Shown piece by piece: positions 1-64,000 of a stretch of DNA of 64,000 bases. The position numbers and the translations under genes are program-made. Within the stretch, counting starts at the first letter, position 1. Every line of letters starts with the position of its first letter. The notes under the pieces are model-generated. The model had not been told where the DNA came from, did not search any database, and saw only the letters and a program-made list of their open reading frames with translations. The DNA is from Hyalangium gracile (lineage in GTDB: Bacteria > Myxococcota > Myxococcia > Myxococcales > Myxococcaceae): NCBI RefSeq assembly GCF_020103725.1, contig NZ_JAHXBG010000008.1, forward strand, positions 186,001 to 250,000, written 5' to 3'.

Positions 1-26
1 CCCTGAGCGGGCTTGGGCTCAGTGGG

Positions 27-410
27 TCATGGCGGCGCGCAGGTCCCGTCCAGCGCGCTGCCGGAGGCGCCCTCGCAGGTGCCGCTCACACAGTCGCGAT
101 CGGCGAAGCAGGCGCTGCCCTCCTCACGCGGGGCCACGCACTTCCCATAGCGATCGCCGGGGGTGAAGTGGTTGGAGCAGGTGAGCGACGCCTCGCACTC
201 GGCGGACACCGTGCAGGGCTCGTCGAGGCCCCGCCGGGGGTAGTCACACACTCCCGAGGGCGCGGGCTCATTGCCCTGGGAGGGCTTGGAGCAGACGAGC
301 TCGTCCGCGCAGTCGCCATCCGTCTCGCAGCGTTCACCCAGGCCGATGCTGCAGCCGGTCCCCAGGAGGGCAACGAGCATGAGCCAGCCATACCGCCAGC
401 CTCGCCTCAT
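27..410 (-). CDS. Cysteine-rich lipoprotein, function unknown
   Basis: Predicted 127-residue lipoprotein. A short signal peptide ends in a lipobox (LGTGC, lipidated Cys20). Twelve further cysteines follow in regular groups: C28-x5-C34-x5-C40, C66-x5-C72-x5-C78 and C101-x5-C107-x4-C112, each with acidic residues between. This is the spacing of small disulfide-bonded repeats common in secreted myxobacterial proteins, so three disulfide modules on the outer surface or in the periplasm are likely. The ATG overlaps the TGA of the TonB-dependent receptor (ATGA), so the two genes are probably translationally coupled and the lipoprotein may assist that receptor. The coupling is seen; the accessory role is inference. 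Confidence 0.75.
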   Translation of the reverse strand: MRRGWRYGWLMLVALLGTGCSIGLGERCETDGDCADELVCSKPSQGNEPAPSGVCDYPRRGLDEPCTVSAECEASLTCSNHFTPGDRYGKCVAPREEGSACFADRDCVSGTCEGASGSALDGTCAPP

Positions 411-2683
411 AGCGCAGCCTCCACCGCGAGCACGAAGGAACGTCCGGCCTCTTCCACGCCGGACCCGTGGGTCCGGTACGTGGCATTCAGCAGGTTCTGC
501 AGCGTCCCGGACACGCGCAGGCGCGGGCCCCACTGCACGCCTCCGCGCAGGTGGAACGCGACGAAGCCCGGAGTGCCGTTGCAGTCGGGGACCTCCGCGC
601 AGGTGCGCACGTCGAGGCGGTCCGCCGCGGACAGCTCGCGCTGCGCGGTCGCCCAGCGGGCCACGGCCTCGAAGAAGAGGGAGTCGAGCGGCGTATAGGT
701 GGCGCGCACCAGGCCGTTGAGCGGCGGCGTGCGCGAGAGCGGCTCGAGGATGAGCGGCTCTCCGGGCAGGGTGAGATCCTTGCGGCGCTGCTGGGTATAT
801 GTCCACGTCGCGTGGGTGGCGAGGCTGAGGCGGGGGAGGACCTGGAAGGCCACGGCGGCCTCCAGCGCGTGGAGCTGGGCCCGGTCCCGGTTCTGCCGGG
901 CGAGGTAGGGAAGGCCGTCGGGGTTCTCTGTCGCTCCGTCCAGGGCCGTTGGCACGTTGCCCACCAGCCCCGAGACGAGGGTGTACGCGTAGAAGAACTC
1001 GGCGCTGAGGCGCTCACGGTGCGCGCGAACACCGAGCTCCGCCGTGTAGGACTGCTCGGTGCGCAGGGCGCGCCCGGGCACGAGGAAGCCCGGGCCCTCG
1101 GCGCCCAGGCGCAGGTAGTCGTCGATGTTCGGGGCTCGGAAGCCGGAGCCCAGGTTGGCCAGGAGCGACAGCCCCCGCGCGAGCCGGTACTGGGCGCCGA
1201 GCTCGGCCGCCACACCCACGGCGTTCAGCGTGTCCTCCGGCAGCACGGGAGGAGGGGTGGGCGCGGAGGCGAAGAGCTCGGCCAGTCGCGCGTCCTCCGG
1301 CAGGTGCGTGGAGTTGAACTGCACGCGGCCGCCGAGGTGCCAGGAGAAGGGCTCCCGGGCATCGCTCGTCAGCAGGCCGAACACTCCCGTGGAGATGGAG
1401 GTCGGCGCTCCGGGGTAGCGCGCGTCCGCGGTCCGGGGGGAGAAGCTCTCCGCTCCGGCCAGGGGACTGCGCCCGGCGAGGCTGGTGACGCGGTCGCGGA
1501 AGAGGTCCAGGCCCATGACGAGCTGGGGGCGCAGGGGCAGCGACTCGAGCGGGGACGTCTCTGCCTCGATGCGCATGCCCACCGTCCACACGGTGGCGGC
1601 GTCGCGCTCGATGCGGTCGCGCGAGACGCGGAAGCGGTCGACCTGCTCGTTCTGCCGGTGGGAGCTCAGCTCCACCGCCCAGCGCCTCAGCAGTCCGTCG
1701 GAGGTGTGCTCCAGGCGGCCGTGGAGGAAGTCCCGCTGCTGCTCGGTGAAGCGGCGGAAGTCTCCGGGCGCCGAGCGGTCCAGGCGCGGCGCGTCGGACT
1801 GACGCACCCCCTGGTACTGGAAGGCGAGCTGCAGGCTGGGCGCCAGCCGGTGGCGCAGCTTGAGCGAGGCATCTCCCTCCTGGTAGCCCGTGTAGCGCTG
1901 GAGCCCCACGCGCTCTCCGCCGCGCAGATCGTTGAAGTCGCGGAGCGTCACGCCCGCGGCCACGGCCGTGTTCTCCAGCGAGAGCCCCGCGCGCAGGTGG
2001 CCCTGGAGGCTCATGTCCGCGGTGCCCGCCTGGGCTCGGAGCTGCCCGATGGGGGTCAGCTCCGAGGTGAAGCGCGGCCAGAACGTGCGCACGTTGATCA
2101 CGCCGCCGAGCGCGTCGGAGCCATAGAGCACCGAGCCGGGGCCGCGGACGACCTCGATCTGATCGATGAGGAAGGGGTCCACCGTGTTGAGGTATTGGTT
2201 GGGCCCCGAGCGGACGGTGGCGTTGTTCAAGCGCACGCCGTCGACGAGCAGCAGGATGTGCTGTCCGTACAGACCGCGGATGATGGGGGCGCCTCCGCCG
2301 TGGTTCGTCTTCTGGAGGAACACGCCCTCCTGCTCGGCCAGCGCCTCGGGAGTGGTGCGCGCCGGCCTGCGAGCGAGCTCCTCCCGATCGACCACCGTCA
2401 CCGCGCGCGGCGCCTCGTCCGCCGGCTGGGCAACGCGCGTGGCCGTCACCACCGTCTGGGCGGACGGCTGCTCGTCAGGCTCGAGGTTCGCGCTGGGCGC
2501 CTGGGAGGGTGGGGCGCTCTCCTGCGCCTGGGGAGCAGGCTCGGGCGGGGGAGGGGAGTCCGCGGGGGCTTGAGGGGGCGCCGACTCGGACTCGGTCGAT
2601 ACAGCCGGTGACTCGGCCGGGACCTGAGGAGCGTCGGGTGGTTGTTGAAGGAGCAGGACGCTGAGCAGCGAGATGAAATGCAC
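407..2683 (-). CDS. TonB-dependent outer-membrane receptor
   Basis: 758-residue gated outer-membrane importer driven by TonB-ExbBD. A short signal peptide is followed by a Pro/Ala/Glu-rich linker (about residues 15-75). The plug domain follows (about 78-200), with typical motifs such as IIRGLYGQHILLLVDG, RLNNA and the end signature VVRGPGSVLYGSDALGGVIN. The rest is a beta-barrel ending in an aromatic/hydrophobic strand (SFVLAVEAAL). The plug resembles the haemoglobin/transferrin/cobalamin receptor group, but the substrate cannot be named from sequence. The GTG start at 2683 is preceded by GGAG at 5-nt spacing. The Cys-rich lipoprotein gene follows with a 4-nt overlap. Confidence 0.9.
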   Translation of the reverse strand: MHFISLLSVLLLQQPPDAPQVPAESPAVSTESESAPPQAPADSPPPPEPAPQAQESAPPSQAPSANLEPDEQPSAQTVVTATRVAQPADEAPRAVTVVDREELARRPARTTPEALAEQEGVFLQKTNHGGGAPIIRGLYGQHILLLVDGVRLNNATVRSGPNQYLNTVDPFLIDQIEVVRGPGSVLYGSDALGGVINVRTFWPRFTSELTPIGQLRAQAGTADMSLQGHLRAGLSLENTAVAAGVTLRDFNDLRGGERVGLQRYTGYQEGDASLKLRHRLAPSLQLAFQYQGVRQSDAPRLDRSAPGDFRRFTEQQRDFLHGRLEHTSDGLLRRWAVELSSHRQNEQVDRFRVSRDRIERDAATVWTVGMRIEAETSPLESLPLRPQLVMGLDLFRDRVTSLAGRSPLAGAESFSPRTADARYPGAPTSISTGVFGLLTSDAREPFSWHLGGRVQFNSTHLPEDARLAELFASAPTPPPVLPEDTLNAVGVAAELGAQYRLARGLSLLANLGSGFRAPNIDDYLRLGAEGPGFLVPGRALRTEQSYTAELGVRAHRERLSAEFFYAYTLVSGLVGNVPTALDGATENPDGLPYLARQNRDRAQLHALEAAVAFQVLPRLSLATHATWTYTQQRRKDLTLPGEPLILEPLSRTPPLNGLVRATYTPLDSLFFEAVARWATAQRELSAADRLDVRTCAEVPDCNGTPGFVAFHLRGGVQWGPRLRVSGTLQNLLNATYRTHGSGVEEAGRSFVLAVEAAL

Positions 2684-2832
2684 GGGAACTCCGCACGGGG
2701 GGAGTGGAGGGTCAGCCGTCTCGCGGAGCTATAGCCTGCAAGGGCGTGTGAGGGAATCGGGTGGGAGCCCCTCAGGGGAGGCTGTCAGAGGACGGACTGT
2801 CGCCCAGGAGGTGCTGGCGGACGGAACCCGGC

Positions 2833-3090
2833 TCAGCCCAGGTTCAGCTCACGGCTCAACCCATCACGGAACGTTGACTCGGGGGGGAGCGAGCCTTCGA
2901 GCTTCCGAGCGATCATCTGCTCAAGCGCCAGCACTCCGAAGAAGTCGGAGCAGCCTTCACGGCCTGGGGCCAGCAGCTCCTCGTGCCCGGTGGCGACGCC
3001 CACGTCCCTGACCGTCTCGCGCTCCTTGGGATTTCAGCCCGCTGGAGGATGAGCGGTTCGGTCCGCTCGGTTCCAGTTCCTGACAGCCAT
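2833..3090 (-). pseudogene. Stop-interrupted ORF, possible decayed gene
   Basis: One minus-strand frame reads from an ATG at 3090 through 18 codons to a TGA at 3034-3036. It then continues for about 66 codons with protein-like composition (motifs such as VATGHEELLAPG, DFFGVLALEQMIARKLEG) to a TGA at 2833. The downstream part looks like the C-terminus of a small helical protein, and no family was recognised. Either this is a gene with one nonsense mutation, or translation starts at an internal GTG after the stop. The block lies alone between the TonB receptor and the next plus-strand gene. Confidence 0.35.
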
Positions 3091-3188
3091 GACGAAACCA
3101 TGACAAAGACATGGAGCGCCCATGGCCATACTCCTTTCCCTACGCTGTAGGTTGGTCACCGTCGCCACCCAGCTCAGGTGAACCCGCC

Positions 3189-3620
3189 ATGCCCATGCGT
3201 GTCATCACTGCCGCCCTCCTCGTGGAAGCGGTCACGGAACTGTCCAGGGGCTCCAAGCTGGTCCGGGTGAAGGATGTCTTCGCCTGGTGTGACAGGCACT
3301 CGGTCGACTACAAGGGAGACAGGCTCAAGAACCTGGCGATCTGGGAAGCCGACCGCGAGGAGGCCCGCGGACAGCGCCGACTCCTGAAGTTCAAGAGCGG
3401 GGAGAGCAAGCAGTCGCGGGTGGGGTGGGCGCTCATCGCTCACGGAGACAAGGCGCGTGAGGCCGCTGCGCGGCTGGGCTGGCGCGAGCAGCGCTGGAAC
3501 GGCGAGGCCTGGGACTGGCTGGGGGGATGCCCACCGCCGCCGCGCCGTCCTGGGACGGATGAGGCCACGGACAGCGGAGAGCCTGACTGGGGCTCGGCGG
3601 CCGAAGGCTCCTGGCCATAG
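3189..3620 (+). CDS. Hypothetical protein, 143 aa
   Basis: Not recognised as a named family. The protein begins MPMRVITAALLVEAV and is rich in Lys, Arg and Trp (KFKSGESKQSRVGWAL, RLGWREQRWNGEAWDWLG), with a Pro/Asp/Glu-rich tail. The charged, Trp-rich middle could be a small nucleic-acid-binding or partner-binding fold; that is a guess. The ATG at 3189 was chosen over the upstream in-frame ATG at 3111 because protein-like composition starts there and the extra 26 residues read as non-coding. It sits alone between two decayed genes. Confidence 0.55.
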   Translation: MPMRVITAALLVEAVTELSRGSKLVRVKDVFAWCDRHSVDYKGDRLKNLAIWEADREEARGQRRLLKFKSGESKQSRVGWALIAHGDKAREAAARLGWREQRWNGEAWDWLGGCPPPPRRPGTDEATDSGEPDWGSAAEGSWP

Positions 3621-3727
3621 GCGCGCGCCCAAGGAGGGACGCATCCCCCCAATGGGGGTGGTTTGGAGTGAAGGAGGGTTCACTCTCGGGGCAGTCGTCC
3701 TCCCATACCCCGGAAGCCTGGGTGCTG

Positions 3728-3922
3728 AGCAAACCCTCCAACCGGCACAAGGCGGTGCCCCTGACCCCCGAGCAGTTCCACTACGCCTTCTCGAACACGC
3801 TCACCGCGGAGCAGTCCGCGGTCGCCTACGAGCGCTACCACGTTCCCGCTCCGGGCCGCTTCGTGTTTGACGGCGCCCTCGCCAACCTCAACCCTCACTC
3901 CGCCACGAAGGTCGACCTGCGG
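3728..3922 (+). pseudogene. Alpha/beta hydrolase fragment
   Basis: About 65 codons in one plus-strand frame match an internal part of an alpha/beta hydrolase: SKPSNRHKAVPLTPEQFHYA, then AVAYERYHVPAPGRFVFDGA and LANLNPHSATKVDL. In intact relatives this is the cap region just before the strand carrying the catalytic Asp. The nucleophile elbow upstream and the Asp/His part downstream are both missing. After about 3922 the frame becomes low-complexity Gly/Pro/Arg. It is therefore a remnant truncated at both ends, lying directly upstream of the TetR gene. Confidence 0.6.
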
Positions 3923-4004
3923 AGGGCAGCCGGGCCAGAGGCGGCCGGCCCGCTCTCAGGGGGAACTGCTCCTCGAGGAAGGGCCCGGTCTTCTCGTACT
4001 GGAC

Positions 4005-4028
4005 ACCATACCGACTAGTTGGTATGGT
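4005..4028. promoter_or_regulatory. Palindromic operator before the TetR gene
   Basis: A 24-bp near-perfect palindrome: 8-bp arms ACCATACC and GGTATGGT surround a centre containing ACTAGT, itself self-complementary; only the pair flanking the centre mismatches. It ends 6 bases before the ATG of the TetR-family gene at 4035, the normal place for an autoregulatory TetR operator. The half-site ATACC recurs in the palindromic elements at 5223-5253 and 11433-11460. Confidence 0.7.
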
Positions 4029-4034
4029 GGCTTC

Positions 4035-4664
4035 ATGGGTCGTACACAGAGCAACTCCAAAACGAAGTTCCTGGATGCCGCGCTGCACGTCATCCGCGCC
4101 AAGGGTTACGAGGCGACGACGGTGGACGACATCTGCGCGGAGGCGGGGCTCACCAAGGGCAGCTTCTTCCACCACTTCGAGAGCAAGGAGGAGCTCGCGC
4201 TCGCGGCGGCCGAGCACTTCGCCACGATGGCGGAGGGCGCGTTCGCCGCGGCGCCGTACCGGCAGGCGGAGGACCCGCTGGATCGCGTCCTCGGCTACGT
4301 GGACTTCCGCGCGTCACTGATGAAGGGCGAGCTCCCCGACTTCACCTGCCTGCTCGGCATGATGGTGCAGGAGACGTACGAGACGCACCCGGAGATCCGC
4401 CAGGCGTGCGACCGGCACATCAGCGCGCACGCCCGGACGGTGGCGAGCGACATCGCCGAGGCGAAGAAGCGCTACGCCCCGCACGCGCCCTGGGAGCCCG
4501 ACAGCCTGGCGCTCCACATCCAGGCCGTGATCCACGGCGCCTTCATCCTGGCCAAGGCCCGCAACGGCCCCGAGGTGGCCGTGGAGTGCCTCACGCACCT
4601 GCGCCGGTACCTGGAGACCCAGTTCACCCCACCCCAGCACAAGAGGAGAAGCGCCCATGGCTAG
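4035..4664 (+). CDS. TetR/AcrR-family transcriptional regulator
   Basis: 209-residue repressor-type regulator. The N-terminal HTH (about residues 8-55) has the TetR pattern FLDAALHVIRAKGYEATTVD, then AEAGLTKGSFFHHFESKEEL. The C-terminal ligand/dimer domain contains FTCLLGMMVQETYETHPEIR, typical of the AcrR/NemR-like group that senses small electrophiles or lipophilic compounds; the ligand is unknown. The ATG at 4035 is preferred over in-frame upstream ATGs because the palindromic operator lies just upstream. The 3' end overlaps the PhnB-like gene by 8 nt, so the two are probably one transcript under autoregulation. Confidence 0.88.
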   Translation: MGRTQSNSKTKFLDAALHVIRAKGYEATTVDDICAEAGLTKGSFFHHFESKEELALAAAEHFATMAEGAFAAAPYRQAEDPLDRVLGYVDFRASLMKGELPDFTCLLGMMVQETYETHPEIRQACDRHISAHARTVASDIAEAKKRYAPHAPWEPDSLALHIQAVIHGAFILAKARNGPEVAVECLTHLRRYLETQFTPPQHKRRSAHG

Positions 4665-5142
4665 CAAGCAGAAGATCACCACCTGCCTCTGGTTCAAGAA
4701 CAACGCGGAGGAAGCGGCGAACCTGTACGTCTCCACCTTCAAGAACTCGAAGGTGCTCAGCGTGTCGCGCTACGGAGATGCGGGGCCGGGGCCGAAGGGG
4801 GAGGCCATGCTGGTGACCTTCGAGATCGAGGGCCAGCCGTTCATGGCGCTGAATGGCAACCCGAAGTCCACGTTCACGGATGCGAACTCGCTGTTCGTGA
4901 GCTGTGAGACGCAGGAGGAGGTGGATCACCTCTGGAACAGGCTCATCGCGGACGGGGGCTCGCCGTCGATGTGTGGCTGGCTCAAGGACAAGTTCGGAGT
5001 GTCCTGGCAGATCATCCCCACCACGCTGATGGAGCTGATGGGGGACAAGGATCCCGCGAGGTCGAAGAGGGTCATGGAAGCCATGATGAAGATGACCAAG
5101 ATCGACATCGCGAAGCTGAAGCAGGCCTACCACCAGGCTTGA
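4657..5142 (+). CDS. PhnB-like VOC-superfamily protein
   Basis: 161-residue protein of the PhnB/3-demethylubiquinone methyltransferase-like branch of the glyoxalase (VOC) fold. Visible marks are the N-terminal strand ITTCLWFKNNAEEAANLYVS, then YGDAGPGPKGEAMLVTFEIEG, CGWLKDKFGVSWQIIP, and a C-terminal helix with AMMKMTKIDIAKLKQAY. Most relatives are uncharacterised cytosolic enzymes or ligand binders; the methyltransferase label is historical. It starts inside the end of the TetR gene (8-nt overlap) and is probably a target of that regulator. Confidence 0.85.
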   Translation: MASKQKITTCLWFKNNAEEAANLYVSTFKNSKVLSVSRYGDAGPGPKGEAMLVTFEIEGQPFMALNGNPKSTFTDANSLFVSCETQEEVDHLWNRLIADGGSPSMCGWLKDKFGVSWQIIPTTLMELMGDKDPARSKRVMEAMMKMTKIDIAKLKQAYHQA

Positions 5143-5222
5143 GCAGGTTCGACGAAGCCTTCTGAAACGCGCAGCGGGCCCGAGTCCGCACCCGGTCCGC
5201 CCGCCTGCCGGGCGCACTTTGT

Positions 5223-5253
5223 CCGAACTGGTCTACTTGTCATACCAGTTCGG
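5223..5253. repeat. Palindromic element, copy A
   Basis: 10-bp inverted arms (CCGAACTGGT and ACCAGTTCGG) around an 11-nt centre containing CTTGTCAT. A 28-base core, 5225-5252, recurs with one mismatch at 11433-11460. It looks like a TetR-type operator, sharing the ATACC half-site with the palindrome at 4005-4028, but no gene start lies directly beside it. It could be a distal operator, a promoter whose gene was lost, or a small mobile palindrome. Confidence 0.6.
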
Positions 5254-5360
5254 TACCGGTCCGCCCACAGGGTGCCCCCGGCTCCCGAGCCGGCCACCGG
5301 CCCGGGTGCGTGTGCCTCGGTCATTCGTCCCGACAGGCTCCGCGCCTGTTCCGGCCTGGC

Positions 5361-5645
5361 TCAGGCCCTCCGGCGGCGGCCACCCGCGCGCCCGAGGAGC
5401 GACAGGAGCAGCAGACCGAACATCGAGGCACCATCCCCCGACCCGCTGCAGCCGCAGCCACCGCCGTCGCCGTCACCATCGCCGCCGGGAGCCTCCACGC
5501 AGACGCCGCCTGCGCACACCGCCGCGGCGGTACCGGGCGCTCGCCAGCGGGTTGGAACCTTGCCAACATATTGGCAGCGCTGCTGACAGGAAGGCAGCGG
5601 GCGGGTAGAGCCGACACGGGACGCTTCGTCACCCCGAAAGGACAT
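5361..5645 (-). pseudogene. MYXO-CTERM-tailed protein remnant
   Basis: A minus-strand frame ends with a MYXO-CTERM-type sorting signal: a Gly/Asp-rich linker, then GGCGCSGSGDGASMFGLLLL, then SLLGRAGGRRRRA (Cys motif, hydrophobic helix, Arg cluster). Such tails anchor secreted myxobacterial proteins at the cell surface after processing. Upstream there are only about 50 plausible residues with four cysteines (CQQRC...CAGGVC) and no signal peptide. The possible ATG at 5645 would also leave the divergent sodB without promoter space. The likeliest reading is a surface protein that lost its N-terminal part. Confidence 0.5.
5560..5575. promoter_or_regulatory. Palindrome upstream of sodB
   Basis: A perfect 6-bp inverted repeat TGCCAA-CATA-TTGGCA, 75 bases upstream of the sodB start. 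It is a plausible transcription-factor site for sodB. The factor is unknown, and the site lies inside the decayed MYXO-CTERM frame. Confidence 0.35.
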
Positions 5646-5650
5646 GCCCC

Positions 5651-6235
5651 GTGCCGTTCACACTGCCCGAACTCCCCTACAAGAAGGATGCCCTCGCCCC
5701 CCACCTCAGCGCGGAGACGCTCGAGTTCCATCACGGCAAGCACCACGCCGCGTACGTGACGAACCTCAACAAGCTGCTCGAGGGAAAGCCCGAGGCCCAG
5801 CGCTCCCTCGAGGAGGTCATCCTCGGCAGCGACGGGGCGGTCTTCAACAACGCCGCCCAGGTGTGGAACCACACGTTCTACTGGAACTGCATGAAGCCCG
5901 CCGGAGGTGGTCGCCCGACGGGTGAGCTCGCGGAGGCCATCACCCGCGACTTCGGCTCCTTCGAGCGCTTCCGCGAGGAGTTCGTCAACGCCGCGACGAC
6001 GCAGTTCGGCTCGGGCTGGGCCTGGCTCGTGCTCGAGAAGGGCAAGCTCGCGGTCACCAAGACGGGTAACGCGGACCTGCCGCTCAAGCACGGCCAGAAG
6101 GCGCTGCTCACCATCGACGTGTGGGAGCACGCCTACTACGTGGACTTCCGCAACGCCCGCCCGAGGTACATCGACACCTTCCTCGAGCACCTCGTGAACT
6201 GGGACTTCGTGCTCCAGAACCTCAAGGGGCGCTGA
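5651..6235 (+). CDS. sodB: Superoxide dismutase, Fe-type
   Basis: 194-residue cytosolic enzyme that dismutates superoxide to oxygen and hydrogen peroxide. The four metal ligands are in the expected places: His27 (EFHHGKHHAAYV), His74 (QVWNHTFYW), Asp156 and His160 (DVWEHAYYVDF). Gln70 in FNNAAQVWNH is the N-terminal-half glutamine typical of the Fe rather than Mn group. Length matches bacterial SodB. The start is GTG at 5651 with AAAGGA 9 nt upstream; an ATG at 5644 is in another frame. Transcribed alone, with a palindrome at 5560-5575 upstream. Confidence 0.95.
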   Translation: MPFTLPELPYKKDALAPHLSAETLEFHHGKHHAAYVTNLNKLLEGKPEAQRSLEEVILGSDGAVFNNAAQVWNHTFYWNCMKPAGGGRPTGELAEAITRDFGSFERFREEFVNAATTQFGSGWAWLVLEKGKLAVTKTGNADLPLKHGQKALLTIDVWEHAYYVDFRNARPRYIDTFLEHLVNWDFVLQNLKGR

Positions 6236-6240
6236 GCCAG

Positions 6241-6395
6241 CCTCAGCGCTGGGTGACGATCACCGCGTGGGGGAGCTCCGGCGCGCGGATGAACTCGCTC
6301 CGGCCGAACCCGGCCGCCCTGAACATCCGCTCGTACTCGGCGAACGTGTACGCGTCTCCCGCCGGCGTGCTGGCGAGCATCGTCAGCGCGGCCGC
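6241..6395 (-). pseudogene. C-terminal fragment of an O-methyltransferase-type gene
   Basis: A 50-codon minus-strand tail ending at TGA 6241 reads AALTMLASTPAGDAYTFAEY, then ERMFRAAGFGRSEFIRAPEL and PHAVIVTQR. This matches the end of SAM-dependent O-methyltransferases of the plant-caffeoyl/polyketide type, where a TPxGxAxTxxEYxxMxxxAGF stretch precedes the last strands. The SAM-binding core is absent: upstream of about 6395 the frame loses similarity and the next gene reads in the opposite direction. It is a 3' remnant left by a deletion. Confidence 0.6.
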
Positions 6396-6533
6396 ATGGC
6401 CGCATGGCCAAGGAGCGAGGAGCCAGGCTCACCGGTCGCTCCAGGCGAGCTTGGTATCTCGCCCACGCTTGCACATCTCTACGGGAAGGAAACGCACCGC
6501 TGGCGGGACCTCGCGTCCCAGGGAGCGACACGT

Positions 6534-6800
6534 ATGGAGATGATCGCGTACATCATCGTCGGCTGCATCACCGGTCTGCTCTGCCGGGTCGTCGTGACGA
6601 ACGCCAGGAGCATGGGGCTCATCCGGTTCGTCCTCGTCGGCATGGTGGGCGGCATCGCGGGCGGCATCGTGGGTGGGGCCTTCAACGTCCGGCAGGAGCC
6701 CTTCGCCGTCGACATCCCCTCCATCGTGGGGAGCGTCCTGGGCGCAGCCATCGCCGTCTTCGTGGTGGTGGCGCTCAGTCGAAACAGAGCCCACGTCTAG
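6534..6800 (+). CDS. GlsB/YeaQ/YmgE-type membrane protein
   Basis: 88-residue inner-membrane protein of the transglycosylase-associated family. It has three hydrophobic segments with Gly-zipper spacing: IAYIIVGCITGLLCRVVV, then VLVGMVGGIAGGIVGGAF, and a C-terminal helix SIVGSVLGAAIAVFVVVAL. Family members are general stress-induced proteins of unknown biochemical role. The ATG at 6534 has GGGAG 10 nt upstream; longer in-frame starts cross the decayed methyltransferase region. It converges with the protease gene, with a 4-bp tail overlap. Confidence 0.85.
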   Translation: MEMIAYIIVGCITGLLCRVVVTNARSMGLIRFVLVGMVGGIAGGIVGGAFNVRQEPFAVDIPSIVGSVLGAAIAVFVVVALSRNRAHV

Positions 6801-7414
6801 AGCTCCGCGGCGAGCTGTCGCACGATGGGGGCGAAGTCGGCGGTCGGCGTCGCGATGCTGCAAGCGGCGCCCCCGTGGACGAGCCCCACGACGCGGAACC
6901 GAAGGTCCACCACCGGGGAGCCGGAGTCTCCCTTCTCCCCGTGCAGCGTGGTGAAGAGTGCCTGTGGGACGCCCGGAAGGGAGGGGCAGCGGCCCAGTCG
7001 CTGGAGCCAGGCCTGCTGGACTTCGCCCGGCGGATCGTAGCGTCCCGCGAAGAGGAGCCCCTCTCCCGGCTGGGGCAGCGCCGGGGCGACCGGCAGGGCC
7101 AGGACGGGCGCCACCGCATCGAGCTGGAAGAGCGCCACGTCCCGGTCCCGATCGACGAAGACGGAGGTGCCGCTCAGCTGCGATCCATCGTGCAGCTCGA
7201 GCTCGATGCGCTGAGCGCTCGAGGCGACACAGTGGGCCGCCGTCAGCACATGGCGGCCGTCCTCGACGATGACGCCCGCGCAGTGACCTGGCACCAGCAG
7301 CACCGTGGCCTCTCGGAGGACCCGCGCGTCCAGCTCCGGCGGCGCGGAGCCGCATGCCGCCACCAGGGCTCCCAGGAGGAGGCCTGGGTACAAGGAGAGT
7401 CTCTTCGCCCGCAT
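6797..7414 (-). CDS. Trypsin-like serine protease lipoprotein
   Basis: 205-residue S1-family (chymotrypsin fold) protein. A signal peptide ends in lipobox LVAAC (Cys21), so it is a membrane-anchored envelope protease. The triad is visible: His61 in LTAAHC, Asp92 in DRDVALFQL and Ser164 in GDSGSP. Length fits a single protease domain without PDZ. The ATG at 7414 is preferred to the in-frame ATG at 7429 because AGGGGG sits at correct spacing before it. Substrate unknown. A similar catalytic domain occurs in the truncated gene at the window's end. Confidence 0.88.
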   Translation of the reverse strand: MRAKRLSLYPGLLLGALVAACGSAPPELDARVLREATVLLVPGHCAGVIVEDGRHVLTAAHCVASSAQRIELELHDGSQLSGTSVFVDRDRDVALFQLDAVAPVLALPVAPALPQPGEGLLFAGRYDPPGEVQQAWLQRLGRCPSLPGVPQALFTTLHGEKGDSGSPVVDLRFRVVGLVHGGAACSIATPTADFAPIVRQLAAEL

Positions 7415-7562
7415 CGTCGTCCCCCTCATCCCCGCAGGCACGAGCGGGCAGTGGTGAACACTCCGAGGGAAGGATGCGCACCGGCGGGAGCCATGCCTGG
7501 AGCAGGGTTGGCCTCCAGGCAGGGGGGCGCGGCGCGAAGCCCCCGTGCGGTACTCTGGTCGC

Positions 7563-8559
7563 ATGGAGTTCGATGAGTCGGAGCCGCCGCCCCGCCATTC
7601 GCGAGCGCTGCGAGTACTGATGGCGCTGGGCGGCGGCCTGCTGGTGCTCCTCATCGCCTCGCTGTTCCTGGTCGATGCCTGGTCCCGACGACAGTACGAA
7701 CCCACGATCGCTGGGTTTCAGCAGGACGTGACGGAGAACATCGACTTCTTCTGTGAGCAGCAGACCCTGCTCTCGCGCGAGCTGTGGTTCCACGAACCGC
7801 GCACCCAGGGAGATGCCGGGCCGCTCTTGAATGCCTGGGTGGCCTGGGAGTCAGGGCCGAAGCTGCCCAAGGACTCGCCCCTCGCCATTCCGATCCCACT
7901 GCCGCGACGGCTCGGTGGCTTCCGGGAGTGGCTGGCCTCCCAGTCCGATGTCCCCCAGCTGGACTTCGGCTGGATGGACAGGCTGCACGCGTACGACCGT
8001 TGGGAGCTCCGAGCGGATGCGCGGCTTGCGCCACGGCAGTCTGTCGATGCCGTCTCCGCCTGCCGAGTGGCGGCCGATGAGCGCCGAGCAGCTGGCACGG
8101 ATGCGGGTGGTCGTGCTGAGCAGCATCACCTTCGCGAGCCTCCCCACGCCCGTGGAGGTGGCGAAGAAGGCTCGGAGCTGTGGCGAGCCCGCGGTGACAC
8201 GCTGCGTGGCGCTGGGGGAGGCGGCGTTCTGGATGAAGTACCTCGGGAACTTCGCTCGGGATTCGTACCCGGAGGCCTATGCCTCGTTCGAGGAGGAGCT
8301 CGCGGCTGCGCCATGCCCTACCGGGCTCGCGCGGAGGATGTGGGAGCACGGCGTGACGCTCGAGGAGGCTGACGAGGCGCGCGGCATGTCCGGGCTACCT
8401 GCTGGGACGCTGCGGTGGACTCCGCGTGGTCCCTTGAGGGAAGTCCTCGTGGGGAACCTCCTCTCGCACAGCCTGCTCTCTCTCGAGAGGCTGAAGGACT
8501 TCCGCCAGACGCTCACCGCGGGAGGCTTCAAGGACGAGCCTCGAGCCCCGCGCCGGTGA
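7563..8559 (+). pseudogene. Frameshifted membrane-anchored hypothetical protein
   Basis: Two overlapping frames together make one protein. The first runs from ATG 7563: a Pro-rich N-terminus, a membrane helix near residues 20-42 (LMALGGGLLVLLIASLFLV), then a soluble domain up to about 8040-8070 (LDFGWMDRLHAYDRWELR). The second, shifted by +1, continues AEWRPMSAEQLARMRVVVLS to a TGA at 8557, with sensible composition and a conserved-looking CGEPAVTRCVALGEAAFWMK. No single frame spans the gene. Either a one-base indel disabled it or the base calling is wrong there. Function unknown. Confidence 0.7.
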
Positions 8560-8591
8560 CGCCGCTTCATGGACCGGGACGTGTCGCCTTC

Positions 8592-8831
8592 TCAGCTTGG
8601 CGTCTCTCGCGGGTCGTCCCCGTACGTGGACTCGTAGTCCATGTTTCCGTTCTTCAGGTGGACCTTCACCTGGCTCGGCTCCTCGGTGCGAGCCCGCTCC
8701 TTCGCCGCTTCTTCCGCGCTCGCCTTCGTCTCGTACTCCTCGCGGAAGCCCCGGTCGTTCTCGCGTGTCACCAGCCACTTCGATTGATCCGCATTCGGCA
8801 CGACATGGTAGACGGTCCTGTCACTCGCCAT
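8592..8831 (-). CDS. DUF2188 domain protein
   Basis: 79-residue small soluble protein of the DUF2188 family. The pattern is VYHVVPNADQSKWLVTREND, then a helix KASAEEAAKERAR, then VKVHLKNGNMDYESTYGDDP. The fold resembles a double-stranded RNA-binding-like alpha-beta unit, but no role is known; relatives often appear as stress-linked single genes. Start ATG at 8831 is preceded by GAGGAG. It stands alone between the frameshifted gene and the symporter, on the opposite strand to both. Confidence 0.85.
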   Translation of the reverse strand: MASDRTVYHVVPNADQSKWLVTRENDRGFREEYETKASAEEAAKERARTEEPSQVKVHLKNGNMDYESTYGDDPRETPS

Positions 8832-9041
8832 GGTTTCTCCTCTTTCACGTGTCTCCGTTTCAGGTGGGGATGATCCGTTCCTGGATCAACTCGCCCTCGA
8901 TCGATCGGACGCACGCCTTGGCCTGCCCACTGTGTCAGGCTGCCCGCTTGCTGATCGGAGGTTTGAGCCGCTCCTGAGGTAGGCTGCCGCCCCGTGGTAG
9001 GCCCGCGCTTCGCGGCGCCCGCACCTATGGGGGAGCACGCG

Positions 9042-10430
9042 ATGGGGAGCGACATCAACACCGGGACTTCGGAGACGGCGCGCCATGCGCCGCTGGGGAC
9101 TCGCCGGGTCAAGTCGCACCACCTCTACGTGGCCGTCATCGTGGCCGCCCTCGCTGGCGTCGTCGTGGGGCTGGTGGCGCCGGAGTTCGCCAAGTCCCTC
9201 AAGCCGCTGGGCAGCGGCTTCGTCAGCCTCGTGAAGATGATGATCAGCCCCATCATCTTCTGCACCATCGTGCTCGGGGTCGGCTCGATCAAGCAGGCCG
9301 CGAAGGTGGGCCACGTCGGTGGGCTCGCGCTCGGCTACTTCCTGACGATGTCCACGATCGCGCTGGCGATCGGCCTCTTCGTCGGCAACCTGCTGCACCC
9401 GGGCTCCAACCTCCAGCTCACGGAGGCCCTGCGTGGCGCGGGCGTCAAGGCTGGCGGCGGCGAGAGCAAGGGGACGATCGACTTCATCCTCGGCATCATC
9501 CCCTCGACGCTCGTGTCCGCCCTGACCTCCGGGGAGGTGCTCCAGGCCCTGTTCGTGGCGCTGCTCGTGGGCTTCGCCGTGCAGGGCATGGGGGTGATCG
9601 GCGCGCCCATCCTGCGGACGATTGCCTACCTCCAGCGCCTCGTCTTCAAGGTGCTGTCGATGATCATGTGGGCCGCGCCGCTGGGAGCGTTCGGCGCCAT
9701 GGCCGCCGTCGTCGGCGCGACGGGCGTCGATGCGCTCAAGAGCCTCGCGGTCATCATGGTGGGCTTCTACGTGACGTGCCTCGTCTTCGTGTTCGTCGTG
9801 CTGGGGCTCATCCTGCGGCTGGCGACCGGGTTCTCGGTGTTCCGGCTGCTGAAGTACCTGGCCCGTGAGTTCCTGCTCATCCTGTCGACGTCGTCCTCCG
9901 AGACCGCGCTGCCCCGGCTCATCGCGAAGATGGAGCACCTGGGCGTCTCGCGGCCCGTCGTCGGCGTCGTCGTGCCCACGGGCTACTCGTTCAACCTCGA
10001 TGGCACGGCCATCTACCTCACGATGGCCTCGCTGTTCATCGCCAACGCGCTCGGAAAGCCCCTCTCGCTGAGCGAGCAGATCGGCCTGCTCCTGTTCATG
10101 ATCGTCGCCTCCAAGGGCGCCGCCGGGGTGACGGGGGCCGGAATCGCCACGCTCGCCGGTGGCCTCCAGTCGCATCGGCCCGAGCTCGTCGATGGTGTCG
10201 GGTTCATCATCGGCATCGATCGCTTCATGTCCGAGGCTCGCGCGCTGACGAACTTCGCGGGCAACGCGATCGCCACGGTGCTCATCGGCAAGTGGACCGG
10301 GGAGATGGACAGGGACAGGGCCGAGAAGGTGCTCGCGGGCACGCTCCCGTTCGACGAGCATCACCACGAGGCCAGCGAGGAGCATCACGAGCCGGTTCCG
10401 GCCGCTGAGAGCGGGGGCAAGGCGGGATAG
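9042..10430 (+). CDS. Dicarboxylate/amino-acid:cation symporter (DctA/GltP type)
   Basis: 462-residue inner-membrane secondary transporter of the DAACS family, importing C4-dicarboxylates or acidic amino acids with H+ or Na+. Marks are the N-terminal helix and KMMISPIIFCTIVLGVGSI, the serine-rich reentrant loop LILSTSSSETALPRL, and the substrate/cation motif VVPTGYSFNLDGTAIYLTMA, followed by GAAGVTGAGIATLAG. The C-terminal tail is His/Glu-rich (DEHHHEASEEHHE), unusual and possibly metal-binding. ATG 9042 has GGGGAG 8 nt upstream and replaces a longer start at 8994. Probably monocistronic. Confidence 0.92.
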   Translation: MGSDINTGTSETARHAPLGTRRVKSHHLYVAVIVAALAGVVVGLVAPEFAKSLKPLGSGFVSLVKMMISPIIFCTIVLGVGSIKQAAKVGHVGGLALGYFLTMSTIALAIGLFVGNLLHPGSNLQLTEALRGAGVKAGGGESKGTIDFILGIIPSTLVSALTSGEVLQALFVALLVGFAVQGMGVIGAPILRTIAYLQRLVFKVLSMIMWAAPLGAFGAMAAVVGATGVDALKSLAVIMVGFYVTCLVFVFVVLGLILRLATGFSVFRLLKYLAREFLLILSTSSSETALPRLIAKMEHLGVSRPVVGVVVPTGYSFNLDGTAIYLTMASLFIANALGKPLSLSEQIGLLLFMIVASKGAAGVTGAGIATLAGGLQSHRPELVDGVGFIIGIDRFMSEARALTNFAGNAIATVLIGKWTGEMDRDRAEKVLAGTLPFDEHHHEASEEHHEPVPAAESGGKAG

Positions 10431-10560
10431 CGCCATCCGAGGAGCACGACGACGAGCACGACGATGATGTGCGTTGAGGCGCTCGAGTTCGCCTCCTGGA
10501 ACAACGGGTCAACTCCGCCATCTGGAACCGTCAACGCCCCGGCACGACTTGGAGGCGCGT

Positions 10561-11360
10561 ATGAAGGCCGCCGCACCCAGAGGGTCGAACACGCTGGTCT
10601 GTAGCACCCATCAGTTGACCCGGGGCTTCGACAGTGCCCCGGTCTTCGAGAACCTGCAGCTCGAGGTGCATGAGCAGGAGCGGGTCGGCCTCGTCGGGCC
10701 CAATGGCTGTGGCAAGACGACGCTGCTCCGCCTGCTGGCGGGCCAGGACAAGCCGGACGCGGGCAGCATCGCCATCCGCAAGGGCGCCCGGGTCGGGTAT
10801 CTGTCGCAGATCCCGGTGTACGAGGACGGAGTCTCCGTCCGGCAGGTGCTCGAGCAGTCCTTCGCCGAGGTGCTGGAGGTCGCCGAGCGGATGCGCCGGC
10901 TCGAGGCGCGAATGGCCCAGCCGGAGACCGGCGCCGAGGCCGGGCTGATGGAGCGGCTCCTCAAGGAGTACGAGCACCTCCAGCTTGAGCATGAGCGGCT
11001 GGAGGGCTACAGCGTGCAGGCCAAGGTGACGGCGGTCTGCGAGGGCCTGGGCATCCCGGAGAGGCTGCAGTCCTCGATGTTCGTCACGCTGAGCGGTGGC
11101 GAGAAGACCAAGGTGGGGCTGGCGCGGGACACGGTGATCGGCTCGTTCCGCTAGAGCGTGCCGGTGGAGGAGGGTGAGGCGCGGCACATCCTGGCGCGCT
11201 TCCTCTTCTTCGGGCCCGCTGTGTTCCGCAAGGTGACGGAGCTGAGCGGCGGCGAGCGGGTGCGGCTGCGGCTGGCCCAGCTCATGTGAAGGAGCGGGAG
11301 GCGTTGGAGCAGGAACGCACGGCCCTCTACGACGCGCTCATCGCGGTCATGGAGGGATGA
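10561..11360 (+). pseudogene. Collapsed ABC-F ATPase gene
   Basis: One reading frame holds the pieces of an ABC-F protein (ribosome-associated twin ATPase without membrane domain) with large parts missing and two stops. First half: Walker A VGPNGCGKTTLLRLLAG, arm region, and signature TLSGGEKTKVGLAR. Then, where Walker B should follow, comes VIGSFR and TAG (11152-11154). The frame continues directly with the end of a second ATPase, VTELSGGERVRLRLAQLM, then TGA, then a C-terminal helix KEREALEQERTALYDALIAV to TGA 11358. Both Walker B segments, the linker and the second Walker A are deleted. It cannot make a working ATPase. Confidence 0.8.
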
Positions 11361-11432
11361 AGGCGGCTGCAACCTCCATGCCCAAGTCCCCACCGCCTCC
11401 AGTGGAGGGCTCGTGTCGGGCCTGAGCGCCAG

Positions 11433-11460
11433 GAACTGGTCTGCTTGTCATACCAGTTCG
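11433..11460. repeat. Palindromic element, copy B
   Basis: 28 bases identical to 5225-5252 except one position (G for A at 11443). 8-bp arms GAACTGGT and ACCAGTTC enclose an 11-nt centre with CTTGTCAT. It lies in the 152-bp gap between the collapsed ABC-F gene and the end of the zeta-like kinase gene, with no gene start next to it. Apart from this element nothing else was recognised in that gap. Confidence 0.6.
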
Positions 11461-11512
11461 CAACAAGTCCGGCCGCCAGGGTGGGCGCTGGTTTCAGAGT
11501 CTGAGAAGGTGG

Positions 11513-12016
11513 TCAGGGAGGTGGGCCTGGGATGACCTCCGCGCCTACCAGCTCGTCGGCGGTCGGTCGCTCGAAGAATCCCTCCATGAAGTCGAACATG
11601 GCGTCGGTCACCTCGAATGAATAGGTGGCGGCCTGCTCGGTATTGCGGCGGCGGACGCGCTCGCGGCGGGTGTTGGCGTCCACGTCGAGGAAGTGAAGTC
11701 GGGTGGGGAAGCCCACCTGCGCGGCGCGGGCCCGGAACCTGTCCCGGTGCTCGCGCTTGGACAGCCCCACGTCGAAGATGACGTCATGCCCACGCGCGAG
11801 GAGCTGCTCGGCCATGCGCCACATCTGTGCCTCGCACCGCGCGGTTCTCTCCAGCGCCCAGGCCAGATCGGGCTTCAGGGGATAGTCCATCATGAACAGC
11901 GAGGCCATCCACTCATCGATGGAGAAGCGGATCGCCCCGACGCGGTCGGCGAGCACCAGCGCGTAGGTCGTCTTGCCAGCTCCCGTGGAGCCGCAGATCA
12001 AGTGCACCGTTGGCAT
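11513..12016 (-). CDS. P-loop kinase, zeta-toxin/AAA_33-like
   Basis: 167-residue soluble P-loop protein. Walker A is GSTGAGKTT (residues 9-17), followed by a DEW acidic motif (FSIDEWMASL) and a LID-like arginine stretch (RRERVRRRNTEQ), as in small-molecule kinases and the zeta-toxin/gluconate kinase group. It probably phosphorylates a small metabolite or antibiotic-like compound; the substrate is not predictable. The start codon lies 10 nt after the VOC gene's stop, so the two are likely co-transcribed. No zeta antitoxin partner is seen, so a toxin role is not supported. Confidence 0.75.
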   Translation of the reverse strand: MPTVHLICGSTGAGKTTYALVLADRVGAIRFSIDEWMASLFMMDYPLKPDLAWALERTARCEAQMWRMAEQLLARGHDVIFDVGLSKREHRDRFRARAAQVGFPTRLHFLDVDANTRRERVRRRNTEQAATYSFEVTDAMFDFMEGFFERPTADELVGAEVIPGPPP

Positions 12017-12026
12017 GGCCCCTCCT

Positions 12027-12410
12027 TTACTCCTCCTTCGAGTACGGCACCGTGATGCACTCGAGGTGATTCCCGTCGGGATCGTCGAAGTACACGCCGC
12101 GCCCACCGTGTAGGTGGTTGATCTGGCCGGGCTTCGACTTGCGCGGGTCAGCCCAGTGCTCGATGCCACGCTCGCGTATCCGAGCGAGGATCGCATCGAA
12201 CTCGGCGTCGCTGACGAGGAACGCGACGTGCTGACCGTGGAAGTCCACGGGGGGCTCGGCGTAATCGATGCTGGCCGCATCGGCGATGTCGATGACGTGG
12301 AAGAAGCCAGACCTGCGGGGCGCGGGAAGGCCCAGAACTTCAGCGGTGAAGCGTGCGGAACGTGCGGCGTCGCGAGACGGAAGGATGGTGTGGTTGAAGC
12401 GGATGGCCAC
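12027..12410 (-). CDS. VOC-family (glyoxalase-like) protein
   Basis: 127-residue protein with the paired beta-alpha-beta-beta-beta modules of glyoxalase/bleomycin-resistance proteins. His at FNHTILP and the C-terminal GVYFDDPDGNHLECITVPYS segment supply the usual metal-site positions (His, and Glu in HLECI). Likely a dioxygenase-like or resistance enzyme in the cytosol; substrate unknown. GTG at 12410 with GAGG upstream gives the length normal for the family; the longer frame to 12554 has no similarity before it. First gene of a pair with the P-loop kinase. Confidence 0.8.
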   Translation of the reverse strand: MAIRFNHTILPSRDAARSARFTAEVLGLPAPRRSGFFHVIDIADAASIDYAEPPVDFHGQHVAFLVSDAEFDAILARIRERGIEHWADPRKSKPGQINHLHGGRGVYFDDPDGNHLECITVPYSKEE

Positions 12411-12605
12411 GGGGAGGACCTCATTCTGCGCGGCAAGGCGCGCCGCGAGAAGGTAACGGCATCCCGGTACCGTCACCAAGCAAGTCGCTAGAACCTTGTA
12501 GACCTGTCGGAGTTCGTGCGCAGAAGGACTCCAGTGGCGGCGATGCCTGAGCACCAGACGCCCTGAGCACTGCCAGCATGGATGGCGGGTGACGAGAGGT
12601 GCCCC

Positions 12606-13430
12606 TCAGTGAACCGGGGTAGGGGGCTCTTCGTAGCTGTAGGTCCGCTTCAGGGCCTCGCAGAACTCGGCATCCTGACTCAGTGCCTGGACAACGGCTG
12701 CAAAGGACTTCCCCGCGCTACGCACTTCTCGGGCGGGGAAGCCCTGTGTGGCGAGCGCCAGGTTGTGCTTCGCGCCGAGGCACACGGATTCTTTCGGCTT
12801 CACCACTTCATCGAGCGCTTGCCGATCCAGTTCCCACTTCCGGAACTGCTCGACGTCTCGGCGGCTGTAGTGGGTCTCGCAGAGCCGGATGGCTTCCGTG
12901 GTGTTCTGGAAGAGCCACGCCTCGATGCTGTAGTAGGGCACGGTCTGCTTGAGTCGCTCCATGCGCTGCGTGGCTCGCGCTTCGAGGGCCGCGCTCTCTG
13001 GCCTCCTGCCCTCCTTCTTTTCCCACTCCTCGAGCTTCGACTGGATGAGCTGGCGGACCTTCACCCAGACCTGCTCCTTGAACTTCGTCACGTTCTCGCT
13101 GGAGTCACGATCCTTCCAGGTCCTGTCCCCATCGAAATGGAAGAACGCCCATCCGTTCTCCAGCAGTAGCTGGGTCGCGAGCGTTCTCACGAGTTCCACC
13201 TGCTTGTTGCGATCACGAAGCTTGGTGCTCTTCCAGACGTTTGCGTGGAGGGCCTGCAGGGCCTCCTTGTTCCGTACAGGCTCGAAGGTGATCTTGTCCT
13301 GTTGGGTCTGGACGTGCTCGTCAACCTGCTTGAGCAACTCCTTGACCAGCCGCTGGAGCGTGTCGAACGCGTCTGCCCCTGAATCTTCCGGCAGCAGCAG
13401 GATCGAAAGGCAGGGCGCGCGGCGGTTCAC
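12606..13430 (-). CDS. TOPRIM/DUF4276-like partner of AAA ATPase
   Basis: 274-residue soluble protein, family not certain. Three motifs fit a TOPRIM-type metal site: an early strand ending in an acid (LSILLLPEDSG), a hydrophobic strand with DxD (GWAFFHFDGDRTW), and PYYSIEAWLFQN, resembling the S/PxIEAWL motif of DUF4276-type proteins. Between them are charged helices (WVKVRQLIQSKLEEWEKKEG). Its GTG start overlaps the TGA of the upstream ATPase (GTGA), so the pair is translationally coupled. ATPase plus TOPRIM pairs occur in OLD/Gabija, PARIS and AbiL/RloAB-like defence systems, where the TOPRIM protein is the effector. Defence is inferred; the exact family is unknown. Confidence 0.55.
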   Translation of the reverse strand: MNRRAPCLSILLLPEDSGADAFDTLQRLVKELLKQVDEHVQTQQDKITFEPVRNKEALQALHANVWKSTKLRDRNKQVELVRTLATQLLLENGWAFFHFDGDRTWKDRDSSENVTKFKEQVWVKVRQLIQSKLEEWEKKEGRRPESAALEARATQRMERLKQTVPYYSIEAWLFQNTTEAIRLCETHYSRRDVEQFRKWELDRQALDEVVKPKESVCLGAKHNLALATQGFPAREVRSAGKSFAAVVQALSQDAEFCEALKRTYSYEEPPTPVH

Positions 13431-14761
13431 CACAATCCTCGGGTCCGGAGGATCTCGCTGACGTGCTGGATGCCCACCTGGTAGGCACTGAAGAAGCCTT
13501 CCGCGTCTTCGGCGGTCATGTTCTCCCAGCGCAAGATCTCGCGCTCTCCTTGTTGCTCCGATCGGCACAAGACGAAGGAAGAGCGGACCTCGTCGGCGGA
13601 CTCGAAGCCCAGGTAGTCGAGCAGCAGCGGATTCTGACTCGTCAGGAAGGACTGCCGCTCTCCCAAATCATTGAGGCAGGCCTCGATCCACTCGTGGTGC
13701 ATGCCGTTGACCAGTTCGTCCGCCACCACGCAGGTTGGGTTGCATGCCAGGTAGTAGTAGAAGGAGAGCAATCGCTTCTGCCCGTAGCTCAGCAGCGTGT
13801 GATTGATGATGGAACGATCGGACTTGGTGAAGTCGAAGCGCATGTTGCCGAAGTCGATGATCTCCATCCCTTGAGGCTCGGTCCTACGGGCGGTGCGTTG
13901 GAGACGAATCTTTGCGGACTTGAAGCCGAGGAGTTGGATCACACGCTCGAGGAATTCGGCTCCTGATGTACCTGTTTCGACCCGGAGTTCATCAGTGTCT
14001 GGAGCCTCCTGGATTTGCTGTTGGATTCTCGTAGCGAATGACGCGGGGCTTCCGTCACGGAAGCTGACTGCATACTGCCCCTTGTTCTCTAAGGAGTGTG
14101 CGGAGCAAGACTGCTCCGAGTGGGTAATTTCGTTGAGATATTCCAGGGATTCATCGAAGCGTTGAAGGAGTAGGAGGTTGTACCCTGCGAGGAGTGCGAG
14201 CGTCAGCGTCACCCCTCGGTACTCCGAGGCCTTCTCCGGAAGCTGAAACATCATGAGCTGCACGACGCTCCACATCATTTGTGCGCCCGCGATCGGAGCT
14301 GAAGAAATCCACTCGTCTATGAGGGAGCCATCCAGCTCACACAGGGTCAGTTTCGAGCCGTCGAACTTGAGAGCGCGCTCATGAGGCAATCTCTGCCCAC
14401 TCAGGATGATCTCGCCCGAGGTCTCATAGCGCTCACTGCGCGCACGCAGACCTTCCTCAAAGAGCCCACGCATATCTGGAGTCAACCCTGGATCTGGCGG
14501 AGTTGTGCCTCCCGCTAGCCTGTTGCGAAGTCGGATTGTCGCTCGCGCGCCCGGTGCCTCCAGGTCATATTCGATCGAGAACGGGGCTCTAAGCAGTGGG
14601 CTGAAATTCCAGCTCAAGATCGACACGATGAGGTTCAGCAGCGTGGTCTTGCCCGTGCCGTTCTTCCCGAGCAGCACGTTGAACGAGTCCCGGAAGCGCA
14701 GCTCAGTCCCCGGCGTCACATTTCGGAACTGGTCGATCTTCAGGCGCTTGAGCTTGACCAT
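13427..14761 (-). CDS. AAA/ABC-type ATPase, OLD-like (defence-type)
   Basis: 444-residue SMC/ABC-like ATPase without membrane segments. Order: N-terminal strand IDQFRNVTPGTELRF, Walker A GKNGTGKTTLLN (from residue 32), a long inserted domain (about 60-290), then the C-lobe with signature-like LLSYGQKRLLSFYYYL, Walker B CVVADELVNGMHHEW (DE pair), and FLTSQNPLLLDYL at the H-loop position. This is the AAA_15/AAA_21 layout seen in OLD, PARIS AriA and AbiLi-type ATPases, which sense phage invasion and control a partner nuclease. The DNA here looks richer in A/T than its neighbours, suggesting acquisition by transfer. First gene of a two-gene cassette. Confidence 0.75.
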   Translation of the reverse strand: MVKLKRLKIDQFRNVTPGTELRFRDSFNVLLGKNGTGKTTLLNLIVSILSWNFSPLLRAPFSIEYDLEAPGARATIRLRNRLAGGTTPPDPGLTPDMRGLFEEGLRARSERYETSGEIILSGQRLPHERALKFDGSKLTLCELDGSLIDEWISSAPIAGAQMMWSVVQLMMFQLPEKASEYRGVTLTLALLAGYNLLLLQRFDESLEYLNEITHSEQSCSAHSLENKGQYAVSFRDGSPASFATRIQQQIQEAPDTDELRVETGTSGAEFLERVIQLLGFKSAKIRLQRTARRTEPQGMEIIDFGNMRFDFTKSDRSIINHTLLSYGQKRLLSFYYYLACNPTCVVADELVNGMHHEWIEACLNDLGERQSFLTSQNPLLLDYLGFESADEVRSSFVLCRSEQQGEREILRWENMTAEDAEGFFSAYQVGIQHVSEILRTRGLW

Positions 14762-14826
14762 GGCAGGAGTCCAGGACGCTCACCTTAGCGCGAGGCTCGT
14801 GTCGGTCCACTACCCGACTCGGCTCT

Positions 14827-15372
14827 TCAGCCGGGTGGTAGGCGCTTCTTCATCCGCAGCAGGCCGTAGGCCGCCAGGCTCGAGGCATCCTTGATGCGGC
14901 CCTCCAGCACGAGGGCCTCGAACTCCTCGACCGTCACCCGCCTGCACACCAGATCGCTCTCCTCCGGCGACAGCCGCTGTGGCCCCGGAGACAGCTCCTC
15001 CGCCAGGAACACGTGCATGCCCTGGGTGGAGTAGCCCGGCGCGTTGAAGACGTGGCCCAGGTACGTCATCCGCCCTGCCACCAGCCCCGTCTCTTCCTGC
15101 AGCTCGCCCGCGGCCACCGTCTCCGGCGACGCGTCCTTCTGGTCCTCCCACATGCCCTGTGGGAACTCCAGGTAGCGGCCCTGCACCGGATACCGGAACT
15201 GCTCCACCAGATGAAACGCGCCGTTCTCGTACGGGATGATCAGCGCGAAGTCCGGCTTGCTCACCACCCCGTAGATGCCGCTCGAGCCGTCCTGCCGCTC
15301 GATGGCGTCCTCTCGCACCGTCATCCACCGGTTCCGGTACACCTCTCTCGAGGAGATTGTCTTGATGCTCAT
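14827..15372 (-). CDS. NUDIX hydrolase (ADP-ribose pyrophosphatase-like)
   Basis: 181-residue cytosolic hydrolase of nucleoside-diphosphate-X compounds. Before the Nudix box are FHLVEQFRYPVQGRYLEFPQ, typical of ADP-ribose/GDP-mannose pyrophosphatases. The box itself contains AAGELQEETGLVAG: the catalytic glutamates (ELQEE) are present, but the usual Arg of REUxEE is Gly. After it come NAPGYSTQGMHVFLAEEL and a C-terminal VTVEEFEALVLEGRIKDA. Likely ADP-ribose or sugar-nucleotide housekeeping. Transcribed toward the ATPase cassette with a 65-bp gap; divergent from the BON protein gene. Confidence 0.88.
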   Translation of the reverse strand: MSIKTISSREVYRNRWMTVREDAIERQDGSSGIYGVVSKPDFALIIPYENGAFHLVEQFRYPVQGRYLEFPQGMWEDQKDASPETVAAGELQEETGLVAGRMTYLGHVFNAPGYSTQGMHVFLAEELSPGPQRLSPEESDLVCRRVTVEEFEALVLEGRIKDASSLAAYGLLRMKKRLPPG

Positions 15373-15428
15373 GGGCTGGCGCTCGCCACGGGTTTGAACT
15401 CCACGACCTGGATCCTACACTCCGCGGC

Positions 15429-16085
15429 ATGCGCCTCCTTCGCTGGCTGCTCCTCCCCCTCCTCCTCGCCGCCCCGCCAGCGGTGGCTGAAGAGCCCCCC
15501 ATCCGCCTGGCTCCCGGTGAGCAGCAGGTGCTCGACGTCCCCGGCCTCCGCCGCGTCGCCGTCGCCGCTCCCGACATCGCGGACGTCAAGGTGGTGGGCA
15601 AGGGCCAGCTCCTCATCACCGGCCAGCGCCGCGGGCGCACCACCCTCACGCTGTGGACGGACACGAAGCAGTTCCAGCGCTCGCTCCTGGTGGACGCCCC
15701 CCGCGCCGAGGACCTCATCCGCGAGCTCAAGGCCTTCGGCTTCACCGAGCTCGAGGTCCGCACCGTCAACGAGCGCCTCGTCGTCAACGGCCACGTCGAG
15801 TCCGTCCAGGACATGCGCAAGCTGCGCTCCGTCGTCGCCGGCCGCTCGGACGTGACGCTCCTGGTCGGCCTGGATGCCCGCGTCGTCCAGGCCGCCCTCA
15901 CCGTCACCGCCGAGCAGATCAACACCGCCCTCGAGCGCGCCGGCATCGTCGCCGCCAAGGCCGTCGTCGTCGGCCAGCGCATCCTCCTCGAGGGCTCCGT
16001 CTCCGACGACGCCGAGCGCGAAAAGGCCCAGCGCATCGCCGACTCCTTCTATGGCGAGCTGCGTGAGGCGCTCGGTCCACCTTGA
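15429..16085 (+). CDS. Pilus-assembly N-terminal/BON-domain periplasmic protein
   Basis: 218-residue exported protein. Signal peptide MRLLRWLLLPLLLAAPPAVA. Then a domain like the N-terminus of CpaC/RcpA secretins (residues about 25-90: LAPGEQQVLDVPGLRRVAVA, DIADVKVVG, GRTTLTLW), and BON-type repeats (about 92-140 LIRELKAFGFTELEVRTVNE, and 160-215). The secretin barrel is absent, so it is a stand-alone periplasmic protein rather than a pore, perhaps a scaffold at the outer membrane. No pilus genes are adjacent; a GT2 gene follows after 237 bp with its own promoter. Confidence 0.75.
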   Translation: MRLLRWLLLPLLLAAPPAVAEEPPIRLAPGEQQVLDVPGLRRVAVAAPDIADVKVVGKGQLLITGQRRGRTTLTLWTDTKQFQRSLLVDAPRAEDLIRELKAFGFTELEVRTVNERLVVNGHVESVQDMRKLRSVVAGRSDVTLLVGLDARVVQAALTVTAEQINTALERAGIVAAKAVVVGQRILLEGSVSDDAEREKAQRIADSFYGELREALGPP

Positions 16086-16128
16086 CACACATGGTGGTCA
16101 AACGAGTGGCCCACTTCAGGGGTTTTGT

Positions 16129-16157
16129 TTGACACGACCTTGACGCATCCCTATTGT
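16129..16157 (+). promoter_or_regulatory. Sigma-70-type promoter for the GT2 gene
   Basis: TTGACA (16129-16134), exactly 17 bases of spacer, then TATTGT (16152-16157): close to the housekeeping consensus. Transcription would begin near 16164, leaving a leader of about 160 nt before the GT2 start. That leader holds a hairpin at 16283-16304 (ACCGCG...CGCGGT) and a CAGGG...CCCTG inverted repeat near 16180-16200. Confidence 0.6.
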
Positions 16158-16322
16158 CCGGCGCCATTGTCTACCCAGGGGGTAAAACCCTGTGTTTTCG
16201 GGCAGATACACGCGGGGGCTCAGCGGACCCAAGGAGCGGCGGTCTGGGAGAGCGCAGATCCACGGCCGCCGCGCATGGAAGCACCGCGAGGAAGTCCCCG
16301 CGGTAGAGGCTGAGCGTCACCG

Positions 16323-17840
16323 ATGACCACTGTCGAGATCATCTTCCTGGGCGTGTACTTCGCCGTCCTGTGTGTGCTGGCCGTGTACGGCTCGCACCGC
16401 TACCGGATGGCGTACCTGTACTACCGCCACAAGTTCAAGCTGCCCACCCCCAAGGGCGTGCTGCCTACCCTACCGCGCGTCACCATCCAGCTGCCCATCT
16501 TCAATGAGATGTATGTGGTGGAGCGCCTGGTGGACTCGGTCTGCCGCATCGACTACCCGCGCGAGCTGCTGGAGATCCAGGTCCTGGATGACTCCACGGA
16601 CGAGACGTGCGGCATCGCCCGCGCGTGCGTGGAGCGCCACCGCCGGGCCGGCCTCAACATCGTCTATATCCACCGCACCAACCGCCAGGGCTTCAAGGCG
16701 GGCGCGCTGGAGAACGGCCTGAAGCTGGCCTCGGGCGAGTTCGTCGCGGTGTTCGACGCGGACTTCGTGCCCACCCCGGACTTCCTGCGCCGCACGGTGC
16801 CCTTCTTCGTCGACTCCAAGGTCGGCATGGTGCAGGTGCGCTGGGGCCACCTCAACCGCGAGTTCTCCATCCTCACCCAGGCCCAGAGCATCTTCCTGGA
16901 CGGGCACTTCATCATCGAGCACACGGCGCGCAACCGCTCCGGCTGCTTCTTCAACTTCAATGGCACCGCCGGCATCTGGCGCCGCGCCACCATCGAGGAC
17001 GCCGGCGGCTGGCAGCACGACACGCTCACCGAGGACCTGGACCTGAGCTACCGCGCCCAGCTCAAGGGCTGGCAGTTCATCTTCCTGCCCGAGGTCATCT
17101 CCCCGGCCGAGGTGCCGGTGGACATGAACGCCTTCAAGAGCCAGCAGCACCGCTGGGCCAAGGGCTCCATCCAGACGGCCAAGAAGCTGCTGCCCACCAT
17201 CCTCAAGAGCGACCTGCCGTTCGAGGTGAAGCGGGAGGCCTTCTTCCACCTCACCAACAACATGGCCTACCTGTTGATGGTGCTCCTGTCGGTGCTGATG
17301 CCGCTGTCCATGGTGGTGCGCTTCCATCACGGGCTGTACGGCACGCTCTTCCTGGATCTGCCCTTCTTCATCACCGCCACCGCCAGCGTGTGCTTCTTCT
17401 ACGTGGCCACCCAGCGCGAGCAGGGCATCCGCGGCTGGGAGCGGGTGAAGTACCTGCCGTTCCTGATGAGCCTGGGCATCGGCCTGGCCATCAACAACGC
17501 CAAGGCGGTGCTGGAGGCGCTGCTCAACCAGCAGTCCGGCTTCGCGCGCACGCCCAAGACGGGCTCCGAGGGCAAGAAGGTCGTCCAGGTGAAGAAGACC
17601 TACCTGGGCGCCAAGACGCTCATGCCCCTGGTGGAGCTGGCCTTCGCGGCCTACTTCACCGGCGCGCTGTGGTTCGCCATCGACGCGCGCATCTACACCT
17701 CGGTGCCCTTCATCGTCCTGTTCCAGGCTGGCTTCCTGTACGTGGGCGCCTCCAGCCTGCTCCAGGGCCGCCTGAAGCCCGCCGAGCCCGCTGCCAGCAT
17801 CAAGGCTGCCGCCGAGGAGCAGGCGCACCGGGCGGCTTGA
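16323..17840 (+). CDS. Membrane glycosyltransferase family 2, cellulose-synthase-like
   Basis: 505-residue processive-type glycosyltransferase. An N-terminal membrane helix precedes the GT2 catalytic domain with UDP-sugar residues LDDSTDE (Asp89/90), metal-binding FDADFVP (Asp145/147), catalytic TEDLDLS (Asp238) and QQHRW (QxxRW, 274-278). The rest has about four C-terminal membrane segments and a cytosolic Lys-rich loop. This is the organisation of cellulose/mannan/ceramide synthases. The product (exopolysaccharide or glycolipid) is unknown. No PilZ domain or cellulose accessory genes are adjacent. A good promoter and a long structured leader lie upstream. Confidence 0.9.
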   Translation: MTTVEIIFLGVYFAVLCVLAVYGSHRYRMAYLYYRHKFKLPTPKGVLPTLPRVTIQLPIFNEMYVVERLVDSVCRIDYPRELLEIQVLDDSTDETCGIARACVERHRRAGLNIVYIHRTNRQGFKAGALENGLKLASGEFVAVFDADFVPTPDFLRRTVPFFVDSKVGMVQVRWGHLNREFSILTQAQSIFLDGHFIIEHTARNRSGCFFNFNGTAGIWRRATIEDAGGWQHDTLTEDLDLSYRAQLKGWQFIFLPEVISPAEVPVDMNAFKSQQHRWAKGSIQTAKKLLPTILKSDLPFEVKREAFFHLTNNMAYLLMVLLSVLMPLSMVVRFHHGLYGTLFLDLPFFITATASVCFFYVATQREQGIRGWERVKYLPFLMSLGIGLAINNAKAVLEALLNQQSGFARTPKTGSEGKKVVQVKKTYLGAKTLMPLVELAFAAYFTGALWFAIDARIYTSVPFIVLFQAGFLYVGASSLLQGRLKPAEPAASIKAAAEEQAHRAA

Positions 17841-17862
17841 GCGCTCTGGCGTCCGGGGCTTG

Positions 17863-18453
17863 CTACCCGGCGTCCGGCACGCCCGCTCCGGCGTCCGGAG
17901 CCTGAGTCCCCGCGTCGGGGCCCGGTACGCCCGCGTCCGCCGGCTCCGGGCTCACCGCCGGAGGAGGGCCCCGGCGCAGCACCTGCTCCGTCCACGTGGG
18001 CGCCGGTCCGCTCGGGGGAGGGCGGCACGCCTCGTTGATGGACGTCTTCCACACCGAGCGCAGCGTGAGGGTCTCCCGGCCGCAGGCCGTCACTTCCGTG
18101 GGGAACTTCACCGGGCAGGGCGTGCCCGCGCTGAAGCCCGTGGCATGCGTGGAGCCCACGAAGCCCTCGGGCGTCCGGCCCAGCACGATCGTCACCGCGC
18201 CCCCATCCGGGGTTGCTCCCACGCCCCCGTCCGGGCGGGTGTGGAGCAGGGAGAGGGAGAGGATCCGGCCATCGTCCTCTGCGAGGTAGCGGAAGGCCGG
18301 GTTTCCTACATGGTGATACTCGCCCGCCTGGCTCTGTTCGCAGCCAGGAGGGACGTTCACGGTCGGCGGACCGACGTTACGGGTAGGGCAGGCGACGAGA
18401 CTGGCGGAGGCGACAGCTCCCAGGGTGATCCCCAGGGGAAAGGGTCGAGACAT
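17863..18453 (-). CDS. Lipoprotein with Pro-Asp-Ala-Gly tail
   Basis: 196-residue predicted lipoprotein. Signal peptide with lipobox VAC (SASLVAC) at the N-terminus. The middle (EYHHVGNPAFRYLAEDDGRI, TPCPKFP-like Cys pair) resembles no family I know. The C-terminus is a low-complexity repeat of PDAG/ADAG units, a spacer type frequent in myxobacterial surface lipoproteins. It converges with the GT2 gene (22-bp gap) and diverges from the PEGA gene with 81 bp between. Function unknown. Confidence 0.7.
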   Translation of the reverse strand: MSRPFPLGITLGAVASASLVACPTRNVGPPTVNVPPGCEQSQAGEYHHVGNPAFRYLAEDDGRILSLSLLHTRPDGGVGATPDGGAVTIVLGRTPEGFVGSTHATGFSAGTPCPVKFPTEVTACGRETLTLRSVWKTSINEACRPPPSGPAPTWTEQVLRRGPPPAVSPEPADAGVPGPDAGTQAPDAGAGVPDAG

Positions 18454-18534
18454 GGCCGCGCATCTTTCATCACCCGGTGGCGGATGGCACAGGGTTTGAC
18501 CCCCCAGTTACGACTCTCTAACCTTCGGGGTGCC

Positions 18535-19584
18535 ATGTCTTTCTCCCGTGCCTTCGTCTTCGCGCTGGTGGCCACCCTGGTCGCGCCGCCGGCTCTCGCC
18601 CAGGACGACCTGTTCGTCCCCCTCCCGAACGAGGGAAAGACCAAGCCGAAGGCCAGCAAGCGCCGCCCCCCGGCCAAGAAGGCCACGGCGAAGAAGTCGG
18701 AGCCGGCGCCCGCGGATGACGATCTGTTCGTCCCGATTCCCTCCAACAACCCCAGCCCTGCCAACAACAAGAAGCCCGCCACGGCGAAGAAGCCGCCGGA
18801 GCAGGCCCCCGCGGATGACGATCTGGTCGTCCCCATCGCGCCGACGAAGACCGAGATGCTCGTGAAGCTGGGCGGCGGCATCAAGGGCGCGCGCCTCTTC
18901 GTGGACAACAAGGACATGGGCCCGCTGCCCATGTCCGCGCCCATCTCCATCGACACGGGCGAGCACACCATCGTCGTCCGCCGGCCGGGCTTCGCCGACT
19001 TCAACCGCCGCGTCACCGTCCAGCAGGGCAAGCCGTGGGAGCTGCCCGTGACGCTCGAGGCCGTGGCCGGCGTGGTGACGGTGACGTCGGACGTGCCGGG
19101 CGCCAGCGTGGCCATCAACGGCCAGACGCGAGGCCAGGTGCCGCTCTCCAGCCTGGTGCTCAAGCCGGGCTCGTACGAAATCGTCGTGAGCAAGGAGGGC
19201 TTCGAGCCCGAGACCAAGAGCCTCTCGGTGAAGGCGGGCAAGGACTACACGGTGACCACCAGCCTGCGGCCCTCCGAGAAGCCCACCGCCGTGGCCAGCT
19301 CGGACCGTCCGGAGCGCCCGGTGCTCACGCCCACCGACTCGGGCGTCGACACGAGCCCCAGGATTCCGCTCACGGACGAGGAGCCGGAGGTGAGCACCAG
19401 CTCGCCCTGGTACAAGCGCTGGTACGTCTGGGCCGGCGTGGGCGTGCTGACCGCCGCCGCCGCGGGCGCCGTGGTGGCCACGCAGGGCGGTGGTGCCAAG
19501 CCGCTGTCCGCCGACACCGTGTGCAACGGGCCGTGCGACGCCACCATCAACGGCAGCGGCATCATGCGGCTGGGCGGCCGCTGA
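18535..19584 (+). CDS. PEGA-domain exported protein
   Basis: 349-residue exported protein. A signal peptide (ending APPALAQ) is followed by a Lys/Pro/Ala-rich region carrying three copies of a DDLFVPIP-type motif (near residues 23, 61 and 96). Two PEGA-type beta modules follow (about 105-180 and 180-255: GARLFVDNKDMGPLP, then ASVAINGQTRGQVPLSSLVL). Near the C-terminus a single hydrophobic helix (WAGVGVLTAAAAGAVVATQ) is followed by a short CNGPC tail. PEGA proteins are envelope proteins thought to bind peptidoglycan or protein partners. ATG 18535 lies at the end of the divergent promoter region. Confidence 0.8.
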   Translation: MSFSRAFVFALVATLVAPPALAQDDLFVPLPNEGKTKPKASKRRPPAKKATAKKSEPAPADDDLFVPIPSNNPSPANNKKPATAKKPPEQAPADDDLVVPIAPTKTEMLVKLGGGIKGARLFVDNKDMGPLPMSAPISIDTGEHTIVVRRPGFADFNRRVTVQQGKPWELPVTLEAVAGVVTVTSDVPGASVAINGQTRGQVPLSSLVLKPGSYEIVVSKEGFEPETKSLSVKAGKDYTVTTSLRPSEKPTAVASSDRPERPVLTPTDSGVDTSPRIPLTDEEPEVSTSSPWYKRWYVWAGVGVLTAAAAGAVVATQGGGAKPLSADTVCNGPCDATINGSGIMRLGGR

Positions 19585-19596
19585 CGACGGCCAGGG

Positions 19597-20187
19597 CTAC
19601 TGCCCGCGCAGATCGTCCTCGGCGCCCTTCGTCGGGGACTCCAGCAGCAGGAACACGTTGCTCACGCGGCCCACGCCCGAGTAGTCCAGCGCCGTCGCGC
19701 GCACCTTGAAGGGCGCGCTCTCGGGCAGCAGGCTCGTGATGTCCACCACGCCCGGCTCGAAGTTGAAGGCCATGGGGCCCACGCTGTCGACCTGCTCCTT
19801 GCCCACGCGGACCATGTCGGTGAAGCCCACCGCGCCGCGGTTGAGCACCTGGCCCTTCTCGTCCAGCACCTCGAGCAGGATCAGGTTGTCCACCGAGAAG
19901 CCCTCCTTGCCCGCCGCGTCGCCGTAGAGGCGCGCCCGGGCGCCCTCCAGCCGCAAGAGCGGCGTCTCTCCCGTGGCCACCACGCGCGGGGTGCGCTCGA
20001 AGTCCCGCGTGTCGATCTCCACGTCCTCGCGCCGGGCGTCGATCTGCGACGTCTCCCGCTCGGGCGTGTCCGCCAGCAGCTGCAGCGGCCGAGGAGGCCC
20101 GGAGCGGGTAGGTGTAGCGGGCACCTGTTTTACGCAGGCGAGAAAGGAGACAGCCACAGCGGCCAGGAAGAGTTTGCGGGCAGTCAT
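19597..20187 (-). CDS. Hypothetical lipoprotein
   Basis: 196-residue predicted lipoprotein with signal MTARKLFLAAVAVSFLAC (lipobox FLAC). The mature part has no recognised domain. It contains a beta-rich stretch (LLRLEGARARLYGDAAGKEG, VGPMAFNFEPGVVDITSLLP) ending with SNVFLLLESPTKGAEDDLRG, perhaps an immunoglobulin-like or DUF fold. It converges with the PEGA gene and diverges from the M1 peptidase gene, 51 bp apart. Confidence 0.7.
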   Translation of the reverse strand: MTARKLFLAAVAVSFLACVKQVPATPTRSGPPRPLQLLADTPERETSQIDARREDVEIDTRDFERTPRVVATGETPLLRLEGARARLYGDAAGKEGFSVDNLILLEVLDEKGQVLNRGAVGFTDMVRVGKEQVDSVGPMAFNFEPGVVDITSLLPESAPFKVRATALDYSGVGRVSNVFLLLESPTKGAEDDLRGQ

Positions 20188-20238
20188 GCCAGGGCTTGTA
20201 GCGAGCGCTTCGCGGAGGGGTCAACTAGCATTCCCCCC

Positions 20239-22017
20239 ATGGCGCCAGCTCGTTCGTGGATCATCCTCGCGCTGCTCCTGTGCGCGGCTCCGGCCCTGGC
20301 CGGCGGTTCGCCCGAGGTGCAGCTCTGTCTCCAGCACCTCAAGCCCTCGGAGCGCGAGCGGGCCGAGAAGCAGCTCGGTCCCCTGAACGAGCTGCCGCTC
20401 TACCGGGTGCAGCTCGACGTGGATCCGACCAAGCGCGAGGTGACGGGCAAGGTGCAGGTGGAGGTGCTCGCGAGGAAGCGGACCCTCTCCGAGCTGTTCC
20501 TGCGGCTGACGCCCAACGCCTCCGGGAGGAAGGTGACGCTCTCGGACGCGAAGCTGGATGGCCAGCCCGTGGCCCTGGAGCGCCCCGAGCCGACGCTGAT
20601 CCGCATCCCGGTGAATCCGCCCCTGGAGCCCGGCGCCCTGGCGAAGCTGGAGGTGACCCTCCAGGCGAGCGTCCCGCGAGGCAAGGCGAACACCGGCTCG
20701 CTGCTGGCGGCGCTGGGGGCCTCGGGGCCGCCGGGAGACTACGGCGCCTTCTCGGCCGTGCCGGACTTCCTGAGCCTGGTGGGCATCGTGCCGATGATGC
20801 CTCCGCTGAACCCGGATGGGACGCCGTGGGCAGGGCCGTCGGGCATCGGCGATCTGGCGCTCTATGAGCCGTCCAACGTGCTGGCCACCGTCACGGTGCC
20901 GTCCGGCTGGCAGGTGCACGCCACGGGCGTGGCGATGGGCGAGGTGCCCGAGAAGACGCGCGGGGTGCGCTACAGCTTCGCCGCGGCGCTGGTGCGCGAC
21001 TTCCCCGTGTTCGTCTCGCGCGGCTACGAGAGCGTCTCGAAGACGGTGGGGGACGTCACCGTGGAGAGCTTCTATGCCTCCCGGGACGCGGCGGTGGGCA
21101 AGCGCGTGCTGCAGTACACGGCCTCCGCGCTCCAGACGTTCGAGTCGAAGCTCGGGGCGCTGCCCTACAAGCACTTCCGGGTGGTGGAGGCCCCGCTGTC
21201 GGACGGCGCGGGCGGCATGGAGTTCCAGGGCCTCATCACCGTGGGCACCTCGCTGTACCGCGGGGCGGCGGACCCCAACAGCATCTTCGAGGGCGTGAAG
21301 GGCATGGAGATGTTCCAGGGCATGCTGGAGCAGATGTCCGCGCTGGGTGGGGGGCAGGCCGGCGGCGCGGCGAGCCCGTTCGCGCACATCGCCAAATCCA
21401 TCGAGCGCACGGTGGAGTTCACCGTCGCGCACGAGGTGGGGCACCAGTACTTCGCGGGCCTGGTGGGCACCGACCCCATCAAGGATCCGGTGGCGGACGA
21501 GGCGCTCACCCAGTACGCGGCGGTGCTGTACTTCGAGTGGGCGCACGGCAAGGCGGCGGCGGAGTCCCTGCGGCAGGAGGCGCTGGTGGCCGCCTACCAG
21601 ATGCACCGGATGATGGGCGGCGAGGACGGCCCGGCCCAGCGGCCCACCGAGGAGTTCAGCAGCTCGGTGGAGTACGGCGCCATCGTCTATGGCAAGGCGC
21701 CGCTCTTCTACCACTCGGCGCGCAAGCTGGTGGGGGACGAGGCCTTCTTCCGGGGCCTGCGCTCGTACGTGGACACCTACCGCTACAAGTGGGCCTGCGT
21801 GGACTGCTTCCGCAAGGAGCTGGCGAAGACGAGCTCCGGCACCTCCGGGGCGCTGGAGCGCCTCCAGAGCCGCTGGTGGAAGGAGACGCACGGAGACGAG
21901 GACCTGGGCGCGCCCAGCCTCGAGACGCTCATGGGCAGCAGCATGGGGGACATGAAGCTCGACCCGGAGACCATGAAGCTGCTGGAGGAGATGCTGGGCG
22001 GCATGTCGGGCAAGTAG
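20239..22017 (+). CDS. M1-family metallopeptidase, exported
   Basis: 592-residue secreted zinc peptidase. A signal peptide ([13 protein letters not shown]) precedes an N-terminal saddle domain (about 30-220). The catalytic part has HEVGH (398-402) and Glu421, which is HExxH-x18-E as in gluzincins. The aminopeptidase substrate motif GxMEN reads GGMEFQG, so Asn is lost and the N-terminal amine pocket may differ. The C-terminus is short, lacking the ARM-repeat domain of large M1 enzymes and ending in a Met/Leu/Glu-rich helix. Probably periplasmic or outer-membrane aminopeptidase-like, perhaps with endo activity. Confidence 0.85.
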
Positions 22018-22029
22018 GCCCCGGCCGCC

Positions 22030-23607
22030 TCAGTCGAACAGCGCCTTCACGAACTCGCGCGGCTCGAAGCGGCGCAGGTCGGCGATCTTCTCGCCGACGC
22101 CCACCCAGAGCACGGGGATCTTCAGCTCGTCGCAGATGCCGATGATGACGCCGCCCTTGGCGGTGCCGTCCAGCTTGGTCAGCGCGATGCCGGTGACGCC
22201 CACCGCCTCCGAGAACTGCTTGGCCTGCTGGATGGCGTTCTGACCGTTGGTGGAGTCGAGCACCAGGAGCACCTCGTGGGGCGCGCCCTGCAGCGCCTTG
22301 CCCATCACGCGGTGGACCTTCTTGAGCTCCTCCATGAGCGGGGCCTTGGTGTGGAGCCGACCCGCGGTGTCCGCGATGACGACGTCCGCGCCCGTCTCCC
22401 GCGCCTTCTTCACCGCCTCGAAGATGACGGCGCCCGGGTCTCCGCCGTCCTCGCCCTTCACCAGCTCCGCCTTGGCCCGAGCGGCCCACACGTCCAACTG
22501 CTCGGTGGCGGCGGCGCGGAAGGTGTCTCCCGCGGCGAGCACCACCTTCTTCCCCGCGCCGGTGAGCTGCGCGGCCAGCTTGCCGATCGTCGTCGTCTTC
22601 CCCGCGCCGTTGACGCCCACCACCATCACCACGTGCGGCGGCCCACCGCCCTGCAGCGTGTTCGGCGTCGGCAGGTCGACGATGCGCGCCACCTCCTCGC
22701 GGATGAGGGCCTTGATGCGCTCGGGGTTGCTCAGCTCGTTGCGCTTGAGCTTGTCGCGCGCCAGCTCCACCAGGTTGGACGCGGTGCGCACGCCGATGTC
22801 CGCGGTGAAGAGGATCTCCTCCATCTCCGCCAGCACGGACTCGTCCACCTGGCGGTTCTGGCCGAACAGGCCGTTGAGGCGGGCCATGAAGCCCTGGCTC
22901 TTCGTCTTGTCCAGGCCCTGCGCCAGCGTCTTGCCGGCCTCGGCCTGGAGCTTGGCGCGCTCGGCCGCCGCCTCCGCCTGACGGGCCGCCTCGGCCTCCG
23001 CCGCCTCGCGGGCCTTCTGCTCCCCCAGGAGCCGCTCGGCCTCCTCGCGCTCGCGGCGCTTGCGCTCCTTGGCCTCCTCGTCGGCGGCCTTCCTCGCGCG
23101 GTACTCGGCGCGCTTCTCCTCCTCCTCCTTCTCCTTGAGGACGCGGGCCTCGGCCTCCAGGCGGGCGCGCTCGGTGGCGTCCGTGGCCTGGCTGGCCGCG
23201 CGGGCCGCCTGCTCGCGCTGACGGGCCAGCTCCTCGGCGCGGGCGTGGGCCTGCTCGGCCTCTCGCTGGCGGGCCAGCTCCGCCTCCGTCTTCGGCAGCT
23301 CCACGCGCAGCTGGGGCGTCTCGGCCGGGAGCGTCGGCTTCTCGGCCTCCGCGGGCACCGTGGGCTTGCCGGGCTTCTCGGGGACGCGAGGCGCCTTGAA
23401 GAAGAGCTTGCGCCCGGCCAGCACCAGCAGGAGCAGGAAGAGCAGCCCCAGCCCGTAGCCCACCACCTGGGACGCGGGGCTCGCCTCGGGGGCCGGCGCG
23501 CCTGGCGGGGTGCCGGGCTGGCCCGGTGTCGTCTCCGGGGGAGCGGGCACGGGGGCAGGGGCGGGCACCTGCGCGGCGAGGACGTCCAGGGCGGTCGGAG
23601 TCTTCAT
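22030..23607 (-). CDS. ftsY: Signal recognition particle receptor FtsY
   Basis: 525-residue SRP receptor GTPase that docks ribosome-SRP complexes at the inner membrane. A Pro-rich N-terminus leads into a true membrane helix (residues about 47-65, [18 protein letters not shown]). A long Ala/Glu/Arg-rich coiled-coil A-domain (about 80-225) and the NG domain follow. G motifs: [15 protein letters not shown] (G1), [16 protein letters not shown] (G3), [10 protein letters not shown] (G4). Most FtsY proteins associate peripherally; the N-terminal helix is the type found in deltaproteobacteria. Divergent from the lipoprotein gene at 23673. Confidence 0.96.
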
Positions 23608-23672
23608 GGGCGGACCGCTTATACCAATCCGGTGTTGGATGCAGCGCCTCTGGACCGGTAAAACCGTCCCCC

Positions 23673-24227
23673 ATGCGCCTCTCGTCCCTGTCCCTGCTGC
23701 TCCCCACGGCCCTGCTGTGCGCCTGCATCATCGAGGCACCGGGGGGCGTCTCCGAGGCCGAGCGCCGCCAGGCGACGGTGCCGCAGGTGCCGCCGTTGAC
23801 GCTGAAGAACGGCGCCAACCTGGGCGGGAAGGTGGAAGTCGTGGGCGCCACGGTGCAGCCGGGCCGGATCGTCCCGGGCGAGGCGGCCCGCATCACCGTC
23901 TTCTTCAAGGTGCTCCAGCCCCTGGACGAGGACTACATGGTCTTCGTCCACGTGGAGGACTCGGACGGGCGGATGGAGCGGATGAACCTGGACCACAAGC
24001 CGGCCGGCGGCATCTATCCCACCACCCAGTGGAAGCCGGGCGAGACGGTGAGGGACGAGTTCTCCCTGTACCTGCCCTCGGGGACGGCCTCACGCGCGGT
24101 GAACCTGTGGATGGGGCTGTGGGATCCGCGCACCGACGCGCGCCTGCAGCTCAAGAACCCGGAGGCGGTGCGCAACGACGGGCGCGACCGCATCATGCTG
24201 GCGCAGGTGCCAGTGGCGCAGCGCTAG
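23673..24227 (+). CDS. Hypothetical lipoprotein, beta-sandwich-like
   Basis: 184-residue predicted lipoprotein: signal MRLSSLSLLLPTALLCAC with lipobox LCAC. The mature domain has the rhythm of an immunoglobulin-like carbohydrate- or protein-binding fold (PGRIVPGEAARITVFFKV, YMVFVHVEDSDGRMERMN, LWMGLWDPRTDARLQL). Similar domains occur next to glycosyltransferases and as surface lipoproteins in myxobacteria. ATG at 23673 was chosen because it starts the signal peptide; an in-frame ATG at 23526 lies inside ftsY. Ends 11 bp before the 3' end of rnpB on the other strand. Confidence 0.7.
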   Translation: MRLSSLSLLLPTALLCACIIEAPGGVSEAERRQATVPQVPPLTLKNGANLGGKVEVVGATVQPGRIVPGEAARITVFFKVLQPLDEDYMVFVHVEDSDGRMERMNLDHKPAGGIYPTTQWKPGETVRDEFSLYLPSGTASRAVNLWMGLWDPRTDARLQLKNPEAVRNDGRDRIMLAQVPVAQR

Positions 24228-24238
24228 AGGGAAAAAAG

Positions 24239-24633
<395 letters not shown>

Positions 24634-24846
24634 CATCCGCTGCATACAACAGGTCGGGGGCCAGGGTCACTCCGCCTGACAGGACTTCTGTCGGCTTCCC
24701 GAAGCGTGCCTTCCGCCAACGGTCAGTGCCTGCCCGCCTGCCCTCTATGAGAGCTTTTCGGGGCTGGCGGTGTTACGAACCCCCCAGGGGAGTGCCCGGC
24801 CCGGTCCTTCCAACGTCGTCCCATCCTCCGCTCGCTCCTTCGCCTC

Positions 24847-26688
24847 ATGAGGCCTTCGCACCCCGGTCCCTCCCACTCCTGGTCCCTGCGATGGCACCTC
24901 ACCTTCCTGATCGGGGGGGCGATGCTGCCCGTGGTGGCGTTCTCGGGGCTTGTCGTGCTGCAGCTCGCCAGCGAGATGCAGCGCTCCATCGAGCGCCGCC
25001 TGCAGCGCGCGGCCCACGTGATGAACGCCTCCTTCGAGCGGGAGGTCGCGGCGACGGTGCGCACGCTCCAGGCGCTGGCGGGGGCCGCGTCGCTCGACCG
25101 GGGGGATCTCCACGGCTTCCGGGAAGAGGCCATCCGCGTGCAGGCGACGCAGCCCTCCTGGCTCACGGTGCTGCTGCTGACGCCGGAGGGCCAGCAGCTC
25201 GTCAACGTGCGCCAGCCGCCCGGAGCGCCCCTGTCCCAGGCCACCGAGCCCGAGAGCGTCCGTGGCATCGTCGAGACGCGCCAGCCCACGGTGGGCAGCC
25301 TCAAGCGGAGCCCCTCCTCCCAGCGGTGGGCCTTCCCCGTCCGGGTGCCGGTCATCCGGGACGGCCAGCTCAAGTACGTGCTCACGGCGGTCATCCCCCC
25401 TGAAGCGCTGGAGGCCGTCGCCACGCACGAGCAGCCCGCGGAGGAGGGGGAGTTCACCCGCACCATCGTCGACAGCCAGGGCCTCATCGTCTTCCGCACG
25501 CGCAGCCCCGAGCGCTTCATCGGCACGCCCGCCACGGCCACCTATCGCAAGAACACCCTGGCGGCGCTCGAGGGGGTGTTCCGCAGCGTCACGCTGGAGG
25601 GGACACAGTCCTATGTGGCCTTCAGCCGCTCGCCGTCCTCGGGCTGGGTCTCCTCCGTCGTGGTCCCCGTGGAGCTCATCGACGGCCCCCTGCGCAGATC
25701 GCTCTGGGTCGTCGCCGTCTCCGGGCTGCTGGCCATGCTCGTGAGCACCGGGGGCGCGCTCGTCTTCGCCCGGCGCTTCGCCCGTGGCATCCGCTCCGTG
25801 GCGGTGGCGGCGGACTCGCTGGCCCACGGGGAGCAGCCGCTCATCGAGCCCTCGACCATCGCGGAGGTGGATCGGGTGGGCCAGTCGCTCGTGGTCTCCG
25901 CCGAGCGCCTGCGCCAGCACGCGCAGGAGGAGCAGCGCGCCCGCGAGGGGCTCGAGGCGGCCGTGCGCGCGCGGGACGAGTTCCTCTCGCTCGCCTCGCA
26001 CGAGCTGAAGACGCCCCTCACCTCGCTGATGCTCCAGACGCAGCTGCTCCAGCGCCGGCTCGAGCGCAACGAGTCCCTGCCGCCGGGGGGGCTGACCAGG
26101 CTGCTGGACCAGACGGCCCGGCAGACGCGGCGGCTGTCGCGGCTGGTGAACGACATGCTCGACATCTCGCGCATCACCGCCGGCAAGCTCGCGCTGGAGC
26201 GTGAGACGTTCGAGCTGGCGGCCTTCGCGAGCGAAGTCGTGGCCAAGCTCACCCCCCAGCTGAGCGAGGCGGGGTGCGAGGTGTCGGTGCGGACGACGGA
26301 GCCTGTCCTCGGGCACTGGGATCGCTACCGGCTCGAGCAGGTGCTCACCAACCTGCTCACCAACGCGGCGCGTTATGGGGCCGGCACCCCCGTGGAGGTC
26401 TCCGTCCGTCGCCTCGAGCAGCGGGCGGAGCTCCGGGTGAGGGATCAGGGCCGCGGCATCGCTCCGGCCGACCAGGAGCGCATCTTCCGCAAGTTCGAGC
26501 GGGCCGTGGGCGGCCATGAGGTGGCCGGGCTCGGGCTGGGACTGTTCATCGTGCGCGAGATCGTCGAGATGCACGGCGGGTCGGTTCACGTCGAGAGCGC
26601 GCTCGGGCAAGGTGCTACCTTCGTCGTCATTCTTCCTCTCCAGGCGTCTCTGGCCCTGGAGGACGTGTCAAAGGAATCCCTCGGATGA
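24847..26688 (+). CDS. Sensor histidine kinase with periplasmic Cache-like domain
   Basis: 613-residue inner-membrane sensor kinase. TM1 at about residues 19-42 (TFLIGGAMLPVVAFSGLVVL), a periplasmic PDC/Cache-like sensor (about 45-275), TM2 at about 283-303, and a HAMP-like linker. Then HisKA with the H-box FLSLASHELKTPLTSLMLQT (phospho-His) and HATPase_c with the N-box LEQVLTNLLTNAARYG, G1 VRDQGRGIAP, F-box FERAVGG, G2 GLGLGLFIV and GQGATF. It autophosphorylates on signal; ligand and response regulator are unknown. Its TGA overlaps the next kinase's ATG (ATGA), so the two form one unit. Confidence 0.92.
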   Translation: MRPSHPGPSHSWSLRWHLTFLIGGAMLPVVAFSGLVVLQLASEMQRSIERRLQRAAHVMNASFEREVAATVRTLQALAGAASLDRGDLHGFREEAIRVQATQPSWLTVLLLTPEGQQLVNVRQPPGAPLSQATEPESVRGIVETRQPTVGSLKRSPSSQRWAFPVRVPVIRDGQLKYVLTAVIPPEALEAVATHEQPAEEGEFTRTIVDSQGLIVFRTRSPERFIGTPATATYRKNTLAALEGVFRSVTLEGTQSYVAFSRSPSSGWVSSVVVPVELIDGPLRRSLWVVAVSGLLAMLVSTGGALVFARRFARGIRSVAVAADSLAHGEQPLIEPSTIAEVDRVGQSLVVSAERLRQHAQEEQRAREGLEAAVRARDEFLSLASHELKTPLTSLMLQTQLLQRRLERNESLPPGGLTRLLDQTARQTRRLSRLVNDMLDISRITAGKLALERETFELAAFASEVVAKLTPQLSEAGCEVSVRTTEPVLGHWDRYRLEQVLTNLLTNAARYGAGTPVEVSVRRLEQRAELRVRDQGRGIAPADQERIFRKFERAVGGHEVAGLGLGLFIVREIVEMHGGSVHVESALGQGATFVVILPLQASLALEDVSKESLG

Positions 26689-28280
26689 AGCTCACCACCA
26701 GCGTGTTGCTGGTTGCGGGCCAGCCGCCTGATCCCGCGCTCCTGGCGACCGTCCATGAAGTCCTGGGCGGGAAGGCCGTGCACGCCGCTTCCGGTGAGGA
26801 GGCGCTGTGGTGGGCCCAGCAGGAGGACTTCGTCGCCGTCCTCGTCGAGGCGTCCCGGATGACGGCGGCGCGAGAGGGCCTCGAGCTGGCGCGCAAGCTC
26901 CGCGAGCAGGAGCGCTCGCGGCACACGCCGCTCCTGGTCCTGACGGACGCTCCCCGGGACGTCATGCCCCTGTTCCAGGGACAGGCGCTCGGGCTGGTGG
27001 ACTACCTGCCGAAGCCGCTGGAGGCCGAGCTGCTGCGCGCTAAGGTGTCGGCCTTCGTGGAGCTGTTCCGCGAGCGGCAGGAGCTGAGACAGCAGGCGGC
27101 GCGGCTCCACGAGGAGGAGCTGGCGCGGCGGCAGTCGCTGCACGAGGAGCGGCAGCGCTTCTTCGCCCTGGTGGAGAACTCGCCGGACTTCATCGGCATC
27201 GCGGATGTGGCGGGGGTGCCCGTCTACGTGAACCCGGCGGGCCGCCGCCTGGTAGGGCTGGGCCAGGAAGAGGACGTGGGGCGCATGTCCATGGTCCAGT
27301 ACTACGCGCCCGAGGCCCAGTCGCTGGCTCAGGAGATCATCATCCCCACCATGGTGAGGGAGGGCCGCTGGGAGGGAGAGGCGCGCTTCCGGAACTTCAA
27401 GACGGGGGCCTCCATCCCCGTGTCCGACACCCACTTCAGCATCCAGGATCCCGGCTCGGGGCGGGTGATCGGCTACGGCACCATCACCCGGGACATCTCC
27501 GACAGGCGGCAGGGCGAGGAGGATCGCGAGCGCATCCTCAAGGAGCTGGGCGAGGCGGTGCGGCTGCGGGACGAGTTCCTCCTGGTGGCCAGCCACGAGC
27601 TGAAGACACCGCTCACGCCGCTGAGCCTCAAGCTGCAGTCCCTGGAGGCCGTGGCCCGGGCCGAGCCGGACTCACCGCTGGCCCAGCGCCTGGTGAAGGA
27701 CGTGGAGCTGATGCGCCGCCAGGTGCGGCGCCTGGCCGATCTGGTGAATGACCTGCTGGACGTGTCGCGCATCACGACCGGACGACCGAGGCTGTCCTAC
27801 GAGCAGGTGGACCTGCCGGTGCTGGTGCGGGAGGTGGTGGAGCGGTTCGAGTCCCAGGCCGAGCGCGCGGAGTGCACCATCGAGGTGACCTCGGAGAGCT
27901 CCATCCTCGGAGAGTGGGATCGGCTCCGGCTGGAGCAGGTGCTGACGAACCTGCTGTCCAACGCCCTCAAGTACGGCGCGGGCAAGCCGGTGCACGTCCA
28001 GGTGCGCTCCGGAGTCACCCGCGCGTGGGTGCTGGTCCGGGACGAGGGGATCGGCATCGAGCCCGAGGCGCTCGAGCGCATCTTCCAGAAGTACGAGCGG
28101 GCGGTGTCCTCGCAGCACTACGGAGGCATGGGCCTGGGGCTGTACGTCACCCGGCAGCTCGTGGAGGCGATGGGCGGCGTGGTGCGGGTCGTCAGCACGC
28201 CGGGGCAGGGGGCCACCTTCACGGTGGAGCTGCCGCGCTACCCGGGGCGCGAGCAGAAGGGCGAAGGCTTCCCCCTATAA
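26685..28280 (+). CDS. Hybrid kinase: degenerate receiver, PAS, histidine kinase
   Basis: 531-residue cytosolic kinase. Receiver-like domain at about 5-125: the switch Lys is kept (DYLPKPLEAELL), but the phospho-acceptor position reads VLVEASRMT, with Glu55 where Asp is required. A coiled-coil linker is followed by PAS (about 155-285, FFALVENSPDFIGIADVAGV) and PAC. HisKA follows with FLLVASHELKTPLTPLSLKL, then HATPase with LEQVLTNLLSNALKYG, VRDEGIGIEP and GGMGLGLYVT. The receiver cannot be phosphorylated normally; Glu may mimic phosphate. Overlaps the preceding sensor kinase by 4 nt. Confidence 0.9.
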   Translation: MKLTTSVLLVAGQPPDPALLATVHEVLGGKAVHAASGEEALWWAQQEDFVAVLVEASRMTAAREGLELARKLREQERSRHTPLLVLTDAPRDVMPLFQGQALGLVDYLPKPLEAELLRAKVSAFVELFRERQELRQQAARLHEEELARRQSLHEERQRFFALVENSPDFIGIADVAGVPVYVNPAGRRLVGLGQEEDVGRMSMVQYYAPEAQSLAQEIIIPTMVREGRWEGEARFRNFKTGASIPVSDTHFSIQDPGSGRVIGYGTITRDISDRRQGEEDRERILKELGEAVRLRDEFLLVASHELKTPLTPLSLKLQSLEAVARAEPDSPLAQRLVKDVELMRRQVRRLADLVNDLLDVSRITTGRPRLSYEQVDLPVLVREVVERFESQAERAECTIEVTSESSILGEWDRLRLEQVLTNLLSNALKYGAGKPVHVQVRSGVTRAWVLVRDEGIGIEPEALERIFQKYERAVSSQHYGGMGLGLYVTRQLVEAMGGVVRVVSTPGQGATFTVELPRYPGREQKGEGFPL

Positions 28281-28298
28281 AGGAGGGAAGCCGCGTCC

Positions 28299-31200
28299 TC
28301 ACGCCGCGGGCTTCCGCGTGGCCTGGCGCGAGTCGAAGCGCTCCCGCAGGCCGTGCACGAAGGCATAGAAGGTGGGCAGCGCCAGCAGGGTGAAGAGGGT
28401 GGACGTGAGCAGCCCGCCCACCATCACCACCGCCAGGGGCCGTTCGACCTCGGTGCCGTGCAGCGGCAGCACCAGCAGCGGCAGCAGGCCGAGGATGGCC
28501 GTGCCCGCGGTCATCAGCTTGGGCCGGACGCGGCCGAGGCTGGCCTCGCGGATGGCCTCGGGGAAGGGTCGCCCTCGGGCCAGGAGCTCCTTCGTCTGCG
28601 CCACGAGCACCAGCCCGTTCTGCACGGCGATGCCGAACAGCCCGATGAGGCCCACGAGGCTGGAGACGTTCCATGTCTCTCCGGTGATGAGCAGCGCGAG
28701 GATGCCGCCCACGAAGGCGTCCGGCAGGGTGGCCAGGATGACGAGCGCCTCGGCCAGGGAGTCCAGCGCCAGGTACAGCAGGAGGAAGACGGCCAGGATC
28801 GCCACCGCGATGGCGATCGCGAGCGACTGCGCGGCGCGCTCCTGGCTCTCCACCCGGCCGCCCACGTCGAGGAAGTAGCCGGTGGGCAGGTTCAGCTCCG
28901 CCGCCAGCCTCTCGCGGACCTCGGCCGCCGTGCTGCCCAGGTCCCTGTCGGAGACGCTGGCCTCGGTGGCGATGCGGCGGCTGCCCGCCTCGCGGCGGAT
29001 GCTGCCCGCGCCGAACGTCTCCTCGATGGTGGCCAGCTGGCTCAAGGGGATGCGGGTGCCGTCATGGCCGTCCACCAGGAGGTTGCGGATGGCGTTGATG
29101 TCTCCCCGGCGGTGGTCCGCCAGGCGCAGCACCAGGTCATAGCGCCGCTGCCCCTTCCACACCTGGGGGAACTCCTGGCCCACCAGCCCCACGCGCAGGG
29201 CTCGGATGACGTCGCCAGGGGTGAGGCCCACGCGGGCCACCGCCGCCCGGTTCACGGTGATGCGCAGCTGCGGGAGGCCGCTGAGCTTCTCCACCCGGAG
29301 ATCCTCCACGCCCTCCACCTTCGCCATGATGGCGCGGGCCCGCTCGCCCAGCGTGGCGAGCGTCGCGAGGTCCGGTCCGAAGATGCGCACCGAGATGTCC
29401 GCGGGGCTGCCACCCAGGCCCTCGTCGATGCGCATGCCCAGGGGCGTCGTGAAGAGGGCGGACACGCCGGGGACCTTCTCCACCGCCTCGCGCATCTCCG
29501 CCTCCAGGGTCGCCAGGTTCCTCGCCCTGTCTGGCTTGAGGACGATGAGCACGTCCGAGATGGTGTGCGGCATGGGGTCCTCGGTGCGCTCGGCGCGGCC
29601 CGTGCGGCGCACCACGTCGTCGACCTCGGGGAACTCGCGCAGCACGTCCTCCACGCGGTGGTTGAGCCGGTCCACCTCCTCGAGCGAGGCCTCCGGGGGG
29701 AGGATCGTCTGGAGGAGGAAGGCGCCCTCGTCCAGGCGGGGCATGAAGTCGCTGCCCACCGCGAAGGCCAGCCCCAGCGCCGGCACGGTGATGGCGAGCG
29801 CCACCAGCCGCACGAGCCCCGCCCTGCGCATGCAGGCATCCAGGATCGGCGCGTAGACGGCCTTCACCTTGCGGATGAGCCACACGTCCTCGGGCTGGTC
29901 CGGGCGGTGGGGGCGCAGGAAGAGGCCGGAGGCGACCGGCACCAGCGTGAGGGCCAGGGCCAGCGACGCCGCGAGGCACGCCACCACGGCCGCCGCCAGG
30001 GGGCGGTACATGCGCCCCTCGATGCCCGTCATGGCGAACAGGGGGATGAAGACGGACACGACGATGAGGGTGGTGAAGGCGATGGGCCGGCCCATCTCCA
30101 TCGAGGCGGCGAGCGCCTCCTCGCGCACGGACCGTCTGCCGGCGCCTTCCCGGAGATCGTGGATGATGTTCTCGGTCACGATGATGGCCGCATCCACCAG
30201 CAGGCCCACGGCGATGGCCAGTCCTCCCAGCGTCATGGTGTTGAGGCCGATGCCCGCGGCCTTCAGCAGCAGCCCGGCCAACGCCAGGGACAGGGGGAGG
30301 GTGAGCGTGACGATGAGCGCCGCGCGCCAGTCTCCCAGCAGCGCGAAGAGCACGAGCACCACGAGGAATGCGCCGAGCAGGATGGCTCGGCTGACGCCCC
30401 CCAGCGCGGAGCCCACCAGCTCGGACTGGTCGTAGACGATGCGCAGCTGCACGCCGGAAGGCAGGCTCTGCCGCACCTCGGCGATGGCCTGACGCACGCC
30501 CTCGGTCACCCGCATCGTGTCCGCGCCGAACTGCTTGCTGACGCGGCAGCTCACCACCTCGCCCTTCAGGCGGTGGGCGAGGCCTCGACGCACGGCCGGC
30601 GCCTCGCGCACGTCCGCCACGTCTCCCAGCAGCACGGGGGTTCCGGCGCGCACGGCCACCACGGCGCTGCGCAGATCATTCACCGTCTGGGCCCGTCCCA
30701 CCGCGCGCACCGTCCACTCCATGGGCCCCTGCACCACGAAGCCGCCCGAGGCGTTGAGGTTGGCGCCCTCCAGGGCGTGCTCCACCTCGTCGAGGGTGAT
30801 GCCTCGGGCCACCATCTCGTCCGGATCGAGCTGGACCTGGAACTGCCGCAGGTAGCCGCCCAGGCGCTCCACTCCCGCGACCCCTGGGACAGCCAGCAGC
30901 CGGTTCTTCACCTCGAACTCGGCCAGGTCGCGCAGCGTCATCAGATCGGCCGTGCCGGGCTCCGCCTCGAGGGTGAACTCGAACACCTCGTTGAGCCGTC
31001 CGGTGAGGCTGGAGACGAGCGGTGCGTCCGTGCCGGGAGGCAGCTCGCCCTGGGCCTGGGCCACCCGCTCGGCGACGTACTGGCGGCTGCGGAAGTAGTC
31101 CGCGTCGGGCTCGAACTCCACGGTGACCTGGGTGACGCCGAGCTGCGAGGTGGAGCGGACGCGGCGAACCTCCGGCAGGCCCGCCAGCGCCACCTCCATG

Positions 31201-31427
31201 GGAATGGCCACGGCCGTCTCCAGCTCCTCCGCGCCCATCGCCGCGTTCTGCACGATGATGTTGAAGATGGGGGCGGACAGGTCCGGGAAGACGTCCCGGC
31301 GCAGGCCCTGGAGGGCCACCGCTCCCAGCGCGGAAGCGGCCAGGGCGAGCAGCACCGTGAGGCCCGGCCGGGAGAAGGACGCCCGCAGGAGCCGGTTGAT
31401 GGGCGAGGGGCTTGCTTCAGTGCTCAT
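28299..31427 (-). CDS. Heavy-metal efflux RND pump (CusA/CzcA family)
   Basis: 1042-residue trimeric inner-membrane pump exporting metal ions through a tripartite complex. It has twelve predicted membrane helices and two large periplasmic loops. The TM4 motif reads AIAVGLLVDAAIIVTENI: the Asp and Glu of the proton relay are present, while the first Asp of CzcA-type DFGxxxD is Ala, as in CusA-like copper/silver pumps. Length matches HME-RND proteins. It is the last gene of the operon, overlapping the adaptor by 11 bp. Metal choice is a guess: monovalent Cu/Ag favoured over Zn/Co. Confidence 0.9.
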   Translation of the reverse strand: MSTEASPSPINRLLRASFSRPGLTVLLALAASALGAVALQGLRRDVFPDLSAPIFNIIVQNAAMGAEELETAVAIPMEVALAGLPEVRRVRSTSQLGVTQVTVEFEPDADYFRSRQYVAERVAQAQGELPPGTDAPLVSSLTGRLNEVFEFTLEAEPGTADLMTLRDLAEFEVKNRLLAVPGVAGVERLGGYLRQFQVQLDPDEMVARGITLDEVEHALEGANLNASGGFVVQGPMEWTVRAVGRAQTVNDLRSAVVAVRAGTPVLLGDVADVREAPAVRRGLAHRLKGEVVSCRVSKQFGADTMRVTEGVRQAIAEVRQSLPSGVQLRIVYDQSELVGSALGGVSRAILLGAFLVVLVLFALLGDWRAALIVTLTLPLSLALAGLLLKAAGIGLNTMTLGGLAIAVGLLVDAAIIVTENIIHDLREGAGRRSVREEALAASMEMGRPIAFTTLIVVSVFIPLFAMTGIEGRMYRPLAAAVVACLAASLALALTLVPVASGLFLRPHRPDQPEDVWLIRKVKAVYAPILDACMRRAGLVRLVALAITVPALGLAFAVGSDFMPRLDEGAFLLQTILPPEASLEEVDRLNHRVEDVLREFPEVDDVVRRTGRAERTEDPMPHTISDVLIVLKPDRARNLATLEAEMREAVEKVPGVSALFTTPLGMRIDEGLGGSPADISVRIFGPDLATLATLGERARAIMAKVEGVEDLRVEKLSGLPQLRITVNRAAVARVGLTPGDVIRALRVGLVGQEFPQVWKGQRRYDLVLRLADHRRGDINAIRNLLVDGHDGTRIPLSQLATIEETFGAGSIRREAGSRRIATEASVSDRDLGSTAAEVRERLAAELNLPTGYFLDVGGRVESQERAAQSLAIAIAVAILAVFLLLYLALDSLAEALVILATLPDAFVGGILALLITGETWNVSSLVGLIGLFGIAVQNGLVLVAQTKELLARGRPFPEAIREASLGRVRPKLMTAGTAILGLLPLLVLPLHGTEVERPLAVVMVGGLLTSTLFTLLALPTFYAFVHGLRERFDSRQATRKPAA

Positions 31428-32610
31428 GCGCTTCCCCTCCGCCCGCGGACTTCTCCACCTCGGATCTGAGGAGGAAGGCTCCCTCCACCACCACCTGGTC
31501 TCCTGCCTTCAAGCCCGAGAGCACCTCCACGACTTCTCCGAGCGTCCGGCCTCGTCCCACCTGTCGCCGCGCGAACACTCCCTTCTCCTCGGTGGGGAGG
31601 AAGGCCACCCAGCCGTTCTCCAGGCGCTGGAGGGCCTGGGTCGGGACGGTGGTGATGGCGGCTCCGGCTCCTCCCAGGGGAATGGAGGCGGAGGCGGACA
31701 TGCCGGGCCTCAGCAGGCCGTCGCGGTTGTCCAGCTCCAGCCGCACGGGGATGGTGCGTGAGGCGGCGTCCACCTGCTGCCCGACGTGGCCGACCCGGGC
31801 GGAGAACTCCTGGCCCGGGAAGGCCGCGAAGGAGACGCGCGCCTCGGCGCCCTGCTTGAGGCGTACCGCATCACGCTCGAAGGCGTGGACGATGAGCCAC
31901 AGGTGGTTGAGGTTGCCGATGCGGAAGAGGGGCTGCGATGGGTCCGCCATCTGGCCGAGCCGGGCGTTGCGCTCGATGACCGTGCCCTCGATGGGCGAGC
32001 GCAGCGTGAACCCCGGCGCTCCCTGTCCGTGGAGCAGCTCCTCGCTGCCCGCGCTCAGGGCCACCAGCTGGGCCCTCGCGGCGGAGACCTCGGCCTCGGC
32101 GGCGGCGGCCTCCGCCTCGGCGGCCTGTACGTCCTTCTGGGCCACGATGCGCTCGGCGGCGAGCGTGCGCTTGCGCTCGGCGGCCTGACGGGCGGCGGTG
32201 GCGCGGGCCTGGGCCGACTGGAGGGCGGCGCGTGCCTTGCCCAGCTCGGGGCTCTGCAACTCCGCCAGCTTCTGTCCTTCCTTGACCTGCTGGCCCGTCG
32301 TCACCGCCACGGCGCTCACTCGGGCAGGGATGGAGGAGGCCACCTCGGCGTAGGCGTTCTCGTCGAACGTCAGCTCGCCCAGGACGAGGACGCTCTCGCC
32401 GACGGGACGCGTCGACACCGGCGCGATGGTGATGCGCAGGTCCCGGAGCATCTCGGGATCGATTCGGATGTGGGCCGCGTGCTCCTCTTCGGAGTGGGCC
32501 TCCTCCCGCGCCTTCTCCTGCGGCGTGGGGTGCTCCTCGTGCTGATGCTCTTCGCGCTTGCAGGCGGCCAGGGCGATCAACGTCATCAGGAGGCCATAGA
32601 GGGGCTTCAT
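31417..32610 (-). CDS. RND periplasmic adaptor (CusB/CzcB-type membrane fusion protein)
   Basis: 397-residue lipoprotein adaptor linking the RND pump to TolC. Lipobox ALAAC at the N-terminus. A His/Glu-rich stretch follows directly (residues about 18-48, with repeated HxEEH), a likely metal-handling tail. Then barrel-sandwich/lipoyl halves (VSAVAVTTGQQVKEGQKLAE and GFTLRSPIEGTVIERN) around a long alpha-helical hairpin (about 118-185), a beta-barrel and a membrane-proximal domain. A second His-rich end (GGGEAHEH) closes the protein. Overlaps TolC-type and pump genes at either end (ATGA; 11 bp). Confidence 0.9.
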   Translation of the reverse strand: MKPLYGLLMTLIALAACKREEHQHEEHPTPQEKAREEAHSEEEHAAHIRIDPEMLRDLRITIAPVSTRPVGESVLVLGELTFDENAYAEVASSIPARVSAVAVTTGQQVKEGQKLAELQSPELGKARAALQSAQARATAARQAAERKRTLAAERIVAQKDVQAAEAEAAAAEAEVSAARAQLVALSAGSEELLHGQGAPGFTLRSPIEGTVIERNARLGQMADPSQPLFRIGNLNHLWLIVHAFERDAVRLKQGAEARVSFAAFPGQEFSARVGHVGQQVDAASRTIPVRLELDNRDGLLRPGMSASASIPLGGAGAAITTVPTQALQRLENGWVAFLPTEEKGVFARRQVGRGRTLGEVVEVLSGLKAGDQVVVEGAFLLRSEVEKSAGGGEAHEH

Positions 32611-33836
32611 GGGAGGACTCCTGTCGCGACGGAGAGCTGCACACGGGCGAGGGCGGCTTCGAGGAGGCTGTCGAGGTAGGCGGCACGAGCATCGAGCGTG
32701 TCGCGGCGCACGATGAGGAACTCGGCGAGCCCCATCTCTCCGGCCTCGTAGGACTTACGGGCGAGCGACTCGTTGTCAGCCAGCAGCGGAAGGGCATCGC
32801 GCTCCAGCAGCGCCAGGGCCTCCTGCCGCTTGTGGTGGTGGGCGAGGGCGGCCTCCTGCTGGACGTCCCGAGCGCGGCGGGCGGCTTCCAGCGCTGCCTG
32901 GAGGCGGCGCACCCGGGCTTCTCCCGTCACCTGGGCCTCCTGTCCCCGGGCGAAGAAGGGCAGGGGCACGTTGAGGGTGCCGAGGATGGCGGACTCGCCG
33001 GCCTCGCGCTGGTAGCGCACGCCGACGCCCACGTCGGGCCACGCGCTGCGCTGACCCAGGCGCAGCTCCGCCTCGGCCTGCGCCAGCTCCGCCTCCAGGG
33101 CCGCGATGTCCGGGCGCACTGCTGTCCGCGAGGAGGGGGTCGTCGATGCAGAGGCCAGGGCCCGCAGCTCCCCGCGCAGTCCGAGGGCGTGCTGGGCGGG
33201 GAGTCCCAGCAGGGCCCTCAGCTCCCCGAGGATGGCGGCTTCCTCGCCTTCCGTGCCCGCGACGTCCGCCCGGGCTCGAGCAAGCGCCACGCGTGCCACG
33301 TTCACGTCCACGACGGGGACGTCCCCCGCCTCGAAGCGCCGCTGGACGGAGTGGGCCGTGTCCTGGGCGGCCTGCTCGACGGCGCGAGCCAGGCGCAGTC
33401 GCTCCTGGACGTGCAGGGCGCGCAGGAAGGTGGCGGCCACCTCGCCGAGGACGCGTCGCTCCACGTCCTGCCGCCAGGCCGTCTCCCGGGCGAGGCCCGC
33501 GCGGGCGGACTCCAGACGGGCCCCCCGCTTTCCTCCCAACTCCACCTGCTGGACGAGCCCCACTCCCACATCCAGGGCCTGCTCTCCATTGGAGCGGGTG
33601 CGCGGGCCCGCCTCCGTCTGCAGCGTCGGGTTGTCCCGGAGCAGGGGAGAGGCGCCGGCCACGGGCCCCTGGGCCTCGGCGACACGGCCCGCGGCTTCGA
33701 GCAGGGCAGGGGACTGCCGCCGGGCCATGGCCACGGCTTCGTCGAGAGTGAGCTCTGTCGGCTGTGCCGCACCGGAGCGCGGCCAGAGAAGCGCGGCGGT
33801 CAGCCCGAAGGCTGCCGTCGCAAGTCGAACGGACAC
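32607..33836 (-). CDS. TolC-family outer-membrane efflux protein
   Basis: 409-residue outer-membrane channel for the metal efflux complex. Signal peptide MSVRLATAAFGLTAALLWPR then AQPTELTLDEAVAMARRQSP, the usual start of the OEP domain. Two repeats of long helices with beta strands follow (second repeat from about residue 205), typical of CzcC/CusC. It lacks the lipobox Cys of CusC, so it is more CzcC-like. Its stop overlaps the adaptor's ATG (ATGA). The upstream gap of 106 bp separates it from the Cys-rich gene, with no strong terminator seen. Confidence 0.88.
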   Translation of the reverse strand: MSVRLATAAFGLTAALLWPRSGAAQPTELTLDEAVAMARRQSPALLEAAGRVAEAQGPVAGASPLLRDNPTLQTEAGPRTRSNGEQALDVGVGLVQQVELGGKRGARLESARAGLARETAWRQDVERRVLGEVAATFLRALHVQERLRLARAVEQAAQDTAHSVQRRFEAGDVPVVDVNVARVALARARADVAGTEGEEAAILGELRALLGLPAQHALGLRGELRALASASTTPSSRTAVRPDIAALEAELAQAEAELRLGQRSAWPDVGVGVRYQREAGESAILGTLNVPLPFFARGQEAQVTGEARVRRLQAALEAARRARDVQQEAALAHHHKRQEALALLERDALPLLADNESLARKSYEAGEMGLAEFLIVRRDTLDARAAYLDSLLEAALARVQLSVATGVLP

Positions 33837-33942
33837 GGAGAAGACCTCGCGTAAGGAGGCAGGCGCCAGGACGGCGGTACCCGGGACGGACGGGGGTACA
33901 CCGGCCTGGAGAGGCCCGCGGACGGAATGACGGTCGTGTGGC

Positions 33943-34323
33943 CTACGCGAGGGCGACTATGGGCACGTGGAGGATCTCGCCCACCTCCAGGGAGGGCGGC
34001 TCCTGCTCTTCGTGCGAGATGCTCGGGGAGGGAGGGAGGTCCTGCTCGAGGGACGGGGAGAGAGAGAGCACCACCGGGGGCACATGGCTGCAGCAGGAGC
34101 AGTCGGTGCAGTCCGGAGCGCACTCTCCGCGCTCGTCATCATCCGGGCAGCTCTGCGCGCAGATGCTCCCTGGGGCTCCGGCGGACACGAAGCCGGAACC
34201 GCCGATGGAGGCGACGAGCAGCGCGATGAGGCAGAGCCAGATCCGGAACACTGGAGTGCTTTGTAACACCTTCAGGCCAGGGAGACCCAGGTGATCTTGC
34301 CGGAGTGTCCAGCGGACCGGCAT
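33943..34323 (-). CDS. Small Cys-rich exported protein of metal efflux operon
   Basis: 126 residues: a hydrophobic export segment (FRIWLCLIALLVASIGGSGF) near residues 27-46 is followed by CAQSCPDDDERGECAPDCTD and CSCCSHVPP, seven cysteines in under 30 residues with acids and a His. The tail is acidic/Pro-rich. It is likely a periplasmic metal-binding protein serving the RND pump; that is inferred from position and composition, with no family recognised. The ATG abuts the TAA of the DUF3703 gene (TAAATG), supporting coupled translation, though a later GTG before the hydrophobic segment is possible. Confidence 0.6.
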   Translation of the reverse strand: MPVRWTLRQDHLGLPGLKVLQSTPVFRIWLCLIALLVASIGGSGFVSAGAPGSICAQSCPDDDERGECAPDCTDCSCCSHVPPVVLSLSPSLEQDLPPSPSISHEEQEPPSLEVGEILHVPIVALA

Positions 34324-34695
34324 TTACCCCCGGGCTCTCTCCGAGGACTCGCCCGGCTCACGCAGCAGGGCCTGCAGGTCCTCGGGGATCGGCATGGGCG
34401 TGAAGATGCCCACGTTGGCGCCCCCCGTGTTGCCCAGCGGCGCACGCCCGAGCAGGGAGCCCGGACCCGCGAGGACCAGGCGAGGAAGCTGTCCGAGCAT
34501 CTCTCCCCAGTTCCTCCGGCGCCAGGCGAAGGTGAACATCGCCCAGTGGACGCGGAGGTGAGGCCCCGCGTAGGCCTGACTGAGGATGTGCGCGCGCTCG
34601 AGGAACCGCCAGGCGCTGCTCCACTCGCCTCTCGTCTCGGCCTCGACGGACTGGCGAAGCTCCGTCTCGAAGTGCCCGCGCAACCTGGGAGTCAT
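34324..34695 (-). CDS. DUF3703 family protein
   Basis: 123-residue cytosolic helical protein matching DUF3703: SAWRFLERAHILSQAYAGPH, LRVHWAMFTFAWRRRNWGEM, then GNTGGANVGIFTPMPIPEDL near the C-terminus. Family members commonly sit in heavy-metal resistance operons, but their biochemical role is unknown. Here it heads the operon DUF3703, Cys-rich protein, TolC, adaptor, RND pump, which agrees with that association. Confidence 0.85.
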   Translation of the reverse strand: MTPRLRGHFETELRQSVEAETRGEWSSAWRFLERAHILSQAYAGPHLRVHWAMFTFAWRRRNWGEMLGQLPRLVLAGPGSLLGRAPLGNTGGANVGIFTPMPIPEDLQALLREPGESSERARG

Positions 34696-34746
34696 GTCAC
34701 GCCAGAGCCTAGCCGATCCGGCTTCGCGGCGGATGCGACGGCGCAG

Positions 34747-35685
34747 CTACATCACGCGGTCCAGGAACCCGGCCAGCCGCTGCTCGTAGTCCTCGCGATC
34801 GGCGTCCCAGATGGCGCCGTGGTCCCCCTTGTCCGGAAACCAGGTGGCCTTGGGCCCCGAGTACGCCTCCGCCAGCGCTTGGGTCTGCTGATAGGGAACC
34901 AGGCCGTCCCGCATGCTGTGAACGAAATAGACCGGCGTTCCCTTCGCGAGCGGCAAGGAGCGCTCCGGGCTGAGCCGCCCATCGAACCGGCCGCGGAGCA
35001 TCGTCAGCTGGATGAGGAGCCGCGTGAATCCCTTGGGCATCGAGCGTGTCCCCGGAAACTCCTCGATGAGGCGCTGGAAGCTGGCCATCGGGTTCTCCGC
35101 GATCACTCCGTCGAGCCCCGGCATCTCGGGCAGCGCGACCAGGATCGACGCGGCCCCCACCGAGCTGCCCATGGCGTACACCTTGTCGTACTGGCTCGCG
35201 AGGTGGAGGTAGGCCGAGAGGACGTCTCGGGACTCGCGGTGTCCGTAGGTCAATCCGGGCACGGGGCAAGGCGCTTCGCCATGGCAGCCGAGATCGAACG
35301 TGAGCACGTCGAGCCGGCGATCCAGGAAGAAGCGGATGTGCTTCGTGAGCTGTCTGCGGTCCGAGCCGCCACCATGGATCAGCATGATGGCGCCCTGCGC
35401 CGTGCCCCTTCCATTCGCCTCCGCGCGGATGAGCCACCCGGGCAGCTCATAGCCGTTGATGGAGGGCACACGGACTTCGCTGAACTCGAACTCGTGGGTG
35501 CCGCGCAGGTTCCCGCACTCCTTGCCCCAGTGTTCCGCGAGCTCGGCGCCACAGACGGCAAGGTCCCGGGTCGCCCCCTTCCAGGAGGGGAAGAGCAACT
35601 GGTTGCTGGCGGACCAGAGCCCACCGGCCAACAGGAGCGGCACCACGAGCGCGACGATTCCCACCCATTTCAGTCGCCGTTTCAT
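34747..35685 (-). CDS. Alpha/beta hydrolase, membrane-anchored
   Basis: 312-residue serine hydrolase. An N-terminal membrane helix (VGIVALVVPLLLAGGLWSAS) is followed by the hydrolase core: oxyanion-hole motif MLIHGGGSD, nucleophile elbow AMGSSVGAAS (Ser in GSSVG), acid in SMRDGLVPY and base in DKGDHGAIW. The fold resembles the BAAT/acyl-CoA thioesterase-like and prolyl-oligopeptidase-related families; substrate unknown. Its start lies one base after the stop of the SRPBCC gene, so it is probably third in the ArsR-SRPBCC-hydrolase operon. Confidence 0.85.
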   Translation of the reverse strand: MKRRLKWVGIVALVVPLLLAGGLWSASNQLLFPSWKGATRDLAVCGAELAEHWGKECGNLRGTHEFEFSEVRVPSINGYELPGWLIRAEANGRGTAQGAIMLIHGGGSDRRQLTKHIRFFLDRRLDVLTFDLGCHGEAPCPVPGLTYGHRESRDVLSAYLHLASQYDKVYAMGSSVGAASILVALPEMPGLDGVIAENPMASFQRLIEEFPGTRSMPKGFTRLLIQLTMLRGRFDGRLSPERSLPLAKGTPVYFVHSMRDGLVPYQQTQALAEAYSGPKATWFPDKGDHGAIWDADREDYEQRLAGFLDRVM

Positions 35686-35686
35686 C

Positions 35687-36172
35687 TCAGTTCCCCGCGA
35701 GCGCCTTCACCAGGTCGTTGAACTTCTCGGTGCCCTCGGAGAGCACGGTGGTGAAGCCCATGCGGAGGGCGGCGTCACGGTCCGCGAGCGAGGTGAAGCG
35801 GGCGACCAGCTTCCACTTCGTCTGCCGGCCGGCCTCCTCCAGCGTCACGGTCATGAGGTTGTCGTGGGGGCCGCCGTGCTTGCCGTGGTCGACGTTCTTC
35901 CACACCAGCTTCTCGGGCTTCACCACCTCGACGAAGACGAACTCCATCTTGAACTCGGCGCCGTCCGGCGTGCGCATGACGTGACGCCACAGCCCGCCAG
36001 GGCGCACGTCCATCTCGCACACCGGGTTCTCGAAGCCACGGCCGCCGTACCACTTCGCGACGTGCTTGGGGTCGGTGAGGGTGGTCCACACCAGCTCGCG
36101 AGGGGCGTCGAAGGTGCGGCGCATGACGAGCACCGCCTCTTCGACGGAGGGGGGATCGACGTCGATCTTCAT
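35687..36172 (-). CDS. SRPBCC (AHSA1-like) domain protein
   Basis: 161-residue START-like protein of the AHSA1/Aha1 group. Motifs: RRTFDAPRELVWTTLTDPKH, VAKWYGGRGF, GGLWRHVMRTPDG and the C-terminal helix VLSEGTEKFNDLVKAL. Such proteins bind hydrophobic ligands and are regularly paired with ArsR-family regulators, as here. ATG at 36172 is preceded by AAAGGA. An upstream in-frame ATG at 36199 would add nine residues and cannot be excluded. Ligand unknown. Confidence 0.88.
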   Translation of the reverse strand: MKIDVDPPSVEEAVLVMRRTFDAPRELVWTTLTDPKHVAKWYGGRGFENPVCEMDVRPGGLWRHVMRTPDGAEFKMEFVFVEVVKPEKLVWKNVDHGKHGGPHDNLMTVTLEEAGRQTKWKLVARFTSLADRDAALRMGFTTVLSEGTEKFNDLVKALAGN

Positions 36173-36207
36173 CGGGGGGTCCTTTCGGAGGGCAGACATG
36201 GTCGAAG

Positions 36208-36576
36208 TCACCTGCGGGGCTTCCGGGGTGGGGGCGGAGCCGAGGGAGCGGCCTGCTGCAGCTCCTTCAGGTGCTCGGCCAGGCTGTCGAGGCTTCGATC
36301 CCAGAAGCGCCGGTACTCCTCGAGCCACTCGGAGACGGCTTGCAGGGGCTCGGCCTCGAGGTGGCAGGGGCGCCACTGCGCCTCCCGGCCGCGGGAGATG
36401 AGGCCCGCGCCTTCCAGCACCTTCAGGTGCTTCGAGATGGCCGCCAGGCTCATGTCGTAGGGCTCGGCCAGCTCCTTCACGGTGGCGTCCCCCGTGGCGA
36501 GCCGGGCCAGGAGTCCCCGCCGCGTCGGATCGGCCAGGGCAAAGAGCGTGGCGCTGAGTGGGTCGGTCGTCGTCAT
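36208..36576 (-). CDS. ArsR-family winged-helix regulator
   Basis: 122-residue dimeric repressor. DNA-binding winged helix: LFALADPTRRGLLARLATGD, VKELAEPYDMSLAAISKHLK, VLEGAGLISRGREAQ. No metal-binding Cys motif (CxC) is present, so it belongs to the non-metal SdpR-like subgroup that pairs with SRPBCC proteins. ATG 36576 is favoured over the TTG at 36591 because the latter lies inside the long palindromic operator at 36579-36634. It probably represses itself, the SRPBCC gene and the hydrolase. Confidence 0.9.
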   Translation of the reverse strand: MTTTDPLSATLFALADPTRRGLLARLATGDATVKELAEPYDMSLAAISKHLKVLEGAGLISRGREAQWRPCHLEAEPLQAVSEWLEEYRRFWDRSLDSLAEHLKELQQAAPSAPPPPRKPRR

Positions 36577-36578
36577 GG

Positions 36579-36634
36579 CGTATTCAACCAAATAGTTATC
36601 AACCGAGAGGTTGTCAACTGGTTGGTTGAATACG
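36579..36634. promoter_or_regulatory. ArsR operator, long imperfect palindrome
   Basis: 26-base arms (36579-36604 and 36609-36634) with four mismatches around a GAGA spacer. The outer halves read TTCAACCAA and its complement, the inner halves CAACC and GGTTG. It sits 2 bp upstream of the ArsR ATG, so a bound repressor would cover the promoter. The arms contain two AACC-type units each, suggesting room for two dimers. Confidence 0.75.
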
Positions 36635-36677
36635 GCCTCATGGCCACCGGCCCGGAGTGCCTGGGCACGGCTCGCTG

Positions 36678-37568
36678 CTACTTCTGGAAGGTCCAGGGGG
36701 TGTTGTCGCGCTTGCCGTCGAGGAACGGGAGCACCGTCGAGATCAGCCGGGGCGTGGTGAAGATGTCGTAGTGGGTCGCGTCGGGGATGATGGCCAGCCG
36801 GTTCTTGCTCTGGTTCTCGCGCTGCCAGCCGGCGTCGCGCAGGTCGCCTCCGAGCAGCTGGTAGAACTTCACCGCGTGCTCGAGCCGGAACATGTCCGAG
36901 TCGCCGTAGACCAGCATCACCTGCGCCTCGATCTTGGGGATCTCCTTCGACCAGTCGTACTTCTGGCGCATCAGGTCGCCGAGGATGCCGAGCAGCTTCG
37001 GGAAGTCGTCGACCTTCGGCGCGAGCGCGGCGTAGGTCTTGTACATCGGGGTCTCCTTCATGCCTTCGGCGGCCGCGGACGTCAGCTGGACCTGGAGCGC
37101 GCGCACGTCGGCGTGGAACCCGTCATCCGAGAAGCCGCACGAGACCAGCGCCAGGCGCCGCACGCTCTTCGGCTTCTGGATGGCCATCCGCAGCGCGACG
37201 CCGCCGCCCATCGAGTAGCCAATGACGTCGACCTGCTCGTGGCCGAGCCGCTTCACCAGGGCGGCCATGTCGTCGCCCTGCAGCTCGAGCTTCCACTCGC
37301 GCTTGCCGAGCGCGGTGCGGCCGTGGCCGTGCAGGTCGACGGCGATCACCTTGCGGCTCTGGGCGAGCTGCTCGAGCGCGGCGCCGAACATCTCGATCGA
37401 GCCCAGGCCGCCGTGGAGCAGCAGCACCGGCTCTCCCTTGCCGTGGACCTCGAAGTAGTAGTCGACGCCGTTGATCGACTGGCGGCCGGTCTGGACCGGC
37501 TTCGCCAGGGCGGCCGTGGCGGCGAGGAGAACGGCGAAACCCGCGAAACGACTGAGCGTTGCCAACAT
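36678..37568 (-). CDS. Secreted alpha/beta hydrolase
   Basis: 296-residue hydrolase with a cleavable signal (FAGFAVLLAATAALA). Core motifs: LLLHGGLGS (oxyanion), VIGYSMGGGVALR (nucleophile Ser in GYSMGG), DSDMF (acid region) and PDATHYDIF (catalytic His). Resembles haloperoxidase/esterase-like enzymes acting on small esters or lactones in the periplasm; substrate unknown. Not obviously part of the ArsR operon, since the operator and divergence region lie beyond its 3' end. Upstream is a 90-bp gap with the putative terminator of the immunity gene. Confidence 0.87.
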   Translation of the reverse strand: MLATLSRFAGFAVLLAATAALAKPVQTGRQSINGVDYYFEVHGKGEPVLLLHGGLGSIEMFGAALEQLAQSRKVIAVDLHGHGRTALGKREWKLELQGDDMAALVKRLGHEQVDVIGYSMGGGVALRMAIQKPKSVRRLALVSCGFSDDGFHADVRALQVQLTSAAAEGMKETPMYKTYAALAPKVDDFPKLLGILGDLMRQKYDWSKEIPKIEAQVMLVYGDSDMFRLEHAVKFYQLLGGDLRDAGWQRENQSKNRLAIIPDATHYDIFTTPRLISTVLPFLDGKRDNTPWTFQK

Positions 37569-37638
37569 GTGAGCCTCCGGTGGATTCGTGCCTCAAATCC
37601 ACGTCGAACGAGGCTCTGGAGGATCGACAGCGAATTTC

Positions 37639-37653
37639 GGCGGTATTTCCGCC
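37639..37653 (-). terminator. Hairpin after the immunity gene
   Basis: A stem GGCGG/CCGCC with a 5-nt A/T-rich loop lies 5 bases after the stop of the imm11-type gene on the minus strand. There is no clear T tract, so termination is plausible but not certain. Confidence 0.35.
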
Positions 37654-37657
37654 CGGA

Positions 37658-38221
37658 CTAGACCTCCTCGAACCTTGTGCCTGTGGCCCACATGCGCTCC
37701 AAGGCGTCCTTGATCTCCCCGGAGACGATCAGCGGGCCCGTCCACCCCTCACACCGGAGCACCCTGACGCTTCCGACCTTGGCCTTGTCGATGCGCAGGT
37801 CACGCACGGAGAAATAGCGACCCACCATGTCTGGGAGCCCGTCTTCATGAGTCCAGAGCTCGATCCGGGACGCTGTTTCGTCGATACAGCGGATGAGGCG
37901 TGTGGCAACGAGGATGAGGTACTGCTCCGGGTGTCCCTCCACGTCCACGGGGAGCAGTTGCACATCATCCGGCGCCAGCTCCGAGAACATGGCCGCGACC
38001 CGGACATGGACCACCGGGAGGCCAACGTTCGCTTCCGAGTAGTCCAGCGGCTTGCCCGCGATCTCGACGGGGATTCTCAAGCGCTCCGTGATGTGGACGG
38101 GCGTTCCGCACGTGAACTGCCTGTCATCCACCTGTCGGCCATGTCTGTCCGTCGGCGTGTTCAGGTGCCAGCGGTGCGGGACGTTCACATCGTCGGCCAG
38201 CTCGAAGAAACGCTTGGGCAT
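37658..38221 (-). CDS. Imm11-type immunity protein
   Basis: 187-residue cytosolic protein of the imm11-type family common in myxobacterial toxin clusters. Marks: FFELADDVNVPHRWHLNTP, LDYSEANVGLPVVHVRVA, ELAPDDVQLLPVDVEGHPEQ, YLILVATRLIRCIDE, and the end EIKDALERMWATGTRF. Such proteins neutralise a neighbouring polymorphic toxin. It lies 27 bp after the SUKH gene and 500 bp downstream of the toxin. Whether it is the cognate antitoxin or a spare for incoming toxins is not known. Confidence 0.75.
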   Translation of the reverse strand: MPKRFFELADDVNVPHRWHLNTPTDRHGRQVDDRQFTCGTPVHITERLRIPVEIAGKPLDYSEANVGLPVVHVRVAAMFSELAPDDVQLLPVDVEGHPEQYLILVATRLIRCIDETASRIELWTHEDGLPDMVGRYFSVRDLRIDKAKVGSVRVLRCEGWTGPLIVSGEIKDALERMWATGTRFEEV

Positions 38222-38248
38222 AACCTCGGGTGGGTAGAGCCGCGCCCG

Positions 38249-38722
38249 TTACTCTCCCAGCCAGTAGAGATTGCGTCGGGTCCGCAAGATGCCTTCTAGA
38301 AACTCGGAGAAGGAACGAGCAACCGGCCCGCAGTACTTCGGGTTCGGCCATGCCTCATGGTAGCCATCCATGAGGGGATACCGTCCGTTCTCCTGCCTGC
38401 TCACGTCGAGCAAGACGTAGTTGCCGTCTTGAACATCGCAGATCGCGTAAGCGGAAGCTGGGCCCCACTTGTCCTCATCCTCGCCATAGATGGCCACCCT
38501 GGCCCGCTTGATCTTCGACAAGGGAAGGATCTGGTAAGGGCAGTCAGGGAGCCGCTCGAGCAGCTCTGCCCCGTTGCAGTGCCGGTAGAAAGAGCGCAGG
38601 TCTGGATCCAGCTTCCATCCCATGCGCTGCTCGAACTGCGCGATCTCCTCGGGTGTAGCGGGAGGATACGGGAAGTGAGCGCGTGATACCTCTTCCAGCA
38701 AGCTGCTGAGGGGAGCGGCCAT
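38249..38722 (-). CDS. SMI1/KNR4 (SUKH) immunity protein
   Basis: 157-residue protein with the SUKH fold: PATPEEIAQFEQRMGWKLDP, LRSFYRHCNGAELL, YQILPLSKIKRA, then SFSEFLEGIL near the end. SUKH proteins are widespread immunity proteins against nuclease-type polymorphic toxins. The ATG overlaps the toxin's TGA by one base (TGATG), the usual arrangement of a toxin and its cognate immunity gene. Confidence 0.85.
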   Translation of the reverse strand: MAAPLSSLLEEVSRAHFPYPPATPEEIAQFEQRMGWKLDPDLRSFYRHCNGAELLERLPDCPYQILPLSKIKRARVAIYGEDEDKWGPASAYAICDVQDGNYVLLDVSRQENGRYPLMDGYHEAWPNPKYCGPVARSFSEFLEGILRTRRNLYWLGE

Positions 38723-39351
38723 CAGTAGTCCAGGTAGGGAAGATCAGGGCCCACGGTATTCCAGGGGGGCGCGCCTGCGTAACAAGCGGGATACGCCTTG
38801 TTGAAAAGGTCGTGAGTGTCGGGCGGCGCGGGGAGGATGTTCTCCGCGTCCGTAGGGTCGCCGCCGTGCAGAAGATCCCGGATGTGGTGTCCTGGCCACG
38901 ACTTCCCATCCGCCGTTGGCCAGTTTCCGAATTTCCTGCTCCAGTCCTCGCGGAACTTCTTCCGGGCGTTCTCCCACAACTTGCGCTTCGCTTCGTTCTC
39001 GCCCTTCGTCAACTCGGGGTAGGTGCAGCAGCAATGAAAGAAAGCGCGGCGCCCTCCCGCCTGGACGCCTCCCCCTTGCCAATCGAGCTTGAGATCCGCC
39101 AGCCAGATGCAGCCCATGAGCTTGTAGCCCTCTATGGCGCACTGGCGTGTGCATGCATCCATGAACCGTTGATTGCACTGCCAGGGGCCATAGAAGAATG
39201 TCGGCTTGAAGCTACCGACCGCCGCACTGATCAGCGGTCCTTCCAATTTCCGCGCTGGCTGGGCTCCTGGGGAGGGCGATGGAATTGAACCGTTGGGCGC
39301 TCCGCACCCGGCAGAGAACACGAGGGCCGCCACAGTGGCACGTAGGCTCAT
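38722..39351 (-). CDS. Lipoprotein polymorphic toxin, HNH-like C-terminus (SitA-type candidate)
   Basis: 209 residues. A short signal ends in lipobox FSAGC (Cys16). A Cys-rich middle (residues about 59-110, with CNQRFMDACTRQC and HCCCTYPEL) leads to a C-terminal domain with WPGHHIRDLLHGGDPTDAEN, ILPAPPDTHDLFNKAYPACY: a HH...N...H arrangement as in HNH/GHH-type nucleases. Lipoprotein export plus a C-terminal toxin plus adjacent immunity genes is the layout of SitA toxins, which are passed between myxobacterial cells by TraA/TraB outer-membrane exchange. Family assignment is by architecture only; delivery by exchange is inference. Confidence 0.65.
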   Translation of the reverse strand: MSLRATVAALVFSAGCGAPNGSIPSPSPGAQPARKLEGPLISAAVGSFKPTFFYGPWQCNQRFMDACTRQCAIEGYKLMGCIWLADLKLDWQGGGVQAGGRRAFFHCCCTYPELTKGENEAKRKLWENARKKFREDWSRKFGNWPTADGKSWPGHHIRDLLHGGDPTDAENILPAPPDTHDLFNKAYPACYAGAPPWNTVGPDLPYLDY

Positions 39352-39385
39352 GGAGGGCTCTCCGCCTTGGGGCTCTCCCTCGAGC

Positions 39386-39991
39386 TCAGAGCCGCTCGTC
39401 GATGGCGCGGTTGCTCATCTCGTCCGCGGCGGCGTTCATCGCTCGCGGGACGTGGACGAGCTTCACTCGGGAGAAGTCGTTGAGGAGCTTCACCGCCTCC
39501 TCATAGAGGGGGCGCAGGGAGGGGCTCTTCACCTGGTAGCGACCGCTGAGCTGACGGATGAGCAGCTCGCTGTCGGCGAAGACCTCGATCTCCTTGGCGC
39601 CCAGGGACTTGGCGTGCTTCAGGCCAATGAGCAGTCCCATGTACTCGGCGTAGTTGTTCGTCTGGTTGCCCAGGTACTTGCCGAGCCTGGCCACCACCTG
39701 GCCGCCGGGTTCAATCAGCACCGCGCCCGCGCCGCTGGGGCCCGGGTTGCCGCGGGCCGCTCCATCCGAGTACAGCCTCAAGCGAGGCGTGGCGCCGCGA
39801 GGCTCCTCGGCAGGGGCAGGGGCGGATTCAGCGGGGGCTTCCGGTGAGCCGGCCGCCAGCCGCTGGGCGACCTCCTCCAGGATCTGCCCCAGCCGCTCGC
39901 GGGTGAGCCCGCGAAACGCACGCACCGTCGCCGTCAGCGCCTCCTCGCGCGCAATGTGGCGGAGGATGTCTGCCTCGGTCGGCTTCGGCAT
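39386..39991 (-). CDS. RNase HI-family protein
   Basis: 201-residue RNA/DNA-hybrid nuclease-type protein. Residues 1-65 form a helical/Ala-Pro-rich extension not found in E. coli RnhA. The RNase H fold follows, with catalytic acids visible: Asp in YSDGAARGNPG, Glu in NYAEYMGLL, Asp in FADSELLIRQL and Asp in NAAADEMSNRA. It is the short class lacking the basic protrusion. Its start lies 21 bp after the zinc-ribbon gene's stop, a pairing often seen in this lineage; cytosolic RNA-DNA hybrid removal is the likely task. Confidence 0.9.
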   Translation of the reverse strand: MPKPTEADILRHIAREEALTATVRAFRGLTRERLGQILEEVAQRLAAGSPEAPAESAPAPAEEPRGATPRLRLYSDGAARGNPGPSGAGAVLIEPGGQVVARLGKYLGNQTNNYAEYMGLLIGLKHAKSLGAKEIEVFADSELLIRQLSGRYQVKSPSLRPLYEEAVKLLNDFSRVKLVHVPRAMNAAADEMSNRAIDERL

Positions 39992-40012
39992 GGCGGGACG
40001 GAGCGAGCGGAG

Positions 40013-40738
40013 CTACTTCGAGGTGGGCTCGGCGAGCGCTTCCACCGCGTAGATGATGCGGTGGCACGAGGGGCACACGTCCGTGCCCAGCGAGGTGCGC
40101 AGCTGGTTGTAGAGCTGCGGGGGCACGTTCATGTTGCAGCCCTGGCACGTGCCGGCCACCACACCGACCAGCGCGGGCAGCTTCTTCTTGCGGATCGCCT
40201 CGTAGCGGCGCAGCAGGTTGGAGTCCACCCCCGCGGCGGCGCCGGAGCGCTGGCCCTCGAGCGCCTTCACCTGGCTCTCGGCCTCGGCCAGCTTCGCGCG
40301 CAGCTCGCTCATCCGAGCGCCCAGCTGCTGCTGCCGGGTGGCGAACTCCGCCTCCTTGCCCTTCACCGCCTCGCGCGCCGTGGCCAGCGTTTTGGTGAGC
40401 TCCACCAGCTCGTCGGCCATGGTGAGGTTCGCCTTCTTGGCGATGTCGATCTCCCGCGCCAGCGCGGAGTACTCGCGAGTGGAGCGCTGCTCGGCCAGCC
40501 GCGCCTCCCACTTCTTCACCTTGTCCTTCTCGTCGGCGATGTTCTGCTCGAGCTGGAGCTTCTGGCGCTCGATATCCGCGAGCCGGTTCCTCTCGGCCTC
40601 GATCGCACTGCGCGCCGCGCCCAGCTCGCGCTCCAGTTCAGCGATCTGCTTGGGGTGGACGTCTGCGGCTTTGCGCAGGGCGGCGGCATCCATGTCCACC
40701 TTCTGCAGCTCCGCCAGAGCCTTCAATTTCTCCCGCAA
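40013..40738 (-). CDS. Coiled-coil zinc-ribbon protein (CdsZ/DUF164 type)
   Basis: 241 residues: a long antiparallel coiled coil (about 1-185, heptads of Ala/Leu/Glu/Arg), then a C4 zinc ribbon with CQGCNMNVPPQ and VCPSCHRIIY. Family members are conserved bacterial proteins of uncertain role, linked to secretion or ribosome-associated functions. The TTG start at 40738 is chosen because GGGAGG precedes it at 8 nt and coiled-coil sequence begins there; the in-frame ATG at 40786 adds 16 residues without similarity. Upstream of RNase HI in the same operon. Confidence 0.85.
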   Translation of the reverse strand: MREKLKALAELQKVDMDAAALRKAADVHPKQIAELERELGAARSAIEAERNRLADIERQKLQLEQNIADEKDKVKKWEARLAEQRSTREYSALAREIDIAKKANLTMADELVELTKTLATAREAVKGKEAEFATRQQQLGARMSELRAKLAEAESQVKALEGQRSGAAAGVDSNLLRRYEAIRKKKLPALVGVVAGTCQGCNMNVPPQLYNQLRTSLGTDVCPSCHRIIYAVEALAEPTSK

Positions 40739-40895
40739 AGTTGCTGCCTCCCACGAGGGCCACACCGGCGTGTGACCGGCGCACATCTACCAACAAAACG
40801 CATTGGGGTCCAACGCCGAGATGGCTCCGTGTTCATCCCGGCGCCTCGAAGGGGTGGGGTTTGAAACGGACCTTCGGAACCGCTAGACGGGCCCC

Positions 40896-41696
40896 GTGCA
40901 CCACTTCCGCTCACTCTCCGCGCTCGCGCTCCTGGCACTCGCGCCCGCCTGCCGACCCTCCTCGGAGTCAAACCCGGCGCAGCCTGCCGCCACTCCCACC
41001 CCTCCGCCCGCCAAGGCCGCCGCCGCGCCTGTCGGGCGGGGCTTCATTGAAGGAGTGGTGCGGTTGGCTGGCACCCCGCCCCCTCCCATGCGCTATGAGA
41101 CGACCCCCAGCGCCACGGACGCCTGTGGCGTGGATGTGGCCGACCGCTCGCTCACCGTGGGGGAGGGAGGCGCCCTGGCGCAGGTGGTGGTGTCGCTCGA
41201 GGGTGGGGCCTCGCTGCCAGCCGAGGGTGTCACCGCTCCGACCACCGTCCTGGACCAGCGCAGGTGCGTCTACGAGCCGGCGGCCCTGGCCGCCCGGGCG
41301 GGCACCACGCTGGAAGTGCGCAACTCGGACCCCGTCATGCACAATGTACGCGCGGCGGCCGGCGCCCAGCCCATCTTCAATGTGGCCATGCCCCTGGAGG
41401 GGATGAGCCTGCGCAAGCCGCTCCCCGCCGCTCCGGGCCTCATCCAGGTGAAGTGCGACGTGCACCCCTGGATGCGCGCCGTGGTGCGCACCTTCGATCA
41501 TCCCTACTTCACCACCACGGATGCCCAGGGCCGCTTCCGGCTCGAAGTCCCAGAGGGCACCCACACCGTGGTGCTCTGGCACCAGCGCCTGCCCGAAGTC
41601 TCCAAGCCCCTCACCGTGAAGGCCGGAGAGACGGTCCGCCTGGAGCAGGAATGGGCCGTCAGCCAGCTCCAGGAGGCAGGGGCGGGTCAGAAGTGA
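40896..41696 (+). CDS. Cupredoxin-like lipoprotein with carboxypeptidase-regulatory-like tail
   Basis: 266 residues, GTG start. Lipobox ALAPAC. After a Pro/Ala linker (about 25-45) is a plastocyanin/azurin-like domain: NSDPVMHNVRA supplies the first His, and VKCDVHPWMRAV supplies Cys, His and Met, the type 1 copper ligand order. The C-terminal strand region (TTTDAQGRFRLEVPEGTHTV, VLWHQRLPE) is a small regulatory-like beta domain. A periplasmic electron carrier or copper-binding protein is likely. Monocistronic, divergent from the zinc-ribbon gene; no oxidase genes are next to it. Confidence 0.8.
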   Translation: MHHFRSLSALALLALAPACRPSSESNPAQPAATPTPPPAKAAAAPVGRGFIEGVVRLAGTPPPPMRYETTPSATDACGVDVADRSLTVGEGGALAQVVVSLEGGASLPAEGVTAPTTVLDQRRCVYEPAALAARAGTTLEVRNSDPVMHNVRAAAGAQPIFNVAMPLEGMSLRKPLPAAPGLIQVKCDVHPWMRAVVRTFDHPYFTTTDAQGRFRLEVPEGTHTVVLWHQRLPEVSKPLTVKAGETVRLEQEWAVSQLQEAGAGQK

Positions 41697-41870
41697 CGCC
41701 CCCCTGTCCGATCCGGGCACAGTAATCCCGGACTACGTCCTAAAGCTGGAGGGGCTTCGGACGGTGCTTTTCAGCAAGTCACCGGAATGTCGAGAATCGG
41801 AACCCTCATTCTGCTTTGGCGGCAAAATTGCTATCTAGTGGCGTGAATCCCACTGGGGAAGGACTCCCAC

Positions 41871-42023
41871 ATGCAAGCCAAGAAGCGCGCACAGAATGGG
41901 GCTGAGGTCCGCACCGAGGACGCCAAGGCGTCGCGTCCGGTGGGGATGCAGGCCATGGGACCGACGCTCTACGAGCAGATCCGCCGCGTCCTGGTCGAGA
42001 TGAAGCTGGTGTCCGAGAATTGA
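41871..42023 (+). CDS. Small 50-residue protein
   Basis: ATG at 41871 with a GGGGAAGGA ribosome-binding site 8-10 nt upstream, reading 50 codons to TGA 42021. Lys/Arg/Glu-rich N-terminal half (MQAKKRAQNGAEVRTEDAKA), then a helix GPTLYEQIRRVLVEMKLVSEN-like end. Too short for standard calling, but with a clean start, codon use like its neighbours and two hairpins directly after the stop. Function unknown; no partner is evident. Confidence 0.5.
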   Translation: MQAKKRAQNGAEVRTEDAKASRPVGMQAMGPTLYEQIRRVLVEMKLVSEN

Positions 42024-42042
42024 ACAGGACGCCGTGAAGCGC

Positions 42043-42063
42043 CGCGCCCTCATGGAGGGCGCG
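42043..42063. terminator. Hairpin after the small gene
   Basis: Perfect 9-bp stem CGCGCCCTC/GAGGGCGCG with a 3-nt loop, 19 bases after the 50-residue gene's stop. A second stem-loop follows at 42073. No T tract is present, so it could be a bidirectional terminator or an mRNA-stabilising structure between convergent genes. Confidence 0.45.
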
Positions 42064-42072
42064 GGTGGTACG

Positions 42073-42093
42073 GGGCTCCCGCCTGGGGAGCCC
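42073..42093. terminator. Second hairpin between convergent genes
   Basis: 8-bp stem GGGCTCCC/GGGAGCCC with a 5-nt loop, 9 bases after the previous hairpin and 47 bases before the end of the FYDLN-acid gene on the other strand. Confidence 0.4.
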
Positions 42094-42139
42094 TGATTCG
42101 GAGTGAGGACTCGCTGGGGTGTTTGAGACCCACCCCCCG

Positions 42140-42418
42140 CTAGATGTCCTCCTCCTCGTCGGCCTCGACGGGCTCCTCGTCGAAGGAGTCGAGATCCTCC
42201 TCGTCCTCGGCGGCCTCAGGCTCCTCGGGCTCCGGCTCGATGACCTTCGGAGCGGCAGCCAGGCGGCCACGGCGCCCCTCGGACGCCGGCTTGAGGGCCG
42301 GGCTCTCGCGCTGGTCTGCCCCGCACTTCGGGCAGAGCGGATCCGGCTTCTTCATGTCATAGAACTTCGTTGCGCACTTGAAGCAGACGTACTTTGTCCC
42401 GAGGTCCTTCGCCGGCAT
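42140..42418 (-). CDS. FYDLN-acid domain protein (TIGR02300-like)
   Basis: 92-residue protein. N-terminal zinc ribbon: LGTKYVCFKCATKFYDMKKP, then LCPKCGADQ (two CxxC). The C-terminal half is almost pure Glu/Asp (EPEPEEPEAAEDEEDLDSFD). This is the FYDLN-acid family, small cytosolic proteins of unknown function in proteobacteria. ATG at 42418. Divergent from the AgmX-like gene across a 147-bp region that must hold both promoters. Confidence 0.9.
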   Translation of the reverse strand: MPAKDLGTKYVCFKCATKFYDMKKPDPLCPKCGADQRESPALKPASEGRRGRLAAAPKVIEPEPEEPEAAEDEEDLDSFDEEPVEADEEEDI

Positions 42419-42565
42419 CTCGCCACCTTCTGAAACGAGGAAAGCTGAAACCCAAGGCGCGGGTGCATAGTTGGCCCTCGCAAAGGAGTCAACGGGACGT
42501 TTTGCACCCGAGGACTCTGGAGTAGCATCCCCCACCCGTTTCCCCAGCGCGCATCGGTCGCCCCC

Positions 42566-44443
42566 TTGAACTTCTCCTGTGACAAGTGTCAGAGGCGGTA
42601 CTCCATCGCGGACGAGAAAGTCCGCGGGAAGACCGTCAAGGTCCGTTGTAAGAACTGCCAGAACGTCATCTCGGTCCAGGGGCCGCCCGCCGAGATGGAG
42701 GAGAGCACCCGCGTGGTGTCTCTCGCGGACGTAGAGCGGATCCGAGAGCAGGAGCGCGCGCTGATGGCCGCCTCGGCTGCTCCGGCCGCTACGGCTGGCG
42801 GCAACCCCTGGGAGGAGGAGCCCACCCGGGCTGCTCCGGCCCGTCCCGCGGCCGCGCCCTGGTTCGTGATGGTGAAGGGCAAGCAGGAGGGCCCGCTGGA
42901 CGAGGCCGGCCTGCAGGCGCTCGTGGAGAGCGGCGCGATCAACACGCGCAGCTTCTTCTGGCAGCAGGGCCTGGCGGACTGGAAGCGCGGCGCGGACATC
43001 CCGGAGCTCTCCGGCATCTTCGCGGCGCCGCCTCCTGCCGCCGCGCCGCCGCCCGCGCCGCCGCTGCCGCCCGAGCCCTCCACCTCCAGCATGCGAGGGC
43101 AGCGGGGTGGAGCCGCCGCCCGGCAGCAGCCGGTGCAGCAGGAGGACGATGGCGCCTGGGACAACGTGCCCACCACGGTGGGGCGTGCCCCGGTCGCGGC
43201 CGGCAGGGAGCCGTGGGATCTGGATCCGCCCGCGGCCGCGCAGCCGCAGCAGGCCCAGCAGCAGCCGGCGTGGGACTTCGACGCCGCGCCGCGGCAGGAG
43301 CAGCAGGATCAGCCCGCCTGGGACGAGCCCGCGCCTCAGCATCAGGAGGAGCAGCAGGATCAGCCCGCCTGGGACGAGCCCGCGCCTCAGCAGCACCATC
43401 ATCATCAAGAGGAGCAGCAGGATCAGCCCGCCTGGGACGAGCCCACCGAGCCCACGCCGCAGCAGCAGCGCACCGCCGCGCGCGGGGGCAACAACAAGGC
43501 GGGCGTGGCGGATGATCTGTTCTCCGACCTGGACCTGCCGGACAAGAACGACCAGCTGGATCAGCCCGAGCCGCCGACGTCGGTGAACCCCGAGCCGGAT
43601 CCGCTGGCCGCGGTGGGCGGGGGCAAGCCGGGTCGCGATGGGAAGAAGCCCGTCGAGGACACGCGCTACTTCATGGCGAAGTCCGGCGTCACCAAGCGCA
43701 ACCCGGTGTGGAAGGTGGCGCTCTTCATCCTCATCCCCATCTTCCTGGTGGTGGGCGGGGCGTTCGCCGCGGACCGGCTGAACGTGGTGCCCAAGGTGAA
43801 GGTGGTGAACGCGCAGGGGCAGACCGAGGAGAAGTCCCTGTTCTTCTCGGGCGAGGGCCGCAACGAGCTGCGCGACCTGCTGATGGGCAAGAAGAAGACG
43901 GCGCCTCCCACGCCGCCGCCGACGCCGGCCGCCAACGACAAGAAGCCGACGCCGGGCGGCTCCGCGCCGAAGCCGGATCCGAGCTCTCCCGAGGAGACGA
44001 AGGCCGCGGTGCCGGAGACGGGCAAGTCCGCCGCGGAGCTCGACGCGCTCTACGGGGATGGCTCCAAGACGGAGGTCAACCCCGAGGTGCGCAAGGACAC
44101 CGAGGTGGCGGCCAAGGATGCCGAGAGCACGGGCGGGCTGCCGGCCGAGGACATCATGAAGGTGGTGGCGGCGTCCCAGGGCGCCATCCAGGGCTGCGTG
44201 GAGACGGAGCTGCGCAAGAACCCCTCCTTCAAGGGTGGCAAGGTGATGCTGGTGGCCACCGTGGGCACCTCGGGCACGGTGAAGGGGGCGAAGCTGGACC
44301 GCAAGGAGCTGGACTCCTCCGCCGTGGGCGACTGCATCAAGAAGAGCGCCAGGCGGATGGTCTTCCCCGCCTTCAAGATGGAGGACGGCTCGGCGGAGAT
44401 GGACGTGGAGATCCCGCTGGTCCTCTCCTCCGGAGCGAGGTAA
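42566..44443 (+). CDS. AgmX/GltJ-like protein: zinc ribbon, GYF_2, TM, TonB-like C-terminus
   Basis: 625 residues, TTG start. N-terminal zinc ribbon (residues 1-40: CDKCQRRYSIADEKVRG, RCKNCQNVI). GYF_2 domain (about 95-150: WFVMVKGKQEGPLDEAGLQA, WKRGADIPEL). A disordered Pro/Gln/Asp linker carries three EQQDQPAWDEP repeats. One membrane helix sits near 390-410 (VALFILIPIFLVVGGAF). The C-terminal AgmX/PglI domain is about 535-625 (QGAIQGCVETELRKNPSFKG). In Myxococcus, GltJ/AgmX of this layout is part of the gliding machinery and binds MglA. Here there are no other glt genes, so this may be a paralogue with another task. Confidence 0.85.
   Translation: MNFSCDKCQRRYSIADEKVRGKTVKVRCKNCQNVISVQGPPAEMEESTRVVSLADVERIREQERALMAASAAPAATAGGNPWEEEPTRAAPARPAAAPWFVMVKGKQEGPLDEAGLQALVESGAINTRSFFWQQGLADWKRGADIPELSGIFAAPPPAAAPPPAPPLPPEPSTSSMRGQRGGAAARQQPVQQEDDGAWDNVPTTVGRAPVAAGREPWDLDPPAAAQPQQAQQQPAWDFDAAPRQEQQDQPAWDEPAPQHQEEQQDQPAWDEPAPQQHHHHQEEQQDQPAWDEPTEPTPQQQRTAARGGNNKAGVADDLFSDLDLPDKNDQLDQPEPPTSVNPEPDPLAAVGGGKPGRDGKKPVEDTRYFMAKSGVTKRNPVWKVALFILIPIFLVVGGAFAADRLNVVPKVKVVNAQGQTEEKSLFFSGEGRNELRDLLMGKKKTAPPTPPPTPAANDKKPTPGGSAPKPDPSSPEETKAAVPETGKSAAELDALYGDGSKTEVNPEVRKDTEVAAKDAESTGGLPAEDIMKVVAASQGAIQGCVETELRKNPSFKGGKVMLVATVGTSGTVKGAKLDRKELDSSAVGDCIKKSARRMVFPAFKMEDGSAEMDVEIPLVLSSGAR
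43296..43449 (+). repeat. Internal tandem repeats in the AgmX-like gene
   Basis: Three in-frame copies of a unit encoding EQQDQPAWDEP(AP) lie in the linker, the second followed by a four-His run. Copies are nearly identical at the DNA level, indicating recent slippage; repeat number probably varies between strains. Confidence 0.8.
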
Positions 44444-44452
44444 CAGGCGCGC

Positions 44453-44716
44453 ATGTACCTGGGACGCGTCCTCGGCACGGTGGTGTGCGAGCGGAAGTAC
44501 GAGGGGCTCGAGGGCAAGCGGTTGCTGGTGGTCCAGCCGCTGGACCACAACCGCGAGCCCACGGGCAGCCCGGAGGTGGCCGTGGACACGGTGTCCGCGG
44601 GCCGCGGGGAGCTGGTGTACCTGGTGGGCAGCCGCGAGGCGGCCCTGGCGCTGGAGCCCACGTTCGTGCCGGTGGATGCCGCCATCGTCGGCATCGTGGA
44701 CGCGGTGGACGTATGA
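44453..44716 (+). CDS. Microcompartment vertex protein, EutN/CcmL family (copy 1)
   Basis: 87-residue BMC-P protein that forms pentamers capping vertices of bacterial microcompartment shells. Typical pattern: MYLGRVLGTVVCERKYEGLE, GKRLLVVQPL, VAVDTVSAGRGELVYLVGSR, AAIVGIVDAVDV. It starts 9 bp after the AgmX-like gene and its TGA overlaps the next gene's ATG (ATGA). No hexameric BMC-H shell gene lies in the window. Confidence 0.92.
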   Translation: MYLGRVLGTVVCERKYEGLEGKRLLVVQPLDHNREPTGSPEVAVDTVSAGRGELVYLVGSREAALALEPTFVPVDAAIVGIVDAVDV

Positions 44717-44982
44717 ACCTGTGCAAGGTGCTCGGCAGCGTCACCTCCACCCTCAAGCACCCGGCCTTCGAGGGCCGGAAGCTGATGGTGGTGCAGCCGC
44801 TGGATGAGAAGCAGCAGCCCACGGGCAAGAGCTTCATCGCGGTGGACCACACCTCCTCGGCCGGGCCGGGGGACGTGGTGCTGGTGATGCGCGAGGGCGG
44901 CGGGGTGCGGCAGATCCTCGGCGACAAGACGCTGCCCATCCGCTCGCTCATCGTCGGAGTGGTGGACGGGGTGGACACGTGA
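44713..44982 (+). CDS. Microcompartment vertex protein, EutN/CcmL family (copy 2)
   Basis: 89-residue second BMC-P protein: MNLCKVLGSVTSTLKHPAFE, GRKLMVVQPLDEKQQPTG, IAVDHTSSAGPGDVVLVMRE, SLIVGVVDGVDT. It differs from copy 1 across most of its length, so the two are old paralogues rather than a recent duplication. The 4-nt overlaps on both sides (ATGA before, GTGA after) tie it to copy 1 and the aldolase. Confidence 0.92.
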   Translation: MNLCKVLGSVTSTLKHPAFEGRKLMVVQPLDEKQQPTGKSFIAVDHTSSAGPGDVVLVMREGGGVRQILGDKTLPIRSLIVGVVDGVDT

Positions 44983-45647
44983 GCGAGGGCTTCGTGCCGC
45001 TGCCGAAGCTGCGGGCGGACGTGGTGGACACGTCCCGCCGCATGCACGAGTACGGCTGGGTGGCCAACCACGACGGCAACGTCTCGGTGCGGCTCAAGGG
45101 TGGGCGCTTCCTCATCACCTGCACGGCGGTGTCCAAGCGGGACGTGGACGACGCCTCGCTGCTGGTGGTGGACGCCCAGGGCAAGGTGCTGGAGGGGCGG
45201 CGCAAGCCCTTCAGCGAGCTGGAGCTGCACCTGGCCGTCTACCGGGCTCGGCCGGAGGTGATGGTGGTGCTGCACGCGCACCCGCCGGTGGCCACCGCCT
45301 TCGGCCTGGTGGGGCAGGAGCTGTCGCCCATCGCGCTGCCGGAGATGGTGGTTTCGCTGGGGGACCGGGTGCCCACGCTGCCGCGCGCGATGCCCCGGGA
45401 GCCCGAGGGCGTCAAGCGCGTGGAGGCCGCCGCCGCCGAGTACGACGCCTTCCTGCTGGCCGGCAACGGTGCCCTCACGATGGGCGAGGACATGACGCAG
45501 GCCCTGCTGCGCATGGAGCTCGTCGAGCACTACGCGAAGATCCTCATGGCCGCCCGCTCGCTGGGGCCGGTGCAGCCGCTGGCGCCGGGAGACGTGCAGA
45601 AGCTGCTCGAGGCGCGCAAGAAGGCGGGCCTTGGACCGCGCCGCTAG
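44979..45647 (+). CDS. Class II aldolase/adducin-family enzyme
   Basis: 222-residue zinc aldolase of the fuculose-1-phosphate aldolase type, cleaving a phosphorylated keto-sugar to DHAP and an aldehyde. Zinc ligands are visible: His99 and His101 (LHAHPP) and His184 (LVEHYAK); Glu80 (KPFSELELH) is the catalytic acid/base. The N-terminal motif YGWVANHDGNVSVRL is intact. GTG start within GTGA overlap. With two BMC-P genes upstream it may be a cargo enzyme of a microcompartment, as in planctomycete-type fucose/rhamnose compartments; substrate is unproven. Confidence 0.88.
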   Translation: MSEGFVPLPKLRADVVDTSRRMHEYGWVANHDGNVSVRLKGGRFLITCTAVSKRDVDDASLLVVDAQGKVLEGRRKPFSELELHLAVYRARPEVMVVLHAHPPVATAFGLVGQELSPIALPEMVVSLGDRVPTLPRAMPREPEGVKRVEAAAAEYDAFLLAGNGALTMGEDMTQALLRMELVEHYAKILMAARSLGPVQPLAPGDVQKLLEARKKAGLGPRR

Positions 45648-46818
45648 CACCTCGGAGCGGCTGCCGCGCACGGTGGTGGTGCTCGGCCTGGTCTCGCTGC
45701 TGACCGACGTGAGCAGCGAGATGATCTTCCCCCTGCTGCCGGCCTTCCTCGCCGCGCGTCTGCCGGCGGTGCCGCTGCTGCTGGGGACCATGGAGGGGCT
45801 GGCGGATCTGGTGTCCGCGCTCCTCAAGTACCAGTCCGGCGTGTGGGCGGACCGGGCGCAGCGGCTCAAGCCGCTGGTGCTGCTGGGGTACGGCGTCTCC
45901 AGCCTGGCGAGGCCGATGATGGCCTTCGTCACGGCGGTGTGGCAGCCGCTGCTCATCCGCTCGCTGGATCGGGTGGGCAAGGGCGTGCGGACCAGCCCTC
46001 GCGACGCGATCATCGCCCACACCGTGCCCGCGGGCCTGCGGGGCCGCGCCTATGGCTTCCATCGAGGCATGGACCATGCGGGGGCGGCGCTCGGGTCGCT
46101 GGTGGCGCTGCTGCTGCTGGCGGCCGGGATGAAGGTGGAGCATGTCTTCCTGGCGGCGGCCGTACCGGGCTTCCTGGGCGTGCTGGCCATCCTCATGGCG
46201 TCCGAGCCACAGCGCGAGCAGGCCCCGGCGCAATCCGGAGGCGCTGGGCGAGAGCCCGTGCCGCGGCGGCTGGCCTGGTACCTCGTCCCGGTGGTCCTCT
46301 TCGGGATCGCGAACTCCACGGATGCCTTCATCCTGCTCAAGCTGAGCGAGGAGGGCGCCAGCCCGACCCTGCTGCCCCTGGCGTGGCTGATGCTGCACGT
46401 GGTGAAGGCGGCAGTCTCCTATCCGGCGGGGTGGCTGGCGGACCGGCTCGGCGCGCCGCGCCTGGTGATGGTGGGGTGGCTGCTGTACGCCTTCTGCTAC
46501 GTGGGGCTCTCGAGGGTGCACGGCGTGACGGGCACGCTCGTCGTCATGGCGGTGTACGGGCTGCACTACGCGCTCTCCGAGGGCGCGGAGAAGTCGCTGC
46601 TCACCTCGCTGGTGCCGGCGACCGCCCGGGGGCGCGCGTTCGGGCTCTACAACGGCCTGAAGGGAGGCGCGGCGCTGGCGGCCGGGCTGCTCTTCGGGGC
46701 GGTGTGGACGCGGTGGGGAAGCTCCGTCGCCTTCGTCATGGCGGGGATCATCGCGGCGGTGAGCGCGATCCTGCTCGTGCTCTTCCTGCCGCGTGCCCGG
46801 CCCTCCGAGACGGCCTGA
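45631..46818 (+). CDS. MFS transporter
   Basis: 395-residue inner-membrane major facilitator with 12 predicted helices. Loop 2-3 motif-A-like sequence (GVWADRAQRLKP; second half GWLADRLGAPRL) and the N-terminal VSLLTDVSSEMIFPLLPAFL match the YajR/multidrug-like subfamily common beside oxyanion or sugar genes. TTG start at 45631 overlaps the aldolase by 17 bp, so it is co-translated. Given position, it may carry the aldolase's substrate or product; that is inference only. Confidence 0.85.
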   Translation: MDRAASTSERLPRTVVVLGLVSLLTDVSSEMIFPLLPAFLAARLPAVPLLLGTMEGLADLVSALLKYQSGVWADRAQRLKPLVLLGYGVSSLARPMMAFVTAVWQPLLIRSLDRVGKGVRTSPRDAIIAHTVPAGLRGRAYGFHRGMDHAGAALGSLVALLLLAAGMKVEHVFLAAAVPGFLGVLAILMASEPQREQAPAQSGGAGREPVPRRLAWYLVPVVLFGIANSTDAFILLKLSEEGASPTLLPLAWLMLHVVKAAVSYPAGWLADRLGAPRLVMVGWLLYAFCYVGLSRVHGVTGTLVVMAVYGLHYALSEGAEKSLLTSLVPATARGRAFGLYNGLKGGAALAAGLLFGAVWTRWGSSVAFVMAGIIAAVSAILLVLFLPRARPSETA

Positions 46819-46821
46819 GGG

Positions 46822-47058
46822 CTACAGATCGAAGTTCCCAGGGGGCGGCTGCTTCTTCTTCGCCCGCTGGCGCGCCTGGCGCACCTGGGCGCGCAGCGCT
46901 TCGGTGGCCTCGGTGTCCACCCAGCCCGTGTCCAGGTCGATGATGTCACCCTCGCGCGCCTCCGCGGGCAGCTCGGCGCGAGGACGGGTCACCTGCCGAC
47001 CCTCGATGATGAGCACCGCCACTTCCTCCTCGAAGCGATCCACCGTGGCCTTTGGCAT
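46822..47058 (-). CDS. DUF3006 family protein
   Basis: 78-residue small protein: KATVDRFEEEVAVLIIEGRQ, then LPAEAREGDIIDLD and a basic tail QARQRAKKKQPP. DUF3006 proteins are usually encoded next to ComEC-like metallo-beta-lactamase proteins, as here (9 bp after the lipoprotein gene). No biochemical role is known; an RNA- or DNA-binding beta-barrel is plausible from size and charge. Confidence 0.82.
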   Translation of the reverse strand: MPKATVDRFEEEVAVLIIEGRQVTRPRAELPAEAREGDIIDLDTGWVDTEATEALRAQVRQARQRAKKKQPPPGNFDL

Positions 47059-47067
47059 GGGCGTTCC

Positions 47068-48426
47068 TCAGGGATTGCAGTCTCTGGCGGGAGAGCGTTC
47101 CTTCATCGCATCTTCCCGAGAGGTGTACGTGACGAGGTTCTCGGCGTGGATCTTCTTCACGATGGGGCAGGTGGCCTTGTGGAAGATCTGCTTGTGCCGG
47201 CTGGCGTAGTACAGCTCGCCGGAGCCTCTGCTCTTCTTTCCGGTGCGGACGGCGCGCTCCTCGCCTCGCTTGGGGCTGACCTCCACCACCTTGTCGAAGC
47301 GCGAGAGGTCCACGTCCGGCGCCTTGGCGCTCACGGCCTTCGCGGCGGCCGGCTTCACCTCGGGCTTCGCGGGCTCCGGCTTCGCGGGGGCGGGGGGCGG
47401 CGTCAGCGCGATGAAGGGCAGGGCGTTCTTGTCCTCGGGCACGAAGACATGCTCGGCGTTCGGGGACTCGCCGGCCTGGAGCTTCTGGGTGGTGAGGACG
47501 AACTTCTCCCCGTCGCTCACCGCATGCACCTCGCCCACGACATCGGTGCGGAACAGCTGCGCGTTCACGGCCTTCAGCCGAGCCAGCGTGGCCTGGCCCG
47601 GCGCGTGCTTCTCACCCAGGCTGATGATGGCGGCCTGGGGGCCCACCCGCTGGAGGAAGGGCTCGGTGGTGGCGAGGTCCGCTCCGTGCGCCGCCACCTT
47701 GAGCAGCGTGGAGCCCAGCTCCGCTCCGCCGTTCAGCAGCGCGGCCTCCGTCTCGGACCGTGCGTCGCCCGCGAAGATGACGGACGTCTTCCCATGCACG
47801 AGGCGCAGGACGATGGAGTTGGCCTCGTGCTGCGCGGCCATGCCGTTGCCGGAGGTCTGCACCGCGAGCAGCGGATGGCTGGGCGCCCGGGGCCACAGGA
47901 CGGTCAGCTCCACATCCTTGCCCAGCGGCAGGCGCATCAGCTCCTGGGGCTGCGAGGGGTTCGGAGCCGGTGAGAAGATCGCCACCCCTTGCGAGCCGAG
48001 CGTCGTGAGGAGCGTGTCGTACTCGGGCGGGTTGCCCGGCAGCTGGGGCTCGAGGAGCTGGCGCGGGTTGGCGATCTTCTGCACCACCTCCATGGCGCCG
48101 TAGTGGTCCGGGGCCGGGTGGGTGAGGACGACGAGATCCAACCGCGCGGCGAGCAGCTCCGGGAGCCGGTTGATGAGGTGGTTGACGGCCGAGGCCGGGC
48201 CGGCGTCGACGAGGACGGTGCGTCCCTCGGGGGAGACGATGAGCGCGGAGTCGCCCTGTCCCACGTCGAGGAAGTAGACGTGGAGCTTCCCGTCCGGCGC
48301 GCTGCCCAGGAAGTGGGTCGTCGCGCTGGCGCGAGGGGCCGGCGCGGGGGCGGGGGGAGGGGGCGGCTCCTGCTTGCACGCGGCGACGAGCAGCAGGCCC
48401 AACAGTGGCAGCAGGCGCGCGTTCAT
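47068..48426 (-). CDS. ComEC-like MBL-fold lipoprotein with altered metal site
   Basis: 452 residues. Lipobox LVAAC. MBL fold at about 45-290 begins FLDVGQGDSALIVSPEGRTV. The metal motif THxHxDH reads THPAPDHYGAM, so the second His is Ala. The later HH motif reads KVAAHGADL, so one of two His is Ala. Other features (FAGDARSETEAALL) are kept. A Lys/Ala/Pro linker and a C-terminal Ada-like metal-binding-type segment (FHKATCPIVKK, YTSREDA, PARDCNP) follow. Likely catalytically impaired, possibly a binding or regulatory paralogue. ATGA overlap with the upstream intact paralogue. Confidence 0.85.
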   Translation of the reverse strand: MNARLLPLLGLLLVAACKQEPPPPPAPAPAPRASATTHFLGSAPDGKLHVYFLDVGQGDSALIVSPEGRTVLVDAGPASAVNHLINRLPELLAARLDLVVLTHPAPDHYGAMEVVQKIANPRQLLEPQLPGNPPEYDTLLTTLGSQGVAIFSPAPNPSQPQELMRLPLGKDVELTVLWPRAPSHPLLAVQTSGNGMAAQHEANSIVLRLVHGKTSVIFAGDARSETEAALLNGGAELGSTLLKVAAHGADLATTEPFLQRVGPQAAIISLGEKHAPGQATLARLKAVNAQLFRTDVVGEVHAVSDGEKFVLTTQKLQAGESPNAEHVFVPEDKNALPFIALTPPPAPAKPEPAKPEVKPAAAKAVSAKAPDVDLSRFDKVVEVSPKRGEERAVRTGKKSRGSGELYYASRHKQIFHKATCPIVKKIHAENLVTYTSREDAMKERSPARDCNP

Positions 48427-49703
48427 GGGTTGCAGTCCTCGGCGGGCCGGCGCTCACGGGCAGCGGTGGCACGGCTCGTATACACCTTGCGCTCCTTCGT
48501 CTTGGCCCGCTTGAGCGTGGAGCAGTCCTCCCGATGGAAGACCTCGCTGCCCTTGAGGCTCACGAAGCGCAGGACGTTCGTGGGGGCCGGCGCCGGGGGG
48601 CTCTCGACAGCGGCGGGCGCGGGCGTGGACGCGGGCGCGGGCAGCCTTCCCGAGGCCAGGATCGTCTCCTTCCCGGAGCGAGCGGAGGCGGGAGGCGCGA
48701 CGGCGGGGACGGGCCGGGGCGTGGGGCTCGTGGGCGCTGGGGAGGCGCTCGCGGTGGCGGTCCGCACCTCGCCTGGGACGACGAAGCGCGAGGTGTCCCC
48801 CTTCTCGGCCTGCAGGGTGACGGTGGTGCCGTCGCTCACGGCCTTGACCTCCCCGTGCTGGTCGGTGCGGAACACCCGGGCGCCGGTGGCCTCGAGCCTC
48901 GAGAGCGCCTCGGGGGTGGGGTGGCCGTAGTCGTTGCGCGCGGCGCAGGAGATGACCGCCGCCTTGGGCTTCACCGCCGCCAGGAACGCCTCCGTGGAGG
49001 AGTGCTTGCCGCCGTGGTGCGCCACCTTCAGCACGGTGGAGGTGTAGTCCACCTGCTTGCGGAGCAGGGCCTCCTCGGTGTCCGGCTCCGCGTCCCCCGT
49101 GAAGAAGAACGCCGTGCGGCCATAGGTCAGCCGCATGACGATGGAGTTGGAGTTCACGTCCGAGCGGGTGCTCTTGAGGAACGGCTCGCGCGGGTAGCGG
49201 GGCCAGTAGACGGTGAGCAGGGCGCCCTCGCCCAGCCCGATGGTGAGGAAGCTCTCCGGCGTCTGGGGGTTCGGCTCGGGCGTCATCACCTGGCCGACCT
49301 CCTGGCCCACGTACTCGAGCAGATCCCGGTAGGCCGCGCTCGGGTGGTCGAAGCCAGGGTCCATGTAGCGCCGGGCTCCCACCGCCCCGATGGCGTCCTT
49401 CATGCTGCCCAGGTGATCCAGGTGCGGGTGGGTGAGGATGACCAGGTCCAGCGGCGCCTGGACGAGCTGCCGCAGCCGGGCCGCCAGATGCTCTCCGGCC
49501 TCCGGAGGCCCGCCGTCGATCAGCACCGTCTTGCCCGTGGGCGAGACGACGAGCGCCGCGTCGCCCTGGCCCACGTCGAAGAAGTACACCGCGAGGGGCT
49601 TGCCGGGAGCGGTGGGGGCAGGGGCGGGGGCAGGCTGCGCCAGGCCTGGCAGGGCCGTGAGGAGGAGGACGAGGAGGCTGAGCAGCCGGAAGGGGGACAT
49701 CAC
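48423..49703 (-). CDS. ComEC/Rec2-like MBL-fold hydrolase, exported
   Basis: 426 residues with a signal peptide (LLSLLVLLLTALPGLAQ). The MBL domain has an intact metal site: THPHLDHLGSM, FFTGDAEPDTEE and KVAHHGGKHSST. It corresponds to the extracellular nuclease/phosphodiesterase-like domain of ComEC without the channel. A Pro/Ala linker leads to a C-terminal segment VFHREDCSTLKRAK, VYTSRATAA, PAEDCNP, also found in the downstream paralogue. A secreted DNA-processing role is possible. First gene of the operon with its paralogue and DUF3006. Confidence 0.87.
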   Translation of the reverse strand: MMSPFRLLSLLVLLLTALPGLAQPAPAPAPTAPGKPLAVYFFDVGQGDAALVVSPTGKTVLIDGGPPEAGEHLAARLRQLVQAPLDLVILTHPHLDHLGSMKDAIGAVGARRYMDPGFDHPSAAYRDLLEYVGQEVGQVMTPEPNPQTPESFLTIGLGEGALLTVYWPRYPREPFLKSTRSDVNSNSIVMRLTYGRTAFFFTGDAEPDTEEALLRKQVDYTSTVLKVAHHGGKHSSTEAFLAAVKPKAAVISCAARNDYGHPTPEALSRLEATGARVFRTDQHGEVKAVSDGTTVTLQAEKGDTSRFVVPGEVRTATASASPAPTSPTPRPVPAVAPPASARSGKETILASGRLPAPASTPAPAAVESPPAPAPTNVLRFVSLKGSEVFHREDCSTLKRAKTKERKVYTSRATAARERRPAEDCNP

Positions 49704-49809
49704 AGGGCGACTCTAGCGCCTGCCACCCCCTGTGAGGCACCCGGCAAGCACCCAGGCGGACTCGTCCGAATGCTTCCCGAGGGGCCCCCATCTGGGCTAC
49801 ATCCGCTCC

Positions 49810-50766
49810 ATGGCTCAGGCTGATGACGTGAACCAGGTCGTCGACGAGATCGCCGACCGTGTGCGCCGCAGGATGCAAGCCCTCCGAGCAGGCAAGGAGC
49901 AGCCCTGCACCGCTTCCCCCGGGCCCGCCGCACGGGACTCCGGCGCCTCCACTCGCAGTGCGGGTGACGGGGCGGGAACCAGTGGGAGCTCCAAGGAGTG
50001 TGCGCCCTCCTGCGATGTGTGCCCCAACGTGGACAGCTGCGGTACCGTGGGAGCCATCAAGGCGGGGGCGGCACGCATCTCGCCGGAGTCCATCCGCACC
50101 AGCGCGGACATCGCCCCCTACATCGACCACACGCTGCTCAAGCCCGAGGCCAGCCGCGAGGAGGTCATCAAGCTGGCCGAGGAGGCGCGCAAGCACGGGT
50201 TCGCCACGGTGTGCGTGAACTCGGTGAACGTGGCGCTGGCGGCGCGGATCCTGTCCGGCTCGAAGACGGTGCCCATCGCGGTGGTGGGGTTCCCGCTCGG
50301 CGCGGCGCTGCCCAGCGCCAAGGCCTTCGAGGCGCGTGAGGCCATCCGCTGCGGCGCGAAGGAGATCGACATGGTGATCAACATCGGCGCGCTGAAGGCG
50401 AAGGACTACGCGCTGGTGTTCAAGGACATCTCCATGGTGGTGGAGGCCAGCCGGCCGCACCCGGTCAAGGTCATCCTCGAGACGAGCCAGCTCACCCACG
50501 AGGAGAAGATCTCCGCCTGCGCGCTGTCCAAGGCTGCGGGCGCCGCCTTCGTGAAGACGTCCACGGGCTTCAGCTCCGGCGGGGCCACCGCCGAGGACGT
50601 GGCGCTGATGCGCAAGGTGGTGGGCGACGACGTGGGGGTGAAGGCCTCTGGCGGCGTGCGCTCGTCCGAGGACGCGATGAAGATGATCCAGGCCGGAGCC
50701 AACCGCATCGGCGCCTCGGCGTCGGTGGCCATCATCACCGGCCAGAAGTCCACCGCGAAGTACTGA
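49810..50766 (+). CDS. deoC: Deoxyribose-phosphate aldolase
   Basis: 318-residue cytosolic class I aldolase splitting 2-deoxyribose-5-phosphate to glyceraldehyde-3-phosphate and acetaldehyde. The TIM barrel starts near residue 95 ([13 protein letters not shown]), with Schiff-base Lys in [14 protein letters not shown] and the second Lys in [10 protein letters not shown]. Unusual: an N-terminal extension of about 95 residues with a cysteine cluster C-x3-C-x2-C-x5-C ([17 protein letters not shown]), not part of standard DeoC. It could bind zinc or an Fe-S cluster. ATG 49810. Followed by a DksA-type gene and a phosphohexomutase; with deoA at 60921 it completes deoxynucleoside catabolism. Confidence 0.9.
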
Positions 50767-50793
50767 CCACCGATTGAGGCCCGGGGGAGCGCC

Positions 50794-51186
50794 GTGACGG
50801 ACGCCCAGCGAGAGGAACTGCGCAACCTGCTGCTCGGGCTGCACGCCGAGCTGACTGGCAAGGCGCCGCTGAAGATCGAGCCCAACCGGACGGATGACGC
50901 GAAGGTGGGCGGCGACGAGGACGAGCAGCCGCTCAACGAGATGATGCAGGCGATTGCCTCCAGCCGGAACCGGAACATGGACGGCGTGCTGGCGCGCGTG
51001 GTGAAGGCGCTGGGCAAGCTGCGCAACGATCCGGACAGCTTCGGCGAGTGCGAGGACTGTGGCGACGAGCTGCCGTATGGGCGGCTCAAGGCCATGCCGT
51101 ACGTGGAGTACTGCGTGGAGTGCCAGGGCAAGAAGGACAAGCCCAAGGGTGGGCCCACGCGCAAGAAGCTCACCGACTACACCTGA
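50794..51186 (+). CDS. TraR/DksA-type zinc-finger protein
   Basis: 130-residue protein with a helical N-terminus and a C4 zinc finger: FGECEDCGDELPYGRLKAMP, then YCVECQGKKDKP. DksA-type proteins enter the RNA polymerase secondary channel and modulate transcription with ppGpp. The coiled-coil tip DxxDxA of true DksA is not evident (nearest is MDGVLARVVKAL), so this is a TraR/DksA relative of unknown strength. GTG start at 50794, 27 bp after deoC; probably same transcript. Confidence 0.87.
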   Translation: MTDAQREELRNLLLGLHAELTGKAPLKIEPNRTDDAKVGGDEDEQPLNEMMQAIASSRNRNMDGVLARVVKALGKLRNDPDSFGECEDCGDELPYGRLKAMPYVEYCVECQGKKDKPKGGPTRKKLTDYT

Positions 51187-51230
51187 ACGCGTCACGCGGG
51201 GCCCCGGGAGACGGGGCGAGGAGGCGGGAC

Positions 51231-52985
51231 ATGGACATCACCAGGCTGAGGGAGCAGGCGGAGGCGTGGCGCAAGGCGGATCCGGACCCGAACACCGCGG
51301 AGGAGCTGGCGCGGCTGCTGACAGCCGGGGATGCCGCGGAGCTGGCGGACCGCTTCGCGGGCAACCTGGAGTTCGGCACCGCGGGGCTGCGCGGCGTGCT
51401 GGGCGCGGGGCCCAACCGGATGAACCGGGCGGTGGTGCGCCGCACCACGGCGGGGCTGGCGCGCTACCTCAAGGCCCAGGTGCCGGACGTGGCCACGCGC
51501 GGCGTGGTGGTGGGGCGGGATGGGCGGAGGATGAGCGCCGAGTTCGCGGAGGACACGGCCTGCGTGCTCGCCGCCGAGGGCATCCCCGCGCTGGTGTTCC
51601 CCACGCTGGCTCCGACGCCGCTGACGGCGTTCGCCACGCTGCACCTGAACGCGGCGGCGGCGGTGATGGTCACCGCCAGCCACAACCCGCCCGAGTACAA
51701 CGGCTACAAGGTGTACTGGGGCAATGGCGCGCAGATCATCCCTCCGCACGACAAGGGGATCGCCGCCGCCATCGACGCGGTGGAGCCCGCCAACGAGGTG
51801 CGGCTGCTGACTCCGGCCGAGGCTCGCTCCAAGGGGCTGTGGCGGGAGCTCCAGGCGGATGTGGGAGAGGCCTACCTGAAGGCCATTCTGGGGCTGCGGA
51901 TGTATGGGCGCGGCTCGGACACGCTCGCCATCGTCTATACGGCGATGCACGGCGTGGGCGGCGTGTGGATGGACCGTGCCATCCGTGCGGCGGGCTTCTC
52001 GCGCTTCCACGTCGTGGCTGAGCAGCAGCAGCCGGACGGAACCTTCCCGACGGTGCGCTTCCCGAACCCCGAGGAGCCTGGCGCGATGGACCTGTCCACC
52101 GCCGTCGCCGAGCGCGAGAAGGCGCAGCTGGTGCTCGCCAACGATCCGGACGCGGATCGGCTCGCGGTGATGGTGCGTGACGGGGAAGGCAAGCTGCGCA
52201 TGCTCACCGGCAACGAGGTGGGCGTGCTGCTGGGCCACTACCTGCTCACCCAGGGCACCAAGAAGGCCCGGCCCTATGTGGCCACCACCATCGTCTCGTC
52301 GGTGCAGCTCGGGCAGATCGCCCACGAGCTGAACGCCGCGTATGACGAGGTGCTGACGGGCTTCAAGTGGATCGCCAACCGCGCGCTGGAGCGCGAGCGG
52401 AGCGAGAGCATCCAGTTCGTCTTCGGCTACGAGGAGGCGCTCGGCTACACGGTGGGCACGGTGGCGCGCGACAAGGACGGCATCAGCGCGGGCCTGGTGT
52501 TCGCGGACCTGGCGGCGTGGTGCGAGTCTCGCGGGACGACGGTGCTCGGCTACCTGGAGGAGATCCAGCGCCGGCACGGCCTCTTCGTCGGGGGGCAGCG
52601 CAACTTCACGTTCAAGGGCGCGGAGGGGGCGCAGACCATCGCGCGCATCATGGAGGGCTTCCGTGCCGCGCCTCCGGAGCGCGTGGGGGCCTACGCCGTC
52701 CAGAACTCCAAGGACTACAAGAAGCGCGAGGCGCGCAGGGGCGGGAAGGTGGAGCCGCTCACCCTGCCGTCCTCGAACGTCATCGCCTACGAGCTGGAGG
52801 GCGGCCACCGTGTCACCCTGCGGCCCTCCGGCACCGAGCCGAAGATCAAATACTACTTCGAGCTGAAGGAGACGCTCGGAGCCGGTGAGCCCATGGCCCA
52901 GGCCCGTGCTCGGGCGGAGGGGCGGCTCCAGGCGTTGATGGATGCCTTCGTGGCGCTCGCGCGTGATCGCGGGCAGCCCGCCTGA
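51231..52985 (+). CDS. Phosphohexomutase (phosphoglucomutase/phosphomannomutase, PgcA/PGM2-like)
   Basis: 584-residue alpha-D-phosphohexomutase. Four domains: active Ser in VTASHNPPEYNGYKVYW, metal loop NDPDADRLAV, sugar-binding GYEEALGYTVG and phosphate-binding RPSGTEPKIKYY. The long form with FGTAGLRGVLGAGPNRMN matches PgcA and the vertebrate PGM2 group, which can also interconvert (deoxy)ribose-1- and -5-phosphate. Beside deoC that activity would feed deoxyribose-1-phosphate from the phosphorylase into the aldolase; this is inference. ATG 51231, with GAGGAGGCGGG upstream. Confidence 0.9.
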   Translation: MDITRLREQAEAWRKADPDPNTAEELARLLTAGDAAELADRFAGNLEFGTAGLRGVLGAGPNRMNRAVVRRTTAGLARYLKAQVPDVATRGVVVGRDGRRMSAEFAEDTACVLAAEGIPALVFPTLAPTPLTAFATLHLNAAAAVMVTASHNPPEYNGYKVYWGNGAQIIPPHDKGIAAAIDAVEPANEVRLLTPAEARSKGLWRELQADVGEAYLKAILGLRMYGRGSDTLAIVYTAMHGVGGVWMDRAIRAAGFSRFHVVAEQQQPDGTFPTVRFPNPEEPGAMDLSTAVAEREKAQLVLANDPDADRLAVMVRDGEGKLRMLTGNEVGVLLGHYLLTQGTKKARPYVATTIVSSVQLGQIAHELNAAYDEVLTGFKWIANRALERERSESIQFVFGYEEALGYTVGTVARDKDGISAGLVFADLAAWCESRGTTVLGYLEEIQRRHGLFVGGQRNFTFKGAEGAQTIARIMEGFRAAPPERVGAYAVQNSKDYKKREARRGGKVEPLTLPSSNVIAYELEGGHRVTLRPSGTEPKIKYYFELKETLGAGEPMAQARARAEGRLQALMDAFVALARDRGQPA

Positions 52986-53052
52986 GTCTCCTGCTGCGTC
53001 AGCTCCGTTTCCCCTGGCCGCGCTCGTCGCGGCCTCTCACCGAGGGTGTTTC

Positions 53053-53727
53053 GTGAAGCGTCTCGTTGCTGGGTTCTTCCTCTGCTCGCTCCTCGCCGCC
53101 ACGGGGGCGTTCGCGCAAGAGGAGCAGGCCTCCTACGGCCGTGGACAGGGCTGGTCCCTGCTGGCGGGCGATACCGTGGGCGCCAACCAGAATGTCCTCT
53201 CGGCCCAGATCGGTTGGCCGGGCCTCTCGCTGGGGCTGCTCCACGGCGCCAGCTCCCGGTTGGACCTGGGCGGCAAGTTCACCTTCAACTACGGCCAGGA
53301 GGGCATCGTCGAGATCGTCGAGCCCGGCATCAAGCTCCAGGGCTGGGTGCGGCTGATGCTGGCGCGCACGCCCCAGGCCACGCTGGCGCTCGTCTTCCAG
53401 CCCGGGCCGCTCTTCTACTTCCACGATGGAGACACGGACGTGGGCCTGGCGCTGCCGGTGTCGCTGGTGGCCGGCATCCCGGTGGGCAGCGCCATCATGC
53501 TCAACCTGGGGCTGGACGTGCCCTTCCACGTCTACTTCGGCTCCGGCGGCGGTCCCGTCTTCCCCCTCCTGGCGGGAGGGGGGCTGGAGTACTTCATCGA
53601 CCGCAGCCTGCAGGTGAACTTCAACGTCCGGATGGGGCCTTCCATCATCCCGGAGTCAGGCCGCCGAGGGCGCAGCGACGCGTACTTCACCCTCGAGGCC
53701 CTGATGGGCGTGGCCTGGCGCCTCTGA
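53053..53727 (+). CDS. Exported outer-membrane beta-barrel-like protein
   Basis: 224 residues. GTG start and signal peptide VKRLVAGFFLCSLLAATGAF then AQEEQ. The mature part alternates hydrophobic and polar residues in strands (NVLSAQIGWPGLSLGLLHGA, YFIDRSLQVNFNVRMGPSII) and ends with an aromatic-leucine strand (LEALMGVAWRL), as expected for a small OMP barrel. Function unknown. The frame's earlier ATG at 52942 lies within the mutase gene and adds no signal peptide, so it was not used. Confidence 0.7.
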   Translation: MKRLVAGFFLCSLLAATGAFAQEEQASYGRGQGWSLLAGDTVGANQNVLSAQIGWPGLSLGLLHGASSRLDLGGKFTFNYGQEGIVEIVEPGIKLQGWVRLMLARTPQATLALVFQPGPLFYFHDGDTDVGLALPVSLVAGIPVGSAIMLNLGLDVPFHVYFGSGGGPVFPLLAGGGLEYFIDRSLQVNFNVRMGPSIIPESGRRGRSDAYFTLEALMGVAWRL

Positions 53728-53819
53728 GAGGTTCAGGCCGTCCTTGGAGGTTCCTGGAGGCGCCTCGCTCGAGCGACGCGGCGACGCCTGGGGTGTGGCG
53801 GACGTATTCTCGCGGCACC

Positions 53820-54539
53820 ATGAAACGACCCCCCTTGCGGTGGGCGTGGCTGCTGCTGTGCAGCGCGCTGGCAGCCTGTGCGACGACCTCAGCTTCCTCG
53901 CTCGAGAGCGTGGAGGACGACGACGCGGGAGAGATCGTCTCGTTCGAAGAGGCGTGCACCGAAGAGAGCAGCCTGCTGGCGCTGTGCGCCGGAGAGCGGT
54001 GCGGGCTGTACCGATGCCGCGAGGTGATGGAGCAAGCCGGCGCGGGCCGCGTGGTGCTTACCCGTGGCGGACCGCCGGTGCTGCCTGGCCCGCAGGCGGG
54101 ACCCCTGCGCTACCGGGGGAGCGCGCAGCAACTGCCTCGGGACACGCGGCCCGTGTTCATCATCCCGTGGAGACACAGGCAGGAGCTGCTACCCAGTCAG
54201 CAGAAGCTGCTGGAGGAGCAGGCGGCGGAGCGCAGCCAGCCGCACGAGCGCCACCACATCTTCCCCCGTGCGTTCAGAGCGTGGTTCGGCCTCCAGGGCA
54301 TCGACATCGACGAATACGTGATACCGCTGCTGGTGACGAAGCACCGAAGCATCCACCTGGGAGCGAATGGCGGCCCGTGGAACGCTGCCTGGCGGAAGTT
54401 CATCGAAGCGCACCAGGAAGAGGGCGTTACGAAAGAGGAGATCTATCGATACGCAGGACAGCTCATCTACGAGTTCGAGCTGTTCGGTCCAGTGGTGCCG
54501 TACTGGAAACAGCCGCCACCGCTGCCTCTGGGGTATTGA
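53820..54539 (+). CDS. sitA6: SitA6-type polymorphic toxin lipoprotein (DUF2380)
   Basis: 239 residues. Signal WAWLLLCSALAAC with lipobox LAAC (Cys20). A Cys-containing acidic stretch (SLLALCAGERCGLYRCREVM) precedes a C-terminal nuclease-like toxin domain: ERHHIFPRAFRAWFGLQGID, IDEYVIPLLVTKHRSIHLGA, NGGPWNAAWRKFIEAH. This is the DUF2380/TIGR02269 Myxococcus lipoprotein family, known as SitA6. SitA toxins enter neighbours by TraA/TraB outer-membrane exchange and kill cells lacking the matching SitI. The double-CXXCG immunity gene follows after 7 bp. Exact target is unknown; HH motif suggests nucleic acid. Confidence 0.8.
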   Translation: MKRPPLRWAWLLLCSALAACATTSASSLESVEDDDAGEIVSFEEACTEESSLLALCAGERCGLYRCREVMEQAGAGRVVLTRGGPPVLPGPQAGPLRYRGSAQQLPRDTRPVFIIPWRHRQELLPSQQKLLEEQAAERSQPHERHHIFPRAFRAWFGLQGIDIDEYVIPLLVTKHRSIHLGANGGPWNAAWRKFIEAHQEEGVTKEEIYRYAGQLIYEFELFGPVVPYWKQPPPLPLGY

Positions 54540-54546
54540 GGAACCG

Positions 54547-55269
54547 ATGCGATTCTACTGGCTGCGCAACGTCCCGCGCCCACGTTACCCAGGGGGGTAT
54601 ACGGACGGCCGCACCTGGTTCCTGCCGGGAGTGCACTGCCCGCTGTGTGGTGCGACAGGGGGGACGACCGCGAATGCCTATCCCTCGGTGGATCTGTCCC
54701 TGCTGCCGGCTCAGGAACAGGGGAAGTATTTGGCGCGCCTGGAGGAGGACTATGCGGAGTTCGAGCGGTTGCGCGAGCAGGTACGCCCGCTCGTGCCCGC
54801 CGGAGCCCACCTCTGGCCGGGGACGGGCTTCGGCCCCATGAACGGCTCGGCCCAGGGAGAGTTTGGTCCGCTGGTGCTCGTCAACCCCTGGGAGCTGCTG
54901 ATGAAGCCCGAGCCCTTGCAGCGCCTGCAGGCCGAGGGACTGCGTGGCCTGAAGGGATGCCGCACGGCCCTGCGCTTCCGCAAGAAGAACCCGCCCGAGC
55001 TGCTGGAACTGGAGCTTCTGCCCGGAGGCGACCTTCACCCGGACTGTCTGTCGGAACGCCCCACGCCCTGCCCGAAATGTGAGCGCATCGGCCTCAAGCG
55101 TCCGGAGGAACCCATCCTGGACGCGGCCACGCTGCCAGGAGAGCTGGACGTGTTCCGGCTGGCTGCCTTCAAGACGATGCTCATCGGCACCGAGCGGTTC
55201 GTCGAGACGGTGCGACGGCTGGGCTACGAGCAGGACATCGCCTTCCGCGAACTGCCTGTGCGCTCGTAG
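54547..55269 (+). CDS. sitI6: SitI6-type double-CXXCG immunity protein
   Basis: 240 residues. N-terminal motif MRFYWLRNVPRPRYPGGYTD; first CXXCG at HCPLCGATGG; central GTGFGPMNGSAQGEFGPLVL and NPWELLMKPEPLQRLQAEGL; second CXXC at PCPKCERIGL (fifth residue Glu, not Gly). C-terminal LDVFRLAAFKTMLIGTERFV. This is the TIGR02264 family, immunity partners of SitA6 toxins. Cytosolic or periplasmic localisation is not certain; there is no signal peptide. ATG at 54547, 7 bp after the toxin stop, same operon. Confidence 0.82.
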   Translation: MRFYWLRNVPRPRYPGGYTDGRTWFLPGVHCPLCGATGGTTANAYPSVDLSLLPAQEQGKYLARLEEDYAEFERLREQVRPLVPAGAHLWPGTGFGPMNGSAQGEFGPLVLVNPWELLMKPEPLQRLQAEGLRGLKGCRTALRFRKKNPPELLELELLPGGDLHPDCLSERPTPCPKCERIGLKRPEEPILDAATLPGELDVFRLAAFKTMLIGTERFVETVRRLGYEQDIAFRELPVRS

Positions 55270-55279
55270 CCAGCTGCGA

Positions 55280-55837
55280 CTACCAGGAGCGGACCTGCTC
55301 CGCGGGCAGCTCCACCGTGAAGATGTTGCCGCCGGTGGGGCGGTTCTTCACCGTCAGCCGCGTGCCCAGCGTCTCCGCGCGCTCGATCGTCGCCTGCATC
55401 GCGTCCTCGACGATGACGCTCGCCCCGGTGTCCTGCACCCGCAGCCGCGGGCCGTAGTCACCGAACGGATCCGCCGGCTCCACGATGACCCGGAGCACGT
55501 GCGCGCGGTCCGTCAGCGCCTTCATCGCCGCGGCCGCCGTGGCCACCATGTGCTCGATGATCTGCGCGAACTGGCGCCGCGGCAGCTCCACCTTCACCGT
55601 CTCGGTCGGCAGGTGGTAGTGGATGTCCACGTTGTCCAGCCGGCCCTCGGTCAGCATCTGCGCCACCACGTCCTGCGCCAGCTCGCTCAGGTCCAGCGGC
55701 AGTGTCTCGCGCAGGTAGGCATCCAGCGAGACGACGTTGTCCAGGCTCGGCGCGGTCTGGGGCGCGACCATTTCCGTCGGAGACTCCACCGACAGGGTCT
55801 TGCGAGCGGTTGCCGTCGTTGCCGAAGTCGCCATCAT
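55280..55837 (-). CDS. HATPase-like protein with degenerate ATP site
   Basis: 185 residues with the layout of a histidine-kinase ATPase domain but no HisKA or sensor. The N-box position reads FAQIIEHMVATAAAAMKA, where kinase Asn residues are His/Thr. The G1 box is reduced to RVQDTGASV. The G2 box is absent, though the end GGNIFTVELPAE matches the last HATPase strand. ATP binding is doubtful. It may be an adaptor that docks on a response regulator or histidine kinase. Starts at ATG 55837 (or 55834). Converges with the SitI6 gene, 10 bp apart. Confidence 0.65.
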   Translation of the reverse strand: MMATSATTATARKTLSVESPTEMVAPQTAPSLDNVVSLDAYLRETLPLDLSELAQDVVAQMLTEGRLDNVDIHYHLPTETVKVELPRRQFAQIIEHMVATAAAAMKALTDRAHVLRVIVEPADPFGDYGPRLRVQDTGASVIVEDAMQATIERAETLGTRLTVKNRPTGGNIFTVELPAEQVRSW

Positions 55838-56119
55838 CTCGCCACCTCCACCGAGTGCCGCCTCTTGGACGGCCGGGCAGGAGAAGTTCCAAACCGTATA
55901 ATCCCACCTGCTAGATGCGTGCCTAGTTTTTGTCCTGAAAACTTCTTCTCGTCTCTCTGGAATTGTCGCCGTTGCCCAAGAGAAATCATGGGGTTGGCAG
56001 CCCCCACCGCTCCCGGAATTCGAGAAAAGGAAGGCATGCCTACACAGAGGGGTGGGTCAACCGTGAATCCTGGTCAGTCCTGACCCGGGTGTTTTCCGAC
56101 TCTCACCAGCAGGTGGGGT
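55838..56119. other. Non-coding gap with weak promoter-like signals
   Basis: 282 bp without a convincing gene. TATAAT occurs on plus at 55897-55902, but no matching -35 lies at 16-18 bp. On minus the same spot reads ATTATACG and might serve the HATPase gene. A palindrome GGTCAG-TC-CTGACC lies at 56072-56085, 35 bp after the permease stop, as a possible terminator or operator. Composition is more A/T-rich than the flanks. Confidence 0.4.
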
Positions 56120-57049
56120 TTATCGGGATTCCTGCTCGTAGGGCGTTCCGAGCGCCGCTGGAGCGCTGCTGCGCTGGCCCTGGATGGTGAGCAGCAGCAG
56201 GGTGAGCAGGTACGGCAGCGCGAGCAGGAAGCCCTGGGGGACGACCTCCAGGATCTGCGGAGCGCTGGAGGCCAGCCCGATGCGCAGGGCGTTGCCGAAG
56301 GCGAAGAAGGAGGCGGCCCCGAAGGCGCCCAGCGGCGTCCAGCGTCCGAACACCATGGCGGCCAGGGCCATGAAGCCCAGGCCCGCGGGGGTGTGCTGCT
56401 CGAAGCGGTCCAGCACCGCGGTGGAGAGCACCGCGCCGCCCAGGCCCGCCAGCAGGCCTCCTCCGAGCACCGCGCCCCAGCGCAGCGCCGGCACGCTCAG
56501 GCCCAGGGTGGCCACCGCGTGGGGCTTCTCGCCCACCGCGCGCAGCCGCAGGCCCATGGCGGTGTGGTTGAGCACCGCGTGGAAGATGAAGGGCAGCACC
56601 AGCGCCAGGTACGCCAGCCCCGGGTGGTCCGAGAGCGCGCGCAGCAGGGGCACATCGTGAATCAGGGGCAGCTTCCAGCGCGGCAGCTGCGCGATGGGCG
56701 GCGTGCCGTTGGGGCTGTAGAGCGCCTCCAGCAGGAAGGTGCCCCCGGCGAGCGCCACCAGGTTGATGGCCATGCCCGAGACGACCTGGTCCGAGCGCCA
56801 GCGGATGCTCAGGTAGCCATGGATGGAGGCCAGCGCCGCGCCCGCCACCATCCCCACCATCACCCCCAGCGGGGTGGGCATGTACAGCGCCGCCACCGCC
56901 GCGACGAAGGCGCCGGCGCGCATCTGCCCCTCCAGGCCCACGTTCACCACGCCCGCGCGCTCGGAGAGCACACCTCCCAGGGTGGCGAAGATGAGCGCGG
57001 GGGCCGCGTCCAGGGTGGAGAAGAGGAGCGCCTCGAGGATCTCAAGCAC
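56120..57049 (-). CDS. Nucleoside ABC transporter permease 2
   Basis: 309-residue inner-membrane permease of the BPD_transp_2 (branched-chain amino acid/ribose/nucleoside) family, eight or more helices. Motifs: LEALLFSTLDAAPALIFATL, GGVLSERAGVVNVGLEGQM, LNHTAMGLRLRAVGEKPHAV (the EAA-like cytosolic loop) and FMALAAMVFGRWTPLGAFGA. It pairs with the upstream permease, as in BmpA/NupNOPQ-type nucleoside importers. GTG at 57049 overlaps the preceding gene's stop by 8 nt; the longer frame to 57073 adds Pro-rich sequence without similarity. Confidence 0.9.
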   Translation of the reverse strand: MLEILEALLFSTLDAAPALIFATLGGVLSERAGVVNVGLEGQMRAGAFVAAVAALYMPTPLGVMVGMVAGAALASIHGYLSIRWRSDQVVSGMAINLVALAGGTFLLEALYSPNGTPPIAQLPRWKLPLIHDVPLLRALSDHPGLAYLALVLPFIFHAVLNHTAMGLRLRAVGEKPHAVATLGLSVPALRWGAVLGGGLLAGLGGAVLSTAVLDRFEQHTPAGLGFMALAAMVFGRWTPLGAFGAASFFAFGNALRIGLASSAPQILEVVPQGFLLALPYLLTLLLLTIQGQRSSAPAALGTPYEQESR

Positions 57050-58154
57050 GGGGCACCTCGGCGGGGGCGGCAACGGCTCGGCGTTTGCGCAGCAGCGCCA
57101 GCCACACCAGGCGGCCCGCGACGAAGAGCAGCGCCAGGCCCTGGATGAGCTCCGGGAAGCTCTTGTGGACGCCCAGCAGCTGCATCCGCGTGCCCCCGGC
57201 GCGCAGGGCTCCGAAGAACAGCGCGGTGAGCGTCACACCCAGCGGGTTGCTGTTTCCGATGAGCGCGATGGCGATGCCGTCGAAGCCATAGGGCGCCCCC
57301 AGCACGCCGGGGTAGCGGAACTCGGTGCCCAGCACCAGCACCGCGCCGGCCATCCCCGCCAGCGCCCCGGCCATCGCCATGGCCTCGGCCGCGCGCTGCT
57401 TCACGGGGATGCCCGCCGCCCGCGCCGCGTCCGCGCCCAGGCCCGCCGCCCGGGTCTCGAAGCCGCGCCGGGTCCGGTTCAGCCACACCCAGACGAGCAG
57501 CGCCACGAGCAGCGCCACCACGAAGCCCAGGTTCAGCCGGGAGATGTCTCCCAGCAGCCGGGGCAGCCGCGCGGTGGCGTGGATCTCCGCCGTGCCGGAC
57601 ACCGACTGGCCCGAGCCGGCCGCCGCGCGCAGCGGGCCCACCACCAGCCAGTTGTCCACCAGGCTCACCGCCACCCAGTTGAGCATGATGGTGGAGATGA
57701 CCTCATGGACGCCGCGCCACAGCTTGAGGGCCGCGGCGATGAGCGCCCAGGCCGCTCCGGCGAGGGCGGCGGCCAGCAGCGCCATGGGGATGTGCAGGGG
57801 GCCGGGGGCAGACACCTGCGCGCCCACCACCGCCGCCACCAGCGAGCCCACCACCATCTGGCCCTGCGCGCCGATGTTGAACAGGCCGGCCTTGAAGGCC
57901 ACCGCCACCGACAGGCCGGTGAGGATCAGCAGGGCCGCCTTGCCCGCGGCCTCACCCAGCGGCCGGGCCAGCAGCGCGCCGTCGCCCACCTCCAGGTACC
58001 GGGGCCACTGGCCCAGGCCTCCATAGAGCATCTGGAGGTACGCCTCGCCGGCGATCTTCACGTCCCGTGTCAGCGCGATCGCGATCCAGCACACCACGAG
58101 CGCCAGCAGCACGGACAGGATCGACGGTACCGCGGCGCGCCACTTCTCACCCAT
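57042..58154 (-). CDS. Nucleoside ABC transporter permease 1
   Basis: 370-residue permease of the same family. N-terminal helix SILSVLLALVVCWIAIALT, then LTGLSVAVAFKAGLFNIGAQ, GQMVVGSLVAA, and the conserved loop NRTRRGFETRAAGLGADAAR. Pairs with permease 2 to form the membrane channel for nucleosides imported by the BmpA/ABC system. The ATG at 58154 overlaps the ATPase gene's end by 8 nt, so the four transporter genes are a tight operon. Confidence 0.9.
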   Translation of the reverse strand: MGEKWRAAVPSILSVLLALVVCWIAIALTRDVKIAGEAYLQMLYGGLGQWPRYLEVGDGALLARPLGEAAGKAALLILTGLSVAVAFKAGLFNIGAQGQMVVGSLVAAVVGAQVSAPGPLHIPMALLAAALAGAAWALIAAALKLWRGVHEVISTIMLNWVAVSLVDNWLVVGPLRAAAGSGQSVSGTAEIHATARLPRLLGDISRLNLGFVVALLVALLVWVWLNRTRRGFETRAAGLGADAARAAGIPVKQRAAEAMAMAGALAGMAGAVLVLGTEFRYPGVLGAPYGFDGIAIALIGNSNPLGVTLTALFFGALRAGGTRMQLLGVHKSFPELIQGLALLFVAGRLVWLALLRKRRAVAAPAEVPRA

Positions 58155-59661
58155 GGCTCGACCCCGTTCCCAGCATTCGACCGCCGATCTCCCGCTCGTC
58201 GAACTCGGGCCGGGTGAAGGTGCCCGTCACGCGCCCCTCGAAGAGCACGTAGACGCGATCGGCCATCGTCAGCACCTCCTCCAGGTCCAGCGAGATGAGC
58301 AGCACGCCCACGCCTCGGGCCCGCTCCTCGCGCAGCCGCGAGTGCACCTGGGCCACCGCGCTGATGTCCAGCCCGCGCGTGGGCTGCACCACCACCACCA
58401 GCTTCGGCTCGCAGTCCAGCTCGCGCGCCACCACCACCTTCTGCTGGTTGCCTCCCGAGAGCGCCTGGATGGGGAGCAGCGGATCCGGCGGCCTCACGTC
58501 ATACGCGCCCAGGAGCTTCCGCGTGCGCTCCCGCCGCCCCTTGAAGTCCAGCCAGGGGCCCCGCGCGAAGGGCGGCAGGCCCTGGCGGCCGAGCGCCACG
58601 TTCTCCTCCACGCTCATGCCCTTGACCACCGCGCGCCGCAGCCGGTCCTCGGGCACGTGGCTCAGGCCGCGCCGTCGCGCCTCGTCCGGGTTCAGGCCCC
58701 GCAGCGGCTTGCCGAGCAGCGTCCCGCCGCCGTCCTCCAGCGGGCGCAGGCCCGTGAGCACCTCGGCCAGCTCCCGCTGCCCGTTGCCGTCCACCCCGGC
58801 GATGCCGACGATCTCCCCGGCGTGCACGGTGAGCGACACCCCGTTCAGCGCCATGCCCCCGCCATCGGTGCGGGCCTTGAGGTTGGTGGCCTCCAGCACC
58901 ACCGGGCCCGTGGGCGGCTGGTAGGGCTGGATCGCCGCGCCGGCCGGACGGGCCTCGCCCACCATGAGGTTGGCCAGCGCGTCCGCGCTCGTCTCCGCCG
59001 CCTTCACCTCGGCGACCCGTTTGCCGCGGCGCATGACGGCGATGCGCTCGGCCACGCTGAGCACCTCGCGCAGCTTGTGGCTGATGAAGACGACGGTGTG
59101 CCCCTGCTCCTTCAGCCCGCGGGCCACCCGGAACAGATCCTCGGCCTCCTGCGGGGTGAGCACGGCGGTGGGCTCGTCCAGGATGAGCACCTTGGCGCCG
59201 CGGTGCAGCGCCTTGACGATCTCCACCTTCTGCTGCGAGCCCACCGAGAGCGTGTCCACCCGGGCCCGCACATCCAGCTGGAAGCCGAAGCGCTGGCAGG
59301 TGGCCGTCACCTCGGCGTGCGCCCGCTCCACGTCCATCCGCCCCCAGCGCGTGGGCTCGCGGCCGAGCACCACGTTCTCGGTCACCGTGAGGGTGGGCAC
59401 CAGCATGAAGTGCTGATGCACCATGCCGATCCCCCGGGCGATGGCGTCCCGGGGGCTCTTGAAGCGGACCGGCTTGCCGTCCAGCAGGATGTCACCCGAG
59501 TCCGGGTGATAGAGCCCGTACAGCACGTTCATCAGGCTGGACTTGCCCGCGCCGTTCTCGCCCACCAGCGCGAGCAATTCGCCCGCGTGGATGTCGAGCG
59601 ACACGTCGTCCAACGCCGCGACGCCGCCGAACCGCTTGTGGATGTGGCGAAGGGAGATCAG
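58147..59661 (-). CDS. Nucleoside ABC transporter ATPase (two ABC domains)
   Basis: 504-residue twin ATPase of the ribose/nucleoside importer class. Domain 1: LVGENGAGKSSLMNVLYGLY (Walker A), VGSQQKVEIVKAL (signature) and LILDEPTAVLTPQE (Walker B). Domain 2: VAGVDGNGQRELAEVLTG-type degenerate Walker A, LSGGNQQKVVVAREL and LVVVVQPTRGLD. Conserved sequence (ISLRHIHKRFGGVAAL, including the A-loop Phe) continues upstream of the TTG at 59613. The only possible start covering it is a CTG at 59661 that overlaps the BmpA gene's TGA (CTGA). A CTG start is rare, so that end is uncertain. Confidence 0.85.
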   Translation of the reverse strand: MISLRHIHKRFGGVAALDDVSLDIHAGELLALVGENGAGKSSLMNVLYGLYHPDSGDILLDGKPVRFKSPRDAIARGIGMVHQHFMLVPTLTVTENVVLGREPTRWGRMDVERAHAEVTATCQRFGFQLDVRARVDTLSVGSQQKVEIVKALHRGAKVLILDEPTAVLTPQEAEDLFRVARGLKEQGHTVVFISHKLREVLSVAERIAVMRRGKRVAEVKAAETSADALANLMVGEARPAGAAIQPYQPPTGPVVLEATNLKARTDGGGMALNGVSLTVHAGEIVGIAGVDGNGQRELAEVLTGLRPLEDGGGTLLGKPLRGLNPDEARRRGLSHVPEDRLRRAVVKGMSVEENVALGRQGLPPFARGPWLDFKGRRERTRKLLGAYDVRPPDPLLPIQALSGGNQQKVVVARELDCEPKLVVVVQPTRGLDISAVAQVHSRLREERARGVGVLLISLDLEEVLTMADRVYVLFEGRVTGTFTRPEFDEREIGGRMLGTGSSHG

Positions 59662-60875
59662 GGCGTGGCCTGGAACGCGTTGAGCTCCTCCAGCGTCCCG
59701 GGGACCTTCAGCTCCCCGGAGATGATGCGCTGGCGCAGCGCCTCCACCTTCTGGAGGGCCTCGGCCTTGCCCGGGAAGTCCACGCGGACCTCGGCGTAGC
59801 CCACGCCGCCGTCCTTGAGGCCCAGCACCTGATCACCCGAGGAGAACTTGCCCTCGGCCAGGTCGCGGCAGGCGTTGTAGATGGCCAGGTCCACGTGCTT
59901 GAGCATGGAGGTGAGGATGATGTCCGGGCCCAGGTGCGACTGGTCCGAGTCCACGCCGATGGCGTACACCGTCTTGCCCGCCGCCTTGGCCTCCTTCACC
60001 GCCTGGATGACGCCCAGGCCGTCCGCGCCCGCCGCCTGGTAGACGACGTCCGCGCCCTTCTTGAGCAGGTCCTGCGCCACCTGCTTGCCGGCCGCCACGT
60101 TGTCGAAGCTGCCGGTGTAGACGGCCATCAGGCCCGCCGCGGCCTTCGGGTTGGTCATCTTCACGCCCGCGCGGAAGCCCGCCTCGAAGCGCTTGATGAG
60201 GGGCACCTCCATGCCGCCCACGAAGCCAATCTTGCCCGTCTTGGACGCCAGACCCGCCAGCGCGCCCACGAGGAAGCTGCCCTCATGCTCCTTGAAGGTG
60301 ACGGTGCGCACGTTGGGCAGCGTGTACGGCTTGAAGTCCTTGTCCATCAGCAGGCTGTCCACCAGGAGGAACTTGGCGCTGGTGTTCTTCTGCGCCACCG
60401 CCTCCACCGCGGTCTCCAGCAGGAAGCCGTTGCCGATGGTCAGGTCCGAGCCCTGCTCCACCAGCAGCTGCAGGTTGGGCTCGTAGTCCTCCGGGGACTT
60501 GCTCTGGATCACCAGCGGCTCGATGGGCTGCGCGGTGATGGGCGGCTGGAGCGTGGCCAGATCCGCGGTGATGGCCTGCTTGATCTCGTCCGCGCTGGCC
60601 TGGACGTACTTGCCGCCGTCGTACTTCTTGCCCGCGGCGAAGATCTCCAGGCCTCGGAGCGCCGCGTCATTGAAGGAGTGGTCTCCGCGGCCACCCACGT
60701 CCACGACGAGACCTACCTTGAAGGTCTTCGGCGCCGGGGGCGGAGGCGGCTTGGCCTCGGCCTGGGCCTCTGGCGGCTTGGCCGGCGCGGCGGGAGCAGG
60801 GGGCGGTTCTTCCTTCTTGCAGGCGCCGAGCAGCGCCACAAGGGCCAGGGCAGACAGGCGGAGGGTTCGGGTCAT
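59658..60875 (-). CDS. BMP-family nucleoside-binding lipoprotein
   Basis: 405-residue substrate-binding protein for the ABC importer. Lipobox LLGAC (Cys19), then a Lys/Glu/Pro/Ala linker (to about 50), then the BMP domain: FKVGLVVDVGGRGDHSFNDA, LLVEQGSDLTIGNGFLLETA, FLVGALAGLASKTGKIGFVG, GADVVYQAAGADGLGVI, YAIGVDSDQSHLGPDIILTS. These are the signatures of BmpA/PnrA/NupN-like proteins that bind purine or pyrimidine nucleosides in the periplasm. ATG 60875. Divergent from deoA across only 45 bp, so the two promoters overlap and are likely co-regulated. Confidence 0.93.
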   Translation of the reverse strand: MTRTLRLSALALVALLGACKKEEPPPAPAAPAKPPEAQAEAKPPPPPAPKTFKVGLVVDVGGRGDHSFNDAALRGLEIFAAGKKYDGGKYVQASADEIKQAITADLATLQPPITAQPIEPLVIQSKSPEDYEPNLQLLVEQGSDLTIGNGFLLETAVEAVAQKNTSAKFLLVDSLLMDKDFKPYTLPNVRTVTFKEHEGSFLVGALAGLASKTGKIGFVGGMEVPLIKRFEAGFRAGVKMTNPKAAAGLMAVYTGSFDNVAAGKQVAQDLLKKGADVVYQAAGADGLGVIQAVKEAKAAGKTVYAIGVDSDQSHLGPDIILTSMLKHVDLAIYNACRDLAEGKFSSGDQVLGLKDGGVGYAEVRVDFPGKAEALQKVEALRQRIISGELKVPGTLEELNAFQATP

Positions 60876-60920
60876 GATCGCGTATCTAGCAGATGATGGA
60901 CCCGATGGAAGGGGTAGGCT

Positions 60921-62237
60921 ATGGGCACGATCGTGAGACCCTACGAGCTCATCAAGGCCAAGCGGGAAGGCCGGACGCTGGATCCGGACGCCATCCGCGA
61001 GTTCATCACCGCCTACACCCGCGGTGACGTCCCCGACTACCAGATGTCCGCCATGTGCATGGCCGTCTTCTTCCGCGGCCTGAGCGCCGTGGAGCTGGGC
61101 GCGTGGACGCGCGCCATGCTCGAGTCCGGCGAGGTGCTGGATCTGTCCGAGACGCCTGGCGTCAAGGTGGACAAGCACTCGACCGGCGGGGTGGGGGACA
61201 AGGTCTCCCTGAGCCTGGCGCCGCTGGCGGCCGCCTGCGGGGTGCCCGTGCCGATGATCTCCGGCCGCGGGCTGGGGCACACCGGCGGCACGCTGGACAA
61301 GCTGGAGTCCATCCCCGGCTTCCGGGTGGACCTCTCGGTGGCCGACTACCGGCGGCTCGTGCGGGACGTGGGCGCCTGCCTCATCGGGCAGACGGCGACG
61401 CTGGCCCCCGCGGACAAGAAGCTCTACGCGCTCAGGGACGTGACGGCCACCGTGGACTGCATGCCGCTCATCGCCAGCTCCATCATGAGCAAGAAGCTGG
61501 CGGAGGGCATCGACGCGCTCGTGCTGGACGTGAAGACGGGCAGCGGCGCCTTCATGAAGCGCCTGGAGGACGCGCGCGAGCTGGCTCGGACGATGATCGG
61601 CATCGGCACGCAGATGAAGCGCAAGGTGACGGCGCTCATCACCGACATGGATCAGCCGCTGGGGCGCGCGGTGGGCAACGCGCTCGAGGTCATCGAGGCC
61701 GTGGACATGCTGCGCGGCAAGGCCCCCGAGGACTACACCGAGGTGACGCTGGCGCTCACCGCGGAGATGCTCGTGCTGGGCGGCAAGGCGGCCACCGTGC
61801 AGGAGGCGCGGGCGCGATTGACGCGCTCGGTCGAGGACGGCAGCGCGCTGCGCAAGCTCCAGGAGATCGTCCAGGCGCAGGGCGGCAACCCGCGCGCCAT
61901 CGAGGACTACTCCCTGCTGCCCCAGGCCCGGGCCACGGCGGACGTGCTGGCGCCGGGTGACGGTTTCGTCACGGGCATCGACACGGAGGCGGTGGGGCTG
62001 GCGGCGGTGGCGCTGGGGGCGGGCCGGCAGCGGGTGGACAGCCTCATCGATCCCGCGGTGGGCTTCACGCTGCTGCGCAAGGTGGGCGAGCCGGTGAAGG
62101 CCGGCGAGCCGGTGGTGCGCGTGCACTACAACAACGAGGGTCCGCTGAGGGACGTGAAGGAGCGGCTGCTCTCGGCCTACCGCTTCGGTCCTCAGGCGCC
62201 CGCGCCGCGCCCGCTCATCGTCGAACGCCTGGAGTAG
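60921..62237 (+). CDS. deoA: Thymidine/pyrimidine-nucleoside phosphorylase
   Basis: 438-residue cytosolic enzyme cleaving (deoxy)nucleosides with phosphate to base and (deoxy)ribose-1-phosphate. Glycosyl-transferase family 3 folds with DKHSTGGVGDKVSLSLAPL (phosphate site), SGRGLGHTGGTLDKLE (family signature), VKTGSGAFMK and a C-terminal phosphorylase domain (KVGEPVKAGEPVVRVH). Length and motifs fit DeoA/Pdp; specificity between thymidine and uridine is not resolved. Divergent from the BmpA importer, with the Tsx-like channel downstream: one locus for nucleoside uptake and breakdown. Confidence 0.92.
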   Translation: MGTIVRPYELIKAKREGRTLDPDAIREFITAYTRGDVPDYQMSAMCMAVFFRGLSAVELGAWTRAMLESGEVLDLSETPGVKVDKHSTGGVGDKVSLSLAPLAAACGVPVPMISGRGLGHTGGTLDKLESIPGFRVDLSVADYRRLVRDVGACLIGQTATLAPADKKLYALRDVTATVDCMPLIASSIMSKKLAEGIDALVLDVKTGSGAFMKRLEDARELARTMIGIGTQMKRKVTALITDMDQPLGRAVGNALEVIEAVDMLRGKAPEDYTEVTLALTAEMLVLGGKAATVQEARARLTRSVEDGSALRKLQEIVQAQGGNPRAIEDYSLLPQARATADVLAPGDGFVTGIDTEAVGLAAVALGAGRQRVDSLIDPAVGFTLLRKVGEPVKAGEPVVRVHYNNEGPLRDVKERLLSAYRFGPQAPAPRPLIVERLE

Positions 62238-62325
62238 GCCTCACGAGCACCTCGCGTGTCATGAGTCCTTGATGACGTGGGGGGTCTTGTGGGAGATCGC
62301 TCGCGCCATCCGGGAGGGGTGCCAC

Positions 62326-63213
62326 ATGACTCGCAACCTGCTGTTCCTCGCCACACTCGTCGCCGTCTTCCTGTCTCCGGTTCAAGCTCAAGCGGGTGTG
62401 TGGTTCGAGGTTCTCCACGCCCCCTGCTGGACGGGGGACGAGAACAACGTGAAGCACCCCACCGAGGGCGACCTGACGTACGGTCGCTACCGGGGCGCCG
62501 TCGACTGCTTCAACGACGACTTCAACGGCCGCGGCTCGCGCACCATCCTGTCCATCAAGGCGTTCCAGGCCTGGGAGTACGGGACGATGTTCCTGTACTA
62601 CGACATCACCGGCCCCTGGAATGGCGCGAACTCCAAGACGGACGGCGCGGATGATCGCGCCAACGAGCGCGGCGGCTTCTTCGGCGGCATCACCACGACG
62701 GTGTCCCCCAAGAAGATCGGCGAGAAGATCGCCGGCCGCCAGTTCGACTGGGGCCCCATCGCCGACCTGGAGATCAAGTACGAGATGGAGCACGTCGCGA
62801 AGTTCGGCATGCTCAACTACTACGGCCTGCAGTGGGGCCTGAAGGCGCCGTTCCTGGACTTCCTGACGGTGACCACGGTGATCCGCGACGACAGCGTGTT
62901 CAAGGGCATCGACTTCCAGGTGGGCGCGGCGTGGCAGAAGTCGTTCTCCATCGCCAGCCAGGACTTCATCTTCGCCGGCTTCTTCCAGGCGGGCCTGTTC
63001 GGCGAGGGCGAGGGCGTGGGCAACTTCGAGGGCAGCAAGGGCAACCAGTTCTTCCTCTCCCAGCCGCAGCTGCTCTGGGACTTCGGCAAGCCCATCGGCT
63101 TCACGCCGGGCAAGCTGTACGCCGGCTTCGAGTACCAGCTCGCCTTCAACCGCTACCTGATCGGCGGCAAGACGGAGAACGTGCTCCAGGGCATGCTCCG
63201 CTGGAACATCTGA
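62326..63213 (+). CDS. Tsx/OmpK-family nucleoside channel, outer membrane
   Basis: 295-residue outer-membrane barrel. Signal peptide LLFLATLVAVFLSPVQAQAG. The barrel has Tsx/OmpK features: an aromatic strand start WFEVLHAP, FQAWEYGTMFLYYDITGPW, YYGLQWGLKAPFLDFLTVTT and the end YLIGGKTENVLQGMLRWNI. Tsx proteins are nucleoside-specific channels. GGGAGGGG lies 7-8 nt before the ATG; the in-frame ATG at 62269 was rejected. Follows deoA by 88 bp, completing the outer-membrane step of the nucleoside pathway. Confidence 0.85.
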   Translation: MTRNLLFLATLVAVFLSPVQAQAGVWFEVLHAPCWTGDENNVKHPTEGDLTYGRYRGAVDCFNDDFNGRGSRTILSIKAFQAWEYGTMFLYYDITGPWNGANSKTDGADDRANERGGFFGGITTTVSPKKIGEKIAGRQFDWGPIADLEIKYEMEHVAKFGMLNYYGLQWGLKAPFLDFLTVTTVIRDDSVFKGIDFQVGAAWQKSFSIASQDFIFAGFFQAGLFGEGEGVGNFEGSKGNQFFLSQPQLLWDFGKPIGFTPGKLYAGFEYQLAFNRYLIGGKTENVLQGMLRWNI

Positions 63214-63292
63214 GCCGGTCGTAGGTCAGTCCCCGCGCGAGGTTCTCGTGCGGGGACGCAGTGAAGCAGTCGTTGACGTGCGGGGGGATGAG

Positions 63293-64000
63293 ATGAGCGA
63301 GTCGTTCGAGGCCAGGTGCCTCCGGTGCGGTGCGCCGGATCCAGGGGACAAGCCGCGGTGCATCTGTGGCGCCAGTCTCCTGGTGGATGTGTTGTTGAAG
63401 CAGCCCATGGAGGATGAGCGCCAGCGCTTCGTGATGGCGCGCGCCCTGGCCCTGCTGGGACCGCCGGCGCCGGCGTTCTCCCAGGCGCGGGTCGCGCTGG
63501 GCATTCCCGGAGAGCGCCTGGTGCGTGGCGCCTCGCGGGTGTTCGCCGAGAAGATCGTCGCGGTGCTCTCCGAGCATGGAGCCCAGGCGGTCCTCCAGCA
63601 AGCGGAGCAGTCCGTCGTGCAGCCCGCCGCCGCGCCTCCCCGGAGCTCGGCACGCTCCGCGCTGATGGCGGTGTTCCTGCTCGTGGTCGTCGCCGGGGCG
63701 GGACACCGGCTCTGGACCTCCCAGTCCGCCGAGATCCAGAAACAGGTGGCGTTCGGGCTCGGGGCTCCCTCGCTGGCTCCCGCGGAGTCCGGCAAGCCCG
63801 CCTGGCTGACGACGCAGGAGATCTCCCAGCGAGCCTCTCCCAGCACGCTGAGCCTGCGCTGTGGAGGGCAGATGGGCTCCGGCTTCTTCGTGGAGCCGGA
63901 GCTGGCGCTCACCAATGCGCATGTGGCCTGCCCGCTGGGGAAGACCATGACCGTGGTGCTGCCCGATGGCCGCCAGCTCATTGGGGAGACCCTGGCGCGG
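63293..64000 (+). CDS. Zinc-ribbon, membrane-anchored trypsin-like protease (cut by window end)
   Basis: First 236 codons of a gene running off the window. N-terminal zinc ribbon (Cys9, Cys12, Cys23, Cys25: CLRCGAPDPG, CICGASLL), a helical region, and a membrane helix (SALMAVFLLVVVAGAG) near residues 120-140. Then a trypsin_2-type protease start: MGSGFFVEPELALTNAHVAC with catalytic His210. Asp and Ser should lie beyond 64000. A cytosolic sensor ribbon with a periplasmic protease domain is an unusual pairing. ATG 63293 has GGGGGG just upstream. Confidence 0.75.
   Translation, partial: MSESFEARCLRCGAPDPGDKPRCICGASLLVDVLLKQPMEDERQRFVMARALALLGPPAPAFSQARVALGIPGERLVRGASRVFAEKIVAVLSEHGAQAVLQQAEQSVVQPAAAPPRSSARSALMAVFLLVVVAGAGHRLWTSQSAEIQKQVAFGLGAPSLAPAESGKPAWLTTQEISQRASPSTLSLRCGGQMGSGFFVEPELALTNAHVACPLGKTMTVVLPDGRQLIGETLAR

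Follow-up and report, generated by a model that had tools for sequence, protein, structure and literature searches.

The closest described counterparts of the locus reported here are microcompartments of the HO (Haliangium ochraceum) type. Sutter et al. (2021; PMC8217296) call HO shells the primary model for shell structure and term the natural job of the organelle enigmatic. Their text also describes a type I HO satellite, consisting of two BMC-P genes and an aldolase, defines its three BMC-P by clade (one gray, one orange, one other), and reports that pfam01791 enzymes with encapsulation-peptide-like (EP-like) extensions occur in HO genomes. A second comparison is the sugar phosphate utilisation (SPU) BMC, which combines a DeoC-type aldolase with an aldehyde dehydrogenase (AldDH) and is predicted there to act on DNA breakdown products. 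Class II aldolases are found in PVM organelles, according to passages of PMC4207490, and include DrdA (6btd), which in passages of PMC6079011 accepts acetaldehyde, likely its preferred substrate.

The window, by which we mean the whole 64-kb stretch of Hyalangium gracile DNA that was analysed (C8:186001-250000), carries a satellite of this kind; PMC8217296 had recorded the same gene arrangement in myxobacteria before. Two BMC-P genes with an aldolase, and an EP-like N-terminal extension on a pfam01791 enzyme, are common to both. Compared with the type I satellite described there, however, DeoC lies about 4 kb downstream of the satellite genes, a GltJ-like gene stands ahead of the BMC-P pair, and a cysteine cluster follows the EP-like helix of DeoC. 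A DeoC-type aldolase and AldDH are likewise shared with the SPU BMC, but the shell proteins of H. gracile are nearest to HO among solved proteins.

We consider it very probable that the window holds the satellite half of an HO-type microcompartment, and that this organelle confines acetaldehyde arising from deoxynucleoside breakdown. Relatives provide hints that the sugars broken down come from the DNA of dead cells. A main locus on another contig encodes the facets (BMC-H and two BMC-T), one vertex protein and AldDH, and the window provides the other two BMC-P of the set and the class II aldolase (Table 1). The P1 and P2 proteins might cap the vertices of this shell or tune it. DeoC would be carried inside by its N-terminal helix and would there convert 2-deoxyribose-5-phosphate to acetaldehyde, which AldDH would turn into acetyl-CoA, and the class II aldolase may handle a second sugar phosphate.

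Table 1. Satellite genes, DeoC and neighbouring features, in window coordinates.
Feature	Position	Strand	Evidence and remarks
GltJ-like ORF	42566-44443	+	zinc ribbon, GYF_2, Gln/Pro-rich middle, AgmX/PglI C-terminal domain (PF13717, PF14237; above the NF033768 cut-off)
BMC-P1 (vertex protein 1, satellite)	44453-44716	+	PF03319, E 3.6e-28
BMC-P2 (vertex protein 2, satellite)	44713-44982	+	PF03319, E 1.6e-25
Class II aldolase	44979-45647	+	PF00596, E 2.9e-43, 148.3 bits (gathering cut-off 22.2)
MFS carrier	45631-46818	+	PF07690; optional neighbour, not BMC-specific
DeoC, deoxyribose-phosphate aldolase	49810-50766	+	TIGR00126, 270 bits (equivalog cut-off 117.3)
DeoC EP-like amphipathic helix	49810-49890	+	hydrophobic moment and AlphaFold2 helix
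Phosphohexomutase-superfamily enzyme, downstream of DeoC	51174-52985	+	PF02878, PF02879, PF02880, PF00408

The GltJ-like gene, the BMC-P pair, the class II aldolase and the MFS carrier lie where an earlier sequence-only reading had placed them, including the gap of 9 nt between the GltJ-like ORF and BMC-P1. P1 overlaps P2 by 4 nt and P2 overlaps the aldolase by another 4 nt, and the aldolase and MFS genes overlap by 17 nt provided that the listed TTG start of the latter is correct. By the look of these overlaps, P1, P2 and the class II aldolase appear to form one operon. A scan of positions 42000-50000 for sigma-70-type promoters found none, which is uninformative because only 0.2 sites were expected. 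The two BMC-P proteins are 44% identical to each other, and the best solved relatives of BMC-P1 are 4i7a and 5v74. Downstream of DeoC, the phosphohexomutase-superfamily gene is presumably, from its motif, of the PGM2/phosphopentomutase type; its product scores below the cut-off of every NCBIfam model, and the gene is found near DeoC in BMC-less genomes too.

Shell genes on two contigs

In a profile search of the genome, PF00936 (BMC-H/BMC-T) has no match inside the 64-kb window, as the sequence-only reading had observed, and all four matches fall on contig C5. The main locus there (C5:353.6-356.9 kb) comprises one BMC-H, two BMC-T, a third BMC-P and AldDH. The best natural PDB match of the BMC-H protein is 5djb (HO-5815), with the designed BMC-H fusion 6ner ranking first overall, and that of the BMC-P protein is 5v74. 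For the two BMC-T proteins, the best natural matches are HO-5816 in 5v74 and 5dih, which we take to be a Haliangium protein. The genome presents two features of the HO type I satellite, namely a PF03319 pair with PF00596 on C8 and the third BMC-P on C5, together with a main locus of HO-like BMC-H, BMC-T, BMC-P and AldDH. Of the two possibilities that the sequence-only reading had entertained, the placement of shell hexamers elsewhere in the genome is thus borne out, and this is the finding that it had itself named as making the locus an ordinary split compartment operon.

Its other possibility, that the pentamers work without a hexameric compartment, is consistent with the lack of PF00936 matches in the 64-kb window and with two draft genomes (G115 and G130) that carry the BMC-P pair and show weaker, BMC-T-like PF00936 matches with no strong BMC-H. 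However, BMC-H and two BMC-T are encoded in the same H. gracile genome. Moreover, our survey sample for the class comprised 145 genomes, 45 bearing BMC-P (BMC+) and 100 not (BMC-, a group in which we scored G005 and G034, each with one weak PF00936 match, E 9.8e-6 and 3.3e-4, and without BMC-P), and PF00936 is present in all 45 BMC+ genomes. Free-standing pentamers are therefore unsupported, and with both the genome and the class searches against them we give this explanation almost no credence.

The pairing of BMC-P genes goes beyond chance: of the 45 BMC+ genomes in the class, 41 have two of them side by side, and in 41 of 45 the pair lies on a different contig from the PF00936 matches listed. 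Among the 40 other satellites, the 4-nt overlap of P1 and P2 is kept in 35, and the aldolase lies no more than 17 nt from P2 in 37. In ten of ten BMC-less relatives examined, the neighbourhood is present without P1, P2 and the aldolase, and eight of these also lack the MFS gene. Congeners that have the organelle are distinguished at this site from those lacking it by P1, P2, the aldolase and MFS.

In 7 of 80 named loci, the two halves are fused into a single stretch with the order H-P-AldDH-T-P-P-aldolase. Two further loci (L218 and L220) read H-P-AldDH-T-P-P-DeoC-T-aldolase in one stretch, and L194 has the same order from AldDH onward. DeoC, the class II aldolase and AldDH thus share a stretch with shell genes in distant groups, and these fused arrangements tie both aldolases and AldDH to one organelle. 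Because of such loci, and because congeners differ at this very site, the function of the organelle is testable within the genus Hyalangium.

Phosphotransacylase (PF06130) was rejected as a fixed partner of the organelle, since it occurs in just 15 of 45 BMC+ genomes (against 4 of 100 BMC- genomes); it is unlinked in H. gracile. In one genome (G004, contig C477), however, a BMC-P gene is found at a distance of roughly 1 kb.

DeoC and the class II aldolase

The DeoC protein begins with an EP-like helix, followed by a cysteine cluster and then the barrel. The hydrophobic moment of the helix is 0.65, against 0.66 for the likewise amphipathic N-terminus of the main-locus AldDH, although by itself the amphipathic score of DeoC is modest (shuffle p 0.03). 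The AlphaFold2 model has a helix at residues 5-26, low confidence at 28-78 and 83-95, and a confident barrel. In this model, DeoC combines the terminal amphipathic helix and flexible linker that characterize encapsulation peptides, and it is predicted to be loaded into the shell.

At least four cysteines precede the DeoC barrel in 41 of 41 BMC+ genomes and in 3 of 32 BMC- genomes read; the count covers the 75 in-frame residues ahead of the barrel match, with the start codon not fixed. Of the 45 BMC+ genomes, 41 are among these 73; the other 32 were drawn from 95 BMC- genomes in which DeoC was matched, and were partly those returned as loci and partly chosen for spread. In the remaining four BMC+ genomes (G112, G114, G126 and G138; completeness 69-90%), DeoC was not matched. 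A Fisher test of the cluster against BMC status gives p ~3e-17, a value that cannot be accepted as it stands because there are few independent events: on a quick tree of the 73 DeoC sequences, BMC status changes six times and the cluster five times, leaving two independent pairs on supported branches, and two pairs cannot attain significance. The DeoC of the single-stretch locus L218 is without the cluster. A literature search found no account of this cluster, and neither cysteine nor iron is mentioned in the main text of PMC8217296.

The activity of the class II aldolase is only putative. This protein retains HxH and the catalytic Glu, but the third His of what we assume, from FucA, to be a three-His metal site is replaced by Asn (GNG), and its absence is a point against our preferred explanation, as are the scarcity of phosphotransacylase, the four BMC+ genomes in which DeoC was not matched, the L218 DeoC without the cluster, the few independent events behind the cysteine association, and a window aldolase with no marked C-terminal helix. 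The Asn is present in 38 of 39 aligned copies of the class, the 39th being cut by a contig end. The residue is His in all seven single-stretch loci without DeoC and Asn (GNG) in L194, L218 and L220. The closest solved relative is 6vop, followed by DrdA, with which HxH and the preceding Glu align; the enzymes differ in the NHDGN loop motif of the window protein, and in its GNG, which is NHG in DrdA.

This relationship raises the possibility of two feeds, each yielding acetaldehyde and a triose phosphate: 2-deoxyribose-5-phosphate through DeoC, and 5-deoxyribulose-1-phosphate, derived from 5'-deoxyadenosine, through a DrdA-like class II aldolase. The rank of DrdA as second-best solved relative, with its likely preference for acetaldehyde (passages of PMC6079011), points this way, as do the genome's one PF01008 (IF-2B/MtnA superfamily) protein and the union of both aldolases with AldDH in L194, L218 and L220. 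However, FucA nearly matches the DrdA score, none of the 25 NCBIfam models listed for the aldolase attains its cut-off, the third metal ligand is altered, and no kinase or isomerase is found among the neighbours run against Pfam. We regard the two-feed proposal as rather unlikely.

The sequence-only reading had instead looked to sugars of the fucose/rhamnose type, for which nothing speaks except membership of the aldolase superfamily. A PVM-type organelle would indeed use a class II aldolase (passages of PMC4207490), but the protein scores 76.4 bits against the equivalog cut-off of 400 for L-fuculose-phosphate aldolase (TIGR01086). The shell proteins, closest to HO among solved proteins, the linkage to DeoC and the DeoC N-terminus also speak against it, and a fucose/rhamnose organelle is very unlikely.

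A C-terminal encapsulation peptide was also considered for the window aldolase and rejected, because no marked amphipathic tail was found at its C-terminus (best moment 0.33, versus 0.49 and 0.48 for the tails in L220 and L182). Longer C-terminal tails occur on the aldolases of two loci of the same class (L076 and L087).

The GltJ-like and MFS neighbours

Flanking the cassette are the GltJ-like and MFS genes, both of which occur in organelle-less genomes too. Like the GltJ/AgmX protein of the gliding machinery, the window protein has a zinc ribbon, a GYF domain and an AgmX/PglI C-terminal domain, but it scores far below the equivalog cut-off for GltJ (NF033761 gliding_GltJ, 99.4 versus 450 bits). 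Judged by these profile scores, it is a relative of GltJ, and not GltJ itself.

The sequence-only reading had raised the possibility that this protein acts with the pentamers. In a fuller version of this idea, it would be a working part of the organelle, anchored in the membrane with its zinc ribbon and GYF domain binding vertex proteins from the cytoplasmic side, and would tether, position or segregate microcompartments. The association in gene order holds up well: the gene ends 0-310 nt upstream of P1 in 36 of 40 other satellites, across six families of the class, and its C-terminal region is matched upstream of the pair even in L174, L177 and L199, which have more distant aldolases. A literature search found no such link between protein and organelle, and GYF, zinc, gliding and AgmX are absent from the main text of PMC8217296. 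Specificity to the organelle does not hold up. The last 261 residues are matched (E <= 1e-12) in 40 of 45 BMC+ genomes versus 51 of 100 BMC- genomes, where non-orthologous relatives may be included and some orthologues missed. Furthermore, all four BMC-less congeners retain the gene (66-67% identity over its length), and it is not adjacent to the pair in L059, L060, L080 and L087. Its occurrence in BMC-less genomes weakens the case for an obligate organelle part, and we regard a working role as unlikely. In one genome (G025), no C-terminal match was obtained, yet its locus L149 shows an N-terminal one.

A reading that joins this protein to DeoC is unlikely to a similar degree. The cysteine cluster between targeting helix and barrel might bind a metal or an iron-sulfur cluster, be kept for as long as the organelle is kept, and serve as a docking or redox element in the shell, with the GltJ-like protein anchoring the vertices to membrane machinery.

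The MFS gene, which the sequence-only reading had included in the operon, is an optional neighbour. Of the 40 other satellite stretches, five gave a tblastn match to MFS, and the gene is absent from the BMC+ congener locus L049. In BMC-less L150 and L242, it follows the GltJ-like gene (with 31 nt between the matches in L242), and in L151 it is present in pieces.

Shell genes on a second contig

The adjacent BMC-P (PF03319) vertex genes P1 and P2 of the window, together with a class II aldolase, form the satellite of a split Haliangium ochraceum (HO) microcompartment locus, and the window is thus a further example of a kind already catalogued. The five genes placed by the sequence-only reading lie where it put them (table). 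That reading left two options: that shell hexamers are encoded elsewhere, or that the pentamers act without a classical compartment. It proposed a genome search for BMC-H/BMC-T (PF00936), with BMC-H genes in a standard locus elsewhere taken to indicate an ordinary split operon. Such genes are present: the window occupies C8:186001-250000 of an 11.7-Mb, 81-contig genome, and a genome-wide profile search returned four PF00936 matches, all within 3.3 kb on contig C5, representing one BMC-H and two BMC-T genes. The cluster adjoins the only PF03319 gene of the genome besides P1 and P2.

Genes of the satellite and its neighbours (window coordinates)
Feature	Position	Remark
GltJ-like gene	42566-44443	
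BMC-P1	44453-44716	44% identity to P2
BMC-P2	44713-44982	
Class II aldolase	44979-45647	
MFS carrier	45631-46818	
Metallo-beta-lactamase-fold tandem pair	47068-49703, - strand	between MFS and DeoC; BMC-less relatives have the pair too
DeoC (deoxyribose-phosphate aldolase)	49810-50766	
Phosphomutase	51174-52985	adjoins DeoC and a DksA-like gene

On C5, a CcmP-like BMC-T gene is followed by BMC-H, BMC-P, a short ORF, the gene of an aldehyde dehydrogenase (AldDH; NF011927, 675 bits against a cut-off of 403) and a second BMC-T, similar to PduT; the names of the two BMC-T proteins rest on scores under the cut-offs of those models. The short ORF (L005:13546-13756) has no Pfam match. Among natural solved structures, the BMC-H is best matched by 5djb (HO-5815), with the designed BMC-H fusion 6ner scoring higher, and the BMC-P by 5v74. 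One BMC-T best matches HO-5816 in 5v74 and the other 5dih, which we take to be a Haliangium protein. We therefore read this main locus as that of the HO organelle. For Haliangium, Axen et al. 2014 (PMC4207490) report a single BMC-H alongside three BMC-P and three BMC-T.

Among 145 genomes of the host class, the same arrangement recurs. PF03319 is present in 45 and PF00936 in 47, including all 45 with PF03319, and no genome of the 145 carries vertices without any PF00936, which speaks against pentamers that act without a compartment. The two additional PF00936 genomes (G005 and G034) have one weak match each, and in G115 and G130 the matches are weaker and BMC-T-like only. In 41 of the 45, an adjacent PF03319 pair lies on a contig other than those of the PF00936 matches listed, most assemblies being drafts, and the split satellite is therefore the rule in this class.

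A cassette within an independent frame

The layout of the satellite was compared with that of 40 further satellites. In 35 of these the ends of P1 and P2 share 4 nt, and in 37 the aldolase lies no more than 17 nt downstream of P2; there is no aldolase match in L059 or L083, and it is 5.6 kb off in L078. Genome G092, to which L059 belongs, has an aldolase-MFS pair with DeoC (L158) that is judged to lie about 23 kb from the P pair. The GltJ-like ORF ends 0-310 nt upstream of P1 in 36 of 40 (exceptions L059, L060, L080 and L087). MFS is matched in at least 5 and DeoC in at least 8 of the 40 stretches, and these are lower bounds because contig ends cut some of them.

All four congeners without BMC-P (G005, G034, G038 and G044) retain the GltJ-like gene at 66-67% identity over its length, with DeoC a few kb away. 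These congeners, each read from two overlapping short loci, and L146-L151 make up ten BMC-less genomes with the order carboxypeptidase-like, GltJ-like, (MFS), metallo-beta-lactamase-fold (two genes, but one in L151), DeoC, DksA-like, phosphomutase. The GltJ-like protein is matched along its full length in L146, L147, L150 and L151, by separate fragments in L148 and by its N-terminal part alone in L149. Of the ten, L150 has an MFS gene, L151 has pieces of one and the other eight lack it; the L151 homologue matches only at residues 73-182 and 267-323 and is perhaps a decaying gene. P1, P2 and the aldolase gave no match better than E 0.1 in these ten neighbourhoods. Because the frame is kept without the cassette, P1-P2-aldolase behaves as a present-or-absent unit within a frame that is independent of it. 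Across the class, the C-terminal 261 residues of the GltJ-like protein are matched (E <= 1e-12) in 40/45 genomes with BMC-P and 51/100 without. In BMC-less L242, 31 nt separate the end of the GltJ-like match from the start of the MFS match.

Enzymes linked to the shell

From a scan of named genomes with an aldolase alignment, the best 80 loci were taken. In seven (L175, L180, L182, L183, L187, L204 and L226), a single stretch unites H, P, AldDH, T and a P pair with the aldolase. The order H-P-AldDH-T-P-P-DeoC-T-aldolase occurs in L218 (Bacteriovoracaceae) and L220 (a gammaproteobacterial MAG), L194 (Aminicenantes) shares it from AldDH onward, and L167, L179 and L189 have P-P-aldolase-DeoC. Single-stretch loci thus tie DeoC, the class II aldolase and AldDH to one organelle, and do so on firmer ground than the published remark. 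Sutter et al. 2021 (PMC8217296) describe type I HO satellites made up of two BMC-P genes and an aldolase. According to the same paper, a pfam01791 enzyme is encoded elsewhere in some HO genomes, some of these enzymes bear an N-terminal extension like an encapsulation peptide (EP), the function of the HO organelle is still enigmatic, and nucleic acid catabolism would suit myxobacteria. Three points keep their interest: the N-terminal module of DeoC, the recurrent GltJ-like neighbour and the congeners naturally without the cassette.

From the gene content, linkage, shell kinship and targeting-type helix established here, a working of the organelle can be proposed. DeoC would release acetaldehyde and glyceraldehyde-3-phosphate from deoxyribose-5-phosphate within the shell, AldDH would make acetyl-CoA, and P1 and P2 would close or tune vertices. 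The class II aldolase (an Asn form of putative activity) would handle a second sugar phosphate. The window phosphomutase, which by its motif may be of phosphopentomutase type, would supply deoxyribose-5-phosphate if it is indeed a phosphopentomutase. Elsewhere in this genome, C2:334625-335149 encodes a PduL-type phosphotransacylase domain in a 615-aa open frame unlinked to the BMC loci.

The two aldolases

The window DeoC comprises an N-terminal helix, a linker, a C-x3-C-x2-C-x5-C cluster and the barrel. Its starting helix resembles the N-terminus of the main-locus AldDH, with a hydrophobic moment of 0.65 against 0.66, a modest score by shuffling (p 0.03). The AlphaFold2 model, built with 10 sequences, places a helix at 5-26 and is confident for the barrel; its confidence is low for 28-78 and 83-95. 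The 75 residues that precede the barrel contain at least four Cys in 41/41 BMC-bearing and 3/32 BMC-less genomes read, and a spaced-Cys pattern in 40/41 and the same three. These exceptions belong to one genus of family f9 and have acidic, Cys-rich tails. In L256, L257 and L258 (genus g43, family f9), DeoC is preceded by an EP-like start and by a tail that is strongly acidic and rich in cysteine; no BMC genes were detected in these 2.9-3.0-Mb genomes. The DeoC proteins of L194 and L220 have Cys clusters of related form, and that of L218 has a helix-like start without cysteines.

An EP-like helix without cysteines also occurs in some BMC-less genomes (moments 0.57 in G012 and 0.60 in G002), and is possibly a relic of a lost organelle, a reading that favours loss over gain. 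The moments are 0.36 and 0.32 in the BMC-less congeners G038 and G044. In the BMC-less L146, L147, L148, L149 and L150, DeoC has the EP-like helix without the Cys cluster. On the DeoC tree, BMC changes six times and the Cys cluster five times, with two independent pairs on supported branches. The association of the cluster with BMC therefore rests on few independent events, too few for significance.

The nearest solved relatives of the window class II aldolase include DrdA, whose preferred aldehyde is reported to be, in all likelihood, acetaldehyde (PMC6079011), and FucA is nearly as close. The window aldolase and 38 satellite copies have an NHDGN loop, and GNG at the third metal-ligand His, a position taken from FucA. 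Asn replaces this His in 38 of 39 aligned class copies, the remaining copy being cut. The His is retained in all seven single-stretch loci without DeoC, and Asn is found in L194, L218 and L220. By eye, a helix-like tail follows a linker in the aldolases of L180, L182, L187, L204, L194, L218 and L220; its moment is 0.48 in L182 and 0.49 in L220, the only relatives computed, and 0.33 in the window copy. A linker of the form VxACAPxP precedes the C-terminal tail in L213, L214, L215, L200, L186 and other distant aldolases.
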